Assembly: GCA_009917445.1 (NCBI GenBank)
Contig: QZEE01000002.1
Location: 62,001-126,000, forward strand
Direction of reading: 5' to 3'
DNA: 64,000 nucleotides
Source: a bacterium D16-76
Lineage (GTDB): Bacteria; Bacillota; Clostridia; Oscillospirales; Acutalibacteraceae
This document shows, in pieces, positions 1 to 64,000 of the stretch; the stretch's first letter is position 1, and every line of letters begins with the position of its first letter. A program made the translations under genes and the position numbers. The notes beneath the pieces are model-generated. The model saw nothing but the letters and a program-made list of their open reading frames with translations. It was not told where the DNA came from and did not search any database.

Positions 1-99
1 TTCTGAAATAAGTCGAAAAACGTCATTGATAACTGTATCAGCCTGGCTTTTGTAATAATCCATATCAGCTAATGCCAACACTAAATCTTTTCGCTGCAT
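1..99 (-). CDS. HU/IHF-like DNA-binding protein, 5' part only
   Basis: The first 33 codons of a leftward gene run off the window edge. The peptide (start MQRKDLVLALADMD, then KSQADTVINDVFRLISE) follows the N-terminal helix pattern of HU-type histone-like proteins: a K-x-D/E-L-I/V opening, then a K-x-Q/D-A spacing and a V-x-D-V-F helix. The start is supported by an AGGAGGGG ribosome site just upstream, in the gap after the metallophosphoesterase gene. HU-like proteins bend and package DNA; the DNA-binding arm is outside the window, so the family call rests on the N-terminus alone. Confidence 0.6.
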   Translation of the reverse strand, partial: MQRKDLVLALADMDYYKSQADTVINDVFRLISE

Positions 100-107
100 A
101 ACCCCTC

Positions 108-1337
108 CTAACCCAACTTAATCTGATAATACGCATCAGCACCGATATCTGGCTTAAACACCATCATAAGTTGCCCAGGAGTTGAATATAAACGTTTGCT
201 ATTGGCATACTCATCTGTACCGCATAAACTACGCACTACCATACTCTCTATACCAAGCTCTTCAAATTCTTCTTTATGATGTTTGTCTGCTAAAATAACA
301 TAGTCAATACTCTTTCCATATTTTTTAACAAAGAGAGTATTTAATGTGCGCCCAGCATTACGCACGTTATCTAAATCACCATGTGTGGCACAGACACCAT
401 ATCCGCATACTTTGAAATATAAAAATTCATAATATTCCGCTTCTGGGAAAGAAACGTCACTACGGTTGATAAGCCTCTGTTTTAACCACCATGGAATTAG
501 CCGCTCCATATTATCAGCATGAATGCTATCATTTTTATTCTGAATAGTTCGTAAATGATTACCATATGTAGAGTGTACGATTGTTTCTTGCACTTCATCA
601 GCCATCGTGTCAATAGCCTGTGCAATAATCTCAGACACTTGCATAATCTGATTGCAAACTAGCTCTTCTGATGCCACCCTAGCACTCACATGTATAGCAC
701 CATGTGCCATATCACCCAAAAGAACAACATGCAACTTCCTACACTGATGTAATCTCAATCTCTCAATAACAGATCCAACTAAGTGCTCAACCCTAGATCG
801 GCACACCCTTATGTCATATTTTTCCCATATGTTATCAGTTACCATCCCGTAATGCCAATCTGCAAATACAACAATAGCCTCACTATCATCGCAGAAACAC
901 GGCGAAACCTCGTTCACACCTAAAGGCATAAACTCATTAAGCGAATTAGCTGATTCAACAAGCCTATCCTCCAGGTTTTCAATTCTGCCAATTTTGTCAA
1001 CTAATTTATTGAACTCCCTGCGCTGATCAAAAAGACGTTTAGATTCTTTTCTGGCTTCAGCAATCTTGCAATCAAGCTCATCAATATAGTTTCCCTGGAA
1101 ATCATCTTGTTTAGCATACTTCTTTTTGAAGTATTGCGCAACCGCATATCCGCAGTATGGAGTAACAGCGGCAGCTTTCCTTAAACTATCGCTGTTGTAC
1201 TCCATACCCGTGGCCTTAACTATATCATCCCAGTTTAAATCTTCCGGATCTGGCTTTTCCTCGACTTTTGTTTCAATCAGCCGAAGACCATATTCATATA
1301 AGTCCTCCCCATCCCTTTGTCTATATTTTGGATTCAT
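108..1337 (-). CDS. Calcineurin-like metallophosphoesterase
   Basis: 409 aa. The C-terminal two thirds carry the ordered metal-binding motifs of the calcineurin-like phosphoesterase fold: D160-x-H162, G208-D209, G-N260-H261 and H319-G-D. The N-terminal 140 residues contain a short DUF-like HTH-like stretch and a coiled coil (about 85-125). Phage members are usually called SbcD-like or DNA-repair exonuclease-like; the substrate cannot be told from sequence. It lies 8 nt from the HU-like gene and directly follows two small genes, so it is part of the leftward operon. Metal-dependent hydrolase is secure, nuclease is inference. Confidence 0.8.
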   Translation of the reverse strand: MNPKYRQRDGEDLYEYGLRLIETKVEEKPDPEDLNWDDIVKATGMEYNSDSLRKAAAVTPYCGYAVAQYFKKKYAKQDDFQGNYIDELDCKIAEARKESKRLFDQRREFNKLVDKIGRIENLEDRLVESANSLNEFMPLGVNEVSPCFCDDSEAIVVFADWHYGMVTDNIWEKYDIRVCRSRVEHLVGSVIERLRLHQCRKLHVVLLGDMAHGAIHVSARVASEELVCNQIMQVSEIIAQAIDTMADEVQETIVHSTYGNHLRTIQNKNDSIHADNMERLIPWWLKQRLINRSDVSFPEAEYYEFLYFKVCGYGVCATHGDLDNVRNAGRTLNTLFVKKYGKSIDYVILADKHHKEEFEELGIESMVVRSLCGTDEYANSKRLYSTPGQLMMVFKPDIGADAYYQIKLG

Positions 1338-1343
1338 ATAAAA

Positions 1344-1538
1344 TCACCCCTCATTTTCTGGGGGTATCTCCACTACTCGTTCAATAGACAGATTCACTTC
1401 TGGTAATCCGCTCCAACGCTTTAGTACATCTAACAATCTGTATGTACGTGTACCATCACGCTTAAACTCCGTAATAGTCATATCTTCAACATCAATCTCG
1501 CAGTTTTTAAAATATTCCCCAGATACTTTATTCGCCAT
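1344..1538 (-). CDS. Small acidic phage protein, possibly YonK-like
   Basis: 64 aa. The ATG at 1538 is chosen because GAAGGG lies 8 nt upstream; longer in-frame versions have no ribosome site. It overlaps the previous gene by 11 nt, a normal coupled arrangement. The pattern (Gly-rich opening, acidic E-I-D-V-E-D segment, hydrophobic strand, acidic tail ending PPENEG) recalls SPbeta YonK, a small tetrameric protein of unknown role, but similarity is by eye only. Its position next to the YonO-like polymerase would fit an SPbeta-type module. Confidence 0.55.
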   Translation of the reverse strand: MANKVSGEYFKNCEIDVEDMTITEFKRDGTRTYRLLDVLKRWSGLPEVNLSIERVVEIPPENEG

Positions 1539-1776
1539 TACCATTTCCCTTCTGGCTCCAATGCTTACGCCGATTGTACTGTTGCCGCCGCCTATCATGC
1601 TCCCGCACAAACTCAGCAGCTCTAATATTAGAGCTGGCGATTGGCCTCATCAACTCAATCGTTTCAGTACAGAAATAATGATGTCGCTTGGAATCCTGCT
1701 TCATAGTGCGAGGAAACCTAATGCCTGGAAACATCTCAACCAGAAGTTCTTTTTCAGCCTTTGTAATTTGAATCAC
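1528..1776 (-). CDS. Conserved phage protein of unknown function
   Basis: 82 aa, GTG start at 1776 after AAGGATG. Basic overall, with a F-P-x-I-x-F-P-R-T-M-K-Q-D-S-K-R-H-H segment in the first half that recurs in small proteins of Firmicutes phages, and an Arg-rich C-terminus. No catalytic motif or membrane segment. It is the first gene after the 169-nt gap that separates it from the polymerase gene. Confidence 0.6.
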   Translation of the reverse strand: MIQITKAEKELLVEMFPGIRFPRTMKQDSKRHHYFCTETIELMRPIASSNIRAAEFVREHDRRRQQYNRRKHWSQKGNGNGE

Positions 1777-1857
1777 TAATTATTCATCCTTTACAATTTA
1801 TTTTTGGATTTCAACTTCGTTCTATCCTATATGACCACTAAGAAAATTAAATTTACC

Positions 1858-1871
1858 GTGTTGAACAACAC
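1858..1871. promoter_or_regulatory. Operator-like dyad, copy 1
   Basis: GTGTTGAACAACAC is a 14-bp dyad with arms GTGTTG/CAACAC around AA. It sits in the gap upstream of the leftward genes ending at 1776. The core GTTGAACAAC occurs again at 13977 and 14066, both in the integrase/divergence region, which suggests a shared regulator. Confidence 0.45.
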
Positions 1872-1945
1872 ATGTAAATGAATGTTGTTTCAGAATTTAT
1901 CGACCGAAAATGGGCCATTTTTGTATGTTTTTGCACAAATCAGAG

Positions 1946-4744
1946 TTAATCAACCACCTTCTTTACGAAATTAAAACCGTAAATTTTTAGGTCACACTCA
2001 TTTGAATCTGTTTCCTCTAACACTCGAATTTCTTCTTTACTCTGCTGTAATAGGCTTAAAAAGCTCTCATTTGGAACAGCAAACAGCATATAAAACAAGC
2101 TTCTGGAAATGTCCTTATTTTTAGGATCTTCAATCGCTAAAAGCAATTTATACGCAGTATGCCTATTTAGTTGAATTGTCTTGATATAGTCATAACATTC
2201 ATCCCTAATTTCCGAAACGATTTGAGATTTTGAAACATTGTCAAGCCCAGCATCAGTACTATTCCACACCTTTTGGATCTGACCTCTCATATTTCGAGCT
2301 AAATCAAGAATACGATCTACCTGCGGGTATTTAACCGAATGCTTAGAAAATACTTCATCGGATAGAAGTATTTCTGAAAACGGAATAACATTATCCAAAG
2401 TCCGATCCCCCCTAAACGAATTAAGAGAGTGTTGTAAATAATCCATTGTAGTATTATGAAACTTATAGTTCTTCTTTGTGCTGTCATAATATCCTTTGAT
2501 ACGTGCAATCTTACCAAAAAAATTAGGCTTAACCTGTCTTCCAGATGAATCCTTCTCAGAATAGATTGTTTTTAACCTTCTGATCTCCGCAACACTATCT
2601 ACCGAGAACTCCTTCTTTGCCTTATCAATCTCTATACCGCTTAAAACATCCAACTTCGATATCTCGCAATAAAGTTCAAGTACTTCATCAAATCCCATAC
2701 CGCTATTGAGCATATGCCATAGCTTAGTATTAAGCTCTTGCGATAAGTTGACAATTTCGCCAATTTTATTTACAGATGTCTTTATATCCAAATCTGCCTG
2801 GTCAGCTTGAGTATAATGGCGTGTCACTTTGTTTGCATGTACAATGCTTGTAGGGACTAAAAACCTAGAATAATTCCTTGATGCTGCTCCAACAAGAATC
2901 TTGTCATCTGTCAATAAAACAGTATCTGAATCGAAGTCAGCGCCTGACAACCTCATAAGGATATTCTCGTTAATGCTATTCACACATACAATCTCATTAG
3001 TTAGATTCAAATACGTATCAATCGCTTTACTTCCGCAGTTTTTAGCTAATAGGATATTCCCCATTGTAACATGTGGACTGCGTGATCCTAATATTGTACT
3101 ACCAGACTCAAATCTTCTACAGTAAATATTTCCATACCCAATATGACTTTCTCCGTCAAATTTACCTATCGACTCTTGCAACATTTCAATAGGGTTTCCT
3201 AATAAGGTTGAGTAGTTCCCATCGACTAAAATATGTCCTCGCGTTAAAGTCTTTTTAAATGACTTAGTTATATCGTGCTTGAAATCCCTATATAACTTTG
3301 TTTTAGCAAACTTATCACTTACTCCCAACATCTGATACACAACATCACTAGTTGTAGATGCTGAACTAACGGCTTCGCTATCCGAAGAATATTTTATATG
3401 ATAGCGCAAAACCGCAGGATCATTTTGAATCATTCTCAAATAATCTAACGATGGCTTTATCAGGCAATCAACCTCATCTTGGCTCATTTGCAATGTGTTA
3501 AGTAGCTGATAATGGACTTGTACCATTCTTCCATCAAAAAAGTGAGTAGGCTTTTCATGCTTAACAACACCAAAATTTGAATCTTCATTCAACATCTCAA
3601 GCCATTGCTCCCAAGATCCGAATTTAAGATATTTGATACTGCTTGGAGTGGTTATAACTTTAATGTCTTCAATTTTTTTTGCTGATGTCCTACCTTTTAA
3701 TTGAGAAACACTTGTAATATTGTGTTCTGCAAAAAAATTCTGAATATTTGCATTGAAACAAGCAGATTTAAAAAATCTATTTCGCAACAAAATCATTCCA
3801 TAATCTGTGTATTCTCCCATAGCACCAATATCAATCAACGACTGACCATCCCATATGCTATTTGATATTTCCACCTCTTCTGGCAAGGATTTTAGCCATC
3901 CATCATCTCCAACTCTTGTAGCAATAACATTGTCTGTGAATTTGCTCTCAAAGTCATCAATTAACAAGAAATTCTCTGGCCTTAATGATATTGTTCCGAT
4001 TATACTGCTTAACGTCAATGCAATATAGGCTTCAAGCGCAGCGAGATCGACTTCCTGACCCTCTTTGATTCGTAAGCCACCCATTTCCCATTTATGCATA
4101 CGTGGATATAGCCTGTCATCGATAAAAAGGCACTTCCCAACCCTACTACTACCGCTAGACCGCTTAAACCTTCTAAAATGTATACCATCGCAGATAAACC
4201 CATCTTTGTACAACCTATCTCTTAAGTCTGCAACAGTAAATAAAACTTTAATGGGTTTAGTTAATTGATATTTTCCATCCTCAAAAGCAAAGTATTTACC
4301 TAAGTAACTGCTTTGAACTGGATCAGAAACATCAGAATCAACCTTTATTGCGATCAACTCACCTTCACGAACATCTACGTTATCAACTAAATTGATATCG
4401 CTTGGTAAGTAGCCGAATTTGATATAGGTGTTATCAAAAAACCTATTGTACTCTTTTACACTATATTTGAATGTAACGTTAATAACTCTTCTGCAATACT
4501 CCTTACCACGTTTGTTAAAGGTAAACGCCATATTTCGGTACACCTTTTCATATACCTCTCTTAATTTGATAAGATCAAGGCTATAATCTAAAGTGTTAAT
4601 AAACTTCCTTGTATTAAACTCGCCTTTCAAATCCCCAGTGCTATATTTTACAGAGTAGCCAATATCGGCACACTGGGGATTTGAATAATTCGCAAGAAAT
4701 AAATCTTTAGCATCCGCTGATACTATGTAAACCGAATTGTTAAT
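1946..4744 (-). CDS. YonO-like single-subunit DNA-dependent RNA polymerase
   Basis: About 932 aa, close in size to SPbeta YonO. The key feature is G-A-D603-F-D605-S-D607, matching the metal-binding D-x-D-x-D loop of two-barrel RNA polymerases (beta' NADFDGD, QDE-1, YonO). About 60 residues before it lies G-S-R-S-P-H, in the place where these enzymes have a conserved R-x-P segment. Start: open frame continues upstream of a TTG at 4630 for 38 sensible codons to an ATT at 4744, 8 nt from GGAGG of GGAGGGT; the TTG has its GGGGA too close. I therefore extend the gene to a near-cognate ATT start. Such enzymes transcribe phage late genes without sigma factors in SPbeta. Polymerase call strong, start uncertain. 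Confidence 0.8.
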   Translation of the reverse strand: MNNSVYIVSADAKDLFLANYSNPQCADIGYSVKYSTGDLKGEFNTRKFINTLDYSLDLIKLREVYEKVYRNMAFTFNKRGKEYCRRVINVTFKYSVKEYNRFFDNTYIKFGYLPSDINLVDNVDVREGELIAIKVDSDVSDPVQSSYLGKYFAFEDGKYQLTKPIKVLFTVADLRDRLYKDGFICDGIHFRRFKRSSGSSRVGKCLFIDDRLYPRMHKWEMGGLRIKEGQEVDLAALEAYIALTLSSIIGTISLRPENFLLIDDFESKFTDNVIATRVGDDGWLKSLPEEVEISNSIWDGQSLIDIGAMGEYTDYGMILLRNRFFKSACFNANIQNFFAEHNITSVSQLKGRTSAKKIEDIKVITTPSSIKYLKFGSWEQWLEMLNEDSNFGVVKHEKPTHFFDGRMVQVHYQLLNTLQMSQDEVDCLIKPSLDYLRMIQNDPAVLRYHIKYSSDSEAVSSASTTSDVVYQMLGVSDKFAKTKLYRDFKHDITKSFKKTLTRGHILVDGNYSTLLGNPIEMLQESIGKFDGESHIGYGNIYCRRFESGSTILGSRSPHVTMGNILLAKNCGSKAIDTYLNLTNEIVCVNSINENILMRLSGADFDSDTVLLTDDKILVGAASRNYSRFLVPTSIVHANKVTRHYTQADQADLDIKTSVNKIGEIVNLSQELNTKLWHMLNSGMGFDEVLELYCEISKLDVLSGIEIDKAKKEFSVDSVAEIRRLKTIYSEKDSSGRQVKPNFFGKIARIKGYYDSTKKNYKFHNTTMDYLQHSLNSFRGDRTLDNVIPFSEILLSDEVFSKHSVKYPQVDRILDLARNMRGQIQKVWNSTDAGLDNVSKSQIVSEIRDECYDYIKTIQLNRHTAYKLLLAIEDPKNKDISRSLFYMLFAVPNESFLSLLQQSKEEIRVLEETDSNECDLKIYGFNFVKKVVD
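4628..4683. repeat. 13-bp inverted repeat inside the polymerase 5' region
   Basis: CAAATCCCCAGTG (4628-4640) and CACTGGGGATTTG (4671-4683) are perfect inverted copies separated by 30 nt. On the leftward transcript they would form a hairpin across codons 21-39 of the extended polymerase gene. There is no U-run, so it is not a normal terminator. Confidence 0.5.
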
Positions 4745-4748
4745 AAGC

Positions 4749-5054
4749 TTACCCTCCGTTCTCTATTTTGAGTAAATCAGATTCAACAAACAACCATTTG
4801 GGTGCCTCAACTAGTTCTATCAAAGTAGTAAATCCATCTGATTTTTTTCGATAGATATGAACAGTAAAAACACTTTCTCTAGCGCCATGAACAAAATCCT
4901 GGTATTCAGGCTGAAGCTTTTTAAACTCTTTTCTTGACATTATTCTATCTACATCAATATTAACTTTGTCACCTTCGTGCAAATACCAATCAGGATTTTC
5001 ACCTTTTACATTTCGTATTTTTCTAAGTAACTCTTGTAATTCTTTCTTTTTCAA
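4749..5054 (-). CDS. Hypothetical phage protein
   Basis: 101 aa. I place the start at a TTG (5054) because a perfect GGAGG lies 7 nt upstream, overlapping the end of the preceding gene; an ATG at 5075 lacks a ribosome site. Lys-rich N-terminal helix (KKKELQELLRK), then alternating strands. No recognised domain. Its stop overlaps the ribosome site of the polymerase gene, so the two are probably translationally coupled. Confidence 0.6.
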   Translation of the reverse strand: MKKKELQELLRKIRNVKGENPDWYLHEGDKVNIDVDRIMSRKEFKKLQPEYQDFVHGARESVFTVHIYRKKSDGFTTLIELVEAPKWLFVESDLLKIENGG

Positions 5055-5055
5055 A

Positions 5056-5229
5056 TTAGTCCTCCATATTAACATATGACTGATACAATTCTGTATCTTC
5101 TCTTAAAATGCTTTCATACTCTTGTTCTTCAATAGACCCATCAAGAGGATAATAATGTTCACAACACTCTTCGCAGCCATCTTCTCCACATTGACTAGCC
5201 CAAATACATTTATTTTTTGCGGTGTCCAT
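5056..5229 (-). CDS. Small Cys-rich phage protein
   Basis: 57 aa from ATG 5229, preceded by AAAGGAGG. The N-terminal third holds six Cys and one His (C-I-W-A-S-Q-C-G-E-D-G-C-E-E-C-C-E-H), a probable zinc-binding knuckle, followed by an acidic helix. The type is common in Clostridia phages and is not functionally described. It lies 13 nt downstream of the next gene in the operon. Confidence 0.65.
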   Translation of the reverse strand: MDTAKNKCIWASQCGEDGCEECCEHYYPLDGSIEEQEYESILREDTELYQSYVNMED

Positions 5230-5242
5230 TTGATACCTCCTT

Positions 5243-5554
5243 TTACTGCACCGCACCAAGATCCCTTATATTTTCAAGTCGTTTTAGTCTTCCTAGTTCT
5301 AGCCTTTCTGTTAATGCCGCAATCTGTTCTTCAGACATTTCACGCTTCTTTTTTGGCCTAATACGAATCCAGTCATACGGGAACTTAGCACATATGCTAC
5401 CATCTAAATTTTTATGTGTTATTTCAACCTCATCTGGAAATTTCTCTTGCAAATCGTATATTAGGTTGATGAATTTTCTTTCAGAGGATGAAAATGAAAC
5501 ATATTTATCTTTTGCTATATGGTTCCAAGTCGTTTCTTTGGTGTCATCTATCAT
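5243..5554 (-). CDS. Conserved phage protein with basic P-K-K-K-R-E segment
   Basis: 103 aa, start supported by GCGAGGAA. The C-terminal half (YDWIRIRPKKKREMSEEQ then A-A-L-T-E-R-L) is a pattern often seen in small phage proteins: a strand followed by a basic turn and an amphipathic helix. The N-terminus carries a HTH-like hydrophobic helix, which could indicate nucleic-acid binding; this is inference. Confidence 0.6.
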   Translation of the reverse strand: MIDDTKETTWNHIAKDKYVSFSSSERKFINLIYDLQEKFPDEVEITHKNLDGSICAKFPYDWIRIRPKKKREMSEEQIAALTERLELGRLKRLENIRDLGAVQ

Positions 5555-5568
5555 ATTATTTCCTCGCT

Positions 5569-6045
5569 TTATTCGTATCTTGTTTTATACTCTGAAACGA
5601 TATCTTGCAACTTGTAAAAATCTCTGATTACCCGAAGTCCTGAGTATACTAAATCACAATATGGCTTTGTTGAATCTCCATCATATGCTATAAGCGCAGC
5701 CTCAACTTCTCCTTTTGGAAGTTCATTTGGAATACCATCAAACACATGAATAAGCTTATTCATATCTTCCCAAATCTTAATATTGCTGGCACTAGTTTTA
5801 ATCTGACTTTTTGCAAGAGCTAACATAGTTTTAACATCGATTCCATATAGAGAAGCTGTATATCTCCATTTGTCAACCTCTGATATATCATCTCGGTGTG
5901 ACAAATATTCGTTCATGGCTTGTAGCGCTATAAGTTGAGTTTTATAATCTAACTCACCTCTTTCTCCTTGTTTCTTGCACCTATACTCTTCCAAGTTTTG
6001 CATTGCGCATACAATATCGTCATTGTTTATAGCAACTCCAAACAT
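5569..6045 (-). CDS. Hypothetical phage protein
   Basis: 158 aa with a strong AGGAGG site before the ATG. Mostly helical by composition, with no Cys cluster, no membrane segment and no recognised motif. It lies 14 nt upstream of the next gene in the leftward operon. Confidence 0.6.
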   Translation of the reverse strand: MFGVAINNDDIVCAMQNLEEYRCKKQGERGELDYKTQLIALQAMNEYLSHRDDISEVDKWRYTASLYGIDVKTMLALAKSQIKTSASNIKIWEDMNKLIHVFDGIPNELPKGEVEAALIAYDGDSTKPYCDLVYSGLRVIRDFYKLQDIVSEYKTRYE

Positions 6046-6078
6046 TCAAACCTCCTACTATATAATATTTTGGATCTC

Positions 6079-6330
6079 CTATCTATTTCGTTTTTTATAT
6101 ACGCGCTTCCCAAATACATACTGTAATTTAGTAATACCATTCTTTTCGTAGTACTCTCTTTCGTTGTTATATCGATTGATTGCAATAGCTGGATATAGAA
6201 TTACCTTGAGTATCGGATATAGTAAACCTACTGCCCAATATATTACATAATCTTCATCAATTTGTGATAAGACAACCGATACAGCCCAAAAGAAACATAC
6301 TGTAATAATTGATACCACATACCACGGCAT
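6079..6330 (-). CDS. Small membrane protein
   Basis: 83 aa with AGGAGG 10 nt before ATG. Two hydrophobic segments (about residues 3-22 and 30-50) are followed by a strongly basic tail (KRVYKKRNR), so a two-span inner-membrane protein with a cytoplasmic basic C-terminus is likely. It starts 2 nt after the stop of the upstream gene. Function unknown. Confidence 0.65.
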   Translation of the reverse strand: MPWYVVSIITVCFFWAVSVVLSQIDEDYVIYWAVGLLYPILKVILYPAIAINRYNNEREYYEKNGITKLQYVFGKRVYKKRNR

Positions 6331-6332
6331 TT

Positions 6333-6509
6333 CTATATTCCTCCTAATAAGCCATCAGTGTAGCTTACAATCGGAAACCAGGCAGAATATATATTCCTAA
6401 AGCTACTATAAGATATTAAATCTGCAAGCCAGTGCGAATAACAATCCCACATAGTCTTTTCTTCTTCTGTCCACGTACCACGATGCTTTTTTAAAAAAGT
6501 CAAATTCAC
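6333..6509 (-). CDS. Small hypothetical protein, GTG start
   Basis: 58 aa, read from a GTG at 6509 that overlaps the TGA of the preceding gene by 3 nt, with GAAGGGTG upstream. The sequence (G-T-W-T-E-E-E-K-T-M-W-D, then an aromatic-rich helix) has normal coding character and ends right at the ribosome site of the membrane-protein gene. No known family. Confidence 0.6.
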   Translation of the reverse strand: MNLTFLKKHRGTWTEEEKTMWDCYSHWLADLISYSSFRNIYSAWFPIVSYTDGLLGGI

Positions 6510-6919
6510 ACATTGTCACCCTTCTTAGTAATCACTCTTAAATATGCCTGGAATACCATTTCTACAAAAGCTGGAGTAAGGCCAGTATCTTCGTATAGCT
6601 TTAATTTTTCATACATCATCACATCCTTGCAAAAATCTTTTTCCTTTATACGAGGACACGAATTGTACATCCCGCACCTATCCTTACAATAACTTCCGTC
6701 AGGATTAGTTAAACGGTCAAGTTCATAATTTTTAATACCATCCCACGTTTCATCACCATGAAACCATTCTCCAAAATGTAATGGCGATTCCAATAAATCA
6801 GAATTGCTTTTAGGCGGTTTCCATGGCCCATCTCCAATTTCTTCAATCAATTTTATGGCATCATCAAGAAAACTTTTAGAGCCATTCATTCCAGAGCGAA
6901 GAAACTCACATCGATCCAT
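6506..6919 (-). CDS. Cys-rich phage protein
   Basis: 137 aa. Helical N-terminus, then a Cys cluster (C-K-D-R-C-G-M-Y-N-S-C-P, later D-F-C-K-D-V) that could bind zinc, and the K-L-x-L-Y-E-D-T-G-L-T-P motif widespread in small Firmicutes prophage proteins. Function unknown. AGGAGG precedes the ATG; the stop overlaps the start of the following gene. Confidence 0.65.
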   Translation of the reverse strand: MDRCEFLRSGMNGSKSFLDDAIKLIEEIGDGPWKPPKSNSDLLESPLHFGEWFHGDETWDGIKNYELDRLTNPDGSYCKDRCGMYNSCPRIKEKDFCKDVMMYEKLKLYEDTGLTPAFVEMVFQAYLRVITKKGDNV

Positions 6920-6933
6920 AACTGATACCTCCT

Positions 6934-7254
6934 TTACACCTCTATAATTGAAACGTCTAGTTCAAAATCGAATTTGCCACCATGTTCTCCGTTTAATATC
7001 TCAATCATCATACATTTTGAACAACGATAAGTTCTGCTATATGCCGAATACCCATTGCACGGATATTCATCTGAACATGATGTACATGAATGGCTCATGT
7101 GTGAAAGTATATTTTCTTTTTCTTCATCTGTTAGTGCATCAATCTTATTGACTACAGCACTTCTTTTCTCGGCAGTTATCCTATCCTCTTCCATTTTGAT
7201 CTGTTGATCAATTTTATCCCTATCCGCTTTTAATTGTTCAAGATAATCCTTCAT
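6934..7254 (-). CDS. Coiled-coil zinc-ribbon-like phage protein
   Basis: 106 aa. Residues 1-45 form a charged coiled coil (LKADRDKIDQQIKMEEDR); residues 56-82 carry C-T-S-C, C-N-G-Y and C-S-K-C pairs spaced like a zinc ribbon; the tail is acidic. Its ATG overlaps the previous stop by 4 nt. Possible nucleic-acid or protein contact domain; no function known. Confidence 0.6.
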   Translation of the reverse strand: MKDYLEQLKADRDKIDQQIKMEEDRITAEKRSAVVNKIDALTDEEKENILSHMSHSCTSCSDEYPCNGYSAYSRTYRCSKCMMIEILNGEHGGKFDFELDVSIIEV

Positions 7255-7472
7255 ATCAGACCACCACCTTTGATATACTTTCTATCTTCAACAGCACCAC
7301 ATTTTTTACAAATACATCTCCACACTTCGACACTATTTCCAGAGTAATCCAAATAGTTTCTTACTTTGTATTCAAAAAACCACTCATGATTACAATACTT
7401 TAATCTTTTGGTGCTGGCGGCAGAGGCATCCAATGCGTTATACTTCCTGAAGAATATCTTCCCCAATCCCAT
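7251..7472 (-). CDS. Small zinc-ribbon-like protein overlapping the DUF551 gene
   Basis: 73 aa if read from ATG 7472 (GGAGA upstream). The first about 24 codons lie out of frame over the end of the DUF551 gene, so the true start may be later. The C-terminal part C-N-H-E-W then C-I-C-K-K-C-G is a plausible zinc ribbon. Its stop overlaps the next ATG by 4 nt, which supports it as a real gene. Confidence 0.5.
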   Translation of the reverse strand: MGLGKIFFRKYNALDASAASTKRLKYCNHEWFFEYKVRNYLDYSGNSVEVWRCICKKCGAVEDRKYIKGGGLI

Positions 7473-7639
7473 TTACCATCATCTCCATACCATGCATTTC
7501 TAATACGTGTTTGAGTTCTAATACACCCACCACTTTTATTCTTTATGTATACAAGCACTTTTATTGTTGCATGTTTTGCGTTTGAGTATGGCAATACATC
7601 TTCTGGTAATTTATCTTCTACGCTATACCAATTATCCAT
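7400..7639 (-). CDS. DUF551 domain protein
   Basis: 79 aa starting at the ATG of M-D-N-W-Y-S-V-E-D-K-L-P-E, with AGGTGAT upstream. The opening W-x-S-V-x-x-x-L-P-E and the ending T-H-W-M-P-L-P-P-A-P are the two signatures of DUF551, a small all-beta domain common in phages. Role unknown. Confidence 0.8.
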   Translation of the reverse strand: MDNWYSVEDKLPEDVLPYSNAKHATIKVLVYIKNKSGGCIRTQTRIRNAWYGDDGKWDWGRYSSGSITHWMPLPPAPKD

Positions 7640-7651
7640 TTTTATCACCTA

Positions 7652-7798
7652 CTATTGATCTTCTTCCATCTCTTCTTCCATTTTCGTAATCACATCATCC
7701 ATCCTATCGCAAAGATTACGTGTCTTGTACAAGATATAGATACCGATACCTACCCAAAACAAGGCAACAACACTCTCTAAAACACTAGCTATATTCAC
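7652..7798 (-). CDS. Small single-span membrane protein
   Basis: 48 aa from a GTG at 7798 with AGGAGGGG upstream; the GTG overlaps the TGA of the preceding gene. One hydrophobic segment (about residues 9-25, V-V-A-L-F-W-V-G-I-G-I-Y-I-L-Y) is followed by a charged acidic helix. The shape resembles small phage membrane anchors; function unknown. Confidence 0.6.
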   Translation of the reverse strand: MNIASVLESVVALFWVGIGIYILYKTRNLCDRMDDVITKMEEEMEEDQ

Positions 7799-8232
7799 TT
7801 TATAACCCCTCCTGTATATGTATCTTTGATATCAAACACAATCCCAATAGAGAAAACTTCTCCATCATCAATAATTTCAAATTTTTCATGTGGGATTTCT
7901 GTATTTATCGTCCACGCTGGGCCACCGCATTTATTCCATTTTGCTGTAATAGTTTTGTAACCATCCATACATTTCTTATAGAACTCACATTCTCTTTGCT
8001 GCCATTCTGAGCAATTTGGCTCTTTTAATAGATGTCCATCTTTGATATGTACATCAGCTCCATTCCATGCGCCAAACTCGTCTTCAATGGCTCCATCAAA
8101 TTCAAATAAGTCATCTGAATAGCCATACGCTATCACCAGCCCAGAATCTTTAGCTGACCTTCTTTCACTGTCGCTAAGTTGCATATCATAATCTCTTCCG
8201 TTTAAGATATTGGCTAGTTCTTTTGCAGTCAT
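7795..8232 (-). CDS. Conserved phage protein (MTAKELANILNGR family)
   Basis: 145 aa. The opening M-T-A-K-E-L-A-x-x-L-N-G-R, the S-G-L-V-I-A-Y-G-Y-S-D-D segment and the later C-x-x-W...C-E-F-Y-K-K-C cluster match a widespread small phage family of Firmicutes without assigned function. A metal-binding role for the Cys residues is possible. Confidence 0.7.
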   Translation of the reverse strand: MTAKELANILNGRDYDMQLSDSERRSAKDSGLVIAYGYSDDLFEFDGAIEDEFGAWNGADVHIKDGHLLKEPNCSEWQQRECEFYKKCMDGYKTITAKWNKCGGPAWTINTEIPHEKFEIIDDGEVFSIGIVFDIKDTYTGGVIK

Positions 8233-8249
8233 ATAATCATCCCTATCAC

Positions 8250-8618
8250 CTAATCGTCAATCTTTTCTCTATAAAATTTATATTTATACTTTTCTAGGAA
8301 ATCTACAGGCACTCCGTTACCAGACCCGTTTACAATCGATACGGCATCCTTTATTACTTCAACTAATCCATAAAAACCACCATCTTCGTTTTCAAGATAT
8401 ATCTTTTGACCGTTCATGTTCTTTAGGTCAGATATCGTAAGCATTACATTTCTGTTGCTCTTATAACTTGGATCTAATGCTCTTTGTGCAACATTTATTG
8501 CATCTATTCGCTGTTCAAGAATACCACGCATTGGATTTTTCTTTCTCATATCTGCCAATGCACCTACCATATCCACAGCCATATTTTCTAAAATAGAAAT
8601 AGCATCTTTCTTAGTCAT
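8250..8618 (-). CDS. Conserved phage protein
   Basis: 122 aa, overlapping the preceding HNH gene by 8 nt. The N-terminal helix pair is followed by a beta-rich half (L-K-N-M-N-G-Q-K-I-Y-L-E-N-E-D-G-G-F-Y-G) that resembles the C-terminal part of several short Clostridia phage proteins. No catalytic motif seen. Confidence 0.6.
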   Translation of the reverse strand: MTKKDAISILENMAVDMVGALADMRKKNPMRGILEQRIDAINVAQRALDPSYKSNRNVMLTISDLKNMNGQKIYLENEDGGFYGLVEVIKDAVSIVNGSGNGVPVDFLEKYKYKFYREKIDD

Positions 8619-8982
8619 TATTCTTCACACATTCCTTATTCTGTTCTTCAAAATAAAACTTCAATGCATGAGGCGTTGGCAGCACCACCCCAAACCTCAC
8701 TGCATTTTTGTATGTCACGCTGTCTCGCATCAACATATCTGGCATACGCTCAATGGCTTTTCTGAATTGTTCCACGGTCAAAGTGCTCTTATAGTGATTG
8801 CAACTCCGACAGGCAGGCAACATATTATCCATCGTGTCCGATCCTCCCTTGCGTAATGGCACAACATGATCCACCTGCATATCATCAAAAGCAATTTGTG
8901 TGCCGCAGTATGCACATCTTCCGCCAGTCAGATTGTAGATAGTTCTACGCTCTATTTGTGTAAGCCTACGCCGTTTAGCCAT
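8611..8982 (-). CDS. HNH endonuclease
   Basis: 123 aa from the ATG at 8982 (GGAGG 9 nt upstream). Classic McrA-like HNH fold: C-A-Y-C-G zinc knuckle, D-H-V-V-P-L-R-K-G-G with the catalytic His, then N-x-L-P-A-C-R-S-C-N-x-Y-K. Zinc ligands are the two C-x-x-C pairs. It may be a free-standing homing or terminase-associated nuclease; there is no terminase nearby, so the role here is open. Confidence 0.85.
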   Translation of the reverse strand: MAKRRRLTQIERRTIYNLTGGRCAYCGTQIAFDDMQVDHVVPLRKGGSDTMDNMLPACRSCNHYKSTLTVEQFRKAIERMPDMLMRDSVTYKNAVRFGVVLPTPHALKFYFEEQNKECVKNND

Positions 8983-9018
8983 ATGCAAGCGCCTCCTTTT
9001 TAGGTATTCTTTCAAATG

Positions 9019-9642
9019 TTATATGCCATACATAAGGGTTACCCACCATCCATATAATACATAATCTTCTGGATTAAGGGCGCTGTCCCACGACTGTGCA
9101 AATTCGATAACTGGAGATTTTATCCATCCTGTATTCATGCAATCAGTACAAGCAAACGTTCCTCCAATGTAATCAGAAAATTCATGATTACATCTTTCGC
9201 CTTCAAACCCTTCTTTTATTGCCTCAATATCGGTAATATCCTGCAACCTCTCCACCCGTACATCCGTCACCCGCAAGAAAATCCGCGCTGCCTCGCGGGG
9301 CATATGGATGGAGGGGTGCCACTTTTCTTCGACCATCATTTCACTAGTGTCAATAGGCTCATCCGCTTTATAAAGGTACACGTCTGTTAAACCATACCCA
9401 CCGCCAGCATAATCGCAAGTAGCTTGTTTCCACGTTTCCCGCACATACAGGATGTCGCCATGGCGGTAGGGTGGCGCAGTTACTGTACCATCCTCAAAAG
9501 CATAAACAGCGTCTTCTCCAAACTCAGTTCTCAAAAGTGCAGCATGACCCTTCGGTTGCGGCTTCACCACCCGCCGAGTCACCGTCTTGCGGCCATCCAG
9601 AATATCGCGTACCATTTCTGTATTAAACAATATTGACTTCAT
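9019..9642 (-). CDS. ASCH-domain protein
   Basis: 207 aa. The start I-L-F-N-x-E-M-V-R-D-I-L-D-G-R-K-T-V-T-R-R-V and the G-D-I-L-Y-V-R-E-T-W segment are the hallmarks of phage ASCH-domain proteins (YqfB/EVE-like RNA- or modified-base-binding fold), often mislabelled morphogenesis proteins. A C-N-H-E...C-T-D-C insertion may bind zinc. Base use is a little more GC-rich than its neighbours. Domain secure, ligand unknown. Confidence 0.8.
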   Translation of the reverse strand: MKSILFNTEMVRDILDGRKTVTRRVVKPQPKGHAALLRTEFGEDAVYAFEDGTVTAPPYRHGDILYVRETWKQATCDYAGGGYGLTDVYLYKADEPIDTSEMMVEEKWHPSIHMPREAARIFLRVTDVRVERLQDITDIEAIKEGFEGERCNHEFSDYIGGTFACTDCMNTGWIKSPVIEFAQSWDSALNPEDYVLYGWWVTLMYGI

Positions 9643-9842
9643 GTTATTTTTCCTCTAAATTGCTGATCTTCGAACTCTTTATCCCACCACTTTCTACACT
9701 CCTTGCAAGAAAATTTGTCACATGCATATTTATGGAACTTTAATAATCCGCACGGAGAACATGTTTTTAACATATTTTCTTTCGTGAATCCAGCATTAAA
9801 TGTAGCGTTCATCACTTCAATAAACTTTTCTTGATTGGTCAT
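9639..9842 (-). CDS. Small Cys-rich protein
   Basis: 67 aa starting at MTNQEKFIEVMNATF with GAGGAGG upstream. C-terminal cluster C-S-P-C...C...C-K-E-C suggests a zinc-binding fold. Its stop overlaps the next ATG by 4 nt. No family recognised. Confidence 0.6.
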   Translation of the reverse strand: MTNQEKFIEVMNATFNAGFTKENMLKTCSPCGLLKFHKYACDKFSCKECRKWWDKEFEDQQFRGKIT

Positions 9843-10261
9843 TTTTCCTCCTCTGGCCTGCGGCGGAAAGCAAGCCAAGTTTTGCCATAAGCAGAGCGCT
9901 TCAATTTCCATGTGTCGATAAAGCCTGTTACCACATAAGTTCCAGATAAATAACCATGAAAAAGATACCAATGAGAAGCGCCTTTGGGGTGATCGCTGCC
10001 ATCAAAAACAATCCATATGGGTTCATTAACCATCTCCCGCAGCTCCTCTAGGGTCAGTGGCTCGTTTGGCGGCTCATAGCGGCGGTTCCAGGCTTCTGTT
10101 GCACTTTTCGGGTGGGTCGTAATCTCCCCATGCCCTCCGCAAGTTTTACATCGAATAGTCCAGTATGTCATATGCGATAATAGGCTACCCGTGGTAGAAT
10201 ACTCTTCTGCTTCTCCCCCGCAAAACGGACAAGGTTTAAGCTCCATACCTTTAATTCCCAT
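9839..10261 (-). CDS. Lar-like restriction-alleviation zinc ribbon with C-terminal extension
   Basis: 140 aa, GGAGG 5 nt before ATG. Residues 5-65 are a typical Lar-type ribbon: L-K-P-C-P-F-C-G-G-E-A, R-C-K-T-C-G-G, then A-T-E-A-W-N-R-R. Residues 70-135 form a second module (L-T-L-E-E-L-R-E-M-V-N-E-P-I-W) found in other Clostridia phage proteins. Lar proteins were named for protection against type I restriction; most phage homologues are untested. Confidence 0.7.
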   Translation of the reverse strand: MGIKGMELKPCPFCGGEAEEYSTTGSLLSHMTYWTIRCKTCGGHGEITTHPKSATEAWNRRYEPPNEPLTLEELREMVNEPIWIVFDGSDHPKGASHWYLFHGYLSGTYVVTGFIDTWKLKRSAYGKTWLAFRRRPEEEK

Positions 10262-11324
10262 CGTTTCCTCCTATCTTCCGTTCCAGCTCTGTCCAGGCTT
10301 CTTCGGTAAGGGGTTTCCCACAGACTGGACAGTACTGCATAGGAACATTTTCATATGTTGCGCCAATATTTTTGTTACATAGGGTATATGCGACTTTTGT
10401 ATAAACGTGACTATGACACCACTCGCATCCATCCCACATACTCCTATCTAGCTTGGTTGGAATCGTACCATCATGTGCAATCTCTTTCAACCGAATAAAC
10501 GCAGTGTTCATCTCCAGCGGCCCACCCTGGCACTCATAGCCGCACAATTCCAACTGGTTTACAATTTCCTGTAACTCTGTCAAAAACAACGACTCATTAT
10601 GTTTGGGGTCATAGACTTCTGTAGCTGGTTCCTTACGATTGACATTCAAAACATCTGTCCAAGATTCCAACCCAGCATCCTTGTTTTCACAATTAACGCA
10701 AGCGGATTCGTTTTTTAATGTTTTCTTTTTTCTCACCTTGGCCTTTAGCGGCTTTTTGTTTTCGGATTCTAATATTGTCCACTCATACACATCTTGCGGG
10801 TCAAGCAATAAAACATTTGCTTCACGTCCACAATAAAGGAATCCCTTTTTGTGCTTGCAACTCTCCCTACCGCATATGCTACAAACTGCCCGCTTAATAG
10901 AACAGCTAACCGATACTCTGTTAAACCGTTTACTCTGTATAGCCGCAATAGCATCACTGTTATTCCAATTTCTTAACAAAAACGCCTTTCCCCATAGCTC
11001 ACACAAATTCTCATGATCGCCAGCCACAACTTCGATATCTTCGTTAATATTTGTCCATGTTTCAAATATTCTTGGATATGAAGTACTGTTTCCTACAGTT
11101 ATAATTCCAGATCTGCCTACATACAACGTTTCTAACTTCCTAATCGCAGATATGGTAAAGCGTTCATAATCACGATCAACTTTGTTGTCACACAATCGAA
11201 TATTGAAAACAAAGATATCGCTTGCTTGCACAGGATTTCTTAAATACTTTCGTATATAAGTTAATTCCTCCGCTGTTGGAATACAGTCTGGCTTATCAAA
11301 GTATATCGCACCATGCTCAATCAA
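10251..11324 (-). CDS. Capsid-protease-like N-terminal domain fused to zinc ribbon
   Basis: 357 aa, TTG start with GGAGC upstream. Residues 35-190 follow a Clostridia prohead-protease family: L-C-D-N-K-V-D-R-D-Y-E-R-F, then V-S-V-S-C-S-I-K-R-A-V-C-S-I-C-G and D-V-Y-E-W. Where the family usually has a His in an F-D-H-D turn, this protein reads I-I-T-V-G-N-S, so the catalytic His appears lost. The C-terminus (about 300-350) is a C-x-x-C-H...C-P-V-C-G-K-P-L-T-E-E-A-W ribbon. There are no capsid genes near. Probably a repurposed, inactive fold. Confidence 0.55.
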   Translation of the reverse strand: MIEHGAIYFDKPDCIPTAEELTYIRKYLRNPVQASDIFVFNIRLCDNKVDRDYERFTISAIRKLETLYVGRSGIITVGNSTSYPRIFETWTNINEDIEVVAGDHENLCELWGKAFLLRNWNNSDAIAAIQSKRFNRVSVSCSIKRAVCSICGRESCKHKKGFLYCGREANVLLLDPQDVYEWTILESENKKPLKAKVRKKKTLKNESACVNCENKDAGLESWTDVLNVNRKEPATEVYDPKHNESLFLTELQEIVNQLELCGYECQGGPLEMNTAFIRLKEIAHDGTIPTKLDRSMWDGCEWCHSHVYTKVAYTLCNKNIGATYENVPMQYCPVCGKPLTEEAWTELERKIGGNDGN

Positions 11325-11688
11325 TTTTAACAGCTCCTTTTTTAATAATGTCTTTCAGTTCTATATCATAAGTATCAAACTTCATCAAAGTTGGAAAAGA
11401 ATCAGCATTTATGTTTACGATATAGCAATCCCAACACAAACAAGATGGATAATTAGCGCCTTTCTTTACAATCTTTGCTTCTTCGCTAAAACACGTAGAC
11501 AACCATTTCGCTAGTTCGGTTTCTTCTAATGAGAAAACTGTCTTATCTGTTAAGTCAAAATAAGCGGGATAATTCATTTGACAGCCTATACTCCTAAACA
11601 TACACTTGCTACAATTCTGTTCAAGATTTCTACAAACCGTCTGCAAATCCCCTAGTGTAAAGTTTCTTAAATTTTTGTACTTTGCCAT
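11317..11688 (-). CDS. Cys-rich hypothetical protein
   Basis: 123 aa. Two Cys groups (C-S-K-C-M-F-R-S-I-G-C near residue 26 and C-L-C-W-D-C near residue 83) suggest metal binding. Its stop overlaps the start of the capsid-protease-like gene. No known family. Confidence 0.6.
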   Translation of the reverse strand: MAKYKNLRNFTLGDLQTVCRNLEQNCSKCMFRSIGCQMNYPAYFDLTDKTVFSLEETELAKWLSTCFSEEAKIVKKGANYPSCLCWDCYIVNINADSFPTLMKFDTYDIELKDIIKKGAVKID

Positions 11689-11732
11689 TTCATCACTGCT
11701 CCCATCATTAAATGCAAAAATTTAATTTGTTG

Positions 11733-12938
11733 CTATACCAAAGAAACAAGACTATCCATCCAGTCAATCAATAATTTTCTCATACGAGAACTTGGAATGT
11801 AGATGCTTATATCGTTTCCATCACGAATCGCAGAGCGCCAGATCCATTGTATCATCTCGCTTAGTGCGTATTCATCTTCTTTCACCTCTACGCCCTGGCT
11901 TGCAAAATAGTTCTTTTCAACAGGGTTGTAAAAGATATTTACACAATAAGCGAGACAGTTTCTTCCACGATATTTGTTTGTTGCCCTAGCATTGCAAGGC
12001 ACAAAGCCTTTCGTATATCCTTTACCACTCAGCAGTGCACTGTATTCCTTGAAAGTTGTCCAGATATTTTGTATAGAGCTTGAGTGAAACCTATGGCTGA
12101 ATACATTGTGCATATTATTTTTTAGTTCCTTTATGGATGACGATTTCTTATTCCGAGAAAACCAGGTGGACGATAGTGCGGTGTTTAGATCACCAACCTT
12201 GTTAAGCTTCACGTCATCGATTATATGAATCTTATCTTTTATACCGCTTACATATCCAGGGTTTACGCCCTTATCGGTAAAAACATACTCACCATTACGG
12301 CACTCTGTTCCGATTTTCTGAATCGTTACGCCATTCAAATCAAAATAATACTTTTGCTTTTGAGCGTCAAACAAGTACGTAAGAATAAGCACATCTTTGA
12401 ATGATTCAAAAATCTGTATCGGAAATGTCCAGAACATAAAGCAATCGTTAAAAAATACAACATTTCCAGTGAGTATCATATCCCTTATGTCTGAGAATCT
12501 GCCCTCATACTGTTCTGCAATCCAGGTTACACGCTGATTATCCTCTACAGAAATCATATTCGTATTGATTAGGATATCCAGATCCCCTCTGGATATCTTT
12601 ATGATTTCTATAACGTCAGCCACCTCATCCAGTATCAGTTTGTAGCCACCATCTTTTATGAGTTGTATTGTGGTTTCATTATATGTCCTAAACAAAGCGT
12701 GAGTACTTACAATGTTACTGCCAGCCCTCAGAAGATTATGTAAACTGTCCAACTTACCGTTCCCATAATTCTTAGGATCTTTAAAATTCCTATCTCGACA
12801 GACATCTTTTATACGCTCTACTTCCTCTAAAAACGGAGTGATGTAGATGTATTTACTGTCAGTGTCTTTTCTCATTTGGTTGATAGCGGCACTTGTTTTA
12901 CCTGCGCCCATAATCATATCACATACTCTGATGTTCAC
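11733..12938 (-). CDS. Superfamily 2-like phage helicase/ATPase
   Basis: 401 aa, GTG start after GGGGG. Walker A is M-G-A-G-K-T-S (about 10-16) and Walker B L-I-L-D104-E105-V, in the DEAD-like arrangement of SF2 enzymes. A C-terminal motif VI arginine finger is not obvious (Y-I-P-S-S-R-M-R-K is a candidate). It is the first gene of the leftward accessory operon. Probably unwinds or remodels DNA in replication; exact role unknown. Confidence 0.7.
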   Translation of the reverse strand: MNIRVCDMIMGAGKTSAAINQMRKDTDSKYIYITPFLEEVERIKDVCRDRNFKDPKNYGNGKLDSLHNLLRAGSNIVSTHALFRTYNETTIQLIKDGGYKLILDEVADVIEIIKISRGDLDILINTNMISVEDNQRVTWIAEQYEGRFSDIRDMILTGNVVFFNDCFMFWTFPIQIFESFKDVLILTYLFDAQKQKYYFDLNGVTIQKIGTECRNGEYVFTDKGVNPGYVSGIKDKIHIIDDVKLNKVGDLNTALSSTWFSRNKKSSSIKELKNNMHNVFSHRFHSSSIQNIWTTFKEYSALLSGKGYTKGFVPCNARATNKYRGRNCLAYCVNIFYNPVEKNYFASQGVEVKEDEYALSEMIQWIWRSAIRDGNDISIYIPSSRMRKLLIDWMDSLVSLV

Positions 12939-13034
12939 TCATATCCCCCTAACAGTTATATTATTTATAACATCGCCCTGCAACTGCCGTTTGGCTTTAG
13001 TACCAATTAGTTTCTACGTTGAAAATTAGGTTGC

Positions 13035-13055
13035 TTGGAACTTTAAAAGTACCAA
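13035..13055. promoter_or_regulatory. Imperfect palindrome beside integrase, candidate attP core or operator
   Basis: A 21-bp near-perfect dyad (arms TTGGAACTTT and AAAGTACCAA around A; one mismatch) lies 86 nt downstream of the integrase stop, between the integrase and helicase genes. A second AGTACCAA is found about 40 nt away at about 12999. Tyrosine integrase core sites are dyads of this size next to int, so attP is a reasonable guess. Confidence 0.35.
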
Positions 13056-13140
13056 AATTGAAAACCGACTCTCGAAAAACCCAGTATTTATGCGGCTTCC
13101 GGGACTTTAGAAATCGCTTTTCCTTAAAGAATAAATAAGG

Positions 13141-13857
13141 CTAAAAGATGCTGCTCGTTACATCCAAGTTCATAACGTTGTAAGCGAACTTCTCATCCTC
13201 TTCGGTAACTCCAATGTAGCGCATAGTGATAAGCGGACTGGAATGACCAAACAGTCTTTGCAGATGCTGAATGTCGTGAAATTGATTATAGTGCTGATAT
13301 CCAAAAGTCTTTCTGAGGGTATGAGTACCAATATTCTGCTTGATACCGCAAGCTTGAGCTGCTGCCTTTAGCACCTTTCTGAAAGTGTCCGGTCTGATGT
13401 GCCCACCTTCACGAGAAGAAAACAAATACTGACCTTTACAAAAATGATTTGAGAAGTACCAGTTTAAGATGTCAACACAAGCTTGGTTGAGGTAAATATT
13501 TCTCTTTTTATGAACTTTTCTTTGATGTACTGCAATTCTATCTGTAGTATCTTCATAGTCCTCTACAAACTTTATAGTCCCATCTGAGTTCATAATATCA
13601 GACACAGTAAGACTTAAAAGTTCACTGGCTCTAAGGCCAAGATTGATGCCCAATACAAAGCCAAGAAGATATTTTGGATCAGCATTCTCATTGAGCCATG
13701 CGGCTACAGCTTGAAGATCTTCTTTCTTCTTGATTGGGTAAACCGTCTGTTCTCCACCTTTACGATAGTTGTGTGAAACGGTAGTTTTTTGTACGGGAAA
13801 CTGGATAACATTTCCTTGACTGTACTCCTGGTCGAAAAGACACATCTGCGCGTTCAT
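13141..13857 (-). CDS. int: Tyrosine recombinase (integrase)
   Basis: 238 aa from the ATG at 13857, 9 nt after AAAGGAG. The catalytic set is complete: R76 (L-G-L-R-A-S-E-L-L), K near 117, H179-x-x-R182 (H-T-L-R-K-T-F), H205 (G-H-S-S) and Y214 (T-M-R-Y). The N-terminal arm-binding domain is short, so it is closer to small XerC/D-like integrases than to lambda Int. It has its own sigma-A promoter and leader. It should insert and excise the prophage. Confidence 0.92.
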   Translation of the reverse strand: MNAQMCLFDQEYSQGNVIQFPVQKTTVSHNYRKGGEQTVYPIKKKEDLQAVAAWLNENADPKYLLGFVLGINLGLRASELLSLTVSDIMNSDGTIKFVEDYEDTTDRIAVHQRKVHKKRNIYLNQACVDILNWYFSNHFCKGQYLFSSREGGHIRPDTFRKVLKAAAQACGIKQNIGTHTLRKTFGYQHYNQFHDIQHLQRLFGHSSPLITMRYIGVTEEDEKFAYNVMNLDVTSSIF

Positions 13858-13871
13858 GTTGACACACTCCT

Positions 13872-13884
13872 TTAATGTGTTGCT
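13872..13884 (-). promoter_or_regulatory. AGCAACACATTAA motif in the integrase leader
   Basis: On the minus strand the integrase leader reads AAGCAACACATTAAAGGAG, so the shared AGCAACACATTAA element overlaps the ribosome site. The same element recurs at 14814, 35384, 41181, 45592 and 49626. It also forms part of the small dyad TGTGTT-GCTT-AACACA at about 13876-13891. Confidence 0.45.
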
Positions 13885-13906
13885 TAACACAAGTTTTCCT
13901 AGGTTT

Positions 13907-13935
13907 ATTATACTATATAAGTGCGAAAATGTCAA
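13907..13935 (-). promoter_or_regulatory. Sigma-A promoter of integrase
   Basis: On the minus strand TTGACA (13930-13935), a 17-nt spacer and TATAAT (13907-13912): a perfect consensus promoter 50 nt upstream of the integrase start. Confidence 0.9.
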
Positions 13936-13976
13936 TAGTGTTTTAATTTAATTTGGCGCTTTTCGATTTTTTATTT

Positions 13977-13986
13977 GTTGAACAAC
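13977..13986. promoter_or_regulatory. Operator-like dyad, copy 2
   Basis: GTTGAACAAC, identical to the core of copies 1 and 3; 42 nt upstream of the integrase -35 box. Confidence 0.45.
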
Positions 13987-14065
13987 CCGGGAAAACGATA
14001 TGAAGAGTCTTTTACAACGGAAAATTGTGCGGTAAAAAGCAATCACATTATTTCAATTAACACTT

Positions 14066-14075
14066 GTTGAACAAC
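14066..14075. promoter_or_regulatory. Operator-like dyad, copy 3
   Basis: GTTGAACAAC again, 89 nt from copy 2 (close to whole helical turns), in the divergence region. Confidence 0.45.
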
Positions 14076-14813
14076 GTAGGTTTTTGGAAGTGAGTACCGA
14101 ACAGAGGTAAAATGAAAATCGTGTTGATTAAGAGGTGTGGGAATTTTATGGGAATTTTGGGGATAGGTGTGAAGGAAGAACTACTAACGAGAAAATTTTT
14201 AATTTTCGAGTTGCCGAAAATGTGAGGCCACCCCCGTCTTTGGTATACATCATTTACCTGGGTTTGTCAAGGCGTGTAAATTCTGCTTTCCCCCAAAAAG
14301 TAGAATTGTAAAAGGCGCTTTTCCTCTCTTGATAAAGGGCGCTTTCATTGGTAAAGGCTTTTGACGGTGGCCTGCTGGCGGCGCTGGTGGGTGCAAGGTT
14401 CGGTATAGTATGACTTTGAAACCTGAACGTGGGGAAGTTTTTGATCGCTCCTTGTTTCTTCCTCTCCTTCTCTCCCTTTTCCCTCGCTCTCCTCTTTCTT
14501 CTCATCCCCTGGTTTTGTCTCCCTCCTCCATCTCTCCCAAGTGCAGGCGGTGCCCGTAGGCTGACGGCTGGTCGTGGTAGTGGGCGGCGGCGCTGGTGCT
14601 GTTGGCCTAGGCTTGTACTGGTAGGCGCTCCGCGCTGCTGGTGCTGTCTCCTTGGTGCTGGGTGCTGGTGCTATGCGTGGGTGGCGCTGGTGGGTTCTGC
14701 TGGTGCTGGCGGCGCTTGCTGTCGCTTGATCTGCTTGCTGTTCCTGGCATTGGCATATTGTAATAAATATTGCATAAAACGCGGTACTAATCTTTGTGCA
14801 ACTTTTCGCCATT

Positions 14814-14833
14814 AGCAACACATTTAATTATTG
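14814..14833 (+). promoter_or_regulatory. AGCAACACATTTAATTATTG element upstream of sigma-like gene
   Basis: A copy of the repeated AGCAACACATTAAATTTTT element whose 3' end touches the -35 box of the sigma-like gene promoter, a good place for a repressor. Confidence 0.45.
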
Positions 14834-14859
14834 CAATTTGCGGCGGGATGTGCTATAAT
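14831..14859 (+). promoter_or_regulatory. Sigma-A promoter of sigma-like gene
   Basis: TTGCAA (14831-14836), 17-nt spacer and TATAAT (14854-14859) with an extended -10 TG. The transcript has a leader of about 107 nt that is G/C-rich before ATTAAATTTTT and GGGG next to the start. Confidence 0.85.
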
Positions 14860-14973
14860 TATAGACAGAAAGAGGGAAGGAAAGCGGCGAGGTCGGCGGG
14901 TCGAGGCTGGCGGGGCTGCTCGAAAATCCCAAAAGCGGCAAATTAAATTTTTATAAGAAAAGGGGCTTTTATC

Positions 14974-15795
14974 ATGAAAAACACCACCACTACCACCACA
15001 AAGAAAAGGTTTGACATGGGCGCGGTTATGCGCAGGGCTTGGGCCATCAGGCGGGAAGCTGCGGAGCGGTACAACGTAAAACTGATGGATATTGTTTGGG
15101 GCGAGTGCATCCGCATGGCCTTCGCTGAAGCGCAGGGTGATAACGCTGAATCCAATGCGCAAGCCGTCATTAACGAGTGGCAAGAGCTGGGCGAGGCGGG
15201 GCAGGTCAAGATCATGCAGGCATGTGTACGCAAGGCGGCAAAGAATGAAATCGGGTATAGTATTGAAGATAAGTATTTACAGTTTAACGAGGTTCCCGCT
15301 TGGGGGCTGTGGGGCCATGGGTTTGATGAATACGTTAATGAAACCTGGCTGCGGGTTGCTGGTAATCTTGATATTGATAAGCTGACGGCAAAGAACGAAA
15401 AGCGGGCCACGCAAGCGAAAAAGCCTATCACGCTTGTAAACATCGTTTACAATGCCGCTAAGGCTGCCATACAGGCCATATATTATTCTGACGTGAAACA
15501 TGGCAAGGCAAGCATCCGTACCACAATAGGCAAAGACGGCGAAGAGTATAGCTATATTGAAACAATGGCAGAGAGCCGCCGCGATAACACCGAAACAAGC
15601 GCTTGCATAAAGGCAACCCTCCAGCAGTTCATCCAGGGCAGGGACGAAAAAGATCAGACTATCCTTGAGGCCGTAAAGGATGGCTACACAGAGCGGGAAA
15701 TTGCTAAGTTCGTTGGTATGTCTAATGTGGCAGTACACAAAAGGATTGCCAAAATGCGGGAAGCGCTGCGAGGTTCGATGAAAGAGGTTGCATAA
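14974..15795 (+). CDS. Sigma-factor-like transcription regulator
   Basis: 273 aa; AAAAGGGG precedes the ATG. After a Thr-rich opening, residues 12-55 match the conserved A-W-x-I-R-R-E-A-x-x-x-Y segment of mobile-element proteins in Clostridia. Residues 225-265 (Q-T-I-L-E-A-V-K-D-G-Y-T-E-R-E-I-A-K-F-V then V-A-V-H-K-R-I-A-K-M-R) form a helix-turn-helix of the sigma-70 region 4 type. The middle has helices like region 2 (E-Y-V-N-E-T-W-L-R-V-A). It is the first rightward gene and precedes about 20 non-consensus promoters, so I infer it may be their specificity factor. Confidence 0.65.
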   Translation: MKNTTTTTTKKRFDMGAVMRRAWAIRREAAERYNVKLMDIVWGECIRMAFAEAQGDNAESNAQAVINEWQELGEAGQVKIMQACVRKAAKNEIGYSIEDKYLQFNEVPAWGLWGHGFDEYVNETWLRVAGNLDIDKLTAKNEKRATQAKKPITLVNIVYNAAKAAIQAIYYSDVKHGKASIRTTIGKDGEEYSYIETMAESRRDNTETSACIKATLQQFIQGRDEKDQTILEAVKDGYTEREIAKFVGMSNVAVHKRIAKMREALRGSMKEVA

Positions 15796-15847
15796 AAAAT
15801 TTAATCTTTCGGTTAGCGGCGAATTTAATTAGTCTGTAATATATTGG

Positions 15848-15874
15848 GGCTGGCAGTCGTTGGAATTGCCAGCC
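15848..15874 (+). other. Leader hairpin 1
   Basis: GGCTGGCA and TGCCAGCC pair perfectly around an 11-nt loop, 29 nt before the next start codon. A sister hairpin stands before the following gene. Confidence 0.55.
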
Positions 15875-15903
15875 AGGAGAAAAATAAAAGGGAGTGCTTT
15901 CAA

Positions 15904-16266
15904 ATGTCCAGCATTATCAACGCCAAGCTCAAAAACCGTATTATTCTTTCCTCTAAGGTTACTGTATACGTTCCCGCAACTACTGCGGTAAATCAGGCGG
16001 TTGACAATACCGTGCAAGTCAAGAAGGTTGCTTCTGCCTTATCTGGGTGGTTTGGTGGAGCAACTAGCACGCCAGCGCTTGGCTACTGGCTCTCTCCGGT
16101 TTCTGGCCTAGTAGCAGAAAAGACAACCGTAGTATTTGCCTATACCAGCGAGGCAGACTTGGAAACCCACTGTGAGGAATTGGTTGACCTGTGCGAAGCG
16201 TTGAAGGTTGAAATGGGACAAGAAGCCGTTGCGCTTGAAATTAACGGCGAGATGATTTTCATTTAA
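15904..16266 (+). CDS. Conserved Clostridia mobile-element protein
   Basis: 120 aa from ATG 15904, GGGAGTG upstream. The sequence (V-Y-V-P-A-T-T-A-V-N-Q-A-V-D-N-T, then W-F-G-G-A-T-S-T-P-A-L-G-Y-W and A-L-E-I-N-G) belongs to a protein family abundant on plasmids and phages of gut Clostridia, without known function. Its W-F-G-G-A-T-S-T-P-A core is very conserved. Base composition resembles the sigma-like gene rather than the genes further right. Confidence 0.75.
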   Translation: MSSIINAKLKNRIILSSKVTVYVPATTAVNQAVDNTVQVKKVASALSGWFGGATSTPALGYWLSPVSGLVAEKTTVVFAYTSEADLETHCEELVDLCEALKVEMGQEAVALEINGEMIFI

Positions 16267-16283
16267 GGCCTAAAAGTATGTGC

Positions 16284-16310
16284 GGCTGGTAACCAATGGA
16301 GTTGCCAGCC
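16284..16310 (+). other. Leader hairpin 2
   Basis: GGCTGGTAA and TTGCCAGCC pair (one G-U) around a 9-nt loop, 17 nt before the next start; same stem sequence as hairpin 1, so probably the same regulator or RNA processing. Confidence 0.55.
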
Positions 16311-16327
16311 AGTAAGGGAAGGGCAAC

Positions 16328-16477
16328 ATGGAAAAATATAATAGTGAATGGTTTAGGGCTAGAACCTTAGAGCGAATAGCACGGCAGCAGGTAACGAGGA
16401 AATCACATCAAGAGATCATGGAGCAGGACATGGAAGAACTGGAAGAATACAAAAAACAATCTTCTATGGGATGCTAG
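16328..16477 (+). CDS. Small charged protein
   Basis: 49 aa (MEKYNSEWFRAR start) with AAGGGAAGGG upstream. Almost entirely a charged amphipathic helix rich in Glu, Arg and Gln. It follows hairpin 2. Function unknown. Confidence 0.6.
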   Translation: MEKYNSEWFRARTLERIARQQVTRKSHQEIMEQDMEELEEYKKQSSMGC

Positions 16478-16519
16478 GGCGGAACGTCTGCTAGTACCAG
16501 AAGCATATAAAAAACATAA

Positions 16520-16553
16520 GTTAGCAAGAGCCAATTACGTTCTGTAATAATAT
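16520..16553 (+). promoter_or_regulatory. Two-block phage promoter, site 1
   Basis: GTTAGCAA (16520) and TCTGTAATAATA (16541), 21 nt start to start, just before a GGAGGTG site. The two-block motif is repeated at least 20 times before rightward genes with invariant spacing; the first block sits where -35 would be, the second contains a TG-extended AT-rich -10-like box. Confidence 0.75.
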
Positions 16554-16566
16554 TGGAGGTGCAAAC

Positions 16567-16755
16567 ATGAAAGATAATTGCATATGTTGTAACTGTGAAA
16601 CACATGTTCTTGTGGAAGTTGGTGCGGATGTATGTCCTGTTTGTGGTGCGTATGGTTGTCTATCATGGGTAGAGGGAGAGCCGCAGGAAGTTGATCCTAC
16701 TGTATATAATTATGCTGGATGCAAAGAAAGAGAGGACAGAAAATGCATACAATAA
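16567..16755 (+). CDS. Small zinc-ribbon (rubredoxin-like) protein
   Basis: 62 aa, GGAGGTG 9 nt before ATG. Four Cys pairs (C-I-C-C-N-C and C-P-V-C-G) form a ribbon, followed by an acidic tail. It overlaps the next gene by 13 nt. Function unknown. Confidence 0.65.
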   Translation: MKDNCICCNCETHVLVEVGADVCPVCGAYGCLSWVEGEPQEVDPTVYNYAGCKEREDRKCIQ

Positions 16756-16946
16756 CAAAAATAGAAGTTGACTGGATAGTGGAGGCGCTGAAAATGACAT
16801 CGGGATATTATCGTATTCATAGCAAGCGCACAAGCCAGATTGAGGCCTCCTTGGCGATACTTAGAGCAGAACAACTGGAAGCCATTATGGAAAAACTGGA
16901 AAAGGCGGTTAAGGACAAAAACAAACGGATTGCAATAGAATATTAA
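16743..16946 (+). CDS. Small helical protein
   Basis: 67 aa from ATG 16743 with AGAGAGGA upstream. Two amphipathic helices; Lys-rich C-terminus (K-A-V-K-D-K-N-K-R). Followed directly by a strong terminator. Confidence 0.55.
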   Translation: MHTITKIEVDWIVEALKMTSGYYRIHSKRTSQIEASLAILRAEQLEAIMEKLEKAVKDKNKRIAIEY

Positions 16947-16950
16947 ATGA

Positions 16951-16990
16951 ATCGGGACAGCCTAGATAGGCTGTCCCGATTTTTATTTTT
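16951..16990 (+). terminator. Intrinsic terminator
   Basis: A 14-bp perfect stem (ATCGGGACAGCCTA with its complement, 2-nt loop) followed by TTTTTATTTTT. Confidence 0.9.
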
Positions 16991-16997
16991 ATAGAGG

Positions 16998-17030
16998 GTT
17001 AGCAAATTGATTCTTCTTTCTGTTAATATA
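16998..17030 (+). promoter_or_regulatory. Two-block phage promoter, site 2
   Basis: GTTAGCAA (16998) and TCTGTTAATATA (17019), spacing 21, right after the terminator. Confidence 0.75.
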
Positions 17031-17048
17031 CTAGGAGGTGCAAATATA

Positions 17049-17486
17049 ATGCAATACTTTTCTGGATGTTATACTATTGATCAGGCCAAAGCCGAATATC
17101 GGAGGCTTGCTAGGATTCATCATCCCGATGTTGGAGGGGATGTGCGGACAATGCAAGAGATCGATGCACAATATGAGGACTATCAGAAAAACGGAAACTG
17201 TTGGAACGTCCTTAATTATACTGCAAAAGCGTATCAGCAGCAGCCACAAGCTAAACCAAAAAAATCGAGGAAACCGCGCAAAACAAAAATATACACTGTT
17301 GGCGCTGTACAGAGAGCCATTGATGACGCGAACGCAAAATGCGGAAACGTTAGGTATTACGATAGTGTAATTGTTATTGAATCGCCTGGATTAAAAACAG
17401 TTGTAGCAATTCCAACAGAACGAAACGGTGTTATATATTACACCATTAGACAGTATAACGTAACGCCTAAAAAATACGAGGCGTAA
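17049..17486 (+). CDS. J-domain (DnaJ-like) protein
   Basis: 145 aa from ATG 17049, GGAGGTG upstream. Residues 10-45 are a truncated J domain: A-x-x-E-Y-R-R-L-A-R-I-H-H-P-D-V-G-G-D with the H-P-D loop that stimulates Hsp70 ATPase, followed by a Lys/Pro linker and a C-terminal beta module. The window has no Hsp70, so it would act on host DnaK. A second J-domain gene is at 23473. Confidence 0.75.
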   Translation: MQYFSGCYTIDQAKAEYRRLARIHHPDVGGDVRTMQEIDAQYEDYQKNGNCWNVLNYTAKAYQQQPQAKPKKSRKPRKTKIYTVGAVQRAIDDANAKCGNVRYYDSVIVIESPGLKTVVAIPTERNGVIYYTIRQYNVTPKKYEA

Positions 17487-17501
17487 AAATTATGTTTGTA
17501 G

Positions 17502-17534
17502 GTTTGCAAAAGTGATTTTCTTTCTGTATATATA
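17502..17534 (+). promoter_or_regulatory. Two-block phage promoter, site 3
   Basis: GTTTGCAA (one change) and TCTGTATATATA (17523), spacing 21. Confidence 0.65.
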
Positions 17535-17549
17535 GTGGAGGTGAAATGA

Positions 17550-17828
17550 ATAAGTAAAAAGCAGGACGAGAATAGATTTATTAACGCTCTCCATGAAGCA
17601 ATGAATCAATATGGAGCTACTGCGCCGAACTGGAAAATATCAGTCGATAGCATAGATAATACAAAAGGGAGCGATTGGGCTACGGTGAATGTCAAGGTGT
17701 TTCGTCCTCGGTGTCGCAAGCCGTGTACTGTGTGGGCTTTGGCGGTATATATGCCCAAATGTCAAATCTGGTGGGATAAAAGCACTTTCGTAAATCTTTG
17801 GCCAAAACCGCCGATAGGAGGTCGCTAG
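17550..17828 (+). CDS. Hypothetical protein with apparent ATA start
   Basis: 92 aa if started at ATA 17550, 8 nt after GGAGG. The obvious ATG (17546) opens another frame that stops after three codons (ATG AAT AAG TAA); the coding frame has a stop just before the ATA. A +1 slip at AAT-AAG could also join the ATG to the frame. An internal ATG at 17601 lacks a ribosome site. The product has Trp-rich strands and a P-R-C-R-K-P-C knuckle; function unknown. Confidence 0.5.
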   Translation: MSKKQDENRFINALHEAMNQYGATAPNWKISVDSIDNTKGSDWATVNVKVFRPRCRKPCTVWALAVYMPKCQIWWDKSTFVNLWPKPPIGGR

Positions 17829-17885
17829 GTGCATCCTCCCTAGCTTGGCGATGGCAGGACAGAAAAAATACTTGGAGGTATTTAT

Positions 17886-18281
17886 ATGGCAAAGTTGACA
17901 AAAGAGCAAGTCAAACGGTGGAACTCTAAGCTTCAAAATGGATTTCGGTTTGATATTTACCACTTTATGAACTGGGGAGAAAAACAGATTGTAAAGAAAA
18001 TCCCTTTGGAAGATGGCAAGATTCTTGAGGCTCAAATACTTTACCGCCATGTTTTGGGCGCTGATCGTTTTAGCGATACGGGCAAGGTCGAGCCTATTCT
18101 GCATTTACAGATATGGGAGCCTGGAAGCACAGATGGCATGATGTGCAGCCATGGCACTGGTGTTTATATCCAAGTTGGTAGTGAACAAGACAAGCGCAAG
18201 TACAGCGAACTTGAAAAGCTGTCCGCAAGTTTCACAACAGAAAAAATTATGGAATGCGCCAATAGGTCAGTAAATTTTTAG
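17886..18281 (+). CDS. Hypothetical protein
   Basis: 131 aa, TTGGAGG 9 nt upstream. The N-terminus is a short basic helix (T-K-E-Q-V-K-R-W-N-S-K-L-Q-N-G-F) followed by beta-rich sequence with an H-x-x-x-G-A-D-R-F-S stretch. No known family. Confidence 0.55.
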   Translation: MAKLTKEQVKRWNSKLQNGFRFDIYHFMNWGEKQIVKKIPLEDGKILEAQILYRHVLGADRFSDTGKVEPILHLQIWEPGSTDGMMCSHGTGVYIQVGSEQDKRKYSELEKLSASFTTEKIMECANRSVNF

Positions 18282-18291
18282 GGGGTATAGA

Positions 18292-18438
18292 GTGAAAAAG
18301 TATTTTGTTGGGGAAAAAGAAATTACTGAGCAGGAGGCAAAAGAAATAGAAAAACACAATCAAGAAATTTTCAAAAAAGGGAGCGTGAAAGAGCTTTTAG
18401 GAATGCAGATTGTGACAGTAAAAAACGAGAAAGAATGA
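18292..18438 (+). CDS. Small charged protein, GTG start
   Basis: 48 aa, GTG at 18292 preceded by AGGGGGTAT. Strand plus long Lys/Glu helix. Its stop overlaps the next promoter block by one base pair, typical of this compact region. Confidence 0.55.
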   Translation: MKKYFVGEKEITEQEAKEIEKHNQEIFKKGSVKELLGMQIVTVKNEKE

Positions 18439-18471
18439 GTTAGCAAATCTGGCTTTTGTTCTGTTATAGTA
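18439..18471 (+). promoter_or_regulatory. Two-block phage promoter, site 4
   Basis: GTTAGCAA (18439, G directly after the TGA stop) and TCTGTTATAGTA (18460), spacing 21. Confidence 0.7.
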
Positions 18472-18498
18472 CTAGCTCATAAAAAGGAGGATGTAATC

Positions 18499-18963
18499 AT
18501 GGTAACATGGCAAAAGCAAGGTACTGAAATTAAAACACGGTACACGGTGGAGTACATAACAGATAAAAACGATTGGCAGCGGGTGTGTGATGGAGATCAC
18601 GATGCGCCTTGGGAACTCTATCAAACAAGGGTTTATGAAAGCATGGATGATGTGTTGACGTTTTACCTAGTGCGTTTCTTCGATGAAAATACGTTTGATG
18701 TAAAGTTGTTTGAACAGATCGAGGTTGACGGGGAACAGGTGCGGGAAGCGTATATTGAGCCTGCGGGGCATATTCTTGATAGTGTTCGCGCTGCTGTTGA
18801 TTTAGATATGCGTAACCGCATGAATAAAGCGGAATACCGCCTAGAGGAAACGCAAAAGTGGTTGGATGAAAAAACAAATGAGTTGAATAAGTGCCGCAGC
18901 TTTATTTCCAATTATGGAGCATGGGGAAAATTTAGCAATTTCAAAATCAAAGTTAGCAAATAG
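18499..18963 (+). CDS. Hypothetical protein
   Basis: 154 aa, AAGGAGG upstream. Beta-rich N-terminal half, acidic helix and a C-terminal coiled coil (L-E-E-T-Q-K-W-L-D-E-K-T-N-E-L). The last codons are the first block of the next promoter (encoding K-V-S-K), so gene end and promoter are fused. Confidence 0.6.
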   Translation: MVTWQKQGTEIKTRYTVEYITDKNDWQRVCDGDHDAPWELYQTRVYESMDDVLTFYLVRFFDENTFDVKLFEQIEVDGEQVREAYIEPAGHILDSVRAAVDLDMRNRMNKAEYRLEETQKWLDEKTNELNKCRSFISNYGAWGKFSNFKIKVSK

Positions 18964-18984
18964 GGTTTTTGTTCTGTATATATA
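18952..18984 (+). promoter_or_regulatory. Two-block phage promoter, site 5
   Basis: GTTAGCAA (18952, inside the upstream gene end) and TCTGTATATATA (18973), spacing 21. Confidence 0.75.
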
Positions 18985-19023
18985 ATAGGACGTATCAAAA
19001 CTTTTACACCTGGAGGAATTGCA

Positions 19024-19419
19024 ATGAGTAAGATTGAAATGTATGTAACGGATAGTCTGTATATGAATGCGGAAAAGGTTGGCGATAAAAAGCACATTAT
19101 CCACCTTTCTAACGGCAAGGATATTGAGGTTGAAAAAGATCCAGAGCGCAACGGAAGCACCTGGGCTTGGCGTGTAAACGGTCAGCTTTTCAGCAAAGAT
19201 GACTATGCTTTCGATTATTTAAAGAAAGTCGTTTCCGAGAAGTTGACAGGAAAGCGGATTATCTACCATAGTAAGCGAGAAGTACCAAATATTTGTGGTG
19301 CTAATGGCGCTGCGTGTCGGGCAAAAGGAAAGTGCAATACTGCACTGTGCTCCACTTGTCCAGTAGCTGAACAGTTTGAGGCAGATCGTGACGGAGTGGA
19401 GTTGATATATGCAGTATAA
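19024..19419 (+). CDS. Hypothetical protein with C-terminal Cys cluster
   Basis: 131 aa, TGGAGGAATTGCA upstream. First 85 residues beta-rich; residues 95-122 carry C...C...C...C-S-T-C, a likely zinc site. A strong terminator follows. Unknown function. Confidence 0.6.
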   Translation: MSKIEMYVTDSLYMNAEKVGDKKHIIHLSNGKDIEVEKDPERNGSTWAWRVNGQLFSKDDYAFDYLKKVVSEKLTGKRIIYHSKREVPNICGANGAACRAKGKCNTALCSTCPVAEQFEADRDGVELIYAV

Positions 19420-19427
19420 AAAATTGG

Positions 19428-19460
19428 GCGAGGCTGGCTAAATGCTGGCCTCGCTTTTTT
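19428..19460 (+). terminator. Intrinsic terminator
   Basis: GCGAGGC/GCCTCGC stem followed by TTTTTT; the loop contains a further imperfect GGCT/AGCC-like pairing. Confidence 0.85.
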
Positions 19461-19468
19461 GTTTTTGT

Positions 19469-19501
19469 GTTAGCAAAACGATTATTTTATCTGTAAATAT
19501 A
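19469..19501 (+). promoter_or_regulatory. Two-block phage promoter, site 6
   Basis: GTTAGCAA (19469) and TCTGTAAATATA (19490), spacing 21; exact consensus. Confidence 0.8.
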
Positions 19502-19521
19502 GTAGAAAGGTGGTCGAAGAT

Positions 19522-19938
19522 ATGAAGATGAACAAGCAACAAAAAGAATATGCGGCTGCAAAGGCTCTTGTTATGGTGATTGAAGATAAGATCGCCAATA
19601 TAGAAGCGGCCTATATCAAGGAACACAATATCGTCAATGCCGATGGCTCTACCCCTAAAATGGTATGCGGTATTATAGACGATGAAGATGCTTTTAATAC
19701 CGCAAATGAGGAAGTTTCAGATATCATAGACAGCCAGGGGTTGAGTAAAGACTTAGCAGAAGCAAAAGAAACATTGATGATAGCCGAGGATGCGTTAATA
19801 GATTTTGGCCTCTCTACTATCCCGTCTGCAATTCGGTCGGAAAAGCTTGATAAATTTATTAGAACAAATTACACACAGCGCCAAAAGTTTCTTGACATAA
19901 CATTTAAGCTGGACGTTTCGTCTATCCCAAAAAATTAG
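19522..19938 (+). CDS. Hypothetical helical protein
   Basis: 138 aa from ATG 19522 (AAAGGTGG 8 nt upstream; a GTG at 19510 is too close). Helical with acidic centre (D-D-E-D-A-F). No family recognised. Confidence 0.55.
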   Translation: MKMNKQQKEYAAAKALVMVIEDKIANIEAAYIKEHNIVNADGSTPKMVCGIIDDEDAFNTANEEVSDIIDSQGLSKDLAEAKETLMIAEDALIDFGLSTIPSAIRSEKLDKFIRTNYTQRQKFLDITFKLDVSSIPKN

Positions 19939-19946
19939 AATTTTTA

Positions 19947-19979
19947 GTTAGCAAATAGGTGATACGTTCTGTAAATATA
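19947..19979 (+). promoter_or_regulatory. Two-block phage promoter, site 7
   Basis: GTTAGCAA (19947) and TCTGTAAATATA (19968), spacing 21; exact consensus. Confidence 0.8.
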
Positions 19980-19994
19980 CTAGGAGGTAGTAAA

Positions 19995-20153
19995 ATGGCA
20001 AATTTCAATAAAGCGGTAGATGCATATGATACAATGGTTTATACTGGGAAGCTTGGTAAACTTACACAATCGGATCTGAATAGTATATTCTTTATACTGA
20101 AGGGTTTAAAAGAAAGTGATGTGTATGGTTTAAGAAGTACGGATTTACAGTAG
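19995..20153 (+). CDS. Small hypothetical protein
   Basis: 52 aa from ATG 19995, AGGAGG 8 nt upstream. One amphipathic helix pair, no motif. Ends 40 nt before a shared terminator. Confidence 0.55.
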   Translation: MANFNKAVDAYDTMVYTGKLGKLTQSDLNSIFFILKGLKESDVYGLRSTDLQ

Positions 20154-20193
20154 TAGAAGAGGGGTTGGTTGGCAGATATCAAAATGAAAGAGC

Positions 20194-20224
20194 GGGGAGG
20201 GCTTTATGCCCTCCCCTATTTCTA
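20194..20224. terminator. Bidirectional terminator
   Basis: GGGGAGGGC/GCCCTCCCC stem with 5-nt loop; T-rich on the plus side (TATTTCTATTTAT) and located between convergent genes. Confidence 0.8.
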
Positions 20225-20225
20225 T

Positions 20226-20770
20226 TTATGCTGCAAAGTGTTCTTTCAAAAGTTTGGCGGCTTCATTTTTCTGATCTTCTGTTAAGGTTGCGATAACATC
20301 CTCTAGCTTTAGTGGATGCGCCCACTCCATGAAATCAGTTTTGAGATCATCCGCAGATTTCTTTCCATTGTACCGCTCCAACTCAAATAGGTAGGGTTCC
20401 ACAAGTCGGACGATTTCATCTTTTGTGGCCTGCATAGCAAAGATTTTTTTTCGGTTACGACATACTGATTAGTCAGGCCGCGCTTGGGCTGGAAGTCTGC
20501 CGATGTTTTCACCTTGTAACAGAGCACAAACTGCAAAACAGTTTGATTCACCTGGATAACGGACTTGATGAATCCCTTGACCTCTACCACTTCCCCAGGT
20601 TCGTTATCCGCAAGCCATTTTGCGATGGACTTTCGCGGAAGGTGCGAAACCTGGAAGAAAATACGGTGGCGCTTTACGTGAGAAAATTTGACGTTGTGCG
20701 GTTCCCCATTTACCGGGAAAAGCTCAGTGGTGATCATGCTGTTCTGGATGCTGGTAACTTGGAATTTCAT
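20226..20770 (-). CDS. Hypothetical protein requiring a -1 frameshift
   Basis: The upstream frame (20770 down) codes about 109 sensible residues to T-E-K-K, then runs into shadow sequence; the sensible downstream frame (K-I-F-A-M-Q-A-T-K-D-E-I-V-R-L) ends at 20226. The join is an A8 run (T8 on plus, 20444-20451) containing A-AAA-AAA, a classic -1 slippery site; the downstream ATG has no ribosome site. Fused product about 181 aa, family unknown. A sequencing or real one-base loss is the alternative. It has its own sigma-A promoter, unlike its rightward neighbours. Confidence 0.6.
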
Positions 20771-20867
20771 TTGTAAATTCTCCTTTACTTTTTGCCTGCG
20801 CCGTGGTAGAATAGCACTAGGCGGGATTTACCCGTATCTGGTGGCTGTTCTCCTTAGCTGTCAGGTG

Positions 20868-20894
20868 GAGGAAACGACCTCAACTCGTTTCCTC
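20868..20894 (-). other. Leader hairpin of the leftward frameshift gene
   Basis: GAGGAAACG and CGTTTCCTC pair perfectly (9 bp, 9-nt loop) about 15 nt into a leader of roughly 130 nt; candidate RNA-level control. Confidence 0.5.
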
Positions 20895-20908
20895 TCTTTC
20901 TGTTCACT

Positions 20909-20937
20909 ATTATACACTATCGAGCGTGTATTGTCAA
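20909..20937 (-). promoter_or_regulatory. Sigma-A promoter, leftward
   Basis: On the minus strand TTGACA (20932-20937), 17 nt, TATAAT (20909-20914): perfect consensus, driving the gene that ends at 20226. Confidence 0.9.
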
Positions 20938-20967
20938 TAAATAAGTAGCAGAAAATTAAATTTTCAA

Positions 20968-21000
20968 GTTAGCATACGTGCTACTTTGTCTGATAATATA
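20968..21000 (+). promoter_or_regulatory. Two-block phage promoter, site 8
   Basis: GTTAGCAT (20968) and TCTGATAATATA (20989), spacing 21. Confidence 0.7.
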
Positions 21001-21016
21001 TTAGGAGGTGTGGATA

Positions 21017-21196
21017 ATGACAGATGCTAAAAAACGTGCTAATGCAAAGTGGAACAAAGAAAACATGAAAACGCTGTCGTGCAGGATATCAAATAGCGAA
21101 TACATGACTTTCAAAAAATATGCCGAAGATCATGGCAAGACAATCTCCGGCATGTTATTAGATTATGTAAGAAGTTGCATTAAGGACACAGTTTAG
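21017..21196 (+). CDS. Ribbon-helix-helix-like small DNA-binding protein
   Basis: 59 aa from ATG 21017, GGAGGTG upstream. Layout K-R-A-N-A-K-W-N-K-E-N, strand L-S-C-R-I-S-N-S-E, then two helices with Y-A-E-D-H-G-K-T-I-S, as in short Arc/CopG-type proteins of Clostridia. Likely regulator. Its 3' end overlaps the convergent gene by 17 nt. Confidence 0.65.
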   Translation: MTDAKKRANAKWNKENMKTLSCRISNSEYMTFKKYAEDHGKTISGMLLDYVRSCIKDTV

Positions 21197-21998
21197 TTAC
21201 AAACTTGTCGAGCCTCTTTTTGATGAGTTTTGTAATGCTAGATTCTCGATTAAGCCTTTTTGCAACATGGGGACTAATGGTATAATATGTATGGATGAAC
21301 AGTCTACCATACCATGATTTGGCGAGTACTTCATCCCTATATTGTCTTAAAACGAGCACTTCTGGACAGTCATATGCTCCATATACGGCAGTAGCAATAT
21401 AGCAGCCGCCAGGTGGCGGAGAGATTATAGGAGTTTCAAAATTAGAATCGTACTTTTGAATTTTTTCTACATACGATAATATTTTTGATTTGTTTTCAAG
21501 AAACGCTTCCATCTCTTGCACAAATTCAAGATGAAACTTTACGCCTTGTTTCCATAGCAACACAGAGTGTTCACGAAGATTTTCATAACTTTCTATGTGA
21601 TCTCCTAGCAAGTAAAGAAAAGCAACTATACCCATATAGCAATCAATAATTGTGCTTTTAGTTGCAAGTTTTTCGGTTGCGCTGAATTTTTCAAAACTTA
21701 TTTTTACTCCCGCATATAGGTTTAAAGCTAATGCGCTGCACTCGTCTATTATTCGAGTTTGTGGACAGCCTGGTAGCCCTAACACGCTTTTAATGCGATT
21801 CAATAGCGAATTGCAAGCGCTGGATATTTCCCCCATTTTACATGCCGCTGTTTTGTAGTATTCGCTATAAAATGCGGCCTCCCAGTCATTCGGGACTTTA
21901 ATGAGAATCATTTCATAGTACTTGGTTGCATTTTTGTAATTGCTTTCATCTTTTGCCATTCTAGCAAGCTGGTATAGGTTTTCGAGTTCGGTTTCCAT
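21180..21998 (-). CDS. CFI-box-type protein with TPR-like N-terminus
   Basis: 272 aa from ATG 21998, AAGGAGG upstream; longer in-frame readings are shadow sequence. Residues 5-60 resemble a TPR pair (Y-Q-L-A-R-M-A-K-D, Y-Y-E-M-I-L-I-K-V-P). The C-terminus carries C-Y-I-A-T-A-V-Y-G-A-Y-D-C-P-E-V and L-R-Q-Y-R-D-E-V-L-A, the CFI-box C-terminal domain common in bacterial chromosomes. It is leftward among rightward genes, as expected for an acquired host gene (moron). Function unknown. Confidence 0.75.
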   Translation of the reverse strand: METELENLYQLARMAKDESNYKNATKYYEMILIKVPNDWEAAFYSEYYKTAACKMGEISSACNSLLNRIKSVLGLPGCPQTRIIDECSALALNLYAGVKISFEKFSATEKLATKSTIIDCYMGIVAFLYLLGDHIESYENLREHSVLLWKQGVKFHLEFVQEMEAFLENKSKILSYVEKIQKYDSNFETPIISPPPGGCYIATAVYGAYDCPEVLVLRQYRDEVLAKSWYGRLFIHTYYTISPHVAKRLNRESSITKLIKKRLDKFVTKLCP

Positions 21999-22022
21999 GG
22001 AAAAAATTCCTCCTTCAAGTAA

Positions 22023-22055
22023 GTTAGCAAAGTGTATTATTTTTCTGTAATATAA
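22023..22055 (+). promoter_or_regulatory. Two-block phage promoter, site 9
   Basis: GTTAGCAA (22023) and TCTGTAATATAA (22044), spacing 21. Confidence 0.7.
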
Positions 22056-22086
22056 GTAGCCAAAGAAAAAAGAAAGGATGTAAGTT

Positions 22087-22356
22087 ATGAAACAGTACAA
22101 AGAGATCCGAAAATTCGAGCCAGCGCCCTTCGCCAGCTTTGCATTGATAAAGCCTGGGTACATTCGTGGTGACAACGATGAATATGGGCACCTTTTGTTC
22201 GACCTGGCAGATAAGAAAGACAATCTTAGCACAATGGACATTATTGAGATTGCCAAAGACATTATGGAGCATAGCAACATTTCTTCTGATTACAGGGTTG
22301 AGGACGCAGCTTTTGAGGTAGCCAGAATTGCCGATGTGTTCTTTGAGGAAGTGTAA
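22087..22356 (+). CDS. Hypothetical protein
   Basis: 89 aa, AAAGGATG upstream. Beta start then acidic helices. First gene of a three-gene unit. No family recognised. Confidence 0.55.
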   Translation: MKQYKEIRKFEPAPFASFALIKPGYIRGDNDEYGHLLFDLADKKDNLSTMDIIEIAKDIMEHSNISSDYRVEDAAFEVARIADVFFEEV

Positions 22357-22362
22357 ATTCAT

Positions 22363-22671
22363 ATGGAAAAGACATTAGCGAGAGCCATATATAAGAAGAT
22401 GGTTCTAAATGAGTGGTACACTTCATATGAGCTGTTCAAGCTTATCGAAAGCGACTATTACAACTATATCCCTACAAAAATGCAAGGCAAGGATGTTAGA
22501 AAAGTGTGTGCAGCCGAAATGTGGAAAGTTGTAAAAGTTGGGTATGCTGAAACAAAGATACAGAATGAAGAGTATGCCATTGTTCGCGGGTTGAGGTTTG
22601 GAGTAGAGCGCGACTGGAGTAAGGTTCCAAGTCAGAAGTACAACATCCGATACTGGAAAAGAATAAAATAG
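22363..22671 (+). CDS. Hypothetical basic protein
   Basis: 102 aa, starts 7 nt after the previous stop. Helical and basic, possible winged-helix character (W-Y-T-S-Y-E-L-F-K-L-I-E), ending in a basic Arg/Lys tail. Function unknown. Confidence 0.55.
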   Translation: MEKTLARAIYKKMVLNEWYTSYELFKLIESDYYNYIPTKMQGKDVRKVCAAEMWKVVKVGYAETKIQNEEYAIVRGLRFGVERDWSKVPSQKYNIRYWKRIK

Positions 22672-22693
22672 GTAAAACTGAAAGGAAAATTAA

Positions 22694-22891
22694 GTGAAAA
22701 TAATAGATTTTGTTAAAAAGGTCAATCATGACAGTGAGGATATACCCATTGAGGTCAAATGTGGGATTAGTGAAATGCTTGCAACAGATAAAAGCCTGTG
22801 GCATTACGCCGCGCATGGTGGGCTTGAACTTGAACGAAAAGTAAGCAGTATTACAATCAGGAAAGATAAAATCACAATTTATGTCAAGTAA
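22694..22891 (+). CDS. Small hypothetical protein, GTG start
   Basis: 65 aa from a GTG with AAAGGAAAAT upstream. Helix then beta strands (V-S-S-I-T-I-R-K-D-K-I-T-I-Y-V-K). Unknown. Confidence 0.5.
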   Translation: MKIIDFVKKVNHDSEDIPIEVKCGISEMLATDKSLWHYAAHGGLELERKVSSITIRKDKITIYVK

Positions 22892-22926
22892 ATCGGATCT
22901 AGGCGCGATTATTAAATTCCCTTTTA

Positions 22927-22955
22927 ATTATAGTATCATATATCTCAAAAGTCAA
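22927..22955 (-). promoter_or_regulatory. Strong leftward sigma-A-like promoter, antisense to three genes
   Basis: On the minus strand TTGACT (22950-22955), 17 nt, TATAAT (22927-22932). It points into the rightward genes at 22087-22891 and then toward the CFI-box gene, which may be its real target. Confidence 0.7.
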
Positions 22956-23005
22956 TAAAAATATGGGGCTTGTGGGGTCACTCCCCTATTGCCCCGCCCC
23001 TTAGT

Positions 23006-23045
23006 CCCGCTGGATCGTGGTGGTTCCAGCGGGGCGCTTTTTTAT
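23006..23045 (+). terminator. Intrinsic terminator
   Basis: CCCGCTGGA/TCCAGCGGG stem, then GCGCTTTTTT. Confidence 0.85.
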
Positions 23046-23054
23046 TTGTGAAAA

Positions 23055-23087
23055 GTTAGCAAGATGGGATTTACTTCTGTATATATA
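23055..23087 (+). promoter_or_regulatory. Two-block phage promoter, site 10
   Basis: GTTAGCAA (23055) and TCTGTATATATA (23076), spacing 21. Confidence 0.75.
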
Positions 23088-23104
23088 CCAGGAGAGGTAA
23101 TTAT

Positions 23105-23140
23105 ATGACAGATTTAGATATGGAGGTACAGATAAAATGA
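23105..23140 (+). CDS. Leader peptide of 11 aa
   Basis: MTDLDMEVQIK, with AGGAGAGG upstream of its ATG. Its TGA overlaps the ATG of the next gene (ATGA), and the ribosome site of that gene lies inside it, so translation coupling is likely. Confidence 0.45.
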   Translation: MTDLDMEVQIK

Positions 23141-23406
23141 AGTTATCAAATGAAGAAAAAGTACATTTGCACGAGCTTGGATATTCCGATACAGACGTTA
23201 AACAGATCGAGGAAGTAATGCAAGTGCGCTATACAACATACATGCTTGGGAGTAAAACGATTTCCCGCGATAGGGCGATTGAATTGTTAGGCCGCAAAAC
23301 CTATTTGTCTGGTATTGTTAGAAGTGCTTTTCATTGGTCTGCGGTACGTATAACAGAATCTGGAGAAAATATCTATTTTGATTCTTCAAAATATTTCAAA
23401 TCATAA
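23137..23406 (+). CDS. Hypothetical protein
   Basis: 89 aa, TGGAGG 9 nt upstream. Helical first half (H-E-L-G-Y-S-D-T-D-V-K-Q-I-E-E-V-M), I-S-R-D-R-A-I-E-L-L-G-R segment, then beta tail. The pattern is frequent in Clostridia mobile elements; function unknown. Confidence 0.6.
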   Translation: MKLSNEEKVHLHELGYSDTDVKQIEEVMQVRYTTYMLGSKTISRDRAIELLGRKTYLSGIVRSAFHWSAVRITESGENIYFDSSKYFKS

Positions 23407-23439
23407 GTTAGCAATCGCCTATATCTTTCTGTAAATATA
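23407..23439 (+). promoter_or_regulatory. Two-block phage promoter, site 11
   Basis: GTTAGCAA (23407) and TCTGTAAATATA (23428), spacing 21; exact consensus. Confidence 0.8.
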
Positions 23440-23472
23440 ACAGAACGACAATAAATCTTGGAGGTACAAAAA

Positions 23473-23964
23473 ATGAAATGGTTTAACAATCCGCAGACTT
23501 TGGAAGATTTAAAGAAAGAGTACAAGCGCCTGGCGGTTCAGCACCATCCCGATATGGGCGGCAGAAAAGAGGACATGCAGGAGATCAACAATGAGTATGA
23601 AAAACTGTTCGAGCAGTTAAAGAATACTCATAAGAACGCCGAGGGCGAGTTCTACACTTCCACTAAGGGCACTACTGAAACGGCGGCGGAGTTCATGGAC
23701 ATTATTTCTTCCCTGATTCATTTAGAGGGGATCGCCATTGAGGTATGCGGCTCTTGGCTTTGGGTAACTGGTGATACTAAGCCGCATAAAGACGTACTGA
23801 AAGAATTGAAATTCCGATGGAGTTCTAATAAGCAAGCCTGGTATTTCCATAGGGACGGATATCACAAGCGCAGTAAACGCAGCCTTAGCCTTGATGAAAT
23901 TCGGGATTTTTACGGCAACGAAAAGATCGATCAGAACGTCAAACATGGTATAGCCGTTGCATAA
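23473..23964 (+). CDS. J-domain (DnaJ-like) protein
   Basis: 163 aa from ATG 23473, TTGGAGG 8 nt upstream. Residues 8-50: L-E-D-L-K-K-E-Y-K-R-L-A-V-Q-H-H-P-D-M-G-G, the J-domain helix II and H-P-D loop. The C-terminal domain (G-S-W-L-W-V-T-G-D-T-K then F-R-W-S-S-N-K-Q-A-W-Y-F) is typical of mobile-element J proteins. It should engage host DnaK; the client is unknown. Confidence 0.8.
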   Translation: MKWFNNPQTLEDLKKEYKRLAVQHHPDMGGRKEDMQEINNEYEKLFEQLKNTHKNAEGEFYTSTKGTTETAAEFMDIISSLIHLEGIAIEVCGSWLWVTGDTKPHKDVLKELKFRWSSNKQAWYFHRDGYHKRSKRSLSLDEIRDFYGNEKIDQNVKHGIAVA

Positions 23965-24022
23965 ATCGTGAGGTTGTGATATATACCATGTGGTAGTAAT
24001 TTTACGGATAGGAGATGGTTGA

Positions 24023-24124
24023 GTGGGTGTGAAAATCTGCTGGCCTTTGTGGTATGGCGGCTATGGTGATGAAGATTATGTAGATGGGGAGTATATAGGC
24101 AAAGAAAATTTTGTATACGATTAA
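24023..24124 (+). CDS. Very small protein, GTG start
   Basis: 33 aa (MGVKICWPLWYGG start), GGAGATG upstream, followed directly by a terminator. Aromatic and Gly-rich start, acidic tail. Coding is plausible but short. Confidence 0.4.
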   Translation: MGVKICWPLWYGGYGDEDYVDGEYIGKENFVYD

Positions 24125-24130
24125 CGAGAT

Positions 24131-24156
24131 GGCGGCGGGAAAACCCGCCGCTTTTT
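24131..24156 (+). terminator. Intrinsic terminator
   Basis: GCGGCGGG/CCCGCCGC stem, AAAA loop, TTTTT tail. Confidence 0.88.
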
Positions 24157-24165
24157 CTTATGAAA

Positions 24166-24198
24166 GTTAGCAAAGATTATCTTTTGTCTGTAAATATA
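24166..24198 (+). promoter_or_regulatory. Two-block phage promoter, site 12
   Basis: GTTAGCAA (24166) and TCTGTAAATATA (24187), spacing 21. It is followed by GGAGGTG but no real gene, only a nine-codon frame, then by site 13. Confidence 0.75.
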
Positions 24199-24254
24199 TT
24201 GCAAGGAGGTGTTGCAAAGAATTATCGGCAACCGAAAATAAATCTTAGGTTGCA

Positions 24255-24287
24255 GTTAGCAAAGTTCAATCAATTTCTGTAAATATA
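24255..24287 (+). promoter_or_regulatory. Two-block phage promoter, site 13
   Basis: GTTAGCAA (24255) and TCTGTAAATATA (24276), spacing 21; second of a tandem pair 89 nt apart. Confidence 0.8.
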
Positions 24288-24327
24288 ACAGAGCACAATA
24301 AAAAATAAAATCTTGGAGGTACAAATC

Positions 24328-25566
24328 ATGAGTAAGGTAAGCACACAGAGCAACATCCGCAGGAGCAACATTCAGTGGACAGCCAAAAGGCTGAAGAAGG
24401 AAATGGAAAAAGGAAGCCTCAACTTTGACAATGCAGTACAGCGCAACTTGGTGTGGGACGATTCCAAAAAGTCGCTGCTGATTCACAGCATGATTTATGG
24501 GTTTGCGATCCCTGGCTTCTACTTCACCTACGACAGAGAGAACGATATGTACGACAGCCTAGACGGAAAGCAGCGCTGCAATGCAATCGTTACTTTTATG
24601 AACGATGAGTATGCGTTGACCAATGACACCCCGCCCGTATTTGACGAGGACGTAGAGCCTGACGAGGACGGTTGCCGTCCTATGTTAGAGATTAAGGGCA
24701 AGTTATACTCCGAGCTTCCCCAGTGGGCGCAAGATGCGATAGCTGATTTCAGCTTGACCATCTACTATTTTGAGAACGTGAACGAGGAAGATGTTAAGGA
24801 GTTTTTTAGGCGCTTGAATAACGGCAAGCCGCTGACGGCGGTAGAGTTGACACGGGTAAGCACTCCCAGCCTAAAAGACTTCCAGGAGCTTGCCAGCCAC
24901 AATGCGGTGCAGATGGTGGTGACAGATGCCGCAAAACGGCGCTTCACCGATGAAAATATCGCCATGCAGGTCTATAACATGGTGACTTCTGATTCTCCCG
25001 ACTTCTCTACAAAAGCTTTCCGCGAGTGGGCAAAGTCTGTAGAGGTCGAGAATGAAATCAAATTTAAGGTCGAGAACGCTATGACTTCCTATCTGGCATT
25101 CACTGACAGTCTTTCTCCGGTGAGTGATAAGAAGATTTTGAAGTCTGTTAAGACCAGAACGCATTTTGTGTGCGCTGTTTACTTCTGCTATCTGGCTCTT
25201 GAAGCTGGTATGACACAGGAAGAAATCGACAGCACACTGAAAGACTTTTTCAGCGGCAAGCCTACCGTTTCCGAGGTATATAATCAGACCGTGGGTTCTG
25301 GCAGCGCCAAGCCCCATTCTGTACAGACGAGGCAACGTGTAATCCAGTCTTTGGTACATGTAACTCCTGCATTGGAAGATGATGACAGCGATACCGATGA
25401 GGACGTAGAAGTTTTAGAGGCTGACGATGTTCCTACTATGGACGTGCTGCACGATCTGGAAGCCGAAGAAATTGGCGGAGCGGCGATTGGCTCTAAGGAA
25501 GAAGAAAAGGACGAAACGAATACCAATGATGAGGACGATGATCAGTTAATCGGGTTTGGATTCTAA
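24328..25566 (+). CDS. DUF262 (ParB-like nuclease fold) protein
   Basis: 412 aa from ATG 24328, TTGGAGG upstream. The N-terminal domain has V-Q-R-N-L-V-W-D, L-I-H-S-M-I-Y-G-F-A-I-P-G-F-Y and the L-D-G-K-Q-R motif of DUF262, the ParB/Srx-like fold of GmrS-type nucleases. F-R-R-L-N-N-G-K-P-L follows, also typical. There is no DUF1524 HNH partner, so cleavage is unproven. The last 70 residues are extremely acidic (D-D-D-S-D-T-D-E-D and E-E-E-K-D-E runs), as in DNA mimics. A strong terminator follows. Confidence 0.8.
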   Translation: MSKVSTQSNIRRSNIQWTAKRLKKEMEKGSLNFDNAVQRNLVWDDSKKSLLIHSMIYGFAIPGFYFTYDRENDMYDSLDGKQRCNAIVTFMNDEYALTNDTPPVFDEDVEPDEDGCRPMLEIKGKLYSELPQWAQDAIADFSLTIYYFENVNEEDVKEFFRRLNNGKPLTAVELTRVSTPSLKDFQELASHNAVQMVVTDAAKRRFTDENIAMQVYNMVTSDSPDFSTKAFREWAKSVEVENEIKFKVENAMTSYLAFTDSLSPVSDKKILKSVKTRTHFVCAVYFCYLALEAGMTQEEIDSTLKDFFSGKPTVSEVYNQTVGSGSAKPHSVQTRQRVIQSLVHVTPALEDDDSDTDEDVEVLEADDVPTMDVLHDLEAEEIGGAAIGSKEEEKDETNTNDEDDDQLIGFGF

Positions 25567-25574
25567 GACACGAG

Positions 25575-25606
25575 GCGGGAGCAGCAAAAGCCGCTCCCGC
25601 TTTTTT
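25575..25606 (+). terminator. Intrinsic terminator
   Basis: GCGGGAGC/GCTCCCGC stem, TTTTTT tail. Confidence 0.88.
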
Positions 25607-25615
25607 ATTTATATA

Positions 25616-25648
25616 GTTAGCATTATTGTTATTCCATCTGTAATTAAG
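25616..25648 (+). promoter_or_regulatory. Two-block phage promoter, site 14
   Basis: GTTAGCAT (25616) and TCTGTAATTAAG (25637), spacing 21; the weakest second block. Confidence 0.6.
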
Positions 25649-25690
25649 GTGTAAGCGGTACAATAAATTCAATTTAATGGAGGTCAATCT

Positions 25691-26557
25691 ATGAGCAAGA
25701 AAAATAACCGTATGAGCCTGGAAACAATTAAGAAAGCGTTGAGTGATTCGGACTGTGACGTAAGAGCCGCCGCCATGAACGCTTGCCAGGGCAAGGACAT
25801 CCCGCTTGACGTGATCAAGCTGGGGTTGAGTGATTCGGACTGGCACGTAAGAGCCGCCGCCATGAACGCTTGCCAGGGCAAGGACATCCCGCTTGACGTG
25901 ATCAAGCTGGGGTTGAGTGATTCGGACTGGCACGTAAGAGCCGCCGCCATGAACGCTTGCCAGGGCAAGGACATCCCGCTTGACGTGATCAAGCTGGGGT
26001 TGAGTGATTCGGACTGTGACGTAAGAGCCGCCGCCATGAACGCTTGCCAGGGCAAGGACATCCCGCTTGACGTGATCAAGCTGGGGTTGAGTGATTCGGA
26101 CTGTGACGTAAGAGCCGCCGCCATGAACGCTTGCCAGGGCAAGGACATCCCGCTTGACGTGATCAAGCTGGGGTTGAGTGATTCGGACTGGCACGTAAGA
26201 GCCGCCGCCATGAAAGTGTGTGAGAAAAACGGGATTGAAGCTCCTGTTATTCGCACGATTGAGCCGCCTAAACGTGTCTACAAGAAGTGTGTTGCGGATG
26301 TGATCGTGGTTGCAGAGATTCCGAAGGATGCTGAGGTGCGCGGTTCCATTGGGCACAAATGCCGTGCAAACAAGGCGATCATCCGTGAGATTATCGGAGA
26401 CTTTTGCGGCGAGAAAGTTGGTATTTCTGTATTCGACAGAACTACTACTTACTATGTCGGTGACGAGGTGTACATTGAGGACTTTGATAGGAGCGATGAA
26501 GAATGTTCGACTGGATTCCATTTCTTCTGCACAAAGTCAGAGGCCGAGAGGTATTAA
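25691..26557 (+). CDS. HEAT-like repeat protein with DUF5758-type C-terminal domain
   Basis: 288 aa, TGGAGG upstream. Six 29-residue units (L-S-D-S-D-x-x-V-R-A-A-A-M-N-A-C-Q-G-K-D-I-P) fill residues 17-175 and differ only at two positions, C-D or W-H. The repeat reads like a HEAT solenoid helix pair. The C-terminal domain (about 200-288: V-R-G-S-I-G-H-K-C-R-A, Y-Y-V-G-D-E-V, C-S-T-G-F-H-F-F) matches the DUF5758 domain usually found after pentapeptide repeats. Likely a protein-binding scaffold. Confidence 0.8.
   Translation: MSKKNNRMSLETIKKALSDSDCDVRAAAMNACQGKDIPLDVIKLGLSDSDWHVRAAAMNACQGKDIPLDVIKLGLSDSDWHVRAAAMNACQGKDIPLDVIKLGLSDSDCDVRAAAMNACQGKDIPLDVIKLGLSDSDCDVRAAAMNACQGKDIPLDVIKLGLSDSDWHVRAAAMKVCEKNGIEAPVIRTIEPPKRVYKKCVADVIVVAEIPKDAEVRGSIGHKCRANKAIIREIIGDFCGEKVGISVFDRTTTYYVGDEVYIEDFDRSDEECSTGFHFFCTKSEAERY
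25741..26216 (+). repeat. 87-bp tandem repeats, six units
   Basis: Units begin at 25741, 25828, 25915, 26002, 26089 and 26176, nearly identical at the DNA level; the only recurring difference is tgtgac versus tggcac. The sixth is truncated. Identity of this kind means recent expansion or copy-number change by slippage or recombination. Confidence 0.95.
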
Positions 26558-26572
26558 GGATTCAAACGGCAA

Positions 26573-26603
26573 GGGGAGGGCATATGCCCTCCCCTATTTT
26601 TAT
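26573..26603 (+). terminator. Intrinsic terminator
   Basis: GGGGAGGGCATATGCCCTCC with its last CC completes a palindromic stem, followed by TATTTTTATTT; same stem as the one at 20194. Confidence 0.85.
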
Positions 26604-26614
26604 TTGTATGAACA

Positions 26615-26647
26615 GTTAGCATTTAATGATTTCGTCCTGTAAATATA
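26615..26647 (+). promoter_or_regulatory. Two-block phage promoter, site 15
   Basis: GTTAGCAT (26615) and CCTGTAAATATA (26636), spacing 21. Confidence 0.72.
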
Positions 26648-26675
26648 ACAGAAAACAGTTTGGAGGGAAGTACGG

Positions 26676-27011
26676 ATGAATAAAGATAAACTTGCAGAAG
26701 AACTGCGGAACGGGAAAAGAGCGATTGATCTGTTAGAGTTTTGCGCTGGGCAGGAATGTGAAATATTTAAGGCCAAGCGCTTCCAGCCTGGGGATGAAAT
26801 CATTTACATACCTGATGTTTATCTGAATGAGCTGGCGACTGGAAAGTCTGGGTGTACCGAAGAAGAAATCGAAGAAATCATTGACTGTTGCTATTCTGGA
26901 AATGACTTCATTGATGAATGTGATGGGGATATACAAAAGGCTGAAGTTCTTTTTGGATATTGCGATTGGCAACATCCGTCATCCGCTATTGATGAATTGG
27001 AGGATGATTAA
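26676..27011 (+). CDS. Hypothetical acidic protein
   Basis: 111 aa, TTTGGAGGG upstream. Helical N-terminus with C-A-G-Q-E-C, then an acidic E-E-E-I-E-E-I-I-D-C-C stretch. Start of a five-gene unit without internal promoter. No family recognised. Confidence 0.6.
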   Translation: MNKDKLAEELRNGKRAIDLLEFCAGQECEIFKAKRFQPGDEIIYIPDVYLNELATGKSGCTEEEIEEIIDCCYSGNDFIDECDGDIQKAEVLFGYCDWQHPSSAIDELEDD

Positions 27012-27014
27012 CAT

Positions 27015-27188
27015 ATGTTAAAGCCAAGGGTATGCGGAGTTATTCTCATATTGATTTCTGCGTTGGTGCTATGGTATTGCGCCGTACATAATTGTGATGC
27101 AACAGGTGGAGTGTTTTATGCGTTGCTTGGATTGTGCATGTTGCTTATAAAAGACGGGGACAGTGATGATAAAGAATGGAGAGAGTGA
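27015..27188 (+). CDS. Small membrane protein
   Basis: 57 aa starting 4 nt after the preceding stop. Two hydrophobic spans (about 7-23 and 31-46) and an acidic tail D-G-D-S-D-D-K-E. Ribosome site GAGGATG lies in the previous gene end. Confidence 0.6.
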   Translation: MLKPRVCGVILILISALVLWYCAVHNCDATGGVFYALLGLCMLLIKDGDSDDKEWRE

Positions 27189-27191
27189 ATC

Positions 27192-27413
27192 ATGACACAT
27201 AATGCGTGGGAGCATGGGGATAGATTGACAATTCATAACGCAAGCAAAGAACAACTAAAATTTATGGTTAGGGGTCGTGATAGATGCATTAAGGACATGA
27301 CCAAAGAGATAGAAACTTTGAAATCGGAAAACAAGATACTTTTGGATGCGGCTGCTAAATGGGCGGGTATGGTGATGGAGCTGCAAAACAGATTGGAAAA
27401 AGAGAAAGGATGA
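27192..27413 (+). CDS. Small coiled-coil protein
   Basis: 73 aa, GGAGAGAG upstream. Residues 30-73 form a heptad-like coiled coil (K-E-I-E-T-L-K-S-E-N-K-I-L-L). Overlaps the next ATG by 4 nt. Confidence 0.6.
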   Translation: MTHNAWEHGDRLTIHNASKEQLKFMVRGRDRCIKDMTKEIETLKSENKILLDAAAKWAGMVMELQNRLEKEKG

Positions 27414-27892
27414 AGATTGTGTATACATTGGCTAAATTTGTTCGAGATGCGAAAGCTGGAATGAGTTTAGAACTCATATGGCGTTACGGAAAAACTGGTG
27501 ATGACATTGATGAGCGGTTGCGTGGAGTAAGAGAGGTTACACGGGTTTCAAGCTATAAAATGGAAATGACAAATGCACAAGGCCAGGAAAGTTTTTTGCA
27601 TTTTGGTAGTGCAAAACTGGTTGAGTATGATGACGAGTACTTAACAGTTTATAATCCAATTAGGCGCGAACTTACAGAAGATGAGCGGCGTGTCTTGGAT
27701 AAAATCGATTCTACTGATATGTTTTTCTTGAAAAAAGAATATGCTAGAAAATCTTCTTGTCCATGGATTGACCCGTATGGAAACAAGACGATCAAAGGAA
27801 AGCGATATATCAGTTATGAAAATAAAGTGTTGGATTACTCTATGCGTGGGGAGATGATATTGAAATATCGTATCATTCAAGTTAGCAAATAG
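27410..27892 (+). CDS. Hypothetical protein
   Basis: 160 aa from ATG 27410 (AAAGAAAGG upstream). Mixed alpha/beta, S-C-P-W-I-D-P-Y-G-N-K near the C-terminus. The last codons are the first block of promoter site 16, as at site 5. Unknown function. Confidence 0.6.
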   Translation: MKIVYTLAKFVRDAKAGMSLELIWRYGKTGDDIDERLRGVREVTRVSSYKMEMTNAQGQESFLHFGSAKLVEYDDEYLTVYNPIRRELTEDERRVLDKIDSTDMFFLKKEYARKSSCPWIDPYGNKTIKGKRYISYENKVLDYSMRGEMILKYRIIQVSK

Positions 27893-27913
27893 GCGGTATG
27901 TTCTGTAAATATA
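27881..27913 (+). promoter_or_regulatory. Two-block phage promoter, site 16
   Basis: GTTAGCAA (27881, inside the upstream gene end) and TCTGTAAATATA (27902), spacing 21; exact consensus. Confidence 0.8.
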
Positions 27914-27943
27914 GTGAAAGAAAATGAATTGGAGGTAGGCAAA

Positions 27944-28156
27944 ATGACATTGAAAATAGATACGATTAACATTGTTGTAGATGTACATGAAGGGATGGTG
28001 AAAGGCGTGTATACAGATTCTGACTATCCTATAAACGTGGAAGTGTTAGATCGTGATATTAACGCTAGTTCAGCAGATGACGAGGATGAATTGAATCGAA
28101 TTGAAAATGAGCTGGACGCTATTCATACATCACCTACTTGGAGGACACTATGGTAA
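27944..28156 (+). CDS. Small acidic protein
   Basis: 70 aa from ATG 27944, TTGGAGG 8 nt upstream. Beta strands followed by an acidic helix (D-D-E-D-E-L-N-R-I-E-N-E-L). Unknown. Confidence 0.55.
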   Translation: MTLKIDTINIVVDVHEGMVKGVYTDSDYPINVEVLDRDINASSADDEDELNRIENELDAIHTSPTWRTLW

Positions 28157-28183
28157 ATAACATAAATGGAGGTAAACACTACC

Positions 28184-28387
28184 ATGACTAGTATCGTCTA
28201 TCAAGATCGTGCGAGTGGTTCGATGTACTTATATCGTCCCAAATATCCAGCCCAGCGCAGTATGTATGAACAGAAAAGAATGGAACGGATATTGGCAGCA
28301 ATGGAAGAATTAAGTCATACAGGTAATATCAATATATACTTGTATAAAAAAGGTCGGTTGAGAAAGATTGCACAGCACAATATATAA
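28184..28387 (+). CDS. Small basic protein
   Basis: 67 aa from ATG 28184, ATGGAGG upstream. Aromatic N-terminal strands, basic helix. Unknown. Confidence 0.55.
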   Translation: MTSIVYQDRASGSMYLYRPKYPAQRSMYEQKRMERILAAMEELSHTGNINIYLYKKGRLRKIAQHNI

Positions 28388-28404
28388 AAAATGGAGGTTT
28401 TAAA

Positions 28405-28599
28405 ATGAAAATCACTTTCGATGTAGCAAAGGAAAAAGGGAGCAAAAGGTACTATGCTTTTGATGTGGAGAACCCCGATATGCCTGTAAGTGGCAACAAG
28501 CCAACATATGGCACAAAGAAAGATGCCTTGCACAATGCAGCAGAAAACATGGGTATTCCATATAAAGAATATATGAAGTTGCGGAGGGTGGCGGCATGA
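28405..28599 (+). CDS. Small hypothetical protein
   Basis: 64 aa, ATGGAGG upstream. Compact alpha/beta look (strand, T-K-K-D-A-L-H-N-A-A helix). Overlaps the next ATG by 4 nt. Confidence 0.55.
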   Translation: MKITFDVAKEKGSKRYYAFDVENPDMPVSGNKPTYGTKKDALHNAAENMGIPYKEYMKLRRVAA

Positions 28600-28946
28600 A
28601 GAATGATTTTACTCCGCAGGAGATAGCGGAAATGCACGACCGCAACGAAAATTTCAGTGGAAAGGTTGCGGATTTCAAGAAAGTACGGCTTTACAACGAG
28701 ATTAAAAATGAGCTGGATAACTTCTCAAAGAGCTGTGATAACGTTATTGGGGTTGACAGTTTCGAGTTGAATCCCAATGAAAAGAATACAATTTTGTGGG
28801 CCACAATGACACCAGCGGTATTTCTTGATAGAGATGGGATTAAGCAGTTGGTTTCAATAATCTCGAAAGCGGATCACCTTGCATTTACATCCAGTAATGA
28901 TGCAATTCGTATTGTGGTTGGGATACAGGATATCTGGGAAAAATAA
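28596..28946 (+). CDS. Hypothetical protein
   Basis: 116 aa, GGAGGGTG upstream within the previous gene. Alpha/beta with no recognised motif; last gene of the site-16 unit. Confidence 0.55.
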   Translation: MKNDFTPQEIAEMHDRNENFSGKVADFKKVRLYNEIKNELDNFSKSCDNVIGVDSFELNPNEKNTILWATMTPAVFLDRDGIKQLVSIISKADHLAFTSSNDAIRIVVGIQDIWEK

Positions 28947-28959
28947 AAGGAACAGAAAA

Positions 28960-28992
28960 GTTAGCAAAATTAGTTTCTATTCTGTAAATACA
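28960..28992 (+). promoter_or_regulatory. Two-block phage promoter, site 17
   Basis: GTTAGCAA (28960) and TCTGTAAATACA (28981), spacing 21. Confidence 0.75.
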
Positions 28993-29020
28993 GTGACCAA
29001 AAAATTTATGGAGGTGTAAG

Positions 29021-29341
29021 ATGAAACATAAGAACAAACGTCTGATGCTGGTCAAATATCACAACGAGGACGATGTAAACCGTCTTGATACCTGTCTCAA
29101 GATGTGCTGTATGCCTCATGTGATTTTTAAGGAGTGCGATTTTGCGGACGGTACTGCTCTCTGGAAAATCTACATTGATCGTGGGCGCTGTACCTGGGAT
29201 GTGGTTATGCGGGAAGTCAATCGTGTTCATCCTGTCAAATTCAACTATGTCAACGATGGAAGTTATATCACGGTGCATGGCTCACTCTGCACCCCTGTTT
29301 GCCCTGCTGTACACAAAGCTACTAATGATCTCATTCTGTAA
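29021..29341 (+). CDS. Hypothetical Cys-containing protein
   Basis: 106 aa, GGAGGTG upstream. Scattered Cys (C-L-K-M-C-C-M-P-H) and beta-rich C-terminus. Its stop is the TAA inside the second block of the next promoter. Confidence 0.6.
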   Translation: MKHKNKRLMLVKYHNEDDVNRLDTCLKMCCMPHVIFKECDFADGTALWKIYIDRGRCTWDVVMREVNRVHPVKFNYVNDGSYITVHGSLCTPVCPAVHKATNDLIL

Positions 29342-29346
29342 ATATA
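29335..29346 (+). promoter_or_regulatory. Degenerate two-block promoter, site 18
   Basis: TCTGTAAATATA is intact but the first block expected at 29314 is missing, so this is a half site inside a coding end. Confidence 0.35.
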
Positions 29347-29360
29347 CGGAGGTGTGAAAT

Positions 29361-29792
29361 ATGAAGGAATTAACGCTGAGAAACATGATCGAGGATGCCA
29401 AGGGCAAATACCTGGAAAGGAATGGGATGCTTGATCGGTACTGGAAGGACGAAGGGCTGATATTTACGCTTGAGAGTTATTATAGTTCTATAGGTTCCGT
29501 GCTTAACTTTACAGAGGATGACTGGCAAGCATGTAAGGAAAATGATCTGTCACTGTACGATGTTGTGTCTGCCTGTTGTGAGCCGTGGTTCCATGAGGAA
29601 ATGAGTGAGATTGGACAGTATCTTAGTCTGGCGGTGGAGTGTTGGCGCAACGAGAGCGATGAAAGGGATGAGTGTCTAATTCCAGACGAGGATATCCCAA
29701 AGGAAGTGGTGGACGGATTCATCTCAAACTTCTATACCTGGAGGCGTAAGAAGTTGCCCATGGTAAAAGCAATTTATAGTAATAAAGAGTAA
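29361..29792 (+). CDS. Hypothetical acidic protein
   Basis: 143 aa, GGAGGTG upstream. Helical, acidic, Trp-rich; no family recognised. It is unusually GC-richer in codon use than its neighbours. Confidence 0.6.
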   Translation: MKELTLRNMIEDAKGKYLERNGMLDRYWKDEGLIFTLESYYSSIGSVLNFTEDDWQACKENDLSLYDVVSACCEPWFHEEMSEIGQYLSLAVECWRNESDERDECLIPDEDIPKEVVDGFISNFYTWRRKKLPMVKAIYSNKE

Positions 29793-29804
29793 ACACAATT
29801 TTTC

Positions 29805-29837
29805 GTTAGCAAACACCGATTTTGTTCTGTAAATATA
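29805..29837 (+). promoter_or_regulatory. Two-block phage promoter, site 19
   Basis: GTTAGCAA (29805) and TCTGTAAATATA (29826), spacing 21; exact consensus. Confidence 0.8.
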
Positions 29838-29871
29838 GTGCCAACAAAATAAATCTTAGGAGGACATAACA

Positions 29872-30801
29872 ATGGCAGCAAACGTTGAAAGCATGATGTA
29901 CGTTCGTGAGAAGCCCTGGCATGGTCTGGGAACGATGGTCGAAGAAGCACCTACCAGTTCTGATGCGCTCCGATTGGCTGGACTGGATTGGAGAGTGATT
30001 CAACAGAATATTCAAGTCTGCGGTGGAGAACGGATTGCCAACTATAAGGCAAATGTGCGTGAATCAGATGGCGCAGTCCTTGGCGTGGTAACAGATCGCT
30101 ACAGAATTGTGCAGAACGAAGAAGCATTTTCGTTTACCGATTCTTTAATCGGTGGCGAAGTGCGGTACGAAACTGCGGGGAGCCTGTGCGGAGGCAAGAA
30201 AATCTGGCTGCTTGCAAAGCTTCCCGATACCGAACTTGTGGGAGATAAGACGGAGCCTTATGTGTGTTTCACAAATACGCACGATGGATCTGGTGCTGTT
30301 AGGGTATGCATGACACCTGTTAGAGTGGTATGCAATAACACTCTTAACTTGGCGCTCAGTAGTGCCCAGCGTGCCTGGTCGGTAAGACATACTGGTGATA
30401 TCAAGTCAAAGCTCCACGAGGCTAGGATATGCCTTGAAATGGCAAACTCTTATATGGATAAGCTCGGTGTGTATGCTGACCACATGGCTAACACCAAGGT
30501 TACAAGCGATGAGATTCGGGAAATCCTGGATGAGATGTTCCCGGTGGACGATGAGAGTTCCGAAAGGAGCAAGCGCAGCGCAGAAAGAGCCAAAGATGAA
30601 TACTGGGTATGCTACTTTGCGCCAGATTTAGCACAGTTTATGGGAACGGCCTGGGCTGCTATCAATGCAATGAGCGACATGGTATCGCATTGTGAGCCGC
30701 GCCGCAGAACATCCAACTACCAAGAAAATAATTGGCGTAGGATCATGGACGGACATGCAATGATGGATAAGATGGTTTCTTTGCTGAACGTTAAGGCGTA
30801 A
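29872..30801 (+). CDS. DUF932 phage/plasmid-like protein
   Basis: 309 aa, TAGGAGG upstream. The opening (K-P-W-H-G-L-G-T-M-V), the V-V-T-D-R-Y-R-I-V-Q-N-E-E-A-F-S-F motif and R-V-V-C-N-N-T-L-N-L-A-L place it in the DUF932 family (TIGR03299), common on phages and plasmids and of unknown biochemical role. It is a full-length member and is followed by a strong terminator. Confidence 0.9.
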   Translation: MAANVESMMYVREKPWHGLGTMVEEAPTSSDALRLAGLDWRVIQQNIQVCGGERIANYKANVRESDGAVLGVVTDRYRIVQNEEAFSFTDSLIGGEVRYETAGSLCGGKKIWLLAKLPDTELVGDKTEPYVCFTNTHDGSGAVRVCMTPVRVVCNNTLNLALSSAQRAWSVRHTGDIKSKLHEARICLEMANSYMDKLGVYADHMANTKVTSDEIREILDEMFPVDDESSERSKRSAERAKDEYWVCYFAPDLAQFMGTAWAAINAMSDMVSHCEPRRRTSNYQENNWRRIMDGHAMMDKMVSLLNVKA

Positions 30802-30816
30802 GAAGAACTTGCGTAG

Positions 30817-30848
30817 GCTGGGCGGCAAAAGCCGCCCAGCTTTTTTTT
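30817..30848 (+). terminator. Intrinsic terminator
   Basis: GCTGGGCGGC/GCCGCCCAGC stem, AAAA loop, T8 tail. Confidence 0.92.
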
Positions 30849-30855
30849 ATTTATT

Positions 30856-30888
30856 GTTAGCAAGATATGTATTTCTTCTGTAAATGTA
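30856..30888 (+). promoter_or_regulatory. Two-block phage promoter, site 20
   Basis: GTTAGCAA (30856) and TCTGTAAATGTA (30877), spacing 21. Confidence 0.75.
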
Positions 30889-30927
30889 ATGAGAGCAATA
30901 CAAAAAACGCGAAGGAGAATTGAAAAA

Positions 30928-31944
30928 ATGCAACGCTACTATAGTATTGAAAGGCCAATCGCACCAGGGACTTTTCCGAAGCCAGAGAATAATCGGATAG
31001 GTGAAATTGTGAACTTCGATCAGAAAACATACTGTGCGGAGATCGAGCGAGAGGCTTATGGGTATATCGAGTATGAATATACTCTTGGGGACAAAGCTAA
31101 GGAATATGAGCTGGTCGCTAAAATTACCCTGGAAAACCTTGATACAGAATTTGTGCGCCGTAGGGTATTAGAATATGGCAAAGATGGCAACAAGGTTGTA
31201 AAGCATTGGCATGAAGTGCAGCATGTAGCAGACAGCCTTTATAAAAGCAAAGAATGGGAGGATGAGTACGGGGTTGTTCATTTCGACTTATTCGCGTTTT
31301 TCCCTGAGTACCCTGATGGAGTGATAGTTGGAAAGCATTATACCCATCCAGAATGGTATGGTAAGGTTGAAATTTTGGATAGGCTGAAAAAAGCTGGGTA
31401 TGCAACGATGCACGATTTTATTGAAGCTACAAAAGGCGCTATGTCTGCTGGAAGATTTGTCGGAGGCGTAGATATCGCCCTTATAAGACAAGCTGATCCT
31501 ATTTTTGCGGATGAGTGTGCCGCATATCGTCTGGCTCGTTTGGAGGCACAAGAGCAGAAGTGGGAACAAGAGCGCCAGGAAGATTTGGAAAGGGAACGCA
31601 GAAAAGAAGCGGAAAAGCAACGGGCTATTGAAGCGGAAAGAGCCAAGTATTTTGGATGGGCTGATACGCTTACTGCTATGCAGTATGGACGTGCTAAGAA
31701 GCTTATGGATGGATTGATAAGGTACAACAATAGCGTGATGACTGTCAGAGAATATATTATCACGCTTGTGAAAGAAGGACGAACGCTTTATAAGCGTGAA
31801 TGTCGGATGTCTTGGAAGAGCGATAAAATCACTACGGTTTATGGATTATCCATTCCAGGTGAAAATCTTTTTACGCAACTCAAAAAGACAGAGTATGATT
31901 TTGCGGAATACTTGATCAATCATATAGACGTGTTAGAAAGTTAG
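30928..31944 (+). CDS. LPD28-like protein with central coiled coil
   Basis: 338 aa from ATG 30928, AAGGAG upstream. N-terminus Y-Y-S-I-E-R-P-I-A-P-G-T-F-P, then Y-G-Y-I-E-Y, resembles the LPD28-type domain seen in large polyvalent proteins of Clostridia mobile elements. Residues about 210-250 are a highly charged coiled coil (E-Q-E-R-Q-E-D-L-E-R-E-R-R-K-E-A-E). The end overlaps promoter site 21. Function unknown. Confidence 0.6.
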   Translation: MQRYYSIERPIAPGTFPKPENNRIGEIVNFDQKTYCAEIEREAYGYIEYEYTLGDKAKEYELVAKITLENLDTEFVRRRVLEYGKDGNKVVKHWHEVQHVADSLYKSKEWEDEYGVVHFDLFAFFPEYPDGVIVGKHYTHPEWYGKVEILDRLKKAGYATMHDFIEATKGAMSAGRFVGGVDIALIRQADPIFADECAAYRLARLEAQEQKWEQERQEDLERERRKEAEKQRAIEAERAKYFGWADTLTAMQYGRAKKLMDGLIRYNNSVMTVREYIITLVKEGRTLYKRECRMSWKSDKITTVYGLSIPGENLFTQLKKTEYDFAEYLINHIDVLES

Positions 31945-31973
31945 CAAATTCGTGGTGATGTCTGTAAGTTATA
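31940..31973 (+). promoter_or_regulatory. Two-block phage promoter, site 21
   Basis: GTTAGCAA (31940) and TCTGTAAGTTATA (31961), spacing 21. Confidence 0.68.
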
Positions 31974-31991
31974 TTGGGAAGGTGTGATATT

Positions 31992-32105
31992 ATGATTGTG
32001 TTGATTGCAGCTATTATTGTTGTGGTCAAAGTGCTTTTGGAACAAAAGCAAATTTCTGATGCAAATCGTTATGCAAGCCAGGTTGTCAATAGAATGAAAA
32101 ATTAA
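31992..32105 (+). CDS. Tiny single-span membrane protein
   Basis: 37 aa, GGGAAGGTG upstream. Residues 2-16 are a hydrophobic span (I-V-L-I-A-A-I-I-V-V-V-K-V-L-L), then a polar helix. Unknown role. Confidence 0.5.
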   Translation: MIVLIAAIIVVVKVLLEQKQISDANRYASQVVNRMKN

Positions 32106-32117
32106 GGAGGTATAGCC

Positions 32118-33029
32118 ATGGGACTGCTTGATAAATTTAATGCTGTGGAGATAAAGGCAGACAACAGAATCAGCGAGGCCGATCGGAAATACTGCACAAC
32201 TTTACAGGAGGCTTACGATAAAGCGAAAGAACAACTGGACGATGTTTATACAATATTGATAAGGGTTGGTAATGAGCAAAGGCGGATTATGGGAAATGAT
32301 GCCGAGCGGATGCCGAAATTCCTAGAAGGGTGTTCCAGTTTGGTATCACAAGTCGATGAAGATATTATGAACAGACATTTCAGGTTCATAAATGCGATTG
32401 TGAGTTATTTTGAAAGAGAGTACACAGTTAATTTGGAGAGGTCGTGTATCTGTGAACATCTGATACCAAAAAAGCCAGATTCGAGTTATTGGAATGATGC
32501 GTATAAGCAGGAATATCAGAAGTACCGTCAGGATATTAAGAATCTGTCTCTTAGTTACGTCAGTGTGATTGATGAAATCTATGCCCAGCTCGATGGTTTC
32601 TCTTTTGAGGAACGTGCAGTGAATGAGTTAAAAAAGAGATGTTGGGAGGTCGTTCATCCTGGAAGATATTATAACGATAATCCAGAGGATCAGTTTGAAG
32701 TAAAGGGTAGCACTCTACGACTTACCTATGGATGTTCTCATTCTTCCTGGTATTCTGATACATGGGAACTAACGGAGACATTAAGGGTTGTCCTTAATGG
32801 GATTGCCCATTATTTCTACGGAATGATGGATTATGGATCTTCCATGTTCCCCTTTGCATCGGCGTACAGGGTGGAGACAGATGTATTCGAATATAGCAGA
32901 TTTGTGCCACGTATAAAATTTTATAAAAACGGAAGGGTTGATATCAAGTTTGCAGACAGCAAATGCTTAAATGAATTTGTAGAACAATATCTTAAAACTA
33001 ATGTAGGAGGGCAAAACGATGACCAATAA
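32118..33029 (+). CDS. Hypothetical protein, possibly DUF4942-like
   Basis: 303 aa, AAGGAGG upstream. Helical first 200 residues, then a beta-rich end containing R-I-K-F-Y-K-N-G-R-V-D-I-K-F, which recalls the C-terminal signature of DUF4942, a family of gut mobile elements. The resemblance is by eye. It overlaps the next gene by 11 nt. Confidence 0.5.
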   Translation: MGLLDKFNAVEIKADNRISEADRKYCTTLQEAYDKAKEQLDDVYTILIRVGNEQRRIMGNDAERMPKFLEGCSSLVSQVDEDIMNRHFRFINAIVSYFEREYTVNLERSCICEHLIPKKPDSSYWNDAYKQEYQKYRQDIKNLSLSYVSVIDEIYAQLDGFSFEERAVNELKKRCWEVVHPGRYYNDNPEDQFEVKGSTLRLTYGCSHSSWYSDTWELTETLRVVLNGIAHYFYGMMDYGSSMFPFASAYRVETDVFEYSRFVPRIKFYKNGRVDIKFADSKCLNEFVEQYLKTNVGGQNDDQ

Positions 33030-33528
33030 ACAATTTACTGCCATGCGGAGGATTTTGGGCAGGAACTTCAGAACGCATAGTGTTTATGTGTGGCAAGATC
33101 GATACATCTTAACTGATGGTACAGTGTCGGTTGTATCGAGCACCGATTTTCCAGGATCGGATTTTGAAATTGGCGAACAAAACGAGCAAGCTAAAAATAT
33201 TTACGATGCTATTATGAAGGAGATGAAAAATGGTGACTACGTTCGTACCCAGGACGATTTAGCATCTTGGAGAAAGGTCGCCAGGAAAGAGGAAATTATT
33301 CAGATCGAAGGTAATACATCAGATGGAGAGCACATTGCAGGTAACTTTAATACACGTCTTGTGGTGGATGCAATGGATTCTATCGGCACAGGTTCAATGC
33401 TCTATATTGGAAAGCTTCACATGATAAGCAATCTGTGCGGATTGATCGTGCTTCCTAAAAATTATACTGGGGGCGAAACGGATTTCTTTGGATTTGTATT
33501 GCCAACGCGCAAGCAAGCCACAATTTAA
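33019..33528 (+). CDS. Hypothetical protein
   Basis: 169 aa, GGAGGG upstream inside the previous gene. Beta-rich start (V-Y-V-W-Q-D-R-Y-I-L-T-D-G-T-V-S-V-V), layout reminiscent of sliding-clamp-like or DUF-type phage proteins, but nothing diagnostic. Last gene of the site-21 unit. Confidence 0.55.
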   Translation: MTNKQFTAMRRILGRNFRTHSVYVWQDRYILTDGTVSVVSSTDFPGSDFEIGEQNEQAKNIYDAIMKEMKNGDYVRTQDDLASWRKVARKEEIIQIEGNTSDGEHIAGNFNTRLVVDAMDSIGTGSMLYIGKLHMISNLCGLIVLPKNYTGGETDFFGFVLPTRKQATI

Positions 33529-33542
33529 ATTTTTCATATATA

Positions 33543-33571
33543 TTGACAAAGCTTATAACAAGTGGTATAAT
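33543..33571 (+). promoter_or_regulatory. Sigma-A promoter
   Basis: TTGACA (33543-33548), 17 nt, TATAAT (33566-33571): perfect consensus, the first rightward sigma-A promoter after the long run of two-block promoters. ATTAAATTTTT follows at 33588. Confidence 0.9.
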
Positions 33572-33610
33572 CCAAGCATAGCGAAAAATTAAATTTTTGG
33601 AGAGATCAAA

Positions 33611-33946
33611 ATGTGTGAAAAATCTGATGTTCGTGTAACAAAGCACGCTAACAAACGCATTCGGCAGCGGCTAGGGGTAAACAAGAAATCTACAGATAAG
33701 ATTGCAGAAAAGGCGCTTGAATTTGGAATAACCCATGCAGAAACAAAAGGAAAGCTGTCTAAACATTTGGATGGAATATTTCTCTTGAATTATAAGCCTA
33801 CAAATATGCGAGTCTATAATCATTCTGTATACTTATTCAATGGGAATATATTGATCACAGTATTGCCTCTCCCCCACAAGTTTTGGGCGTATGCAGACAA
33901 GTTGCAAAAACAGAAGGATTCAGATAAGGAGGCCATGCAATGCTAA
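33611..33946 (+). CDS. Conserved phage protein (T-K-H-A-N-K-R-I-R-Q-R-L-G family)
   Basis: 111 aa, TTGGAGAG upstream. The opening K-H-A-N-K-R-I-R-Q-R-L-G, the central G-I-T-H-A-E-T-K-G-K-L and the Y-L-F-N-G-N-I-L-I-T-V-L strand form a small conserved family in Clostridia phages; the shape recalls short RelE/DUF4258-like toxins, which is only a guess. Confidence 0.65.
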   Translation: MCEKSDVRVTKHANKRIRQRLGVNKKSTDKIAEKALEFGITHAETKGKLSKHLDGIFLLNYKPTNMRVYNHSVYLFNGNILITVLPLPHKFWAYADKLQKQKDSDKEAMQC

Positions 33947-34413
33947 AGCCATATGAGCAAGATGCCGTTAATGACATATTGCGTTGCGACAATTCAACGG
34001 AGCTGGTTAAAGCAATTATCTATGGATATGCAGAACAGTCCGTACAGAATGCCAAAGCTTTGTTGGATTGCACTACCAAGATAGCAAGTATTGCCCTAAA
34101 ATTACAAGCCGAAGAATCATCCAAACTTCGAGAGGCTGGGTTATGGCTGATAAGCCAGGTTGAAGTCCCTGATATGAAAAAGCGTGAATTGTTCGCCGCT
34201 ATGACACCAGTGTGTAAGGCATTGTTTCCTAAAGGATATCCTCATGATGGTTGCCCGTGTGACCAGGACTATTTCAAGAGGTTTATAGATTTATTGAAAG
34301 ATAAATCGGCATTCTCTTGGAAAAAAGATAAGGTGTGGTCTGATCTATATGGCTATACTGAGTATTTGCAGTCCATGGAAAAATTATATGGAGATGGTAT
34401 AAATGGTGAATGA
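33940..34413 (+). CDS. Hypothetical helical protein
   Basis: 157 aa, AAGGAGG upstream, overlapping the previous gene by 7 nt. Helical with a C-P-C-D motif near residue 106. Unknown. Confidence 0.6.
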   Translation: MLKPYEQDAVNDILRCDNSTELVKAIIYGYAEQSVQNAKALLDCTTKIASIALKLQAEESSKLREAGLWLISQVEVPDMKKRELFAAMTPVCKALFPKGYPHDGCPCDQDYFKRFIDLLKDKSAFSWKKDKVWSDLYGYTEYLQSMEKLYGDGINGE

Positions 34414-34825
34414 AGAAGAACTAGATCGTGCGGTTGTTCCGATGGTAAAATTTTTTAACGAAAACGGATTGCCAACTTGTATGTCTTGTCAGGGCCATAA
34501 TTCAACAAACATGTCTATGTTTTGGATTCAATTTGAAAAGTCAGTTACAAAGGATGACATTTTGGATTTCATGAAGAAACAATTAAACAAGTTTGGTTTC
34601 TTCACTTCATGCGGTAGGTTTGCAAAACGTATTTATGGCTACTACAATATCGACACTCAGGTATGGGAATATTGTGAGAGTTGGAATTACTTTGCCGCTA
34701 CAATCGATGCTGCAAATGAAGATTTTCGCACATGGCAGTCAACAGAAAACAAGTGGGAGGGGTTTAATGGATCTGCATATCTCAAACAGCGGGAACGTAG
34801 ATTAAATTACAAAAGTAAAGGATGA
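34403..34825 (+). CDS. Hypothetical protein with C-M-S-C-Q-G-H motif
   Basis: 140 aa, overlapping by 11 nt. The N-terminal helix is followed by L-P-T-C-M-S-C-Q-G-H-N, a motif frequent in small phage proteins of Firmicutes that may bind metal. Unknown function. Confidence 0.6.
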   Translation: MVNEEELDRAVVPMVKFFNENGLPTCMSCQGHNSTNMSMFWIQFEKSVTKDDILDFMKKQLNKFGFFTSCGRFAKRIYGYYNIDTQVWEYCESWNYFAATIDAANEDFRTWQSTENKWEGFNGSAYLKQRERRLNYKSKG

Positions 34826-35214
34826 GTGAAGTACCAATGGCATGTATGAAAACATATTTGACACGGAGGCAAGTATATTTTTATAATCAGAAAAACAAAA
34901 AGTTCTATATCTCCGAGGAATTTTATGGAGATAGAGATGAATTTGAAAGGTTTGGGCTGAACGATGTATGTACAAAATCTTGGGAAGAAATTCTTGAGGA
35001 ATTGCGAACTATAAAAACTTTGCGTGCTTTTCTTTCTAAGGTGAGCGAAATTTCCGGATATTATAAATCTGGAATCGAAGAAAAAATTGGAACAAGAATC
35101 AAGGTAGGACAGTATAAAGATATTCCATTTGCGGATGAGGTATATAGAATAGATTCTGGGTGCTCTGGCGTGTTCTTAGACACACAACATTCATACAAAA
35201 CAATCGCATTCTAA
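34822..35214 (+). CDS. Hypothetical protein
   Basis: 130 aa, ATGA overlap with the previous gene. Beta start then helices; no motif recognised. Confidence 0.55.
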   Translation: MSEVPMACMKTYLTRRQVYFYNQKNKKFYISEEFYGDRDEFERFGLNDVCTKSWEEILEELRTIKTLRAFLSKVSEISGYYKSGIEEKIGTRIKVGQYKDIPFADEVYRIDSGCSGVFLDTQHSYKTIAF

Positions 35215-35234
35215 GTAAAGGAAAGGTATGTTTT

Positions 35235-35372
35235 ATGGATTCAACATACTGTGATTATTGTGTATTCTATGGTGTTGGAACTAGCCCATGTAGGTTATGT
35301 GGAGGATGGATCGAAGAAGATAAGAGCGGCTCTGTTTCTGAATCAGATGGTGAGGCTACGGCCCCGATCTAA
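35235..35372 (+). CDS. Small Cys-rich protein
   Basis: 45 aa from ATG 35235, AAGGAAAGG upstream. C-D-Y-C and C-R-L-C-G pairs form a zinc knuckle, then an acidic tail. Confidence 0.6.
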   Translation: MDSTYCDYCVFYGVGTSPCRLCGGWIEEDKSGSVSESDGEATAPI

Positions 35373-35383
35373 TGATTTGCATT

Positions 35384-35403
35384 TGCAACGCATTAAATTT
35401 TTA
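35384..35403 (+). promoter_or_regulatory. TGCAACGCATTAAATTTTTA element
   Basis: A one-base variant of the repeated AGCAACACATTAAATTTTT element, placed directly before promoter site 22. Confidence 0.45.
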
Positions 35404-35405
35404 CA

Positions 35406-35438
35406 GTTAGCAAGATGCATTTGTTTTCTGTAAATGTT
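35406..35438 (+). promoter_or_regulatory. Two-block phage promoter, site 22
   Basis: GTTAGCAA (35406) and TCTGTAAATGTT (35427), spacing 21; the last copy going right. Confidence 0.72.
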
Positions 35439-35455
35439 TTGGAGGTGATAAACAG

Positions 35456-38400
35456 ATGAAGTATCAATACTTAAATCAAGTAATACCACAGAAGAGCAGA
35501 AAAGAATTAAATGAAAAGATCATTTATCTAGTGAGTCAGAACAATGTAGGACAGTTCGGCATAACATCGGAGGATATCTATAACGGATATACGGGCGATG
35601 GCGGATTGCATGGATTAAGGCAGACTGATTTCAAAAACTATCATGAGTACTCAGATGCGAAAAAAGAGTTTGAAAATGGGCAATTCTTTACCCCTCCCCC
35701 GCTTTGCCAACTAATTATGGATGTATTGAATCCAGGGATGGATGATAGTGTTGCCGATTTAACTTCTGGTATGGCAACATTTTGTAATTTCATGCCTATT
35801 GAGTCAAACTTTTATGGTTGTGAACTAGATATCAAGGCGTACAAGGTTTCAAAGTACTTATATCCAAAAGCTAATTTGTTCCATGGAGATATTAGATCGT
35901 ATAATCCAGATATGCGTTTTGATTATGTGGTTGGGAATCCTCCATTCAATCTTTCATGGAAAGTTGACGGTGAAACTTATACATCGCAACTTTACTATTG
36001 TTTAAAGGCCGCAGAGTTATTGAAGCCATTAGGGATTATGGCTATTGTTGTGCCAGATTCTTTTCTTTCGGATGATTTTATGGATGCTAACACTATTGCA
36101 CAGATAGAGAGCCAGTTTTCATATCTTGGTCAGGTTTTAATTCCTTCGGGAGCTTTTTCATATCTAGGTGTAAGCAACTTCTCGACAAAGATCATGTTTT
36201 GGCAAAAGATTTTGGATTCTGTTATTACTCCGCAGAGGTATAGTTTCTCTTATGATTTTGAACTTACGGACATCAGCTATTCAAAAGATGTGGTTGCAAA
36301 TATTCAGGAAAGTATTGTAAGTAATGCACTCTCTATAAAAGAGAAAAATAGTGCAAAAGCTAAGCTAGTGCTTGCCAATCATGATTATGATGCTAACTTT
36401 CAATACAGAGTCCGCAAAATGCTCTATCATATCAAGTCTAATCCAGCTATCAAGGATAAATACACAAAATGTATTGAGTATATCTATAAGTTTGAGCATC
36501 AAAAGCAGCCCGACAATATGAAGTATGAAGAATGGGCAAAGATTCGTATTACCGAAGCCAAAGTACTCGCTTACTTATCAAGAGTGTTGAAATCCCAGCA
36601 CAAGAAGCCAGTACTAGATAAAATATGTTTAGTTAAGCAGAATTACAGTTTGGCCTATAAAGCGTATAGTGTAGCAGCTACTAGGATGTTAAGCGATTCT
36701 ATGAAATCCCCTATTCCCATACATCAACTTGTTTCAAGCGGTGAAGATTTACAGAAATACAGTGTATTTTCTAAGCTGATAATGCGTAAAAGGCAAGACT
36801 ATGATATGGAAACTATGCCTTATTCGGAGATGTCAGAAGATAATGAAATCACTAAATTTCTTGACGATTTTAAAGTGTATGACAGAAAGAAAAGAAAGAC
36901 GATTCGTCTGAACGAAATGCAAAAATTTGATATCAATCTCTTTCTGCAAAAAAGAAATTGTTTGTTGCAATGGGAACAAGGCAGCGGGAAAACTCTTGCA
37001 GGTATTGTATGTGGAAAATATCGGATGGAGAAGCAGAACGCTCTGTGTTCTTGGGTCGTATCAACTGCAATTTCAATCAATAATAACTGGGCACCCGAGC
37101 TGAAAAACTATGGAATCCCGTACCGTATGGTTAGCAAATTAAGCGACATTTCTGAAATACGTAACGGGGAGTATGTTCTGGTAACTTTGAATATGCTATC
37201 AAAGTATCAAAAACACATAAAGAAAGCAATTAAGAAGTGTTGCCAAAAAGTATGCTTGATTTTTGATGAAGGAGATGAGATGTCAAACCCAGATACAAAG
37301 CAAGCAAAAGCTGTTTTAAGTTGTTTCCGCAAAGTCAAATATAAAATTGACATGACTGGCACATCTACAAGAAATAATATTTCAGAGATAGCCCCGCAGT
37401 TTGAACTTCTCTACAACAATTCCTACAATATGATCTCATGGTGCGAAGAGTTGTTCCGTACCGAAAAGTCGGATATCGGAGAGGAATATATTGTGTCTGA
37501 CTGTAATTCATACTATGGCGATCCGATCCCAGCATATAAGCCAGGGTATAGATTATTTGCAGAATCTTTTTCACCAGAAAAGATTACTGTTTTTGGTGTT
37601 GGAAAATGTACCCAAGATATATACAACTCCGAGCACCTTTCACGAATGCTTTCGTATTCAGTAATCACAAGAACTTTGGAAGAAATAATGGGAAAAGACC
37701 TTCGGAGAATACACCAAGTTACTGTAGACTTTTCCCCAGAAGAACGCAAAGTTTACAATATGGCAATAAATGATTTTCGTACATTGCGGAATCGGTATTT
37801 TGCATCAATAGGGAACTCAAGAAAAGATAGCATGATGGCTATAATACAGCAGATTTTGTTATTGCTTAGAATTTCTGCCGCTCCTAATACTGTGGCAGAA
37901 TACACATCAAGCGAAGTCCCTACAAAAATAAGCAAAATTCTTTCTATGTTATCTGAGATGGATAATCAGATTGTGGTTATTGGCGTTCGGCACAAAAACG
38001 TGATCGATGCTTATATGCGCGAAATCCATAAGTGTTTTCCGCATAGGAGGTTGTTTATTGTTACTGGAAGTACAACATCTTTAAAAAAGCGAAAAGAACT
38101 AGAACGGACGTTGAAAGAAAGTAAAAACGGAATTTTGCTTTGTACTCAGCAGAGCTTGCCATCAAGTGTAAACTTCGAGTATGTAAATAAGATTATCATT
38201 CCAGAGTTGCACTATAACAATGCACGTATGAGCCAATTTTATCACAGGTTTATACGTTATGATTCTTCAGAATGGAAAGATATATACTTTGTAACATATT
38301 CTGGTAGCATAGAGTCAAATCAAATGCAAATGGTGTTAGCAAAAGAGAAAATCAATCTGTTTATGAAAGGACAAGAAGTAGACCTCAATGAAGTTTACAA

Positions 38401-38503
38401 ACGGTTTGGCGTTGACTATGACTTACTCTCTTTGCTGATGTCGAGAGAAAAAGATGATGATGGGCACTATCAGATTAGTTGGGGAAAGCAGACGATACAA
38501 TAG
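35456..38503 (+). CDS. N6-adenine methyltransferase fused to SF2/SNF2-like helicase
   Basis: 1015 aa, GGAGGTG upstream. Residues 70-270 form a gamma-type adenine methylase: F-F-T-P (77-80), D-L-T-S-G-M-A-T-F (motif I, 101-109) and N-P-P-F (161-164). Residues about 495-900 are a helicase: W-E-Q-G-S-G-K-T-L-A-G near 510, L-I-F-D-E-G-D-E-M in place of DEAH, T-G-T-S-T-R as motif III, and Q-F-Y-H-R-F-I-R-Y as motif VI. Such fusions occur in phage anti-restriction proteins of the DarB type and in type I-like or BREX-like systems. Single-gene unit, so anti-restriction is the favoured idea. Confidence 0.8.
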   Translation: MKYQYLNQVIPQKSRKELNEKIIYLVSQNNVGQFGITSEDIYNGYTGDGGLHGLRQTDFKNYHEYSDAKKEFENGQFFTPPPLCQLIMDVLNPGMDDSVADLTSGMATFCNFMPIESNFYGCELDIKAYKVSKYLYPKANLFHGDIRSYNPDMRFDYVVGNPPFNLSWKVDGETYTSQLYYCLKAAELLKPLGIMAIVVPDSFLSDDFMDANTIAQIESQFSYLGQVLIPSGAFSYLGVSNFSTKIMFWQKILDSVITPQRYSFSYDFELTDISYSKDVVANIQESIVSNALSIKEKNSAKAKLVLANHDYDANFQYRVRKMLYHIKSNPAIKDKYTKCIEYIYKFEHQKQPDNMKYEEWAKIRITEAKVLAYLSRVLKSQHKKPVLDKICLVKQNYSLAYKAYSVAATRMLSDSMKSPIPIHQLVSSGEDLQKYSVFSKLIMRKRQDYDMETMPYSEMSEDNEITKFLDDFKVYDRKKRKTIRLNEMQKFDINLFLQKRNCLLQWEQGSGKTLAGIVCGKYRMEKQNALCSWVVSTAISINNNWAPELKNYGIPYRMVSKLSDISEIRNGEYVLVTLNMLSKYQKHIKKAIKKCCQKVCLIFDEGDEMSNPDTKQAKAVLSCFRKVKYKIDMTGTSTRNNISEIAPQFELLYNNSYNMISWCEELFRTEKSDIGEEYIVSDCNSYYGDPIPAYKPGYRLFAESFSPEKITVFGVGKCTQDIYNSEHLSRMLSYSVITRTLEEIMGKDLRRIHQVTVDFSPEERKVYNMAINDFRTLRNRYFASIGNSRKDSMMAIIQQILLLLRISAAPNTVAEYTSSEVPTKISKILSMLSEMDNQIVVIGVRHKNVIDAYMREIHKCFPHRRLFIVTGSTTSLKKRKELERTLKESKNGILLCTQQSLPSSVNFEYVNKIIIPELHYNNARMSQFYHRFIRYDSSEWKDIYFVTYSGSIESNQMQMVLAKEKINLFMKGQEVDLNEVYKRFGVDYDLLSLLMSREKDDDGHYQISWGKQTIQ

Positions 38504-38507
38504 AAAA

Positions 38508-38526
38508 GCCGCCCATTTAGGGCGGC
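38508..38526. terminator. Bidirectional terminator
   Basis: GCCGCCC/GGGCGGC stem with ATTTA loop between convergent genes; A-rich before and only modest T content after it. Confidence 0.65.
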
Positions 38527-38534
38527 ACAATCTA

Positions 38535-38966
38535 TTAGCATGTGTCTACATCGAGATTTCCATTTTTATACCAACATACTGCCTTTCGCATAAAATCCTC
38601 GGTAACACAAAACTCTTCTGCTAAATCCCATATTTCCGTATGGCCTGTTTTTACAGCATGTTCTAGTTTGTCTTGTGGAACTAGATGCATAATTGCCCAT
38701 TTATCAGCCATGTTCTCATGCTTTTTACGTATATCATATTTAGAATACAGATTGTAAAAACTTCCTGTAACACAATGACCTAGTTCGTGTGCAACAGAAA
38801 CAACCTCAGTTGCTGTTGAATCCATCTTTCTTGGATTGACAAGAATAGATGTTTCACCATCAGGTAAAATGATCGACATAGATTTAGTATGAGAGGTTGA
38901 AATAAAGTCAATATCAATATGATGCTGTTCTGCATAAACATATAAGCTAGTTATCTTGTTCTTCAT
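38535..38966 (-). CDS. ImmA/IrrE-type metallopeptidase
   Basis: 143 aa from ATG 38966, GGAGGG upstream. The zinc site V-A-H-E-L-G-H-C plus downstream H-E-N-M-A-D is the COG2856 signature. ICEBs1 ImmA cleaves the neighbouring repressor to start excision; here the repressor gene lies directly upstream in the same operon, so this protein is the likely anti-repressor protease. Confidence 0.88.
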   Translation of the reverse strand: MKNKITSLYVYAEQHHIDIDFISTSHTKSMSIILPDGETSILVNPRKMDSTATEVVSVAHELGHCVTGSFYNLYSKYDIRKKHENMADKWAIMHLVPQDKLEHAVKTGHTEIWDLAEEFCVTEDFMRKAVCWYKNGNLDVDTC

Positions 38967-39336
38967 ATTCCCTCCGCTTTTTTGCAATTTTATACTGGAT
39001 ATAATCTTTTGCATCTTTCCAGTACTCATTCATTTCTTCGTCAGAAAGATCTTGTGCTCCATCAAAGAATGCTACACGAATATCTTCAATATTGATTTCT
39101 GGTTCTGTTGTTACTGGGATTTCAATGCTATTTGGTTCTGCACCCAGCAAATAATCTGTAGTTATTCCAAGGTAACGAGCAATAGCCGCCGCTCGATCAG
39201 ATTTGAGTGTTGACACCCTTCCTTTCCGCAGTTCAGTTAATGTGCTTCTGCTTAACCCCAAATCATCACACATTTTGGAGCCTTTAATATTCAGTTCATT
39301 TAGCCTCTTGTCAATGATATCGGATATACGGCTCAT
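38947..39336 (-). CDS. XRE-family repressor (CI-like)
   Basis: 129 aa from ATG 39336 (GGGGTG upstream). Residues 3-60 are an XRE helix-turn-helix (L-G-L-S-R-S-T-L-T-E-L-R-K-G-R, then A-R-Y-L-G-I-T-T-D-Y-L-L-G). Divergent from the Cro-like gene, with three 18-bp operators between. Overlaps the ImmA-like gene by 20 nt, the usual repressor-protease pair. Confidence 0.88.
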   Translation of the reverse strand: MSRISDIIDKRLNELNIKGSKMCDDLGLSRSTLTELRKGRVSTLKSDRAAAIARYLGITTDYLLGAEPNSIEIPVTTEPEINIEDIRVAFFDGAQDLSDEEMNEYWKDAKDYIQYKIAKKRREYEEQDN

Positions 39337-39369
39337 AAAATAACACCCCATATAGAAACTTTGTTTGGA

Positions 39370-39387
39370 AATACAGAAATTTGTACC
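39370..39387. promoter_or_regulatory. Repressor operator O1
   Basis: AATACA-6 nt-TGTACC, an imperfect copy of the 18-bp dyad AATACA-6-TGTATT, close to the repressor start. Confidence 0.7.
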
Positions 39388-39394
39388 AAATGAC

Positions 39395-39423
39395 TTGACA
39401 AATAGGTTTTTTTGTATTATCCT
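39395..39423 (+). promoter_or_regulatory. Rightward promoter of the Cro-like gene
   Basis: TTGACA (39395-39400), 17 nt, TATCCT (39418-39423); flanked by O1 and O2. Confidence 0.75.
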
Positions 39424-39434
39424 ATATACCGGGC

Positions 39435-39452
39435 AATACAGGAACTTGTATT
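39435..39452. promoter_or_regulatory. Repressor operator O2
   Basis: AATACAGGAACTTGTATT, a perfect AATACA-6-TGTATT dyad placed near the rightward transcription start. Confidence 0.8.
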
Positions 39453-39469
39453 TCTCCCCTATCGCTTAT

Positions 39470-39498
39470 ATAGTAATACAATAAGTTGTATTTGTCAA
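39470..39498 (-). promoter_or_regulatory. Leftward promoter of the repressor
   Basis: On the minus strand TTGACA (39493-39498), 17 nt, TACTAT (39470-39475); its spacer is operator O3. Confidence 0.8.
39475..39492. promoter_or_regulatory. Repressor operator O3
   Basis: AATACAATAAGTTGTATT, perfect dyad, lying exactly between the -35 and -10 of the leftward promoter, so binding should block it. Confidence 0.82.
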
Positions 39499-39529
39499 GC
39501 CTAAATTATAAAAAGTTGGAGGGATTATT

Positions 39530-39736
39530 ATGGATGACTATTCATCATTCGGATTGAAAGTAAAGGCCAGGTTGATTGAACCCCCTACGAGGACACAGGC
39601 TTGGTTGCTGAAAGAGGTGAGAAATAGGACTGGTCTTTATATAGACTCTCCCTACATGTCAAAGATTTTGAAGGGAAAATGTCAGCCTCCTAAGATTGTG
39701 CAAGCAATCAAGGATATATTAAACATTACTGATTAA
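39530..39736 (+). CDS. Cro-like small HTH protein
   Basis: 68 aa, TTGGAGGG upstream. R-T-Q-A-W-L-L-K-E-V and Y-M-S-K-I-L-K-G-K form the helix-turn-helix of a well-known small family found just right of phage repressors in Clostridia (consensus starts F-G-x-x-V-K-x-x-L). Expected to repress the leftward promoter. Confidence 0.82.
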   Translation: MDDYSSFGLKVKARLIEPPTRTQAWLLKEVRNRTGLYIDSPYMSKILKGKCQPPKIVQAIKDILNITD

Positions 39737-39755
39737 CAGAAAAGGGGTTTTCGGT

Positions 39756-40139
39756 ATGCAGTTGCGTGATGGTGTTTTTGAACAGTACAATGGTTTCTTG
39801 CTGGACACAGAAAACATTTTATGTGCAGCTAGTACTAGCAAGGATAGGGTAGTACTCCCCTACACTGGTGATTTACCTAGCCAGTTTACGGATTGCACTA
39901 CTCCTGAAATTCGTATTCTGGTTAAACCCGGAGATGTCAGAGTCCAGCTTACGGCGCGACAGAATAGCAGAAAGATTATGGCTATAGTTGACGCTGATAG
40001 TGCTGAACTGTGTAGTGTGTTAGATAAGTTCTTTGAGAGAGTCGGAAATGGTTCTACCGGGCTTTCTCCATTTTGGGAAGGTGTATGGTTTGCTCACTAT
40101 GCAGATTGGAAGTCAGCGCTGAGGAAGACAGCAGCATAA
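39756..40139 (+). CDS. Hypothetical protein downstream of Cro-like gene
   Basis: 127 aa, AAGGGG upstream. Beta-rich N-terminus, helical C-terminus; no family recognised. Likely cotranscribed with the Cro-like gene. Confidence 0.6.
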   Translation: MQLRDGVFEQYNGFLLDTENILCAASTSKDRVVLPYTGDLPSQFTDCTTPEIRILVKPGDVRVQLTARQNSRKIMAIVDADSAELCSVLDKFFERVGNGSTGLSPFWEGVWFAHYADWKSALRKTAA

Positions 40140-40166
40140 AAATTTCAAAAATTTTATTTTTTGCTA

Positions 40167-40195
40167 TTGACATTATGAAAGGAATGTGGTAATAT
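40167..40195 (+). promoter_or_regulatory. Sigma-A promoter of the MrpR-like gene
   Basis: TTGACA (40167-40172), 17 nt, TAATAT (40190-40195), 42 nt before the start codon. Confidence 0.85.
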
Positions 40196-40236
40196 ATAGA
40201 TACAGAAAGACACCTGGTATCGAATGGAGGATCATC

Positions 40237-41151
40237 ATGATTCGTGAGCAGTTCTTTGAGGATGCCAACGGTTTTGGCGCATATAGAAACAAAGCGGATT
40301 TCATGCAAGCATGGAAGTTTGTTTTGGATTTTGAAAAAGAAACCGAAAAGTCTTTGGATTCTGGTTTTACCCAAGAAGAGTACTACGATCTTTTCAATAC
40401 GATGCGCATTAGACACTTATCAGTGTTCTATAATCGAAAGACTGCAATAATGTTCTATATCAAATACTTAGTTAATCATGATGTTCTTCCTAAGAGCCAG
40501 GAGGATATGATATCTTCAATCGAGTTGTCCTCTTTGAGCATCAAAGATTCAAAGCATGTTATCTACTTCAAAAACATAGCAATGCTGAAAGAGGCTATCG
40601 ACACCACAGTTTACGAAGCTGATCCGTATGATCCACAAATTTTTGACGTACCTATTTCTATCCTCTACTTAGCTTGGTATGGCCTAACAGAAGACCAGAT
40701 TATAAATCTTCGGAAAACTGATGTAACAGAAAACGGGATAATCCTAAACGGCATACACATTATAATGGATGGGTTTGTCGTAAACATGCTAGAGCAGCTT
40801 AGAGATTCGGAAGGATATTACCAGCAAGCAAGAGGTAGGATTTTGCGTAAGTATGTTTATTCTGATTATTTGATTAGATCGGATCGGAAACATCAAATAG
40901 ACTTAAATGGATTGCGTGGAATACTTGCTAGAATGAACAATTATTCTGGCAGAAGGTTCTCTCTAAGATATGATGTTGTATATCGGTCTGGTGTGTTTTA
41001 TAGAGCATACCTAAAAGAATGCAACGGGGTACACTTTGACTTAGAAGATCCAAAATGTGCATCAGAGATATTCGGTGAAAACCTAAATGTACGGTCTAAG
41101 TTAATTGCAACGACCAGGGAGTACGATTTTTACAAGCAGCTATTTTCCTAA
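40237..41151 (+). CDS. MrpR-like phage lytic-cycle repressor (recombinase-fold regulator)
   Basis: 304 aa from ATG 40237, GGAGG upstream. The segment I-S-I-L-Y-L-A-W-Y-G-L-T-E-D-Q-I-I-N-L, the Y-V-Y-S-D-Y-L-I-R-S-D-R stretch and V-V-Y-R-S-G-V-F-Y-R-A-Y match the family of SPbeta MrpR (YopR), which keeps a tyrosine-recombinase fold but acts as master repressor. The R-H-R-Y catalytic set is not complete. Own sigma-A promoter. Together with the YonO-like polymerase it argues for SPbeta-type control. Confidence 0.75.
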   Translation: MIREQFFEDANGFGAYRNKADFMQAWKFVLDFEKETEKSLDSGFTQEEYYDLFNTMRIRHLSVFYNRKTAIMFYIKYLVNHDVLPKSQEDMISSIELSSLSIKDSKHVIYFKNIAMLKEAIDTTVYEADPYDPQIFDVPISILYLAWYGLTEDQIINLRKTDVTENGIILNGIHIIMDGFVVNMLEQLRDSEGYYQQARGRILRKYVYSDYLIRSDRKHQIDLNGLRGILARMNNYSGRRFSLRYDVVYRSGVFYRAYLKECNGVHFDLEDPKCASEIFGENLNVRSKLIATTREYDFYKQLFS

Positions 41152-41180
41152 AGGGTGTAAAACCCCTTTAGGTTTAACAT

Positions 41181-41200
41181 AGCAACACATTAAATTTTTA
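41181..41200 (+). promoter_or_regulatory. AGCAACACATTAAATTTTTA element
   Basis: Consensus copy of the repeated element, 19 nt before the start of the next small membrane gene and 30 nt after the MrpR-like gene. Confidence 0.5.
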
Positions 41201-41218
41201 TACTTGGAGGGATGTCCA

Positions 41219-41374
41219 TTGTCTGTGCTAATTTTCCTAATATTTTTGGCTGGTGTACTTGCCTGGCTTTTTCTTTCATTCGTTTACAAGCCGCTTGGAA
41301 GTTTTGTGCTAAAAATATTTGGAGATGCAAAAGAATCAATGACAGAAGATGATGACAAAGAGAAGAAAGGTTGA
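41219..41374 (+). CDS. Small membrane protein, TTG start
   Basis: 51 aa; GGAGGG lies 7 nt before the TTG. Residues 3-20 are hydrophobic (V-L-I-F-L-I-F-L-A-G-V-L-A-W-L-F-L), then amphipathic and an acidic/Lys tail. Precedes the band-7 gene by 4 nt, so it may be a membrane partner. Confidence 0.55.
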   Translation: MSVLIFLIFLAGVLAWLFLSFVYKPLGSFVLKIFGDAKESMTEDDDKEKKG

Positions 41375-41378
41375 TAAC

Positions 41379-42290
41379 ATGAAGAAAGCAAAACGTGGAC
41401 TTGTAGGAGCTATTGCTTTTGCAATCCTAATCTTTGGAGGATTATTCCTACTGTTTAAATGCACTACACATATTCCAGCGGGATATGTTGGAGTAGTGTA
41501 CAATGTACGTGGTGGCGTTGTTGGAGAGGTGCTTACGCAAGGATGGCACGTAGTCGCTCCTACCAAGGAGGTTACTACATATTCCATTGGGGTAGAGCAA
41601 TCATATTTAACCGCAGGAGATAACGGCGATTCACCAGAAAACGATAGTTTTGAAGCTCCTTCTTCAGATGGTAAAGGGTTGACCGTTGACCTAGCTTTTA
41701 CATATCGATTCGATTCCGATATGGTTGCAGATACTTTTACCAGGTTTAAGGGACAGTCTGGCAAAGAAATTCTGATGTCTTTTATCAAGCCAAATGTAAT
41801 GTCATGGACAAAGGAAGTAACGGCACAGTACCCTGTCACTGAAATCTTGGGAGATCAGCGTGCTAATCTAAATCTTGTATTGACCGAATACCTTATGAAG
41901 AAGTTCGCGCCGTATGGAATTGTTGTTGAGAATGCTACACTGGTTGATATCAACCCAGATAATGAGACACGGCAGGCCATTCAGAAAAAAGTTACAGCAC
42001 AGCAGGAATTGGAGTTAGCCAATATTGAGGCACAAACGGCAAAGATTCAGGCTGAAAAAGATAAGGAAGTTGCTGAGATTGCAGCAGAGCGCGAGATTGT
42101 AGAGGCCGAAGCAAATGCTAAGGCATTGCGCATTGCAGCAGAAGCAGAGGCAGACGCAAACAAAAAGATCGCGGCATCTCTGACACCAGAACTAGTTGAA
42201 AAAATCAAGTATGAACGATGGGATGGGAAGGTGCCTACTGTATCTGGTTCTGGAACTGGTACGATTGTAAGTATCGATGGCGTGAATTGA
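41379..42290 (+). CDS. SPFH/band-7 (prohibitin-like) membrane protein
   Basis: 303 aa from ATG 41379, GAAAGG upstream. One N-terminal span (about 8-26), then the SPFH domain (H-I-P-A-G-Y-V-G-V-V-Y-N-V-R-G-G, L-T-Q-G-W-H-V-V-A-P, later Y-P-V-T-E-I-L-G-D-Q-R) and a long Ala/Glu coiled coil (about 205-275). These proteins oligomerise into membrane rings or cages. Phage versions are known but their role is unclear; membrane integrity or superinfection exclusion are options. Confidence 0.85.
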   Translation: MKKAKRGLVGAIAFAILIFGGLFLLFKCTTHIPAGYVGVVYNVRGGVVGEVLTQGWHVVAPTKEVTTYSIGVEQSYLTAGDNGDSPENDSFEAPSSDGKGLTVDLAFTYRFDSDMVADTFTRFKGQSGKEILMSFIKPNVMSWTKEVTAQYPVTEILGDQRANLNLVLTEYLMKKFAPYGIVVENATLVDINPDNETRQAIQKKVTAQQELELANIEAQTAKIQAEKDKEVAEIAAEREIVEAEANAKALRIAAEAEADANKKIAASLTPELVEKIKYERWDGKVPTVSGSGTGTIVSIDGVN

Positions 42291-42299
42291 GGTGAGTAA

Positions 42300-42590
42300 A
42301 TGGCTTTAGGAAAAAAGCAGCAAGTAACCGTATCGCATGATATCCTAAAAGAAAAGCAGGACGAAGTTGCGCGGCTTACGCGCAGAGCGGACACGGCAGT
42401 AAATGTAGTCACACGCACAATCGAAGACTTAGTGTCTGTCAACAACGAGATCGACACAGCTATGCAAGAGATTGATACGTATATGGAAAATCTCGAAAAA
42501 ACGAGAAACGAAATGGCAGAGCGGCGTAAAGCAAACTCTACTGTAATCACAAATTTCTCAAAGTTGATAAACACCGATAATCCAGCTTAA
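42300..42590 (+). CDS. Coiled-coil protein
   Basis: 96 aa, TGAGGTG upstream. Nearly the whole length is a heptad-rich helix (E-K-Q-D-E-V-A-R-L-T-R-R-A-D-T-A). Directly after the band-7 gene, so possibly associated with it. Confidence 0.6.
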   Translation: MALGKKQQVTVSHDILKEKQDEVARLTRRADTAVNVVTRTIEDLVSVNNEIDTAMQEIDTYMENLEKTRNEMAERRKANSTVITNFSKLINTDNPA

Positions 42591-42592
42591 TT

Positions 42593-42870
42593 CTAAATGG
42601 GATGTTGGCTTGGGAGCAGCCATCATTTAAAGAGTGGATGATATTCCGTGTGTGACGATGGAAAGTTTTTCCGTTATCTACCAGAAACCGATAGGGAGAG
42701 CCGATTCGGAATAAAACGGAACTTAGACTGGTCAGTCAAGGACAGTACAGCGATAAGCCTATTATATAAGATGTATTGTGAAGCGTAGGAGCCAGTACAG
42801 GAACAGTTGCGGGGGCGGGATAGGACATAAAGGGCCAATATTTCCTTTGGCGTAATAGCACACCATTTAG
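42593..42870 (+). ncRNA. 23S rRNA GTPase-associated-centre (L11-binding) mimic with 214-nt insert
   Basis: Two segments reproduce 23S rRNA positions about 1051-1108 (E. coli numbering). Segment one (42600-42635) contains GATGTTGGCTT and GCAGCCATCATTTAAAGA; segment two (42850-42863) contains GCGTAATAGC, then ACAC. A closing helix CTAAATGG/CCATTTAG (42593-42600, 42863-42870) replaces helix 42 with new but fully complementary bases. Between them, 42636-42849 is an insert that starts after T and ends in G, and whose ends can pair (GGA-T-GATATT with AATATTTCC). Joined without the insert, the junction reads AAAGAGTGCGTAATAGC, as in Gram-positive 23S. The equivalent of A1067 is G. Function unknown. 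Confidence 0.75.
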
Positions 42871-42880
42871 ATATATAAGC

Positions 42881-43038
42881 GTGGCGCTCACAGCAATTAT
42901 TTAAACACTCCATTTGAAAAATTCTCATATTTGTGTCAGTATGAGTAGCGCCACATGTAAGTGCTGCTGAAAACCGCAGCTAAGGCGATCCGCGCAGGGC
43001 GCGGACATAAAGATGTAGTTGGGAGGCTCTACAATGGC
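42881..43038 (+). ncRNA. Structured RNA between the rRNA mimic and tRNA-Leu
   Basis: Four consecutive hairpins: GTGGCGCT/AGCGCCAC (42881-42954), GCTGC/GCAGC (42963-42980), TCCGCGC/GCGCGGA with AGG loop (42989-43005) and TGTAG/CTACA (43014-43033). No open frame of note. It may continue the RNA that begins at 42593 or be separate. Confidence 0.5.
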
Positions 43039-43113
43039 AAAAGCAAGAGATCAGCCCTAAATAGCATAGAGTATTCAGTTTATATTTAATTAAATAATCT
43101 TTAGCTTACATTT

Positions 43114-43130
43114 GGGGCGCATAGCGCCCC
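43114..43130 (+). other. GC-rich hairpin before tRNA-Leu
   Basis: GGGGCGC/GCGCCCC with ATA loop, no T-run; could be a processing signal or the end of the upstream RNA. Confidence 0.5.
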
Positions 43131-43137
43131 ACCCTAT

Positions 43138-43224
43138 GTCGGAATGATGGAACTGGCAGACAAAGCGGACTTAAAATCCGCTGGCGGCAACGCTGTACGG
43201 GTTCAAATCCCGTTTCCGACACCA
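43138..43224 (+). tRNA. tRNA-Leu (anticodon TAA)
   Basis: 87 nt including encoded CCA. Acceptor GTCGGAA/TTCCGAC, discriminator A, anticodon arm GCGGA-CTTAAAA-TCCGC giving TAA, long variable arm as expected for class II Leu, T arm ACGGG-TTCAAAT-CCCGT. Canonical in every part, in contrast to the RNAs that follow. Reads UUA/UUG, common in an AT-rich phage. Confidence 0.93.
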
Positions 43225-43227
43225 ACA

Positions 43228-43307
43228 GCAAGTGATTGTCATGTTATTACACTCCAAGATTTGACGGTGGGAAAGACCACTACTGCCGTGTAAGAGCGGC
43301 AACTTGC
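43228..43307 (+). ncRNA. Structured spacer RNA
   Basis: Outer helix GCAAGT/ACTTGC encloses hairpins GTGG/CCAC (43267-43280) and TGCCG/CGGCA (43284-43301). Its last two bases are the first of the next tRNA-like element, so the two folds may compete. Confidence 0.45.
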
Positions 43308-43385
43308 GGAGATAAATCAACTGGCAGAAAGGTTTATAAATCGGGGGTATATTACCTTGTGTGGGTTCGAGTCCCACTCTCCGCT
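43306..43385 (+). ncRNA. tRNA-like RNA A with abnormal anticodon arm
   Basis: Perfect 7-bp acceptor GCGGAGA/TCTCCGC and perfect T arm GTGGG-TTCGAGT-CCCAC. The middle does not fold as a normal D/anticodon pair: D stem AATC/GGTT needs a 12-nt loop, and the only anticodon-like hairpin is TATA(A)/(G)TATA with loop ATCGGGG, which would present CGG. Could be a divergent tRNA-Pro or a non-translating tRNA mimic. Confidence 0.55.
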
Positions 43386-43495
43386 CCTCCTTTTATTTGC
43401 AAAGTATATGATCACGCTTAGGTAAGGGTCACGTTTCGATTTTGTGGGAGATCGGAATGCTCCAGTGCAATTCTGGTGAGCCTGTTATATCTATA

Positions 43496-43570
43496 TGCCT
43501 TTGTATCTCAATAGGAAGAGAGCGGGGATAATATCCCGCGATGATAAGGGTTCGAGTCCCTTCAAAGGCA
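43496..43570 (+). ncRNA. tRNA-like RNA B with 8-bp acceptor and 8-nt anticodon loop
   Basis: Acceptor TGCCTTTG/CAAAGGCA (8 bp), D arm TCTC/GAGA with AATAGGAA loop, T arm AAGGG-TTCGAGT-CCCTT. The anticodon stem GCGGG/CCCGC is perfect but closes an 8-nt loop GATAATAT, one base too many; AAT would be the nearest anticodon. Could be a frameshift-type or decoy tRNA. Confidence 0.6.
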
Positions 43571-43757
43571 AAATCCGCCAGTTAATGATGATAAGTAGCA
43601 GCTATGGGTTGATCGCCATGGAAGTCGCCTATATAGTTAATTGGTGGCGTGGAGGCTATGAAAGTGCCGATTTGGTCAACAAAGGAAGGATTCAAAATGC
43701 AGCAAGGATTACACCAATGGTCTACTCCCCTATGCAGATACAGCGTTGGCCTTTTGT

Positions 43758-43839
43758 GTTAGGGTAACTCAGTTGGATAGAGCGTGTTAGGAAGGTATTC
43801 TGAATTTCGCGGTCGTGGGTTCGAGTCCCACCCCTAGCG
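43758..43839 (+). ncRNA. tRNA-like RNA C with enlarged anticodon arm
   Basis: Acceptor GTTAGGG/CCCTAGC (one G-U), D arm with canonical AGTTGGATA loop, T arm GTGGG-TTCGAGT-CCCAC. The anticodon region is about 8 nt longer than normal and folds best as TTAGGAA/TTCTGAA with a GGTA tetraloop, leaving no anticodon loop. Confidence 0.55.
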
Positions 43840-43922
43840 CTAAGGGAAAAGTTGATTAAACTGTTAAACCAACCCTATAAATGGATCAAAACGGTGACAG
43901 CCTGGAAAGACAGGCAAATTAT

Positions 43923-44042
43923 GCGGCAATAGCCAAGAGGTAAGGCACTGAATGTATAAAATGCGAAACACAAGTTCCGCTAACAGCAATTTTTACATAT
44001 TCCAAACAGATATCGTAGGTTCGAGTCCTACTTGCCGCTCCA
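43923..44042 (+). ncRNA. tRNA-Cys-like RNA D with about 60-nt anticodon arm
   Basis: Acceptor GCGGCAA/TTGCCGC, U discriminator and encoded CCA as in tRNA-Cys; D arm GCC-AAGAGGTAA-GGC and T arm GTAGG-TTCGAGT-CCTAC are canonical. Instead of a 17-nt anticodon arm there are about 62 nt, forming an extended helix GAATGTATAAAA/TTTTTACATATTC with one mismatch, topped by TGC/GCA and GTT/AAC pairs. No usable anticodon is visible. Confidence 0.65.
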
Positions 44043-44069
44043 AACTAATAAATCCAAGGTGGTGTTAAT

Positions 44070-45593
44070 ATGGGAAACTTCATAAATGCATTAGAACGTA
44101 CCGCAAACAACGGAAAAACTCTAACTGAGAATGGTGCCGTTGGTTATCGTACTACAGGTAAGAATTTGCTAGACCTAAACTTTGCCGTTTCGTCTTTGCG
44201 TAATAGCGCAGATGAAGAAATTGCCAGTCGTTTTGAACGAGCTTTCTTTGACGATAAACTAACGGCGATTAAATGGCTTTTCTATGCGAGAGATGTCCGT
44301 GGAGGACTTGGAGAACGGCGCTTGTTTAGAGTTATCCTAAAATATATGATGTCTAAGTTTCCGAACTATTTTGTTGATCTTCTTCCACTGGTTCCTGAAT
44401 ATGGACGTTGGGATGATCTTTGGGTGCTGCTTGATACAGAATACAGAGGCTTTGTTGGAGATATCGTAGCGGCACAGTTAGACGATGATATCAGAAATGC
44501 CAACATCGGTAAAAGCATATCGCTTTTAGCCAAGTGGTTGCCTCGTAGTAGATCATCCTCTAAGACTAGTTGGAGGTATGCTCAAATTATCCAAGAAGAA
44601 CTGGATATGCAGATTGATCGATATCAGCATGTTGCATCTAGTTTAAGCAGGCATTTGAATGTTGTAGAGCAGAAGATGTCTGCGAAGAAGTGGGATGAGA
44701 TTGATTACAAGGGTGTACCTTCAAGAGCAAATCTCATATACAACAAGGCGTTTTTACGTCATGATGCAGAGAGAAGAGTTGCATTTTTGGAAGACGTGAA
44801 TGCTGGTAAAGCAAAGATAAATTCTGGTACGTTATTTCCACACGATATTGTACATAAGTATGCAGAAGAGTATGGATTTGATGCTGCCTTAGAAGCTCTT
44901 TGGAAAGGTCTTCCTAATACAATAAACGATTGTGATAGCACCATCGTAGTTGCGGATGGCAGCGGAAGCATGAGACGGCGTATGGGCAATACTCAGATAA
45001 CAGCATTAGAAATTGCAAACGCTTTGGCAATATACTTTGCGGAGAGATGTAAAGGAGAGTTTAAGGATAGATATATCACATTCTCTGAACATCCGCAGCT
45101 AGTAAATCTTGGAAGCGGGAACAGTCTACATGAGAAATTACGCATTGCACAATTTTTCACCGAGGTAGCTAATACAAACATCGAAGCTGTGTTTGATCTA
45201 ATTCTTACTACAGCAATTCAGAATAGAATGAGGCAAGATGAATTGCCGAAAAACATTCTGATAATTTCGGATATGGAGTTTGATTCGTGCGCGGTTGTTA
45301 ATGGTGCGTATTTTCAAGAGCGTCCAACTGCAACACTGTTTGAAAATATCGCCAGTCAATATAATGCTGCTGGATATCAAATCCCAAGGTTGGCATTTTG
45401 GAATGTGTGTTCCAGAACGAATGTAATTCCTATCAAGGAAAACGATCTTGGTGTCGCTCTTGTAAGTGGGTTCTCTCCTAATGTCGCTAAGATGGTAATG
45501 AGTAATACACTTGATCCATATGAGTGCTTGTTGGAGGCAATCAATGTAGAACGATATCAGCCTATCGAAGATATGCTCAAGTCTGTAATTTAG
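44070..45593 (+). CDS. Ro60/TROVE-like (DUF2828-type) RNA-binding protein with vWA domain
   Basis: 507 aa, AAGGTGG upstream. The N-terminal part (L-T-E-N-G-A, then A-R-D-V-R-G-G-L-G-E-R-R-L-F-R) is the helical-repeat signature shared by TROVE and DUF2828 proteins. The C-terminal vWA domain has the MIDAS start V-V-A-D-G-S-G-S-M (about 288-296) and N-I-L-I-I-S-D-M-E-F later. Ro60 binds Y RNAs (tRNA mimics in bacteria) and misfolded RNA. The gene begins 28 nt after tRNA-like RNA D, the arrangement seen for bacterial rsr/YrlA loci. RNA binding is inference from family and context. Confidence 0.78.
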   Translation: MGNFINALERTANNGKTLTENGAVGYRTTGKNLLDLNFAVSSLRNSADEEIASRFERAFFDDKLTAIKWLFYARDVRGGLGERRLFRVILKYMMSKFPNYFVDLLPLVPEYGRWDDLWVLLDTEYRGFVGDIVAAQLDDDIRNANIGKSISLLAKWLPRSRSSSKTSWRYAQIIQEELDMQIDRYQHVASSLSRHLNVVEQKMSAKKWDEIDYKGVPSRANLIYNKAFLRHDAERRVAFLEDVNAGKAKINSGTLFPHDIVHKYAEEYGFDAALEALWKGLPNTINDCDSTIVVADGSGSMRRRMGNTQITALEIANALAIYFAERCKGEFKDRYITFSEHPQLVNLGSGNSLHEKLRIAQFFTEVANTNIEAVFDLILTTAIQNRMRQDELPKNILIISDMEFDSCAVVNGAYFQERPTATLFENIASQYNAAGYQIPRLAFWNVCSRTNVIPIKENDLGVALVSGFSPNVAKMVMSNTLDPYECLLEAINVERYQPIEDMLKSVI

Positions 45594-45611
45594 CAACACA
45601 TTTAATTTTTA
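45592..45611 (+). promoter_or_regulatory. AGCAACACATTTAATTTTTA element
   Basis: Repeated element beginning inside the stop codon of the Ro60-like gene, 85 nt before the cysteine desulfurase. Confidence 0.5.
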
Positions 45612-45695
45612 AGAAGAAACGGAGGTATAGGGTACGACTTTTTATCTATAAGTTGTACATCTATACCTTTGTTCTTATATTTATGAAAGGGTTTG

Positions 45696-46805
45696 ATGCC
45701 TTTGATTTATTTAGATCATGCTGCAACAGCACCAGTCTTTCCAGGTGTCTTAGATGCTATGATACCGTGGTTTGAGAGCAAAAATGTAGGCAATGCTAAC
45801 AGCTCACATACTCAGGGATTAAATGCAAAAAGGGCTATTGAAAGCGCACGTAGGCATGTTGCAGAACTAATCAATGCTGATCCAGAAGAGATATTCTTTA
45901 CCGCTAGTGGTTCAGAATCAAATAAGCTATGGACAGAGGATTTGCAAAATCGAACTTTTTTTACAAGTAAGGTAGAACATAATTCTTTGTACAACGCCTT
46001 GTCGAAAGTCAGAAACTATCGAGTTTTGAAAACGGATTCTGATGGAGTGCTCGATCTGGATTACCTAGAATGGAAACTAAAGCACAGTAGGGTAAGACCT
46101 ACAGTTTCTGTTATGTGGGTAAATAATGAGTTAGGATCTATCAATCCGATGAAAGAGATTGGTAAGATATGCCGAAAGTATGGTGCGCTGTTACATACAG
46201 ACGGTGTGCAAGCTGTAGGGCATATACCAGTTGATGTCAAGGCAGCAGATTTGCAGTATCTTTCTTTAGCAGGCCACAAGTTTGGCGCTCCATTAGGGGT
46301 TGGTGCATTATATGTTTCAAAGTATGCACCAAATTATTCTTCGATAGCATTTAGTCGAGGAACACCTAATGTTCCAGGAATTGTGGGTTTGGGTATGGCG
46401 GCAGTTGATGTAGCTTACATGCTACCAGACTTATTAAAGCATGATCACTGGGAAGTTTTAAGGCATATGTTTGAAACAACGTTAAGACGATGGATGCCAT
46501 GTGATTACAGGATAAACGGCGGAAACAATGTTTCGGAAAACATAATAAGCCTTACTATACCAGGAGTAAATGCAGAAACACTGATGATGTACTTGGATAA
46601 AGAAGATATCTATGTATCTACTGGATCTGCATGTAATTCAAATTCAGGGCAACCGTCCCATGTACTTTCAAATATTGGAATGTCATATAGCGATGCAATG
46701 TCTACCATTAGAATCTCAACTGGGTATGACACAAAATTTGAAGATGTCATTCAAGCCGCTGAGGTTATTAGCAAATCTGTTAAAAAAATAAAAGCAATAC
46801 ACTAA
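45696..46805 (+). CDS. Cysteine desulfurase (NifS/IscS family)
   Basis: 369 aa from ATG 45696, GAAAGGG upstream. All landmarks of a class V PLP enzyme: I-Y-L-D-H-A-A-T-A-P start, S-G-S-E-S-N, V-N-N-E-L-G-S-I, H-T-D-G-V-Q-A, the PLP lysine in A-G-H-K-F-G-A-P and the active Cys in S-T-G-S-A-C-N-S. It delivers sulfur for tRNA thiolation or Fe-S clusters. No Dnd partners are near, so DNA phosphorothioation is not supported; position after the tRNA cluster favours an RNA-modification role (inference). Confidence 0.9.
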   Translation: MPLIYLDHAATAPVFPGVLDAMIPWFESKNVGNANSSHTQGLNAKRAIESARRHVAELINADPEEIFFTASGSESNKLWTEDLQNRTFFTSKVEHNSLYNALSKVRNYRVLKTDSDGVLDLDYLEWKLKHSRVRPTVSVMWVNNELGSINPMKEIGKICRKYGALLHTDGVQAVGHIPVDVKAADLQYLSLAGHKFGAPLGVGALYVSKYAPNYSSIAFSRGTPNVPGIVGLGMAAVDVAYMLPDLLKHDHWEVLRHMFETTLRRWMPCDYRINGGNNVSENIISLTIPGVNAETLMMYLDKEDIYVSTGSACNSNSGQPSHVLSNIGMSYSDAMSTIRISTGYDTKFEDVIQAAEVISKSVKKIKAIH

Positions 46806-46822
46806 AAGAAAGGAAAGTAGTT

Positions 46823-47011
46823 ATGTATTTTTTGAATCATGTAAGGGTCAACAACAATGATGATCGTGTGGGACTCAAGGTGTATACACCTGTTCCATAC
46901 GAGACTCTTGAAGATGCAAGAAAGCAGCTCGAAAGAACTGTAGAAATAATCAAAAAAAGGTATTACCAGTTGTATATCTGCATTTTCACACTTGTGTTTC
47001 AGTACTGTTAA
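46823..47011 (+). CDS. Hypothetical protein, probably truncated by a frameshift
   Basis: 62 aa, AAAGGAAAG upstream. The first 45 residues look normal (P-V-P-Y-E-T-L-E-D-A-R-K-Q-L-E), the last 18 do not. At A7 (46952-46958) one base less would fuse it to the following frame. See next entry. Confidence 0.45.
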   Translation: MYFLNHVRVNNNDDRVGLKVYTPVPYETLEDARKQLERTVEIIKKRYYQLYICIFTLVFQYC

Positions 47012-47375
47012 TACCAACAAATTTGATTTATTTGTAGATCTTGCTATGCATCCATATGGAAGTTTGGTTAAAAGAGACTTAGATGGATCATCAATGGAGA
47101 CTTGGTATATTTCAAATGGAGATGAAAAATCTGCTAAAGAAAATGATTGGGTAATATCGTGTGCGATGAATCGCCCAATGATTGATGACGTGATTTTTAA
47201 CGATCCCGCTACGATTGTATTCTGGGATGATGGAACAAAGACGGTAGTTAAATGCCAGGAGGGTGATGTTTATAGCAAGGAAACTGGCCTTGCAATGGCT
47301 ATGTTGAAGCGCTATATGGGTAACGACAACACATATAATAAAGAAATCAACGCCTGGTTAGGCGAAAATGAATGA
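46992..47375 (+). CDS. Conserved phage protein (D-P-A-T-I-V-F-W-D-D-G-T-K-T-V-V family)
   Basis: Up to 127 aa. The C-terminal part I-V-F-W-D-D-G-T-K-T-V-V-K-C and the E-T-G-L-A-M-A-M-L-K-R-Y-M-G-N repeat a small phage family. The start is unclear: TTG 46992 or ATG 47046, neither with a ribosome site. This supports a single gene broken or programmed to shift at the upstream A7 tract. Confidence 0.55.
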   Translation: MCFSTVNTNKFDLFVDLAMHPYGSLVKRDLDGSSMETWYISNGDEKSAKENDWVISCAMNRPMIDDVIFNDPATIVFWDDGTKTVVKCQEGDVYSKETGLAMAMLKRYMGNDNTYNKEINAWLGENE

Positions 47376-47390
47376 TTGGAGCTGAACATA

Positions 47391-47585
47391 ATGAACTATT
47401 GTAAGCATGATAATCCAACTTGCAATCTTCACAAAGATTGTTTTGCGAATCTTGATGGTGAATGCAGTTGCCTTAACAACACAGATTTCCAAGGTAAAGA
47501 CTGTCCTTTTTATAAGACAGAACGTGAGCCTAGCGTAAAGAAGAAAATGTCAAAAGTAGGGGATGGTGCTTTTTGTTTCCCCTAA
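47391..47585 (+). CDS. Cys-rich conserved phage protein
   Basis: 64 aa from ATG 47391, TTGGAGC upstream. Eight Cys in the first 40 residues (C-K-H-D...C-N-L-H-K-D-C...C-S-C-L...D-C-P-F-Y-K-T) indicate a zinc or Fe-S site; the pattern is widespread in Clostridia phages. Overlaps the methyltransferase start by 13 nt. Confidence 0.65.
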   Translation: MNYCKHDNPTCNLHKDCFANLDGECSCLNNTDFQGKDCPFYKTEREPSVKKKMSKVGDGAFCFP

Positions 47586-48253
47586 ACGATATTTACAATG
47601 AAGACTGCGTTTTAGGTATGGAGTCGTGGGGGGGGGTAGCTGATTTAATACTTACTGATCCACCTTATAATATCAGTACTTCCAATAACTTCCATACCAT
47701 GAAAGGCAGACAAGGAATTGATTTTGGAGATTGGGATAAAGGGTTTGATTTAATTGGATGGATTCCAAAAGCTATCGAAAGGCTTAGGGATGGCGGTAAC
47801 ATAATTATTTTTAATGCATGGCGCAATATGGGTAATATTGCTTCGACACTAGAAGATTGTGGTTGCTTAGTTAAGGAAATGATTCAATGGCAGAAATCAA
47901 ACCCTATGCCCAGAAACAGAGATAGACTGTATGTAACATCGTGTGAGTTTGCTGTGTGGGCCACAAAAGGAAAAGGGTGGACTTTTAATCGCCAGCGAGA
48001 TTCATATGAGAATACGGTGTTCCAATACCCTATTGTATCTGCTAAAAAACGTATTCATCCAACTCAAAAGCCCGTAGAACTGTTGAAAGACCTAATTCTA
48101 ATTCACAGTAATCCAGGCGATATTGTGTTTGATCCATTTATGGGTAGTGGGAGTACCGCAGTAGCGGCTATAGAGGCTGGAAGAAAGTTTATTGGATTTG
48201 AGCTTGATTCCAACTATTGTGGTGCTGCTCGTGAACGAATTAGTAAACTTTGA
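47573..48253 (+). CDS. DNA methyltransferase (beta class, N6-adenine or N4-cytosine), poly-G phase-ON
   Basis: 226 aa, TTG start after GGGGATGG. Motif IV L-T-D-P-P-Y-N (about 27-33) precedes motif I D-P-F-M-G-S-G-S-T near 187, the beta-class order; H-P-T-Q-K-P-V-E-L-L lies between. A G9 run (47628-47636) codes W-G-G-V just before D-P-P-Y; with nine Gs the frame is open, with eight or ten it would stop early. Likely a phage methylase masking sites from host restriction. Confidence 0.88.
   Translation: MFPLNDIYNEDCVLGMESWGGVADLILTDPPYNISTSNNFHTMKGRQGIDFGDWDKGFDLIGWIPKAIERLRDGGNIIIFNAWRNMGNIASTLEDCGCLVKEMIQWQKSNPMPRNRDRLYVTSCEFAVWATKGKGWTFNRQRDSYENTVFQYPIVSAKKRIHPTQKPVELLKDLILIHSNPGDIVFDPFMGSGSTAVAAIEAGRKFIGFELDSNYCGAARERISKL
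47626..47647 (+). repeat. 22-bp poly-G-containing direct repeat, copy 1
   Basis: GT, G9, then TAGCTGATTTA; identical to 49718-49739. Confidence 0.8.
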
Positions 48254-49615
48254 TAATAGGAGGAATTTATACGGAATATAGAACTTCTCTTTTCTGTGAA
48301 ATCGACAAATATGCCGCTGAAAGCTATTGTGCGATCCATGACACCGACAAATCGCTTAATATTGGCGATATCACTAAAGCCGATGAACACGCTGTAGCAG
48401 ATTTCAACGTAATGTTTGGCGGTAGTCCATGTCAAGATTTTTCTGTAGCTGGAAAGCATGGAGGCGCTGCATGGACTTGTAAAAAATGTGGTAATACATA
48501 TAACCCACTAGAAGCGCATTATAGTATGCGTGATGTCTGCCCTAGGTGCGGATCTTCGGAAATCGAGAAAACTCGATCTTCATTGTTGGTGGAATGGTTA
48601 CGGTTTCTTAGAGAGAAAATGCCGCGATTTGCAATGTACGAAAATGTGAAAAACATTGTTGGTATAAGGTTTAAGCCAACATTCGATATGTTTGTGCGAG
48701 AACTTGAAGAATATGGATATAATGTATATTGGAAAGTTCTCAATGCAAAAGATTATGGTATTCCGCAAAATCGTGAACGTGTGTACTGTATCATTATCCG
48801 CAAAGACCTAGATAACGGAAAGTTTGAGTTTCCAGCACCGATTGAGTTAAAGCATTCATTGGCTGATATACTTGAAGATGATGTCGAAGATAAATATTAT
48901 CTTGATGATGAAAAAGTTTCCAGTCTGATTTACCCCCCCCACCAGATAATGCAAGATGCAAACTTGCAAAGTTGAGCCAAAAAGGAAGAAATTTCGAGGG
49001 ATATTCAGACACAGCCTGTACCCTTTTGGCAAGAGACTATAAAGGGTATGGGAATCAGCCGTCAAATGGAGTCATTGAATATGAAAAATCAGATTATTCA
49101 AGTCGGTAATATGTGTCCTACCAAAACACGCAGCAATCCAAATCAAGGCAGGGTCTATAATCCAGATGGAATTGCGCCTACATTAAACTGTATGGGGGGG
49201 CAACCTAGAGCCACGAATTATTATTTCTGACTTAGGAAAATTATCAAAAAAATGTGGTGATTATATGGATTCAAGTGAAGTTAAAGATGGCGTGGATCAA
49301 GCGCCTAAATATAAAGTGCGCAAGCTCACACAAAAAGAATGCTGGCGGCTAATGGGGTTTGAAGATCAAGATTTTGAGAAAGCTAAAAGTGCGATGAACG
49401 AGAACATATACAATGGAAAGGATCGAAGTGGATCGCAACTTTATAAACAAGCTGGAAATTCTATTGTAGTTGATGTTCTAAGTGCTATAATGAGAAATTT
49501 GTATATCGCTATGCCGTATCTGTTTGAGGACATGAAAGTAGGTTCATTCTTCTCAGGTATCGGAGCATTTGAGAAAGCTTTGAGTGCGCTTGATGTTTGC
49601 CAACTGGAAGAATAG
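48250..49615 (+). pseudogene. Cytosine-5 DNA methyltransferase, motif-permuted and out of frame (phase-OFF)
   Basis: Reading through the frames gives one C5 methylase: motifs II-III at the N-terminus (F-C-E-I-D-K-Y-A), motif IV G-G-S-P-C-Q-D-F-S, VI Y-E-N-V-K-N, VIII Q-N-R-E-R-V-Y, a target region, IX R-x-L-T-Q-K-E-C-W-R-L-M-G-F, X Q-A-G-N-S-I-V-V and finally motif I G-S-F-F-S-G-I-G-A-F at the very end (circular permutation). Three breaks: C8 at 48933-48940 (needs 9 or 6), an A5 near 49088 (needs 4) and G7 at 49194-49200 (needs 9 or 6). A Cys-rich insertion lies after motif IV. Start near-cognate: TTG without ribosome site, or ACG 7 nt after GGAGG. Confidence 0.75.
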
Positions 49616-49625
49616 TTTTTGCATT

Positions 49626-49645
49626 AGCCACACATTAAATTTTTT
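49626..49645 (+). promoter_or_regulatory. AGCCACACATTAAATTTTTT element
   Basis: One-base variant of the repeated element, 13 nt before the next start codon. Confidence 0.45.
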
Positions 49646-49658
49646 TGAGGATTTATTA

Positions 49659-49886
49659 TGCAAGAAGATATAGTTTTAATAAAGCAGGCAACAAAGCATG
49701 GCTTTATTGAATGTGTTGTGGGGGGGGGTAGCTGATTTATCTTACCCTACAAGTAAAACTCGTAGAGGGCGTGTACAAGATCGCGGAAGTATTTGTCCAA
49801 CGATAACTGCAACGGAAACTGGAATATGCAGGATAGAAAGGGATGATAACGGTGAAAAACAGTATCACAAAGACAACACAACTTGA
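49659..49886 (+). pseudogene. Small methylase-TRD-like protein, poly-G phase-OFF
   Basis: From ATG 49659 (GAGG upstream) the peptide begins I-K-Q-A-T-K-H-G-F-I-E, then G9 (49720-49728) shifts it into a stop. With eight Gs it would continue V-A-D-L-S-Y-P-T-S-K-T-R-R-G-R-V-Q and C-P-T-I-T-A-T, a segment usually found in the target-recognition half of phage C5 methylases or as a small separate protein. Confidence 0.65.
49718..49739 (+). repeat. 22-bp poly-G-containing direct repeat, copy 2
   Basis: Identical to 47626-47647. Confidence 0.8.
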
Positions 49887-50142
49887 ATCATATGCAAAGG
49901 TTATCCCAAAGCGGGAAAACAGAAAAGAAATGATTATGGCGGTTTTATGTAATGGCAACAAAGACGGTATGACCGCAGAAGAAGTACTTGAACAACTTAT
50001 TGCAGATGGAAAGACTACCATAAGAGATATGAATTATGTAAGACCACGTTTAACAGAATTGAAGGAGAGCGGAAAAGTAAAAGTGGTTGGAAGCCGCATA
50101 AGTTCAACCCGAGTGCGTACCGCAGTCTGGAAGATTGTGTAA
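49843..50142 (+). CDS. Winged-helix-like phage protein
   Basis: Up to 99 aa; GAAAGGG lies close to ATG 49843, and GTG 49852 is also possible. Residues 30-99 (I-M-A-V-L-C-N-G-N-K-D-G-M-T-A-E-E-V, then R-P-R-L-T-E-L-K-E-S-G-K-V) look like a winged helix with a basic wing. It overlaps the preceding phase-variable frame. Possibly a DNA-binding regulator. Confidence 0.65.
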   Translation: MITVKNSITKTTQLESYAKVIPKRENRKEMIMAVLCNGNKDGMTAEEVLEQLIADGKTTIRDMNYVRPRLTELKESGKVKVVGSRISSTRVRTAVWKIV

Positions 50143-50384
50143 TGTACATCTGTCTTGAATGCATTAAAACCTTCGATGAACCGAAACGTTTTGAAGAAAG
50201 GCATGGTCTTGACACTCCACCTTATGAAGTTACCTATGGGTGCCCATACTGTGGTGGGGCATTTCAAGATGCTATCCGATGTGATTGTTGTGGCGAAGTT
50301 ATTACAGATTCATATGTGGAAATAGATGAAGGTGGCAAAAGATACTGCGATTGTTGTTTTATAATGCGAAATATTTTAGATTGA
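50142..50384 (+). CDS. Zinc-ribbon protein
   Basis: 80 aa, starts on the stop of the preceding gene (TAATG). Four C-x-x-C pairs (C-L-E-C, C-P-Y-C-G-G, C-D-C-C-G, C-D-C-C) suggest two zinc sites. Conserved in phages, role unknown. Confidence 0.65.
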   Translation: MYICLECIKTFDEPKRFEERHGLDTPPYEVTYGCPYCGGAFQDAIRCDCCGEVITDSYVEIDEGGKRYCDCCFIMRNILD

Positions 50385-50398
50385 GGTGAAAACGAAAA

Positions 50399-51031
50399 AT
50401 GCCAAAGTTTAATGAGTCAGAAATGGCAGAGATGAAATCAAGATTTCTTGCGGTTTGTCGTACTGTTAATCGTCCTGGCATGGAAGATTTACTTGATTGG
50501 CTAGAAAATTCTGACTTTTTTACAGCTCCCGCAAGCACTAAATTTCATGGAAATTATGAATGTGGATTACTTGAACATAGTCTACATGTTCTTGATAAAA
50601 CATGGGATCTTGTCAGTAAATATCCTAATCTTGGAATTAGCAAAGATTCTGTGATTATTGCAGCACTTTTTCACGATATCACAAAGGCTAATTACTACGT
50701 AAAGGATTACAAGAACGTTAAAGTGTATAGCGAGAATGGGCTGAAGAGGGATGAACGAGGCCGATTTGATTGGGTTTCTCAGTCCTGCTACAAGATAGAT
50801 GACAAATTGCCTCTAGGCCACGGAGAAAAGTCCGTCATCATCTTGCAAAGCTTTATTAAGCTACAGAGAGATGAAATATATGCTATTCGTTGGCATATGG
50901 GTGGATTTGATTCCGCCGTTAAGGGCGGAGATTTTGCAATGAGTAAGGCATACGAGGTTTGTCCATTAGCTGTAATGCTACACATGGCAGATGTCGAATC
51001 TTCTTATTTGCTTGAAACTATTGAGAAGTGA
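50399..51031 (+). CDS. HD-domain phosphohydrolase
   Basis: 210 aa, TGAGGTG upstream. L-L-E-H-S-L-H-V and A-A-L-F-H-D-I-T-K give the H...HD pattern, W-H-M-G-G and the later D-V-E complete it. Phage HD proteins are often nucleotide phosphatases or (d)NTP-related hydrolases; substrate unknown. Located before the recombination genes. Confidence 0.82.
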   Translation: MPKFNESEMAEMKSRFLAVCRTVNRPGMEDLLDWLENSDFFTAPASTKFHGNYECGLLEHSLHVLDKTWDLVSKYPNLGISKDSVIIAALFHDITKANYYVKDYKNVKVYSENGLKRDERGRFDWVSQSCYKIDDKLPLGHGEKSVIILQSFIKLQRDEIYAIRWHMGGFDSAVKGGDFAMSKAYEVCPLAVMLHMADVESSYLLETIEK

Positions 51032-51042
51032 GGTGTCATAAA

Positions 51043-51735
51043 ATGACCATCTTAGAAGAAAATGAGGTGTTGAGGGATGAACTTAATGCCGCAAAATCAG
51101 ATAATGCACGACTGATGCAAAAGCTCGAAGATAGTGCACGTGAGAACAGCGTTTTTAAATTGCTAAATGAGTACGATATTACTGAACATCTGAAGAAGAA
51201 GGATAAGATTATCTATCTTCCCTGGTCAAAAGCCTGGACAATTATCAAGAGCCTCTTCCCTACTGCTAGGTTTACGATCCACAAGACAAATGATGGATGT
51301 ATTTACCACACCGATGGAAAAACGGCATGGGTGGAGGTTTCAATCACTATCAACGGTTGGACTGAAACTGAATCATTAGCGGTGATGGATTTCCGAAACA
51401 AGTCTATCCCCGTTGAATCCATTACATCCGCCGATGCAGAAAAGTCAATTAAGCGCTGTCTTGTTAAATGCGCCGCATTACATGGGCTGGGGCTGTCCTT
51501 GTGGACTGGCGAAGAACTTTCAAGCGCTGCCAAAAGGAAAAAGGAAACAGACTTAGACGATGTTAAACAAGATATCATTGGCACGGTAGCCGAAAAGCTT
51601 GATGCGAAAGTACCGAGAGAAGAAATATACAAGGTTATTGAAAGCATTGCTGGCGCAAAGAATCCAAATGCGATTCGGGATATTGCCATTGCACAGAAAG
51701 TATTAGAAAAGATTAAGAAGATGGAGGTAAAGTAA
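51043..51735 (+). CDS. DUF1071-type single-strand annealing protein (Rad52-like)
   Basis: 230 aa from ATG 51043, GAGGTG upstream. After a 40-residue coiled coil, I-I-Y-L-P-W-S-K-A-W, D-G-K-T-A-W-V-E-V-S-I-T and S-I-K-R-C-L-V-K-C-A-A-L-H-G-L-G are the DUF1071 signatures of phage annealing proteins. Followed by SSB, RecB-like nuclease and primase-helicase, a normal phage recombination cassette. Confidence 0.8.
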   Translation: MTILEENEVLRDELNAAKSDNARLMQKLEDSARENSVFKLLNEYDITEHLKKKDKIIYLPWSKAWTIIKSLFPTARFTIHKTNDGCIYHTDGKTAWVEVSITINGWTETESLAVMDFRNKSIPVESITSADAEKSIKRCLVKCAALHGLGLSLWTGEELSSAAKRKKETDLDDVKQDIIGTVAEKLDAKVPREEIYKVIESIAGAKNPNAIRDIAIAQKVLEKIKKMEVK

Positions 51736-51736
51736 A

Positions 51737-52165
51737 ATGTTGAATGAAGTAGTGTTGATGGGTAGGCTAACACGAGATCCAGAAGTTAAGAAAACGCAGA
51801 GTGATGTTTCTGTATGCTCATTCTCTATTGCTTGTGAGCGCGATATTGTGAGCAAGCAAACAAACGAGCGCGAAACCGACTATTTTGATGTTGTTGCGTG
51901 GCGCTCTACCGCAGATTTTATTGGAAAGTACTTCGCAAAGGGCCGCATGATTATCGTTAAAGGCCGTTTGCAGAAACGATACTACGATGACAAGGAAGGT
52001 AACAAGCGAAATGTTGTAGAGGTTGTTGCTGATACAGTGTATTTTGGTGAATCAAAAAAGAGCGCAGAATCATCTACTACTACAACATCTGAAAGCGCAC
52101 CAAAGCCAGCAGCCGCAGTTCCTGACTTTGATCCAAACGATGTCGATGATGATCTTCCGTTTTAA
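51737..52165 (+). CDS. ssb: Single-stranded DNA-binding protein
   Basis: 142 aa, ATGGAGG upstream. OB-fold start M-L-N-E-V-V-L-M-G-R-L-T-R-D-P-E, W-R-S-T-A-D-F and the acidic D-D-D-L-P-F tail for partner binding, separated by a Ser/Thr/Pro linker. It overlaps the next ATG by 1 nt. Confidence 0.95.
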   Translation: MLNEVVLMGRLTRDPEVKKTQSDVSVCSFSIACERDIVSKQTNERETDYFDVVAWRSTADFIGKYFAKGRMIIVKGRLQKRYYDDKEGNKRNVVEVVADTVYFGESKKSAESSTTTTSESAPKPAAAVPDFDPNDVDDDLPF

Positions 52166-52920
52166 TGGATAACTCATTCTTTTTAGATGCCATGAGTTGG
52201 TCGTATTCGCGCATTAGCTGTTTTAATCAGTGCCCACGAATGTTCGATCTTACATATCTTAAATGTGAGGATTGCACAGAAAACGCATTTGCACAATGGG
52301 GCATCTTATGCCACTCGCTTTTGGAGAAGTATTTTAGCCAGCAGGTAGAGTTATGGGATTTGGCAATGCTTTATGAAAAAGACTATTCCAAAATAGTCAC
52401 CGAGCGATTCCCGTTTCCACGGCTAGAAGAAAGCTATTACGAGCGCGGCCTAGAATACTTTGAAACATTTAATGGTAGTTTGAATGATGAAAAAGAAACA
52501 CTCATGGTTGAAGATAGGTACACCGCCACCTTGAGCGGTGTACCCGTGGTAGGAGTAATCGATTTAGTTTTACGTAATCCATATGGATTAGTTGTATGTG
52601 ATCACAAAAGTAGAGGAAAATGGAAGTCCAAGGATGAACGCCGCAAGTACCTTAGACAACTCAACCTTTACTCCGTATATGTCCATGAAAAGTATGGTGA
52701 ATGGCCTAAAGGATTGTGGTTTAACAAATTCCGAGAAGGTTGCATAGATATAGAGCCATTTTCAAAAACTGCGATGCAGGCAGATATAGATTGGTTTTTA
52801 CGCTCTGTAGATAACATCTACAAAACAAAAAAATTTATTGCAAAACCTGATCGCTTCTTTTGCAATCACTTATGTTCTGTGCGAGAACATTGTGAACACT
52901 CCGAATCGTTTATAAGTTAA
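52165..52920 (+). CDS. RecB/Cas4-like PD-(D/E)XK nuclease
   Basis: 251 aa. S-Y-S-R-I-S-C-F-N-Q-C-P at the start, H-S-L-L-E-K motif, then G-V-I-D-L-V and V-V-C-D-H-K-S-R as the D...D-x-K core, Q-L-N-L-Y-S-V-Y downstream, and C-terminal Cys (C-N-H-L-C-S-V-R-E-H-C) which, with the N-terminal Cys, could hold an Fe-S cluster. An exonuclease partner of the annealing protein. Confidence 0.85.
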   Translation: MDNSFFLDAMSWSYSRISCFNQCPRMFDLTYLKCEDCTENAFAQWGILCHSLLEKYFSQQVELWDLAMLYEKDYSKIVTERFPFPRLEESYYERGLEYFETFNGSLNDEKETLMVEDRYTATLSGVPVVGVIDLVLRNPYGLVVCDHKSRGKWKSKDERRKYLRQLNLYSVYVHEKYGEWPKGLWFNKFREGCIDIEPFSKTAMQADIDWFLRSVDNIYKTKKFIAKPDRFFCNHLCSVREHCEHSESFIS

Positions 52921-52932
52921 GGAGAGATCAAA

Positions 52933-54903
52933 ATGCAGATCGATAACGAGCTAATTCTAAAAGCTAAGGAAAAACTTGGGGATAAGAATGCAGAGTTAAT
53001 CATAAAAGCGCTTAGCGTTACTGATTACGATGAAAAAAGCAAACGCTGCTGTTGCCCATTTCACCAGGAAGATACCCCATCCTTTATATATAATCCTAAG
53101 AAATACAACTTTAAATGTTTTGGCTGTGGATGCACATGTGATTTAATCGATGCACTTATGTACTCAGGATTAACATTTGTACAGGCGGTTATGAAGTTGT
53201 TTGAATATGCCGATACACCATATTCATTCGGCGAACATGGCGTAAAAACAAAACGAGCATATAAATACCCTCACGAAGAGCCAAATGGGAGTAAGGAACA
53301 GGTGTATCAATATCTTCAGCAAAGATGCATTTCAAAAAAAACTGCTGATTACTTAGATATTCGCCAGGATAAACACGGAAATTGTGTATTTAACTATTAT
53401 GACACAAATGATGTTCTAACCATGGTGAAATATCGTCCATCACACAAGATTGACAAAAGAAACGGTGAAGCAAAAAACTGGTGTCAGTCTGGTGCTGACA
53501 CCACACCAATCTTATTCAATATGAATCGCATCAACCCAGACAATTCTCTTTTAATTACTTGTGGGGAATTAGATTGTGCTGCTGCCATTGAAAGTGGATG
53601 GAAAAATGCCGTATCAATTCCGCTAGGAGATCAGAATACAAGATGGTGTGATGAATGCAAAGATTGGCTTGACCAATTTAAGGACATTATTGTGTGTGCC
53701 GATAACGATTCATCTGGCACAAAATTTTTAAAGACTGTCGTGCCCATGTTACATTCAAAACGCTGTAGGATAGTGTCTTTGCCTAGAACAGTTGAAGTTG
53801 AGGACAAGAACGGAGAAAAGCGACAAGTTGCCATAAAGGATTTGAATGAATATCTTGTGCGTTGTGGAAAATCACAGGTACTTAATTCGATAACACAAGC
53901 CAATCACTCCCCTATTACGTCTGTTTCGGATTTGTCGGATGTAGAGCCGATTGAGTATGAAAATGTGGATGGGATAAACTTTGGAATTGCACCAATAGAT
54001 GATGAAATAGTACGTTTGTTTTTCTCAACTCTAACTATTATTTCTGGTAGACCTGGTGCTGGTAAATCGAGCATCCTAGGCCAGCTCATGTGTAACGCGA
54101 TGGATCAAGGCTATAACACATGGATATTCAGCGGCGAACTTCCGAACGGTATGAACAAAAGCTGGATGAATTACATACTGGCTGGATGTCGTAATATTGA
54201 AACAAAAACCTCTCAACGAGGAAATGAATATTACAAGGTTAGAAACGGAGCCATTGTTGGTATCAATACACATTACCGTGGGAAATGGTTTATTTATAAA
54301 GATGATATCGATAATGACTTAGCTTCTTTGATGAACTCTATGGAAGAGGTTGTTTGCAGAAAAGCAGTCAAGTTGCTTATTCTTGACAACTTTATGTGTA
54401 TAGATAATGCCAATAATGAAGAAGAACTTAGGTCGCAGACAGATACCATAAAAAAGCTGATCCGTTTTGCAAAAGAATATCAAGTAGCAATCGTATTGGT
54501 CTGCCACCCAAGAAAGTTTGATGGCGGCGCTCCAATGGACATTTACGACATTGCGGGTTCAAGCAATATTGTGAACTTGGCGCATAGAACTATTGCACTT
54601 AGGCGAGTGTATGAAAGTGACCGCGAAAACGCTGGTAAGATGTCAGAACGCAAGAAAGCGCTTATGAAACACGATGTGATTATTACTGTTGTCAAAGACC
54701 GAATGTTTGGTAGGCAGAACATCGATGTGGGTGTATATTACGATGACATGTCCAGGCGTTTTTATACAAGTAATGAGGAATACGATCATCACTACGCCTG
54801 GGATAAAACAGAGTATAAAGATGTGCGTGTTTCAAGTAAAATCGCCGAAGATGAAGAAACTGATAGCGATGAAGAAGAGGTTTTGGGTAAGAAAGGACTG
54901 TAA
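52933..54903 (+). CDS. Primase-helicase (DnaG-like zinc finger/Toprim plus DnaB-like ATPase)
   Basis: 656 aa, AAGGAGAG upstream. Zinc finger C-P-F-H...C-F-G-C (40-65), Toprim T-C-G-E-L-D-C-A-A and I-V-C-A-D-N-D-S-S-G (about 210-265), RecA-like core with G-R-P-G-A-G-K-S (near 375), L-L-I-L-D-N-F (Walker B) and H-P-R-K (H4). Arrangement as in T7 gp4 and Twinkle. Acidic C-terminus. Works with the DnaE-type polymerase below. Confidence 0.92.
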   Translation: MQIDNELILKAKEKLGDKNAELIIKALSVTDYDEKSKRCCCPFHQEDTPSFIYNPKKYNFKCFGCGCTCDLIDALMYSGLTFVQAVMKLFEYADTPYSFGEHGVKTKRAYKYPHEEPNGSKEQVYQYLQQRCISKKTADYLDIRQDKHGNCVFNYYDTNDVLTMVKYRPSHKIDKRNGEAKNWCQSGADTTPILFNMNRINPDNSLLITCGELDCAAAIESGWKNAVSIPLGDQNTRWCDECKDWLDQFKDIIVCADNDSSGTKFLKTVVPMLHSKRCRIVSLPRTVEVEDKNGEKRQVAIKDLNEYLVRCGKSQVLNSITQANHSPITSVSDLSDVEPIEYENVDGINFGIAPIDDEIVRLFFSTLTIISGRPGAGKSSILGQLMCNAMDQGYNTWIFSGELPNGMNKSWMNYILAGCRNIETKTSQRGNEYYKVRNGAIVGINTHYRGKWFIYKDDIDNDLASLMNSMEEVVCRKAVKLLILDNFMCIDNANNEEELRSQTDTIKKLIRFAKEYQVAIVLVCHPRKFDGGAPMDIYDIAGSSNIVNLAHRTIALRRVYESDRENAGKMSERKKALMKHDVIITVVKDRMFGRQNIDVGVYYDDMSRRFYTSNEEYDHHYAWDKTEYKDVRVSSKIAEDEETDSDEEEVLGKKGL

Positions 54904-54905
54904 AT

Positions 54906-55667
54906 ATGCCTGTTAAGTGTGAGCTATATCATGATAACTTTCAGAATTTTAAAACATATGGAATACCAAAAGCGCAGCTTGTGATTGCAGATATTCCATA
55001 TAACATTGGCGTTGATGCCTATGCGTCTAATCCAATGTGGTATAGGGGGGGGGACAACAAGAACGGTGAAAGTGAAAAGGCGAAAAAGGCTTTCTTTAAT
55101 AACGATGGAATGTTTAAAATCGCTGAGTACATGCACTTCTGTAACAGAATGCTTATCAAAGAGCCGAAAGAAAGGAACAAGGCTCCTGCAATGATTGTGT
55201 TTTGTGCATTTGAACAGATGCAAACCGTCATTGAATATGGAAAGAAATATGGATTTATGAAAAATTATCCAATTTTCTTCATTAAAAATTATTCAGCACA
55301 AGCACTTAAAGCGAATATGAAAATCGTGGGAGCAACAGAATTTGCAGTAGTCTTATACCGAAATAAGCTACCAAAATTCAACAACAACGGTAAGATGGTA
55401 TATAACTGGTTTGAGTGGAAAAGGGATAGCATAAAAGAATACCCAAAGATTCATCCCACTCAAAAGCCTATAGGAGTACTTAAAAGGCTAATTGAAATCT
55501 TTACCGATCCTGGGGATGTTGTAATCGATCCTGTAGCTGGAAGTGGCACAACCCTCCGTGCAGCATATGAAATAGGCCGCAACAGTTACGGATTTGAGGT
55601 TGATAGAAACTTTTATACGAAGTCACGAGAATTGATGTTACCGCAAAGGGAGCTGGTAAGTACATGA
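54906..55667 (+). CDS. DNA methyltransferase (beta class), poly-G phase-ON
   Basis: 253 aa. Motif IV A-D-I-P-Y-N-I-G (27-34) and motif I D-P-V-A-G-S-G-T-T near 209, with H-P-T-Q-K-P-I-G-V-L between. G9 at 55045-55053 codes R-G-G-D in frame; one G more or fewer stops translation. The stop overlaps the next ATG (ATGA). Confidence 0.87.
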   Translation: MPVKCELYHDNFQNFKTYGIPKAQLVIADIPYNIGVDAYASNPMWYRGGDNKNGESEKAKKAFFNNDGMFKIAEYMHFCNRMLIKEPKERNKAPAMIVFCAFEQMQTVIEYGKKYGFMKNYPIFFIKNYSAQALKANMKIVGATEFAVVLYRNKLPKFNNNGKMVYNWFEWKRDSIKEYPKIHPTQKPIGVLKRLIEIFTDPGDVVIDPVAGSGTTLRAAYEIGRNSYGFEVDRNFYTKSRELMLPQRELVST

Positions 55668-56147
55668 CAAAGAATACACGCGACACATTGTTTAGCAGCG
55701 ATAAAAATAATTGGGAAACCCCACAAGCGCTATTCGATGAGTTAAACGCAAAGTATCATTTTACATTGGATGCTGCCGCATCGTCAGATAACCATAAGGT
55801 TGAGCGGTATTATACACCAGAAACGAATGGACTAGTACAAGACTGGGGGGGGGCAGATCGTCTTCTGCAATCCTCCATATGGCAATAAAGAAACAGGAGA
55901 ATGGACAAAGAAATGTTACGAAGAATCCCGCAAACCTGGTACAACTGTTATTCTGCTAATTCCTGCGAGGACAGATCGTCACTCTTTTCACGACTACATC
56001 TACAATAAGCCTGGTGTTACGGTTACATTCTTGCGTGGACGATTAGCATTTGAAATTAACGGCAAGCCAATACTTGGAAAGAAAGGTGAGGTGATGAAAG
56101 CTCCATTCCCAAGCATGATTGTAGAGTTTAAAAGTGAAAAGGTATAG
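55664..56147 (+). pseudogene. Phage Dam-like N6-adenine methyltransferase, poly-G phase-OFF
   Basis: N-terminal part L-F-S-S-D-K-N-N-W-E-T-P and F-T-L-D-A-A-A-S belongs to the phage N-6-adenine-methyltransferase family. At G9 (55845-55853) the frame is lost; the rest, I-V-F-C-N-P-P-Y-G-N to the TAG at 56145, continues after a one-base shift and includes the catalytic N-P-P-Y. Eight Gs (or 5, 11) would restore about 160 aa. Confidence 0.8.
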
Positions 56148-56155
56148 GTGATAAA

Positions 56156-58574
56156 ATGGACAAGAATTATACCGTTTTCCATCTTCACACAGAATTATCA
56201 CTGTTAGATAGTGCAACGAAGTATGGAGATTACATAAAAAAAGCGGTTGAACTGGGACAGAAAGCCATAGCATTTACTGAACACGGTAATATCTATCAAT
56301 GGGTAGAGAAAAAGATTGCTTGTGACGAAGCTGGAATCAAGTATCTGCATGGGTGCGAAGTTTATCTTACGGAGAAGCTTGTACATGTTGATCCAGACAC
56401 AGGAGAGGAAAGTAAGGTACGCGACAACTACCACACCATTTTGATAGCTAAAAATTTTGCCGGTGTGTTGGAACTTAACAAGTTGATTAGTGTTTCAAGC
56501 CAAGACGATCACTTCTATTATAAGCGCAGAATATCGTTTGATGAATTTCTTGGGATTTCTGATAATGTAATTAAGATTAGCGCTTGTCTGGCCTCTCCAC
56601 TCAATAAGTTAAATATCAGTCACCCTATGTATGAAAGATTGTTGAAACACTACGACTATCTTGAAATACAGCCACATGATTACTATGAGCAAGTGGATTT
56701 TAATCGCCATCTTGCGGAGATGTCACAAAAATATGGCATTCCTTTAATTGCGGGAACTGATACACATAGCTTGAATAAGTACAAAGCAGAATGTAGAAGC
56801 ATCTTGCAATTAGCAAAAGGGATTGAGTTTGCAGACGAAGATAATTTTGACTTAACATACAAGTCTTATGATGAACTTGTAGACATGTTTGCAAAGCAAG
56901 ACGCTCTTCCTGAAAGCATTTACTTAGATGCAATCGAAAACACAAATGTTATGGCTAATTCTGTTGAGTCATTTGAGCTAGATAGATCGTTTAAATACCC
57001 AGAATTATATGGAGAGCGGGATAAGGCTGTCCTAAACGATGTAATTGCAAAGAATATGCAATCAAAGCAGGATAGCGGTGCAATTACAGAAGAACAGGTA
57101 GAGCCATTTCAGCAAGCAATATCTGAAGAGCTGCGGGTTTTCGATAAGATAGAAATGTCTGGGTTTATGTTATTTATGAGCGAACTTGCGACATGGTGCA
57201 AAGAAAACGATATTCCGCTAGGGTTTAACCGTGGATCGTGCGGAGGCTCCAGAGTAGCATATGTAACAAATACCACGGACTTAAATCCAGAGACATGGCA
57301 TACCGTGTTTAGCCGTTTCTGTAATGAGGACAGGAAGGAAATAGGAGATATTGATATAGATGTTTCTCCGTCTGATCGAGATAGGGTTTATGAATACATT
57401 ATCAATAGATTCGGTCAAGACAAAACAGCTTTTATTCTCGCTATTGGCACAATTAAATCTAAAGGATGTATTGATGAAATTTGCCGTGCTCTTGGTAGCA
57501 AGTGGAATAGCGAACACAAGGCAGATGAGAAGCAATACCGTACATTGTTAAAGGCATTGAAGAATAGCGGTGTAAATGTTGTCTTTGGAGATGCTAGAAG
57601 CGATGGGTTATTCTTTTTCGATAAAAAAAGTGATCAGCTCATTTTACCAAGTCGGTATAAAGATGATAATCGCGCTGCGTTGATTAAGAGGTTTGAAAAA
57701 GAGTATGCAAGCGTTAAGGCCAAAAATGAAGAAGTATTCAAGAATAATCCTTGGCTTGGAAAGAAAAACGCTGAAATCAAAAAGGAGTTTGAGCAAAACG
57801 AAGAAAAGGCAAGAAAGAAGTACCCAGAGGTGTTCTACTACTATGATGGATTACTTGACGTAGCTATATCCCAGTCAATGCATCCAGCAGGTATTGTCGC
57901 CAGCCCTATTACATTGGATGACAACTACGGGACTTTTATTTCAGACGGAAAGACAATCTTACAGATTGATATGGATTGTGTTCATGAAGTCAGCCTTGTT
58001 AAGTACGATATCTTGGGTCTAAAAAATATCGAGATAATTAAAGATGCCTATAAGCTTATTGGAAAACCCTATCCAAAATCTCATGAAATAGACTGGTTTG
58101 ACGAAAACGTGTGGAAAGACATGTTGAGATCTCCGGTTGGTGTATTTCAGTTTGAAGGTGATTTCGCATTCTCGATGTTAAAGCAGTATGAGCCTCACTC
58201 CATTTTTGATATGAGCCTAGTTACTGCTGCCTTGCGCCCATCTGGTGCCTCATATCGTGACGAGCTTATGAAACATAAGCCACACAAGAATCCATCCCCC
58301 ATCATAGATGAATTGCTTGCAGATAATAACGGATATCTGATATACCAAGAAGATGTAATTAAGTTTTTACAAGAAATCTGTGGGTTTTCGGGGTCAGATG
58401 CAGACAACACACGAAGGGCGATTGGCAGGAAGGATGAAGAGAGATTAAACAAGGCTCTACCTCAAATTTTAGAGGGTTACTGTGAAAAATCTCCGCAGCC
58501 AAGAGAGGTTGCAGAGTTAGAAGCAAAAGAATTTTTGCAGATTATTCAGGATGCTTCTAGTTATATGTTTGGGT
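56156..58574 (+). CDS. dnaE: DnaE-type DNA polymerase III alpha, exon 1
   Basis: 806 codons plus one base, GGTG upstream. PHP domain at the start (F-H-L-H-T-E-L-S-L-L-D, T-E-H-G-N), palm with G-D-I-D-I-D-V-S (about 395-405), G-F-N-R-G-S-C-G-G-S, and F-Q-F-E-G-D/A-L-R-P-S-G of the fingers. The last exon base is T58574 after T-T-T-G-G-G. Joined to exon 2 across the intron it restores Y-M-F-G-Y-N-H-S-I-G-Y-C, total 1120 aa. Main replicative polymerase of the phage. Confidence 0.92.
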
Positions 58575-59453
58575 GAATGATTTGCTCATTTCTCGTGAAC
58601 CTGTGTTTCAAGGGTGTGCTGATTTATCAGTGCTAACGGTATCAGATGAATAAGACCAGCCTATGAAGCCTTACAAGGAGATATAGGCCATTTCCATGGA
58701 CGAAGCCTCTGACTAAGAGAACCTACGGTCTGGAAACAGATAGCAGGCAATACCGTGTCAAGTCGAAAATTATTCCAATATAGAAAGTTTGATAATTGTG
58801 GAGTGGAGATCTGTAGCTGATTATTATGGCATATATGAAGTAAGTTCAAATGGGGATGTCCGTAGTGTAGATAGAAAAATCATAGCTAAAAACGGAGTTG
58901 TAAAAACAATTCGAGGCAAAATGATGAAACAGACTATTACCAAGAAAGGATATTTAGTTGTTAATCTACATTATAACGGTGTTTCAAGAGTTGTACCAGT
59001 ACATATTTTAGTCGCCGAAGCATTTATTGAAAACAGCAATAATTATCCAATGGTAAATCACATTGATGGCAATAAACAAAACAACTCCGTTTCCAATCTT
59101 GAATGGTGCTCATACAGCCATAATAATATACATGCGTTACAACACAATTTGCGTAGTCCTCGCGGTGTTCCGATAATGCAAAGAACGCTTGATGGAATAC
59201 TGGTTGATACTTATGATTCAGCATATGAGGCAGCAAGAAAGCTTTCAATTAGCGCAAACGCGATTATAAAATGTGCCAATCATAAAACAAAATCCGCTGG
59301 CGGGTTTGTTTGGCAAAAATGGGAAGAGTTTTCGGAAGATCTAACGACTATCCTATAAAGGAGTACTCCAGAGATGAACGCCTGGGGGAAGTGCGAGAAC
59401 GGATAAATCCGAAGATATAGTCTGTGATATCGGAAACGATATTGTGTAGAACG
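58575..59453 (+). mobile_element. Group I intron in dnaE
   Basis: 879 nt. The 5' exon ends in T and the intron ends in G (59453), as required. Core elements visible: CTGACTAAGAGAACC near 58711 (R-like), GAAGATATAGTCTGTG near 59411 (S-like P7/P3). The polymerase frame is exactly restored (3363 nt). A homing endonuclease gene is inside. Confidence 0.88.
58789..59358 (+). CDS. HNH homing endonuclease of the intron
   Basis: Up to 189 aa; start probably TTG 58789 or a GTG nearby. NUMOD4 start (E-W-R-S-V-A-D-Y-Y-G-I-Y-E-V-S-S-N-G), HNH core V-N-H-I-D-G-N-K-Q-N-N with N-L-E-W-C-S, and a NUMOD1 tail (A-A-R-K-L-S-I-S-A-N-A-I). Spreads the intron to intronless polymerase genes. Confidence 0.88.
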   Translation: MIIVEWRSVADYYGIYEVSSNGDVRSVDRKIIAKNGVVKTIRGKMMKQTITKKGYLVVNLHYNGVSRVVPVHILVAEAFIENSNNYPMVNHIDGNKQNNSVSNLEWCSYSHNNIHALQHNLRSPRGVPIMQRTLDGILVDTYDSAYEAARKLSISANAIIKCANHKTKSAGGFVWQKWEEFSEDLTTIL

Positions 59454-60397
59454 ACAATCATTCTATTGGATATTGCATGATAGGTTACTTGTGCGCATAC
59501 CTACGTTATTACTATCCATATGAGTTTATCACTGCTTATCTCAATAATGCTGATAACGAAGATGATACTAAAAACGGTAACGAACTTGCAACATTGTATG
59601 GTATAAAAATCATACCGCCAAAGTTTGGAATTTCAAAAGATGAATATGTTTTTGACAAAGAAAAGAAAGTTATTGCAAAAGGATTAAGCTCAGTAAAATA
59701 TATGAATGCAAAAGTTGCGATAGAGTTATTTGAACTTGCAAAGCGTGAAAAGCCAAAATCCTTTATGGATCTTCTATTGTCAGCAAAAGAAACCCATATG
59801 GATTCGCGTAAAATGGATGTGCTGATTAAAATAGACTTCTTTTCTGAATATGGCAATTCAAAAGAACTTTTGCGCATAGCAGATTTGTTTTCTTTCTTCA
59901 AAAATGGAGATGCAAAAACTATTGCAAAAGATAAATTAAAGCCTGATTTACTTGAAGTTGTTTCTCAATTCGGAAATGATATATCAAAGCAGGGCAAGCC
60001 ATTAAAGAAGTACACTATAACTGATATGCCGGGTCTGTTAAACTGTTGCGAGGCTAAAATCAAAGAAATGAATATTGATGACTTTGATATGAGAAGCAAA
60101 ATCAATAATCAGCTTGAAATGTTAGGTTATATTGATTTAACAACAGGAAAAGAAACAGATAGAAGAAAACTTCTTATAACCGATGTATTTCCATTAAGAG
60201 GAAGAGAAAGCAATGAGATATGGGCTTACGCAATTTCTACGAGGTCTATAGGCAGTGGTAAAGTATCTCGTTTGACTGTCAGAAGTTTCATTTATGATAG
60301 TGATCCAATAAAGAGATTCGATATCATTTATGCATCGGACATATATAAGGACAAAAAGGGATATTGGAATTTAGCAAAATATTATCATGTAAGTTGA
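59454..60397 (+). CDS. dnaE: DnaE-type DNA polymerase III alpha, exon 2
   Basis: 314 codons. Begins ACAATCATTCT, giving N-H-S-I-G-Y-C-M-I-G-Y and the A-Y-L-R-Y-Y-Y-P-Y-E-F-I motif, then helix-hairpin-helix and a beta-rich C-terminal region. No OB or tau-binding tail is obvious. Confidence 0.9.
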
Positions 60398-60419
60398 AAA
60401 CATGAAAGGATTGAATTTT

Positions 60420-61106
60420 ATGGGAAAAGTTTCTATTCAGGCATTCACAGAAAGACATCCAATTTTTATGATTGGCTTTGAGGCTGGTGTTTGTTGGGGT
60501 GCTGATACTACCGATACACAAAAGAATATAAACAGAGGTCTTGAGTGTCTATTTAATCAGCATGGTAGGACGTTTGAGTACCCAGATGTATATATGGTGC
60601 TGGATGGATATTCTGCTCGTGTTATTCGTGAATGGTACACGCATATTGGCGGAAGCCCCACGCGCTTACAGGCCAGTACACGATATATCGATTACGAAAG
60701 TGGGTTTGACTATGTAATTCCGCCAAGTATTGCAAGTAACATGCAGGCTCTTGAAGAGTATACCACTTTGATGTCAGAAATACAGAAGCGCATTAAAGCG
60801 ATTGAATCCCTTGGTGTTCCCCGCGAGGATTCTGCATTGGGATTGCCTTTAGGCATGACTACAAAAATTGTTTGTAAGCACAACCTAAGAAATCTGATCG
60901 ACATGTCTCACCAAAGATTGTGTTCACGGGCTTATCACGAATATAGGCATCTTTTCTCTGATGTAAAGACCGCATTGAGCGAATATTCAGATGAATGGAA
61001 ATATCTTTGTGATAACTTTCTTGTTCCGAAGTGCCAGTATTTAGGATATTGCCCAGAAAGCAAAAGTTGCGGGAAAGTAGAAAAAAGGAGTGACGTAAGC
61101 AAATGA
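60420..61106 (+). CDS. thyX: Flavin-dependent thymidylate synthase (ThyX-like)
   Basis: 228 aa from ATG 60420, GAAAGG upstream. Uses FAD to methylate dUMP. Recognised by V-L-D-G-Y-S-A-R-V-I-R-E-W-Y-T-H, the S-T-R-Y end of the ThyX motif and R-N-L-I-D-M-S-H-Q-R-L-C-S-R-A-Y. The R-H-R part of the usual R-H-R-x(7)-S motif is changed (Y-T-H-I-G-G-S), a divergent but known type. Overlaps the next gene. Confidence 0.8.
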   Translation: MGKVSIQAFTERHPIFMIGFEAGVCWGADTTDTQKNINRGLECLFNQHGRTFEYPDVYMVLDGYSARVIREWYTHIGGSPTRLQASTRYIDYESGFDYVIPPSIASNMQALEEYTTLMSEIQKRIKAIESLGVPREDSALGLPLGMTTKIVCKHNLRNLIDMSHQRLCSRAYHEYRHLFSDVKTALSEYSDEWKYLCDNFLVPKCQYLGYCPESKSCGKVEKRSDVSK

Positions 61107-62237
61107 AGGTAATTTGTATCTCAGGTAAGGCGCAGCATGGTAAAGATACCGTGGCAAAGTTGATTGCGCAGATTTTAGAAGGATATGGCAATCGAGTTTT
61201 GATAACTCATTTTGGTGATTTGCTAAAATACATATGTAAATCGTTTTTTAAGTGGGATGGAAATAAGGATGTAAAAGGGAGATCCTTATTACAAAACGTT
61301 GGCACTAACAATATTCGTGCAAAGCAACCTGATTTTTGGGTAAACTTTATTGCACAAGTGTTGTCGTTCTTTCCAGATGAATGGGACTTTGTAATTATTC
61401 CAGATTGCAGATTCCCAAACGAATACGAAGTTTTAAAAAGCAACGATATCGACACAGCTCTTCTAAGAGTAGAACGTCCTGGATTCCAGTCGCAGCTAAC
61501 TGCCGAACAGTTGAAGCATCCATCTGAAACTGCTCTTGATAATTACAATTATGATTACAAAATCGTAAATAATTCAACGCCATTTGACCTTCGTAAGACT
61601 TTGGAGCGGGTTGTACCATATTGGTTTATCGAGAAAGAGAGCCATAATCAATTCTGCGAAGTTGTATTAGCAAAGAGACACCCTAGATACACTATTTTAG
61701 TTGATGCCGATGATGTGCTTGAAAACTTTTTAGAGAGCTGGGTATATCTAGTCAACAAGAAATATGGTACAAACGTCCCTGTAAATGATATAAAATCATG
61801 GGATATAAGCGAAGCATTTCCAACCCTCACCAGAGAAGAAGTTTTTAGTGTTTTACAAGGAGATGAAATTTGGTCGATTGTCTCCCCTATCCCTGGTAGC
61901 CAAGAAGTTTTACAGAAATGGTGCTTGAGCGGTCATAAAGTTTATGTTGTAACCGCAACCGATTATCGTAATTGCAAGGCTAAGTTCAATCGTATTCTTG
62001 AGTTGTTTCCATTTTTGAACGAAGAACAACTTATTATTGCGCATTCAAAAAAATATGATTAAAGGAGATATCCGAATTGATGATGGGGTACACAACCTTG
62101 TAAATTGTGATGGATTCAAAATTCTATTTACAGCTCCACATAATGCTAGTATTCCAGAAAGTGATATTGACGCACAAAGAGCAAATAACTGGGAAGATGT
62201 AGATAGGATTGTTGATAATTTTATTCAGAAAGGATGA
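61103..62237 (+). CDS. Deoxynucleotide monophosphate kinase fused to HAD 5'-nucleotidase, with frameshift
   Basis: N-terminal half: P-loop S-G-K-A-Q-H-G-K-D-T and D-x-R-F-P-N-E, as in phage dNMP kinases. From about residue 195: I-L-V-D-A-D-D-V-L-E-N-F and V-T-A-T-D-Y-R, a 5'(3')-deoxyribonucleotidase-like HAD domain. The frame stops at 62062 right after A7 (62047-62053); the missing end (I-K-G-D-I-R-I-D-D-G-V-H-N-L) follows in another frame to 62237. One A fewer, or a +1 slip onto ATG 62055, restores it. Kinase/phosphatase pair for nucleotide salvage. Confidence 0.75.
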
Positions 62238-62241
62238 TGTT

Positions 62242-64000
62242 ATGATTGTAATTAAGAGAGATGGACGTGAGGTGACGTTCGACAAGGAGAAGATCTATAA
62301 TGCCGTACACAAAGCTTTTGTTGAGGTTGATCGAACGACATATATCGCTGAAAAGGAAGAGAAATCTTTACTTATAGCAACAAAGCTAACTGATTTGTAC
62401 GAAGCGAGAAATCGTCCTATTTCTGTCGAAGAGATTCAAGACGATGTTGAAACAGAGCTGATGAAAAGCGGCGAATATTTGGTTGCGAAAGCCTATATCA
62501 AATATCGTTACGAACATGAGTTATTAAGGAATGCTTCTACGTTAGATGGCAGATTATTAACGATTGCCGACAACGTTAATGAGGAAGTGATTCAAGAAAA
62601 CTCTAACAAGAATCCGACAATTCTTTCTACTCAGAGGGATTATATTGCGGGGGAAGTAAGCAAGGATATCACCCACAGGTTGCTTTTACTAAAAGAGATC
62701 AGTAAGGCTCATGAAGATGGGATTATTCATTTCCATGACAGCGACTATTTTATCCAGCATATGCACAACTGTTGCTTGGTAAACCTAGAGGATATGCTTC
62801 AGAATGGTACTGTGATTAGCGGTACTCTGATTGAAAAGCCACACTCCTTTAGCACGGCCTGCAATATCGCCACACAGATTATCGCCCAGGTTGCATCAAA
62901 TCAGTATGGCGGTCAGTCGATAAGCCTAGCCCACTTAGCCCCATTTGTCGATATTTCACGGCAGAAAATTCGCAAAGATGTAGAGCATGAATGGTCTGAA
63001 CATCTGGCAAATGGGCTTTATGAAATCGCATATAATTCTAAATTTAAAGCCGAAATGGAAAAGATTGTGGAAGAGCGTGTGCGAGAAGAGGTTAAGCGCG
63101 GTGTTCAAACTATCCAGTATCAGGTTGTCACTCTTATGACTACCAATGGGCAAGCACCTTTTATCACTGTGTTTATGTATCTCAATGAAGTGGATGATCC
63201 ACAGACAAAGGCTGATTTGGCTATGATTATCGAAGAGGTTGTTAAGCAGCGATATGAGGGCGTTAAGAATGAAAAGGGTGTATGGATTACTCCTGCTTTC
63301 CCAAAGCTAATTTATGTTCTTGAAGAGGACAATATAACAGAGGATAGTAAATATTGGTATCTTACTGAGCTTTGCGCCAAATGTACGGCAAAGCGCCTTG
63401 TTCCAGATTACATTTCTGAGAAGATCATGCTCCAAAATAAGATTGATTCCAATGGAGATGGGCACTGCTATACGTGCATGGGCTGTAGATCATTCCTTAC
63501 TCCATATTTAGATGAAAATGGAAATCCAAAATATTATGGGCGTTTCAATCAGGGAGTTGTAACAATCAACCTACCAGATGTCGCTCTTAGTGCGGTTAAG
63601 TGCTGGAAAGAAATCGGAGATCACAATGATATTGATAACCTATACGATCTTTTCTGGGAAATCTTTGATGAACGTCTGGAACTTTGCCACAAAGCCTTAC
63701 AGCTTCGGCACGAAAGGCTTACAGGAACTCTATCCGATGCATCACCTATACATTGGCAGTATGGCGCACTAGCACGACTCAAAAAAGGCGAGACAATCGA
63801 TAAGTTATTGCATAATGGCTATTCAACCTTATCGCTTGGGTATGCTGGCCTATATGAATGCGTAAAGGCAATGACTGGCAAGAGTCATACAGATCCAGAT
63901 GCCAAGGGGTTTGCACTAGAGGTTATGCAGCACATGAATGATAAGTGCAAAGAGTGGAAGAAAGCGGAAAACATTGATTATAGCCTTTATGGGACTCCGA
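62242..64000 (+). CDS. nrdD: Anaerobic (class III) ribonucleoside-triphosphate reductase, 5' part
   Basis: 586 codons to the window edge, GGATGATG upstream. ATP-cone start (V-I-K-R-D-G-R-E-V-T-F-D-K-E-K-I), then N-P-T-I-L-S-T-Q-R-D, H-F-H-D-S-D-Y and a metal/substrate region with C-Y-T-C-M-G-C-R-S-F. The C-terminal glycyl-radical loop lies outside. Provides dNTPs only without oxygen, so the host is anaerobic; an NrdG activase would be expected beyond the window. Confidence 0.95.
   Translation, partial: MIVIKRDGREVTFDKEKIYNAVHKAFVEVDRTTYIAEKEEKSLLIATKLTDLYEARNRPISVEEIQDDVETELMKSGEYLVAKAYIKYRYEHELLRNASTLDGRLLTIADNVNEEVIQENSNKNPTILSTQRDYIAGEVSKDITHRLLLLKEISKAHEDGIIHFHDSDYFIQHMHNCCLVNLEDMLQNGTVISGTLIEKPHSFSTACNIATQIIAQVASNQYGGQSISLAHLAPFVDISRQKIRKDVEHEWSEHLANGLYEIAYNSKFKAEMEKIVEERVREEVKRGVQTIQYQVVTLMTTNGQAPFITVFMYLNEVDDPQTKADLAMIIEEVVKQRYEGVKNEKGVWITPAFPKLIYVLEEDNITEDSKYWYLTELCAKCTAKRLVPDYISEKIMLQNKIDSNGDGHCYTCMGCRSFLTPYLDENGNPKYYGRFNQGVVTINLPDVALSAVKCWKEIGDHNDIDNLYDLFWEIFDERLELCHKALQLRHERLTGTLSDASPIHWQYGALARLKKGETIDKLLHNGYSTLSLGYAGLYECVKAMTGKSHTDPDAKGFALEVMQHMNDKCKEWKKAENIDYSLYGTP

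Follow-up and report, generated by a model that had tools for sequence, protein, structure and literature searches.

A short region of this contig, lying between a small open reading frame that ends at 42590 and a cluster of tRNA genes (43138-44039), raises the question of whether a phage can carry a domain of 23S rRNA as an RNA of its own and, if so, what such an RNA would do. The window analysed here, the whole stretch of 64,000 nucleotides, is part of a phage-like contig within a bacterial assembly, in which primase/helicase, DNA polymerase and other phage protein families are present. A preliminary description of this DNA claimed that it encodes a phage RNA with two blocks of the GTPase-associated centre (GAC) of 23S rRNA, and both blocks are found where that description placed them. 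In the rest of the host genome there is one further match to the GAC blocks, which is the host's own 23S gene.

Architecture of the element

The GAC core of the window element spans positions 1055-1104 of 23S rRNA (Table 1). Position numbers are those of the E. coli 23S sequence as we take it to run, anchored on A1067 and A1095. The 5' block (42600-42635) is the Gram-positive-type 23S sequence from 1055 to 1090, as in the rRNA stretch L041, except in the loop of helix 43, where A1067 and A1069 are both replaced by G. The 3' block (42850-42863) equals 23S 1091-1104 except for a change of U1101 to A. The two blocks are not contiguous: U1090 and G1091 are separated by 214 nt, which consist of a 210-nt domain and the tetranucleotide UUUG. 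Removal of the insert was expected to restore the exact rRNA junction, an expectation contradicted by the UUUG added before G1091 and by the change at 1101. The closing helix of the rRNA domain is replaced by a new one, TCTAAATGG/CCATTTAGA (42592-42600 with 42863-42871), which is fully paired over 9 bp. The stretch L041 comes from the record of Paenibacillus phage Pd_22F (83976-84012); it is genuine 23S rRNA without an insert, and probably host DNA.

Table 1. Parts of the putative RNA and the neighbouring tRNA cluster (window positions; residue numbers refer to 23S rRNA)
Feature	Position	Strand	Basis or remark
Whole RNA element, about 280 nt	42592-42871	+	Pairing and comparison of homologues; ends placed provisionally from the closing helix
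Closing helix, 5' strand; last base is position 1055	42592-42600	+	9 perfect pairs with 42863-42871; covaries across 120 representatives
GAC helix 43 hairpin (1057-1081), G at 1067 and 1069	42602-42626	+	
GAC junction and 5' strand of helix 44 (1082-1090, TTAAAGAGT)	42627-42635	+	1082-1086 covaries; GAGT in 120/120
Inserted domain, 210 nt, in the bulge of helix 44, opened by its own helix	42636-42845	+	Insert helix pairing
Phage-specific UUUG linker preceding G1091	42846-42849	+	Conserved in representatives found without the 3' pattern
GAC helix 44 hairpin (1091-1100), A1095 retained	42850-42859	+	
Positions 1101-1104, ACAC	42860-42863	+	A1101 able to pair with U1090 (U1101 in rRNA)
Closing helix, 3' strand; first base is position 1104	42863-42871	+	
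tRNA and tRNA-like cluster downstream	43138-44039	+	5 Rfam tRNA matches

Distribution among phages

Pattern and BLAST searches returned at least 156 matches in 155 stretches, corresponding to at least 133 distinct cores and at least 120 dereplicated representatives, from phage isolates, from IMG/VR and from contigs deposited as parts of bacterial genomes. Some of the 156 matches are duplicates, since near-identical contigs occur among them and the window and GAP32 are each counted twice; the 120 representatives are those left after near-duplicates, elements too close to a contig end and weak matches were dropped. BLAST with the 5' block identified the element in the following isolates: Aeromonas phage 4_4572, Pseudomonas phages pf16, Astolliot, Milchi and UNO-G1W1, Cronobacter phage GAP32, Serratia phage BF, the Erwinia SNUABM phages and Kaldavass, Xanthomonas phages XbC2 and XaC1, and Vibrio phage 2.275.O. 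In these isolate records the element bears no RNA annotation. The same search also picked up several records, short or contaminated, in which the match is true 23S rRNA; some weak matches (such as LR745208 and Callan) were not taken as elements. The 3' block added Pectobacterium phage CBB as a carrier.

The preliminary description regarded the block match as beyond chance, and searches with a single block bear this out. The 5' pattern alone picked 37 stretches in IMG/VR, 35 of which also have the 3' block in the right place; the remaining two are a genuine 23S rRNA (L034) and a locus cut by the contig end (L024). Position 1101 is A in all 35, 34 of them reading GCACAC and one (L007) GAACAC. 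The 3' pattern in turn gave at least 120 stretches, of which at least 106 were new loci. Among the matches listed, 91 of the 106 new loci have the 5' block at a strict threshold, nine have a diverged 5' block found by a relaxed search, four have too little upstream DNA and two are unrelated. A scan of GTDB genome contigs yielded 44 stretches, 15 of which have both blocks; the 29 unpaired ones mean little because 16 fixed bases in 257 Gb should give, by our own estimate, some 100 chance matches. Since the blocks co-occur in the single-block pattern searches, a chance match or rRNA contamination is rejected as the origin of the family. BLAST with the element L094 returned mainly tRNA genes among the best 40 of 359 records.

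For searches of whole records, 50 were picked mainly for length, and they cover part of all loci. The exact 3' motif occurs in 48 of them, once in 47 and twice in one, the record of L114 (G037). The locus L151 holds two elements, one of them diverged.

Selection on the GAC fold

The replacement of the basal rRNA helix by new complementary strands had been read as a sign of selection on a stand-alone fold, and covariation in this closing helix had been named as a check. Homologous elements exist and keep the pairing. Across the 120 representatives, strands from the same element form on average 6.83 bp, as against a mean of 2.74 (sd 0.11, maximum 3.14) in 1000 reshuffles in which strands were swapped between elements, and several outer positions of the helix show all four Watson-Crick pair types.

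Pairs inside the GAC were counted in the 102 of 120 representatives that have GAGT (1087-1090) in register; the other 18 comprise 11 with an extra hairpin near 1078 and a remainder with small indels. Both secondary and tertiary pairing of the GAC were found in these 102. The pair 1058-1080 is formed in 101 as UA, GC, AU or CG (2000 reshuffles: mean 43, maximum 59), and the tertiary pair 1082-1086 in 96, as UA in 53, CG in 30 and AU in 13, with six exceptions (2000 reshuffles: mean 58, maximum 69). Elsewhere in helix 43, pairing holds at 1057-1081 (101), 1059-1079 (102), 1063-1075 (102) and 1064-1074 (102), and is weaker at 1062-1076 (97/102) and 1065-1073 (90/102). The pairs 1060-1088, 1087-1102, 1091-1100 and 1092-1099 are each formed in all 102. 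Because U1060 and GAGT 1087-1090, which includes A1088, are each present in 120/120, the tertiary partners 1060 and 1088 are invariant in this set. In diverged members not counted among the 120, helix 43 is changed on both sides, for example to GGA/UCC or GGGC/GCCC, as judged by eye.

Position 1101 separates the phage RNA from rRNA. U1090 faces A1101, or G in two cases, in 102/102 representatives, whereas U1101 is found in all 15 readable rRNA rows (10 distinct) and in the host's own 23S gene. A sixteenth rRNA row, L220, is itself a phage-type element and was left out of the rRNA rows. Judged from these alignments, the rRNA arrangement is replaced by a predicted U1090-A1101 pair. Since the search with the 3' pattern supplied 89 of the 120 representatives and this pattern dictates much of their 3' block, since the pairing script tolerates at most three mismatches in the 18-nt 3' motif, and since the 102 were chosen by GAGT, positions within the patterns are conserved partly through the way members were selected. 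The remaining 31 representatives, to which the 3' pattern did not contribute, have UUU in 30, the linker G in 29 and A1095 in 29, with A at 1101 in 29 and G in two. The preliminary description singled out the change of A1067 to G; this stands for the window, one of 14 representatives with G, and fails as a general loss, since A1067 is kept in 102/120 and replaced in 18/120 overall.

Free folding of the window RNA gives a z of -1.65, with 13 of 200 shuffles as good, and the GAC junction is missing from the predicted structure, in which AUCAUUUA is paired with UGGAUGAU. On the comparative evidence, the RNA is almost certainly a real and selected family.

The second hairpin near 1078, in helix 43, occurs in L059, L079, L086, L107, L110, L125, L131, L132, L147, L149 and L152. 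In these 11 representatives the GAC core resumes after it.

The inserted domain

The insert starts with a helix of its own. Its first three pairs, formed between the bases after U1090 and those before UUU, are present in 101/102, 99/102 and 94/102 representatives, that is, in 294 of 306 cells, compared with a mean of 163 and a maximum of 187 in 2000 reshuffles. Its length ranges from 23 nt, in L015, to 396 nt (median 132, readable in 109/120 representatives). By sequence, the inserts form many groups; 25 members make up the largest BLAST cluster. A hairpin near the 3' end of the insert is common to 23 rows, namely 22 of this 25-member cluster and L177. The signature of the window insert was found in IMG/VR in L007 only; between these two, in an alignment with pairing judged by eye, CCGA/UCGG corresponds to CUGA/UCAG and UUCCGUU/AACGGAA to GAUUGUU/AACAAUC, so that both sides of each stem change together. 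Folded alone (102/120), the inserts have a mean z of -0.76, slightly above shuffle stability.

The resemblance to a group I intron suggested in the preliminary description does not survive these observations. Opening as it does with a covarying helix of its own, the insert is a domain and not an intron: this helix is part of the host fold, the insert can be as short as 23 nt, and an Rfam scan of the window (E up to 5) gave no intron match in the insert.

One hairpin in the insert of L031 reproduces the 14-nt sarcin-ricin sequence exactly, set on a stem. In L134, whose insert is related, the stem is kept with two-sided changes, the loop differs and the sarcin-ricin tetraloop is absent. A stretch near the hairpin presumably resembles the 3' end of 23S rRNA. 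Being confined to L031 among the elements scanned and lost in its relative L134, the sarcin-ricin loop was rejected as a general feature of the insert.

Genomic setting

The element is often a close neighbour of tRNA genes that share its strand. Such a gene is found within 70 nt in 50/120 representatives (random placement in the same loci: mean 8.1, maximum 15), and a tRNA gene on the opposite strand in 0/120 within 70, 300 or 1000 nt. Within 1 kb, a same-strand tRNA is present in 69/120 against 44.5 for random placement (maximum 53). Conversely, 70/120 have no same-strand tRNA within 70 nt and 51/120 have no tRNA within 1 kb of the available flanks. This adjacency fits co-transcription of the putative RNA with tRNAs and its release by tRNA processing. 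In giant phages of the GAP32 and BF types, short protein genes surround the element instead, and it takes the same place in the gene order across GAP32-, BF- and XbC2-type phages. The elements looked at are flanked by protein and tRNA genes, not embedded in a continuous rRNA gene. In the window, a terminator scan of 42200-44100 found none on the + strand and six on the - strand, where 1.4 were expected, and a promoter scan of the same interval remained at chance level. The stretch 42866-43060 folds with a z of -0.32.

Several other features of the surroundings were observed. A long inverted repeat, GTGGCGCT ... AGCGCCAC (42880-42955, +), lies between the element and the first tRNA and folds no better than shuffles. 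At 43923-44039 (+), just before a gene for a Ro-like protein, there is a tRNA-like RNA with an enlarged anticodon arm of about 56 nt, which could be an interrupted tRNA or a Y-RNA partner of the Ro-like gene. L040 and L070 likewise contain overlong tRNA matches. Further away, an HNH endonuclease gene (58789-59358) separates the two reading frames over which the DNA polymerase gene (56156-60397, +) is divided, as in a mobile intron or split gene. A large protein encoded at 1946-4630 (-) matches phrog_8308 and, weakly, an RNA-dependent RNA polymerase family; it may be an unusual phage RNA polymerase.

Comparison with known RNAs

The element belongs to no known Rfam family, as far as the window and 15 additional loci show: tRNA was the only match at the gathering score, and the models of GOLLD and ROOL, as well as, over the element, those of Y_RNA and YrlA, gave none. 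The bacterial LSU rRNA model (RF02541, gathering score 50 bits) does not match the window; its best score among the 15 other loci, 31.4 bits in L094, is below the gathering score, and sub-threshold matches to bacterial or archaeal LSU rRNA cover the element in 5/15.

The element resembles the 23S GAC bound by uL11 in sequence, in its hairpins, in the tertiary contacts 1060-1088 and 1082-1086, in A1095 and usually in A1067. In contrast to the GAC of rRNA, it lies outside rRNA and has its own closing helix, a bulge domain of 23-396 nt, the UUUG linker and A or G in place of U1101. GOLLD and ROOL are likewise structured RNAs of phages and prophages that often lie near tRNA islands, and they are not known to have a function. 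According to PMC12286853, sequestration of RpsU is a proposed role of OLE, and GOLLD is said to bind ribosomes in pull-downs. Unlike GOLLD and ROOL, whose Rfam models do not match, the phage RNA has an identifiable rRNA domain as its core.

Leaders of ribosomal protein operons, such as that of uL1, also copy a 23S binding site of a ribosomal protein (PMC10931766). However, these leaders act in cis on the mRNA of a ribosomal protein, and no such gene follows the phage element in the window. A cis-acting leader was rejected accordingly: the window neighbours are Band_7, tRNAs and DUF2828, and a uL11 gene was found in 0/50 records. The stable RNAs C and D of phage T4 are, by annotation, products of a phage tRNA cluster; identity with them was also rejected, their region being without GAC blocks at the looseness tried. 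As for bacterial Y RNAs such as YrlA, a Ro-like gene lies near the element in the window and in some phages. In L116, a 376-kb phage contig, sub-threshold YrlA, Y RNA and tmRNA matches are lined up beside the element (about 1253-1767, -), an arrangement that suggests a Y-RNA array. Within PMC, no description of a phage RNA with a GAC domain was found; preprints and most subscription journals are outside the scope of that search.

A proposed free stalk base for host uL11

The C-terminal domain of uL11 binds exactly the tertiary fold of the GAC, and EF-G, thiostrepton and the elbows of tRNAs approach the GAC loops. The 50 records (some possibly fragments) contain no uL11 gene, and a phage-encoded uL11 was discarded as a partner; bL12 (PF00542) matches in five of them, four above the cut-off, which is too few to build on. 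A ribosomal protein partner would therefore have to be the uL11 of the host, whose genome encodes an ordinary one. Solved structures of relatives of the host uL11 include isolated fragments (1hc8 and 1qa6, both of which we take to contain GAC RNA) and whole ribosomes. According to PMC4974054, the N-terminus of L11 is required for the activation of RelA, and the elbow of the A/R-tRNA touches the L11 stalk.

Capture of uL11 is, we infer, the most economical reading of these data. We put at about one half the probability that the RNA acts in trans as an independent stalk base, one that captures the uL11 of the host and presents a variable arm. Extended to the family, at the same even odds, these widespread phage RNAs would provide a free stalk-base module that captures host uL11, and perhaps factors, RelA or tRNA, while the fast-evolving arm retunes translation or starvation and defence signalling. 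The RNA would be cut out of tRNA-array transcripts and accumulate as tRNAs do; it would then bind uL11 in the manner of rRNA and withdraw it from new or exchanging ribosomes. Alternatively, RNA and uL11 together could make up a free stalk base and engage whatever partners the L11 stalk has. Infection would then be expected to bring weaker uL11-dependent signalling, such as the stringent response of the RelA type, or an altered use of factors, and the variable arm would contribute an activity, contacts or an anchor specific to the lineage. The proposal in the preliminary description of a decoy for L11, GTPases or RelA is a reasonable one to draw from the sequence. A decoy for uL11 would need high expression, or turnover of uL11, because the protein is normally bound to ribosomes. 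Against uL11 capture stand the replacement of A1067 in 18/120 representatives, the window among them, and the weak folding of the window RNA (z of -1.65) and of the inserts (-0.76).

Alternative explanations

It is possible, if doubtful, that the RNA faces factors and effectors, so that its imitation of the stalk base, with or without uL11, baits translational GTPases, RelA, tRNA elbows or a defence toxin that attacks ribosomes. The loops that face factors are mostly kept (A1067 in 102/120; A1095 in 29/31 representatives found without the 3' pattern), yet A1067 is more variable than the tertiary core. The location among phage tRNA genes agrees with such a decoy, as does the sarcin-ricin sequence in L031; this latter resemblance is weak, however, given the loss of the tetraloop in L134 and the singularity of L031 among the inserts scanned.

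Rather unlikely is an explanation in which the GAC fold is a mere rigid building block of an ornate phage RNA of the ROOL or GOLLD kind, with no link to translation proteins. The genomic niche that the element has in common with ROOL and GOLLD, its large variable domains and the lack of a uL11 gene in 50 records would suit it. A building block should lose its exposed residues more freely than is seen, however: besides the tertiary fold, A1095 (29/31) and A1067 (102/120) are mostly kept.

We consider it improbable that the RNA is a partner of the phage Ro60-like protein (DUF2828), whether by serving as a Y-RNA analogue or by being passed to a Ro-type particle. A Ro60-like gene of the DUF2828/DUF7788 type (44070-45593, +) directly follows the tRNA cluster of the window, DUF2828 matches occur in 18 of the 50 element-bearing records (17 above the cut-off), and with the window counted, the distance is less than 6 kb on the same strand in 10 of 19 cases, as measured by hand. 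To this may be added the sub-threshold Y-RNA-like matches that adjoin the element in L116. Nevertheless, DUF2828 was not seen in 32/50 records, some of them fragments, and the gene is about 180 kb away in five records of the GAP32/BF type and 20-29 kb away in four others. Moreover, because as many as 682 phage records carry a gene of this type, nearness is a lead and not a test, and shared tRNA neighbourhoods could explain it.

Finally, a captured rRNA scrap, assembly contamination or a functionless intron-bearing rRNA copy, for which the clear descent from rRNA sequence might speak, has next to no probability left, as it is already contradicted by the covariation data, and by the re-made helix and phage-specific changes across many lineages, the unchanged gene-order position in GAP32-, BF- and XbC2-type phages, and the insert helix paired in nearly all members counted.

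Significance

To our knowledge, the non-tRNA RNAs of phage tRNA islands have long been without functions. The family described here recurs in many large phages, often inside such islands, and a conserved phage RNA copy of a functional domain of the ribosome has no precedent within the literature reached by the PMC search. Even if the RNA does not bind uL11, its existence demonstrates that domains of rRNA can be taken up as modules into new RNAs. If it does, and thereby blunts RelA or redirects factors, it would add a new level to the control that phages exert over the host ribosome, and mimicry of rRNA would be a viral weapon.
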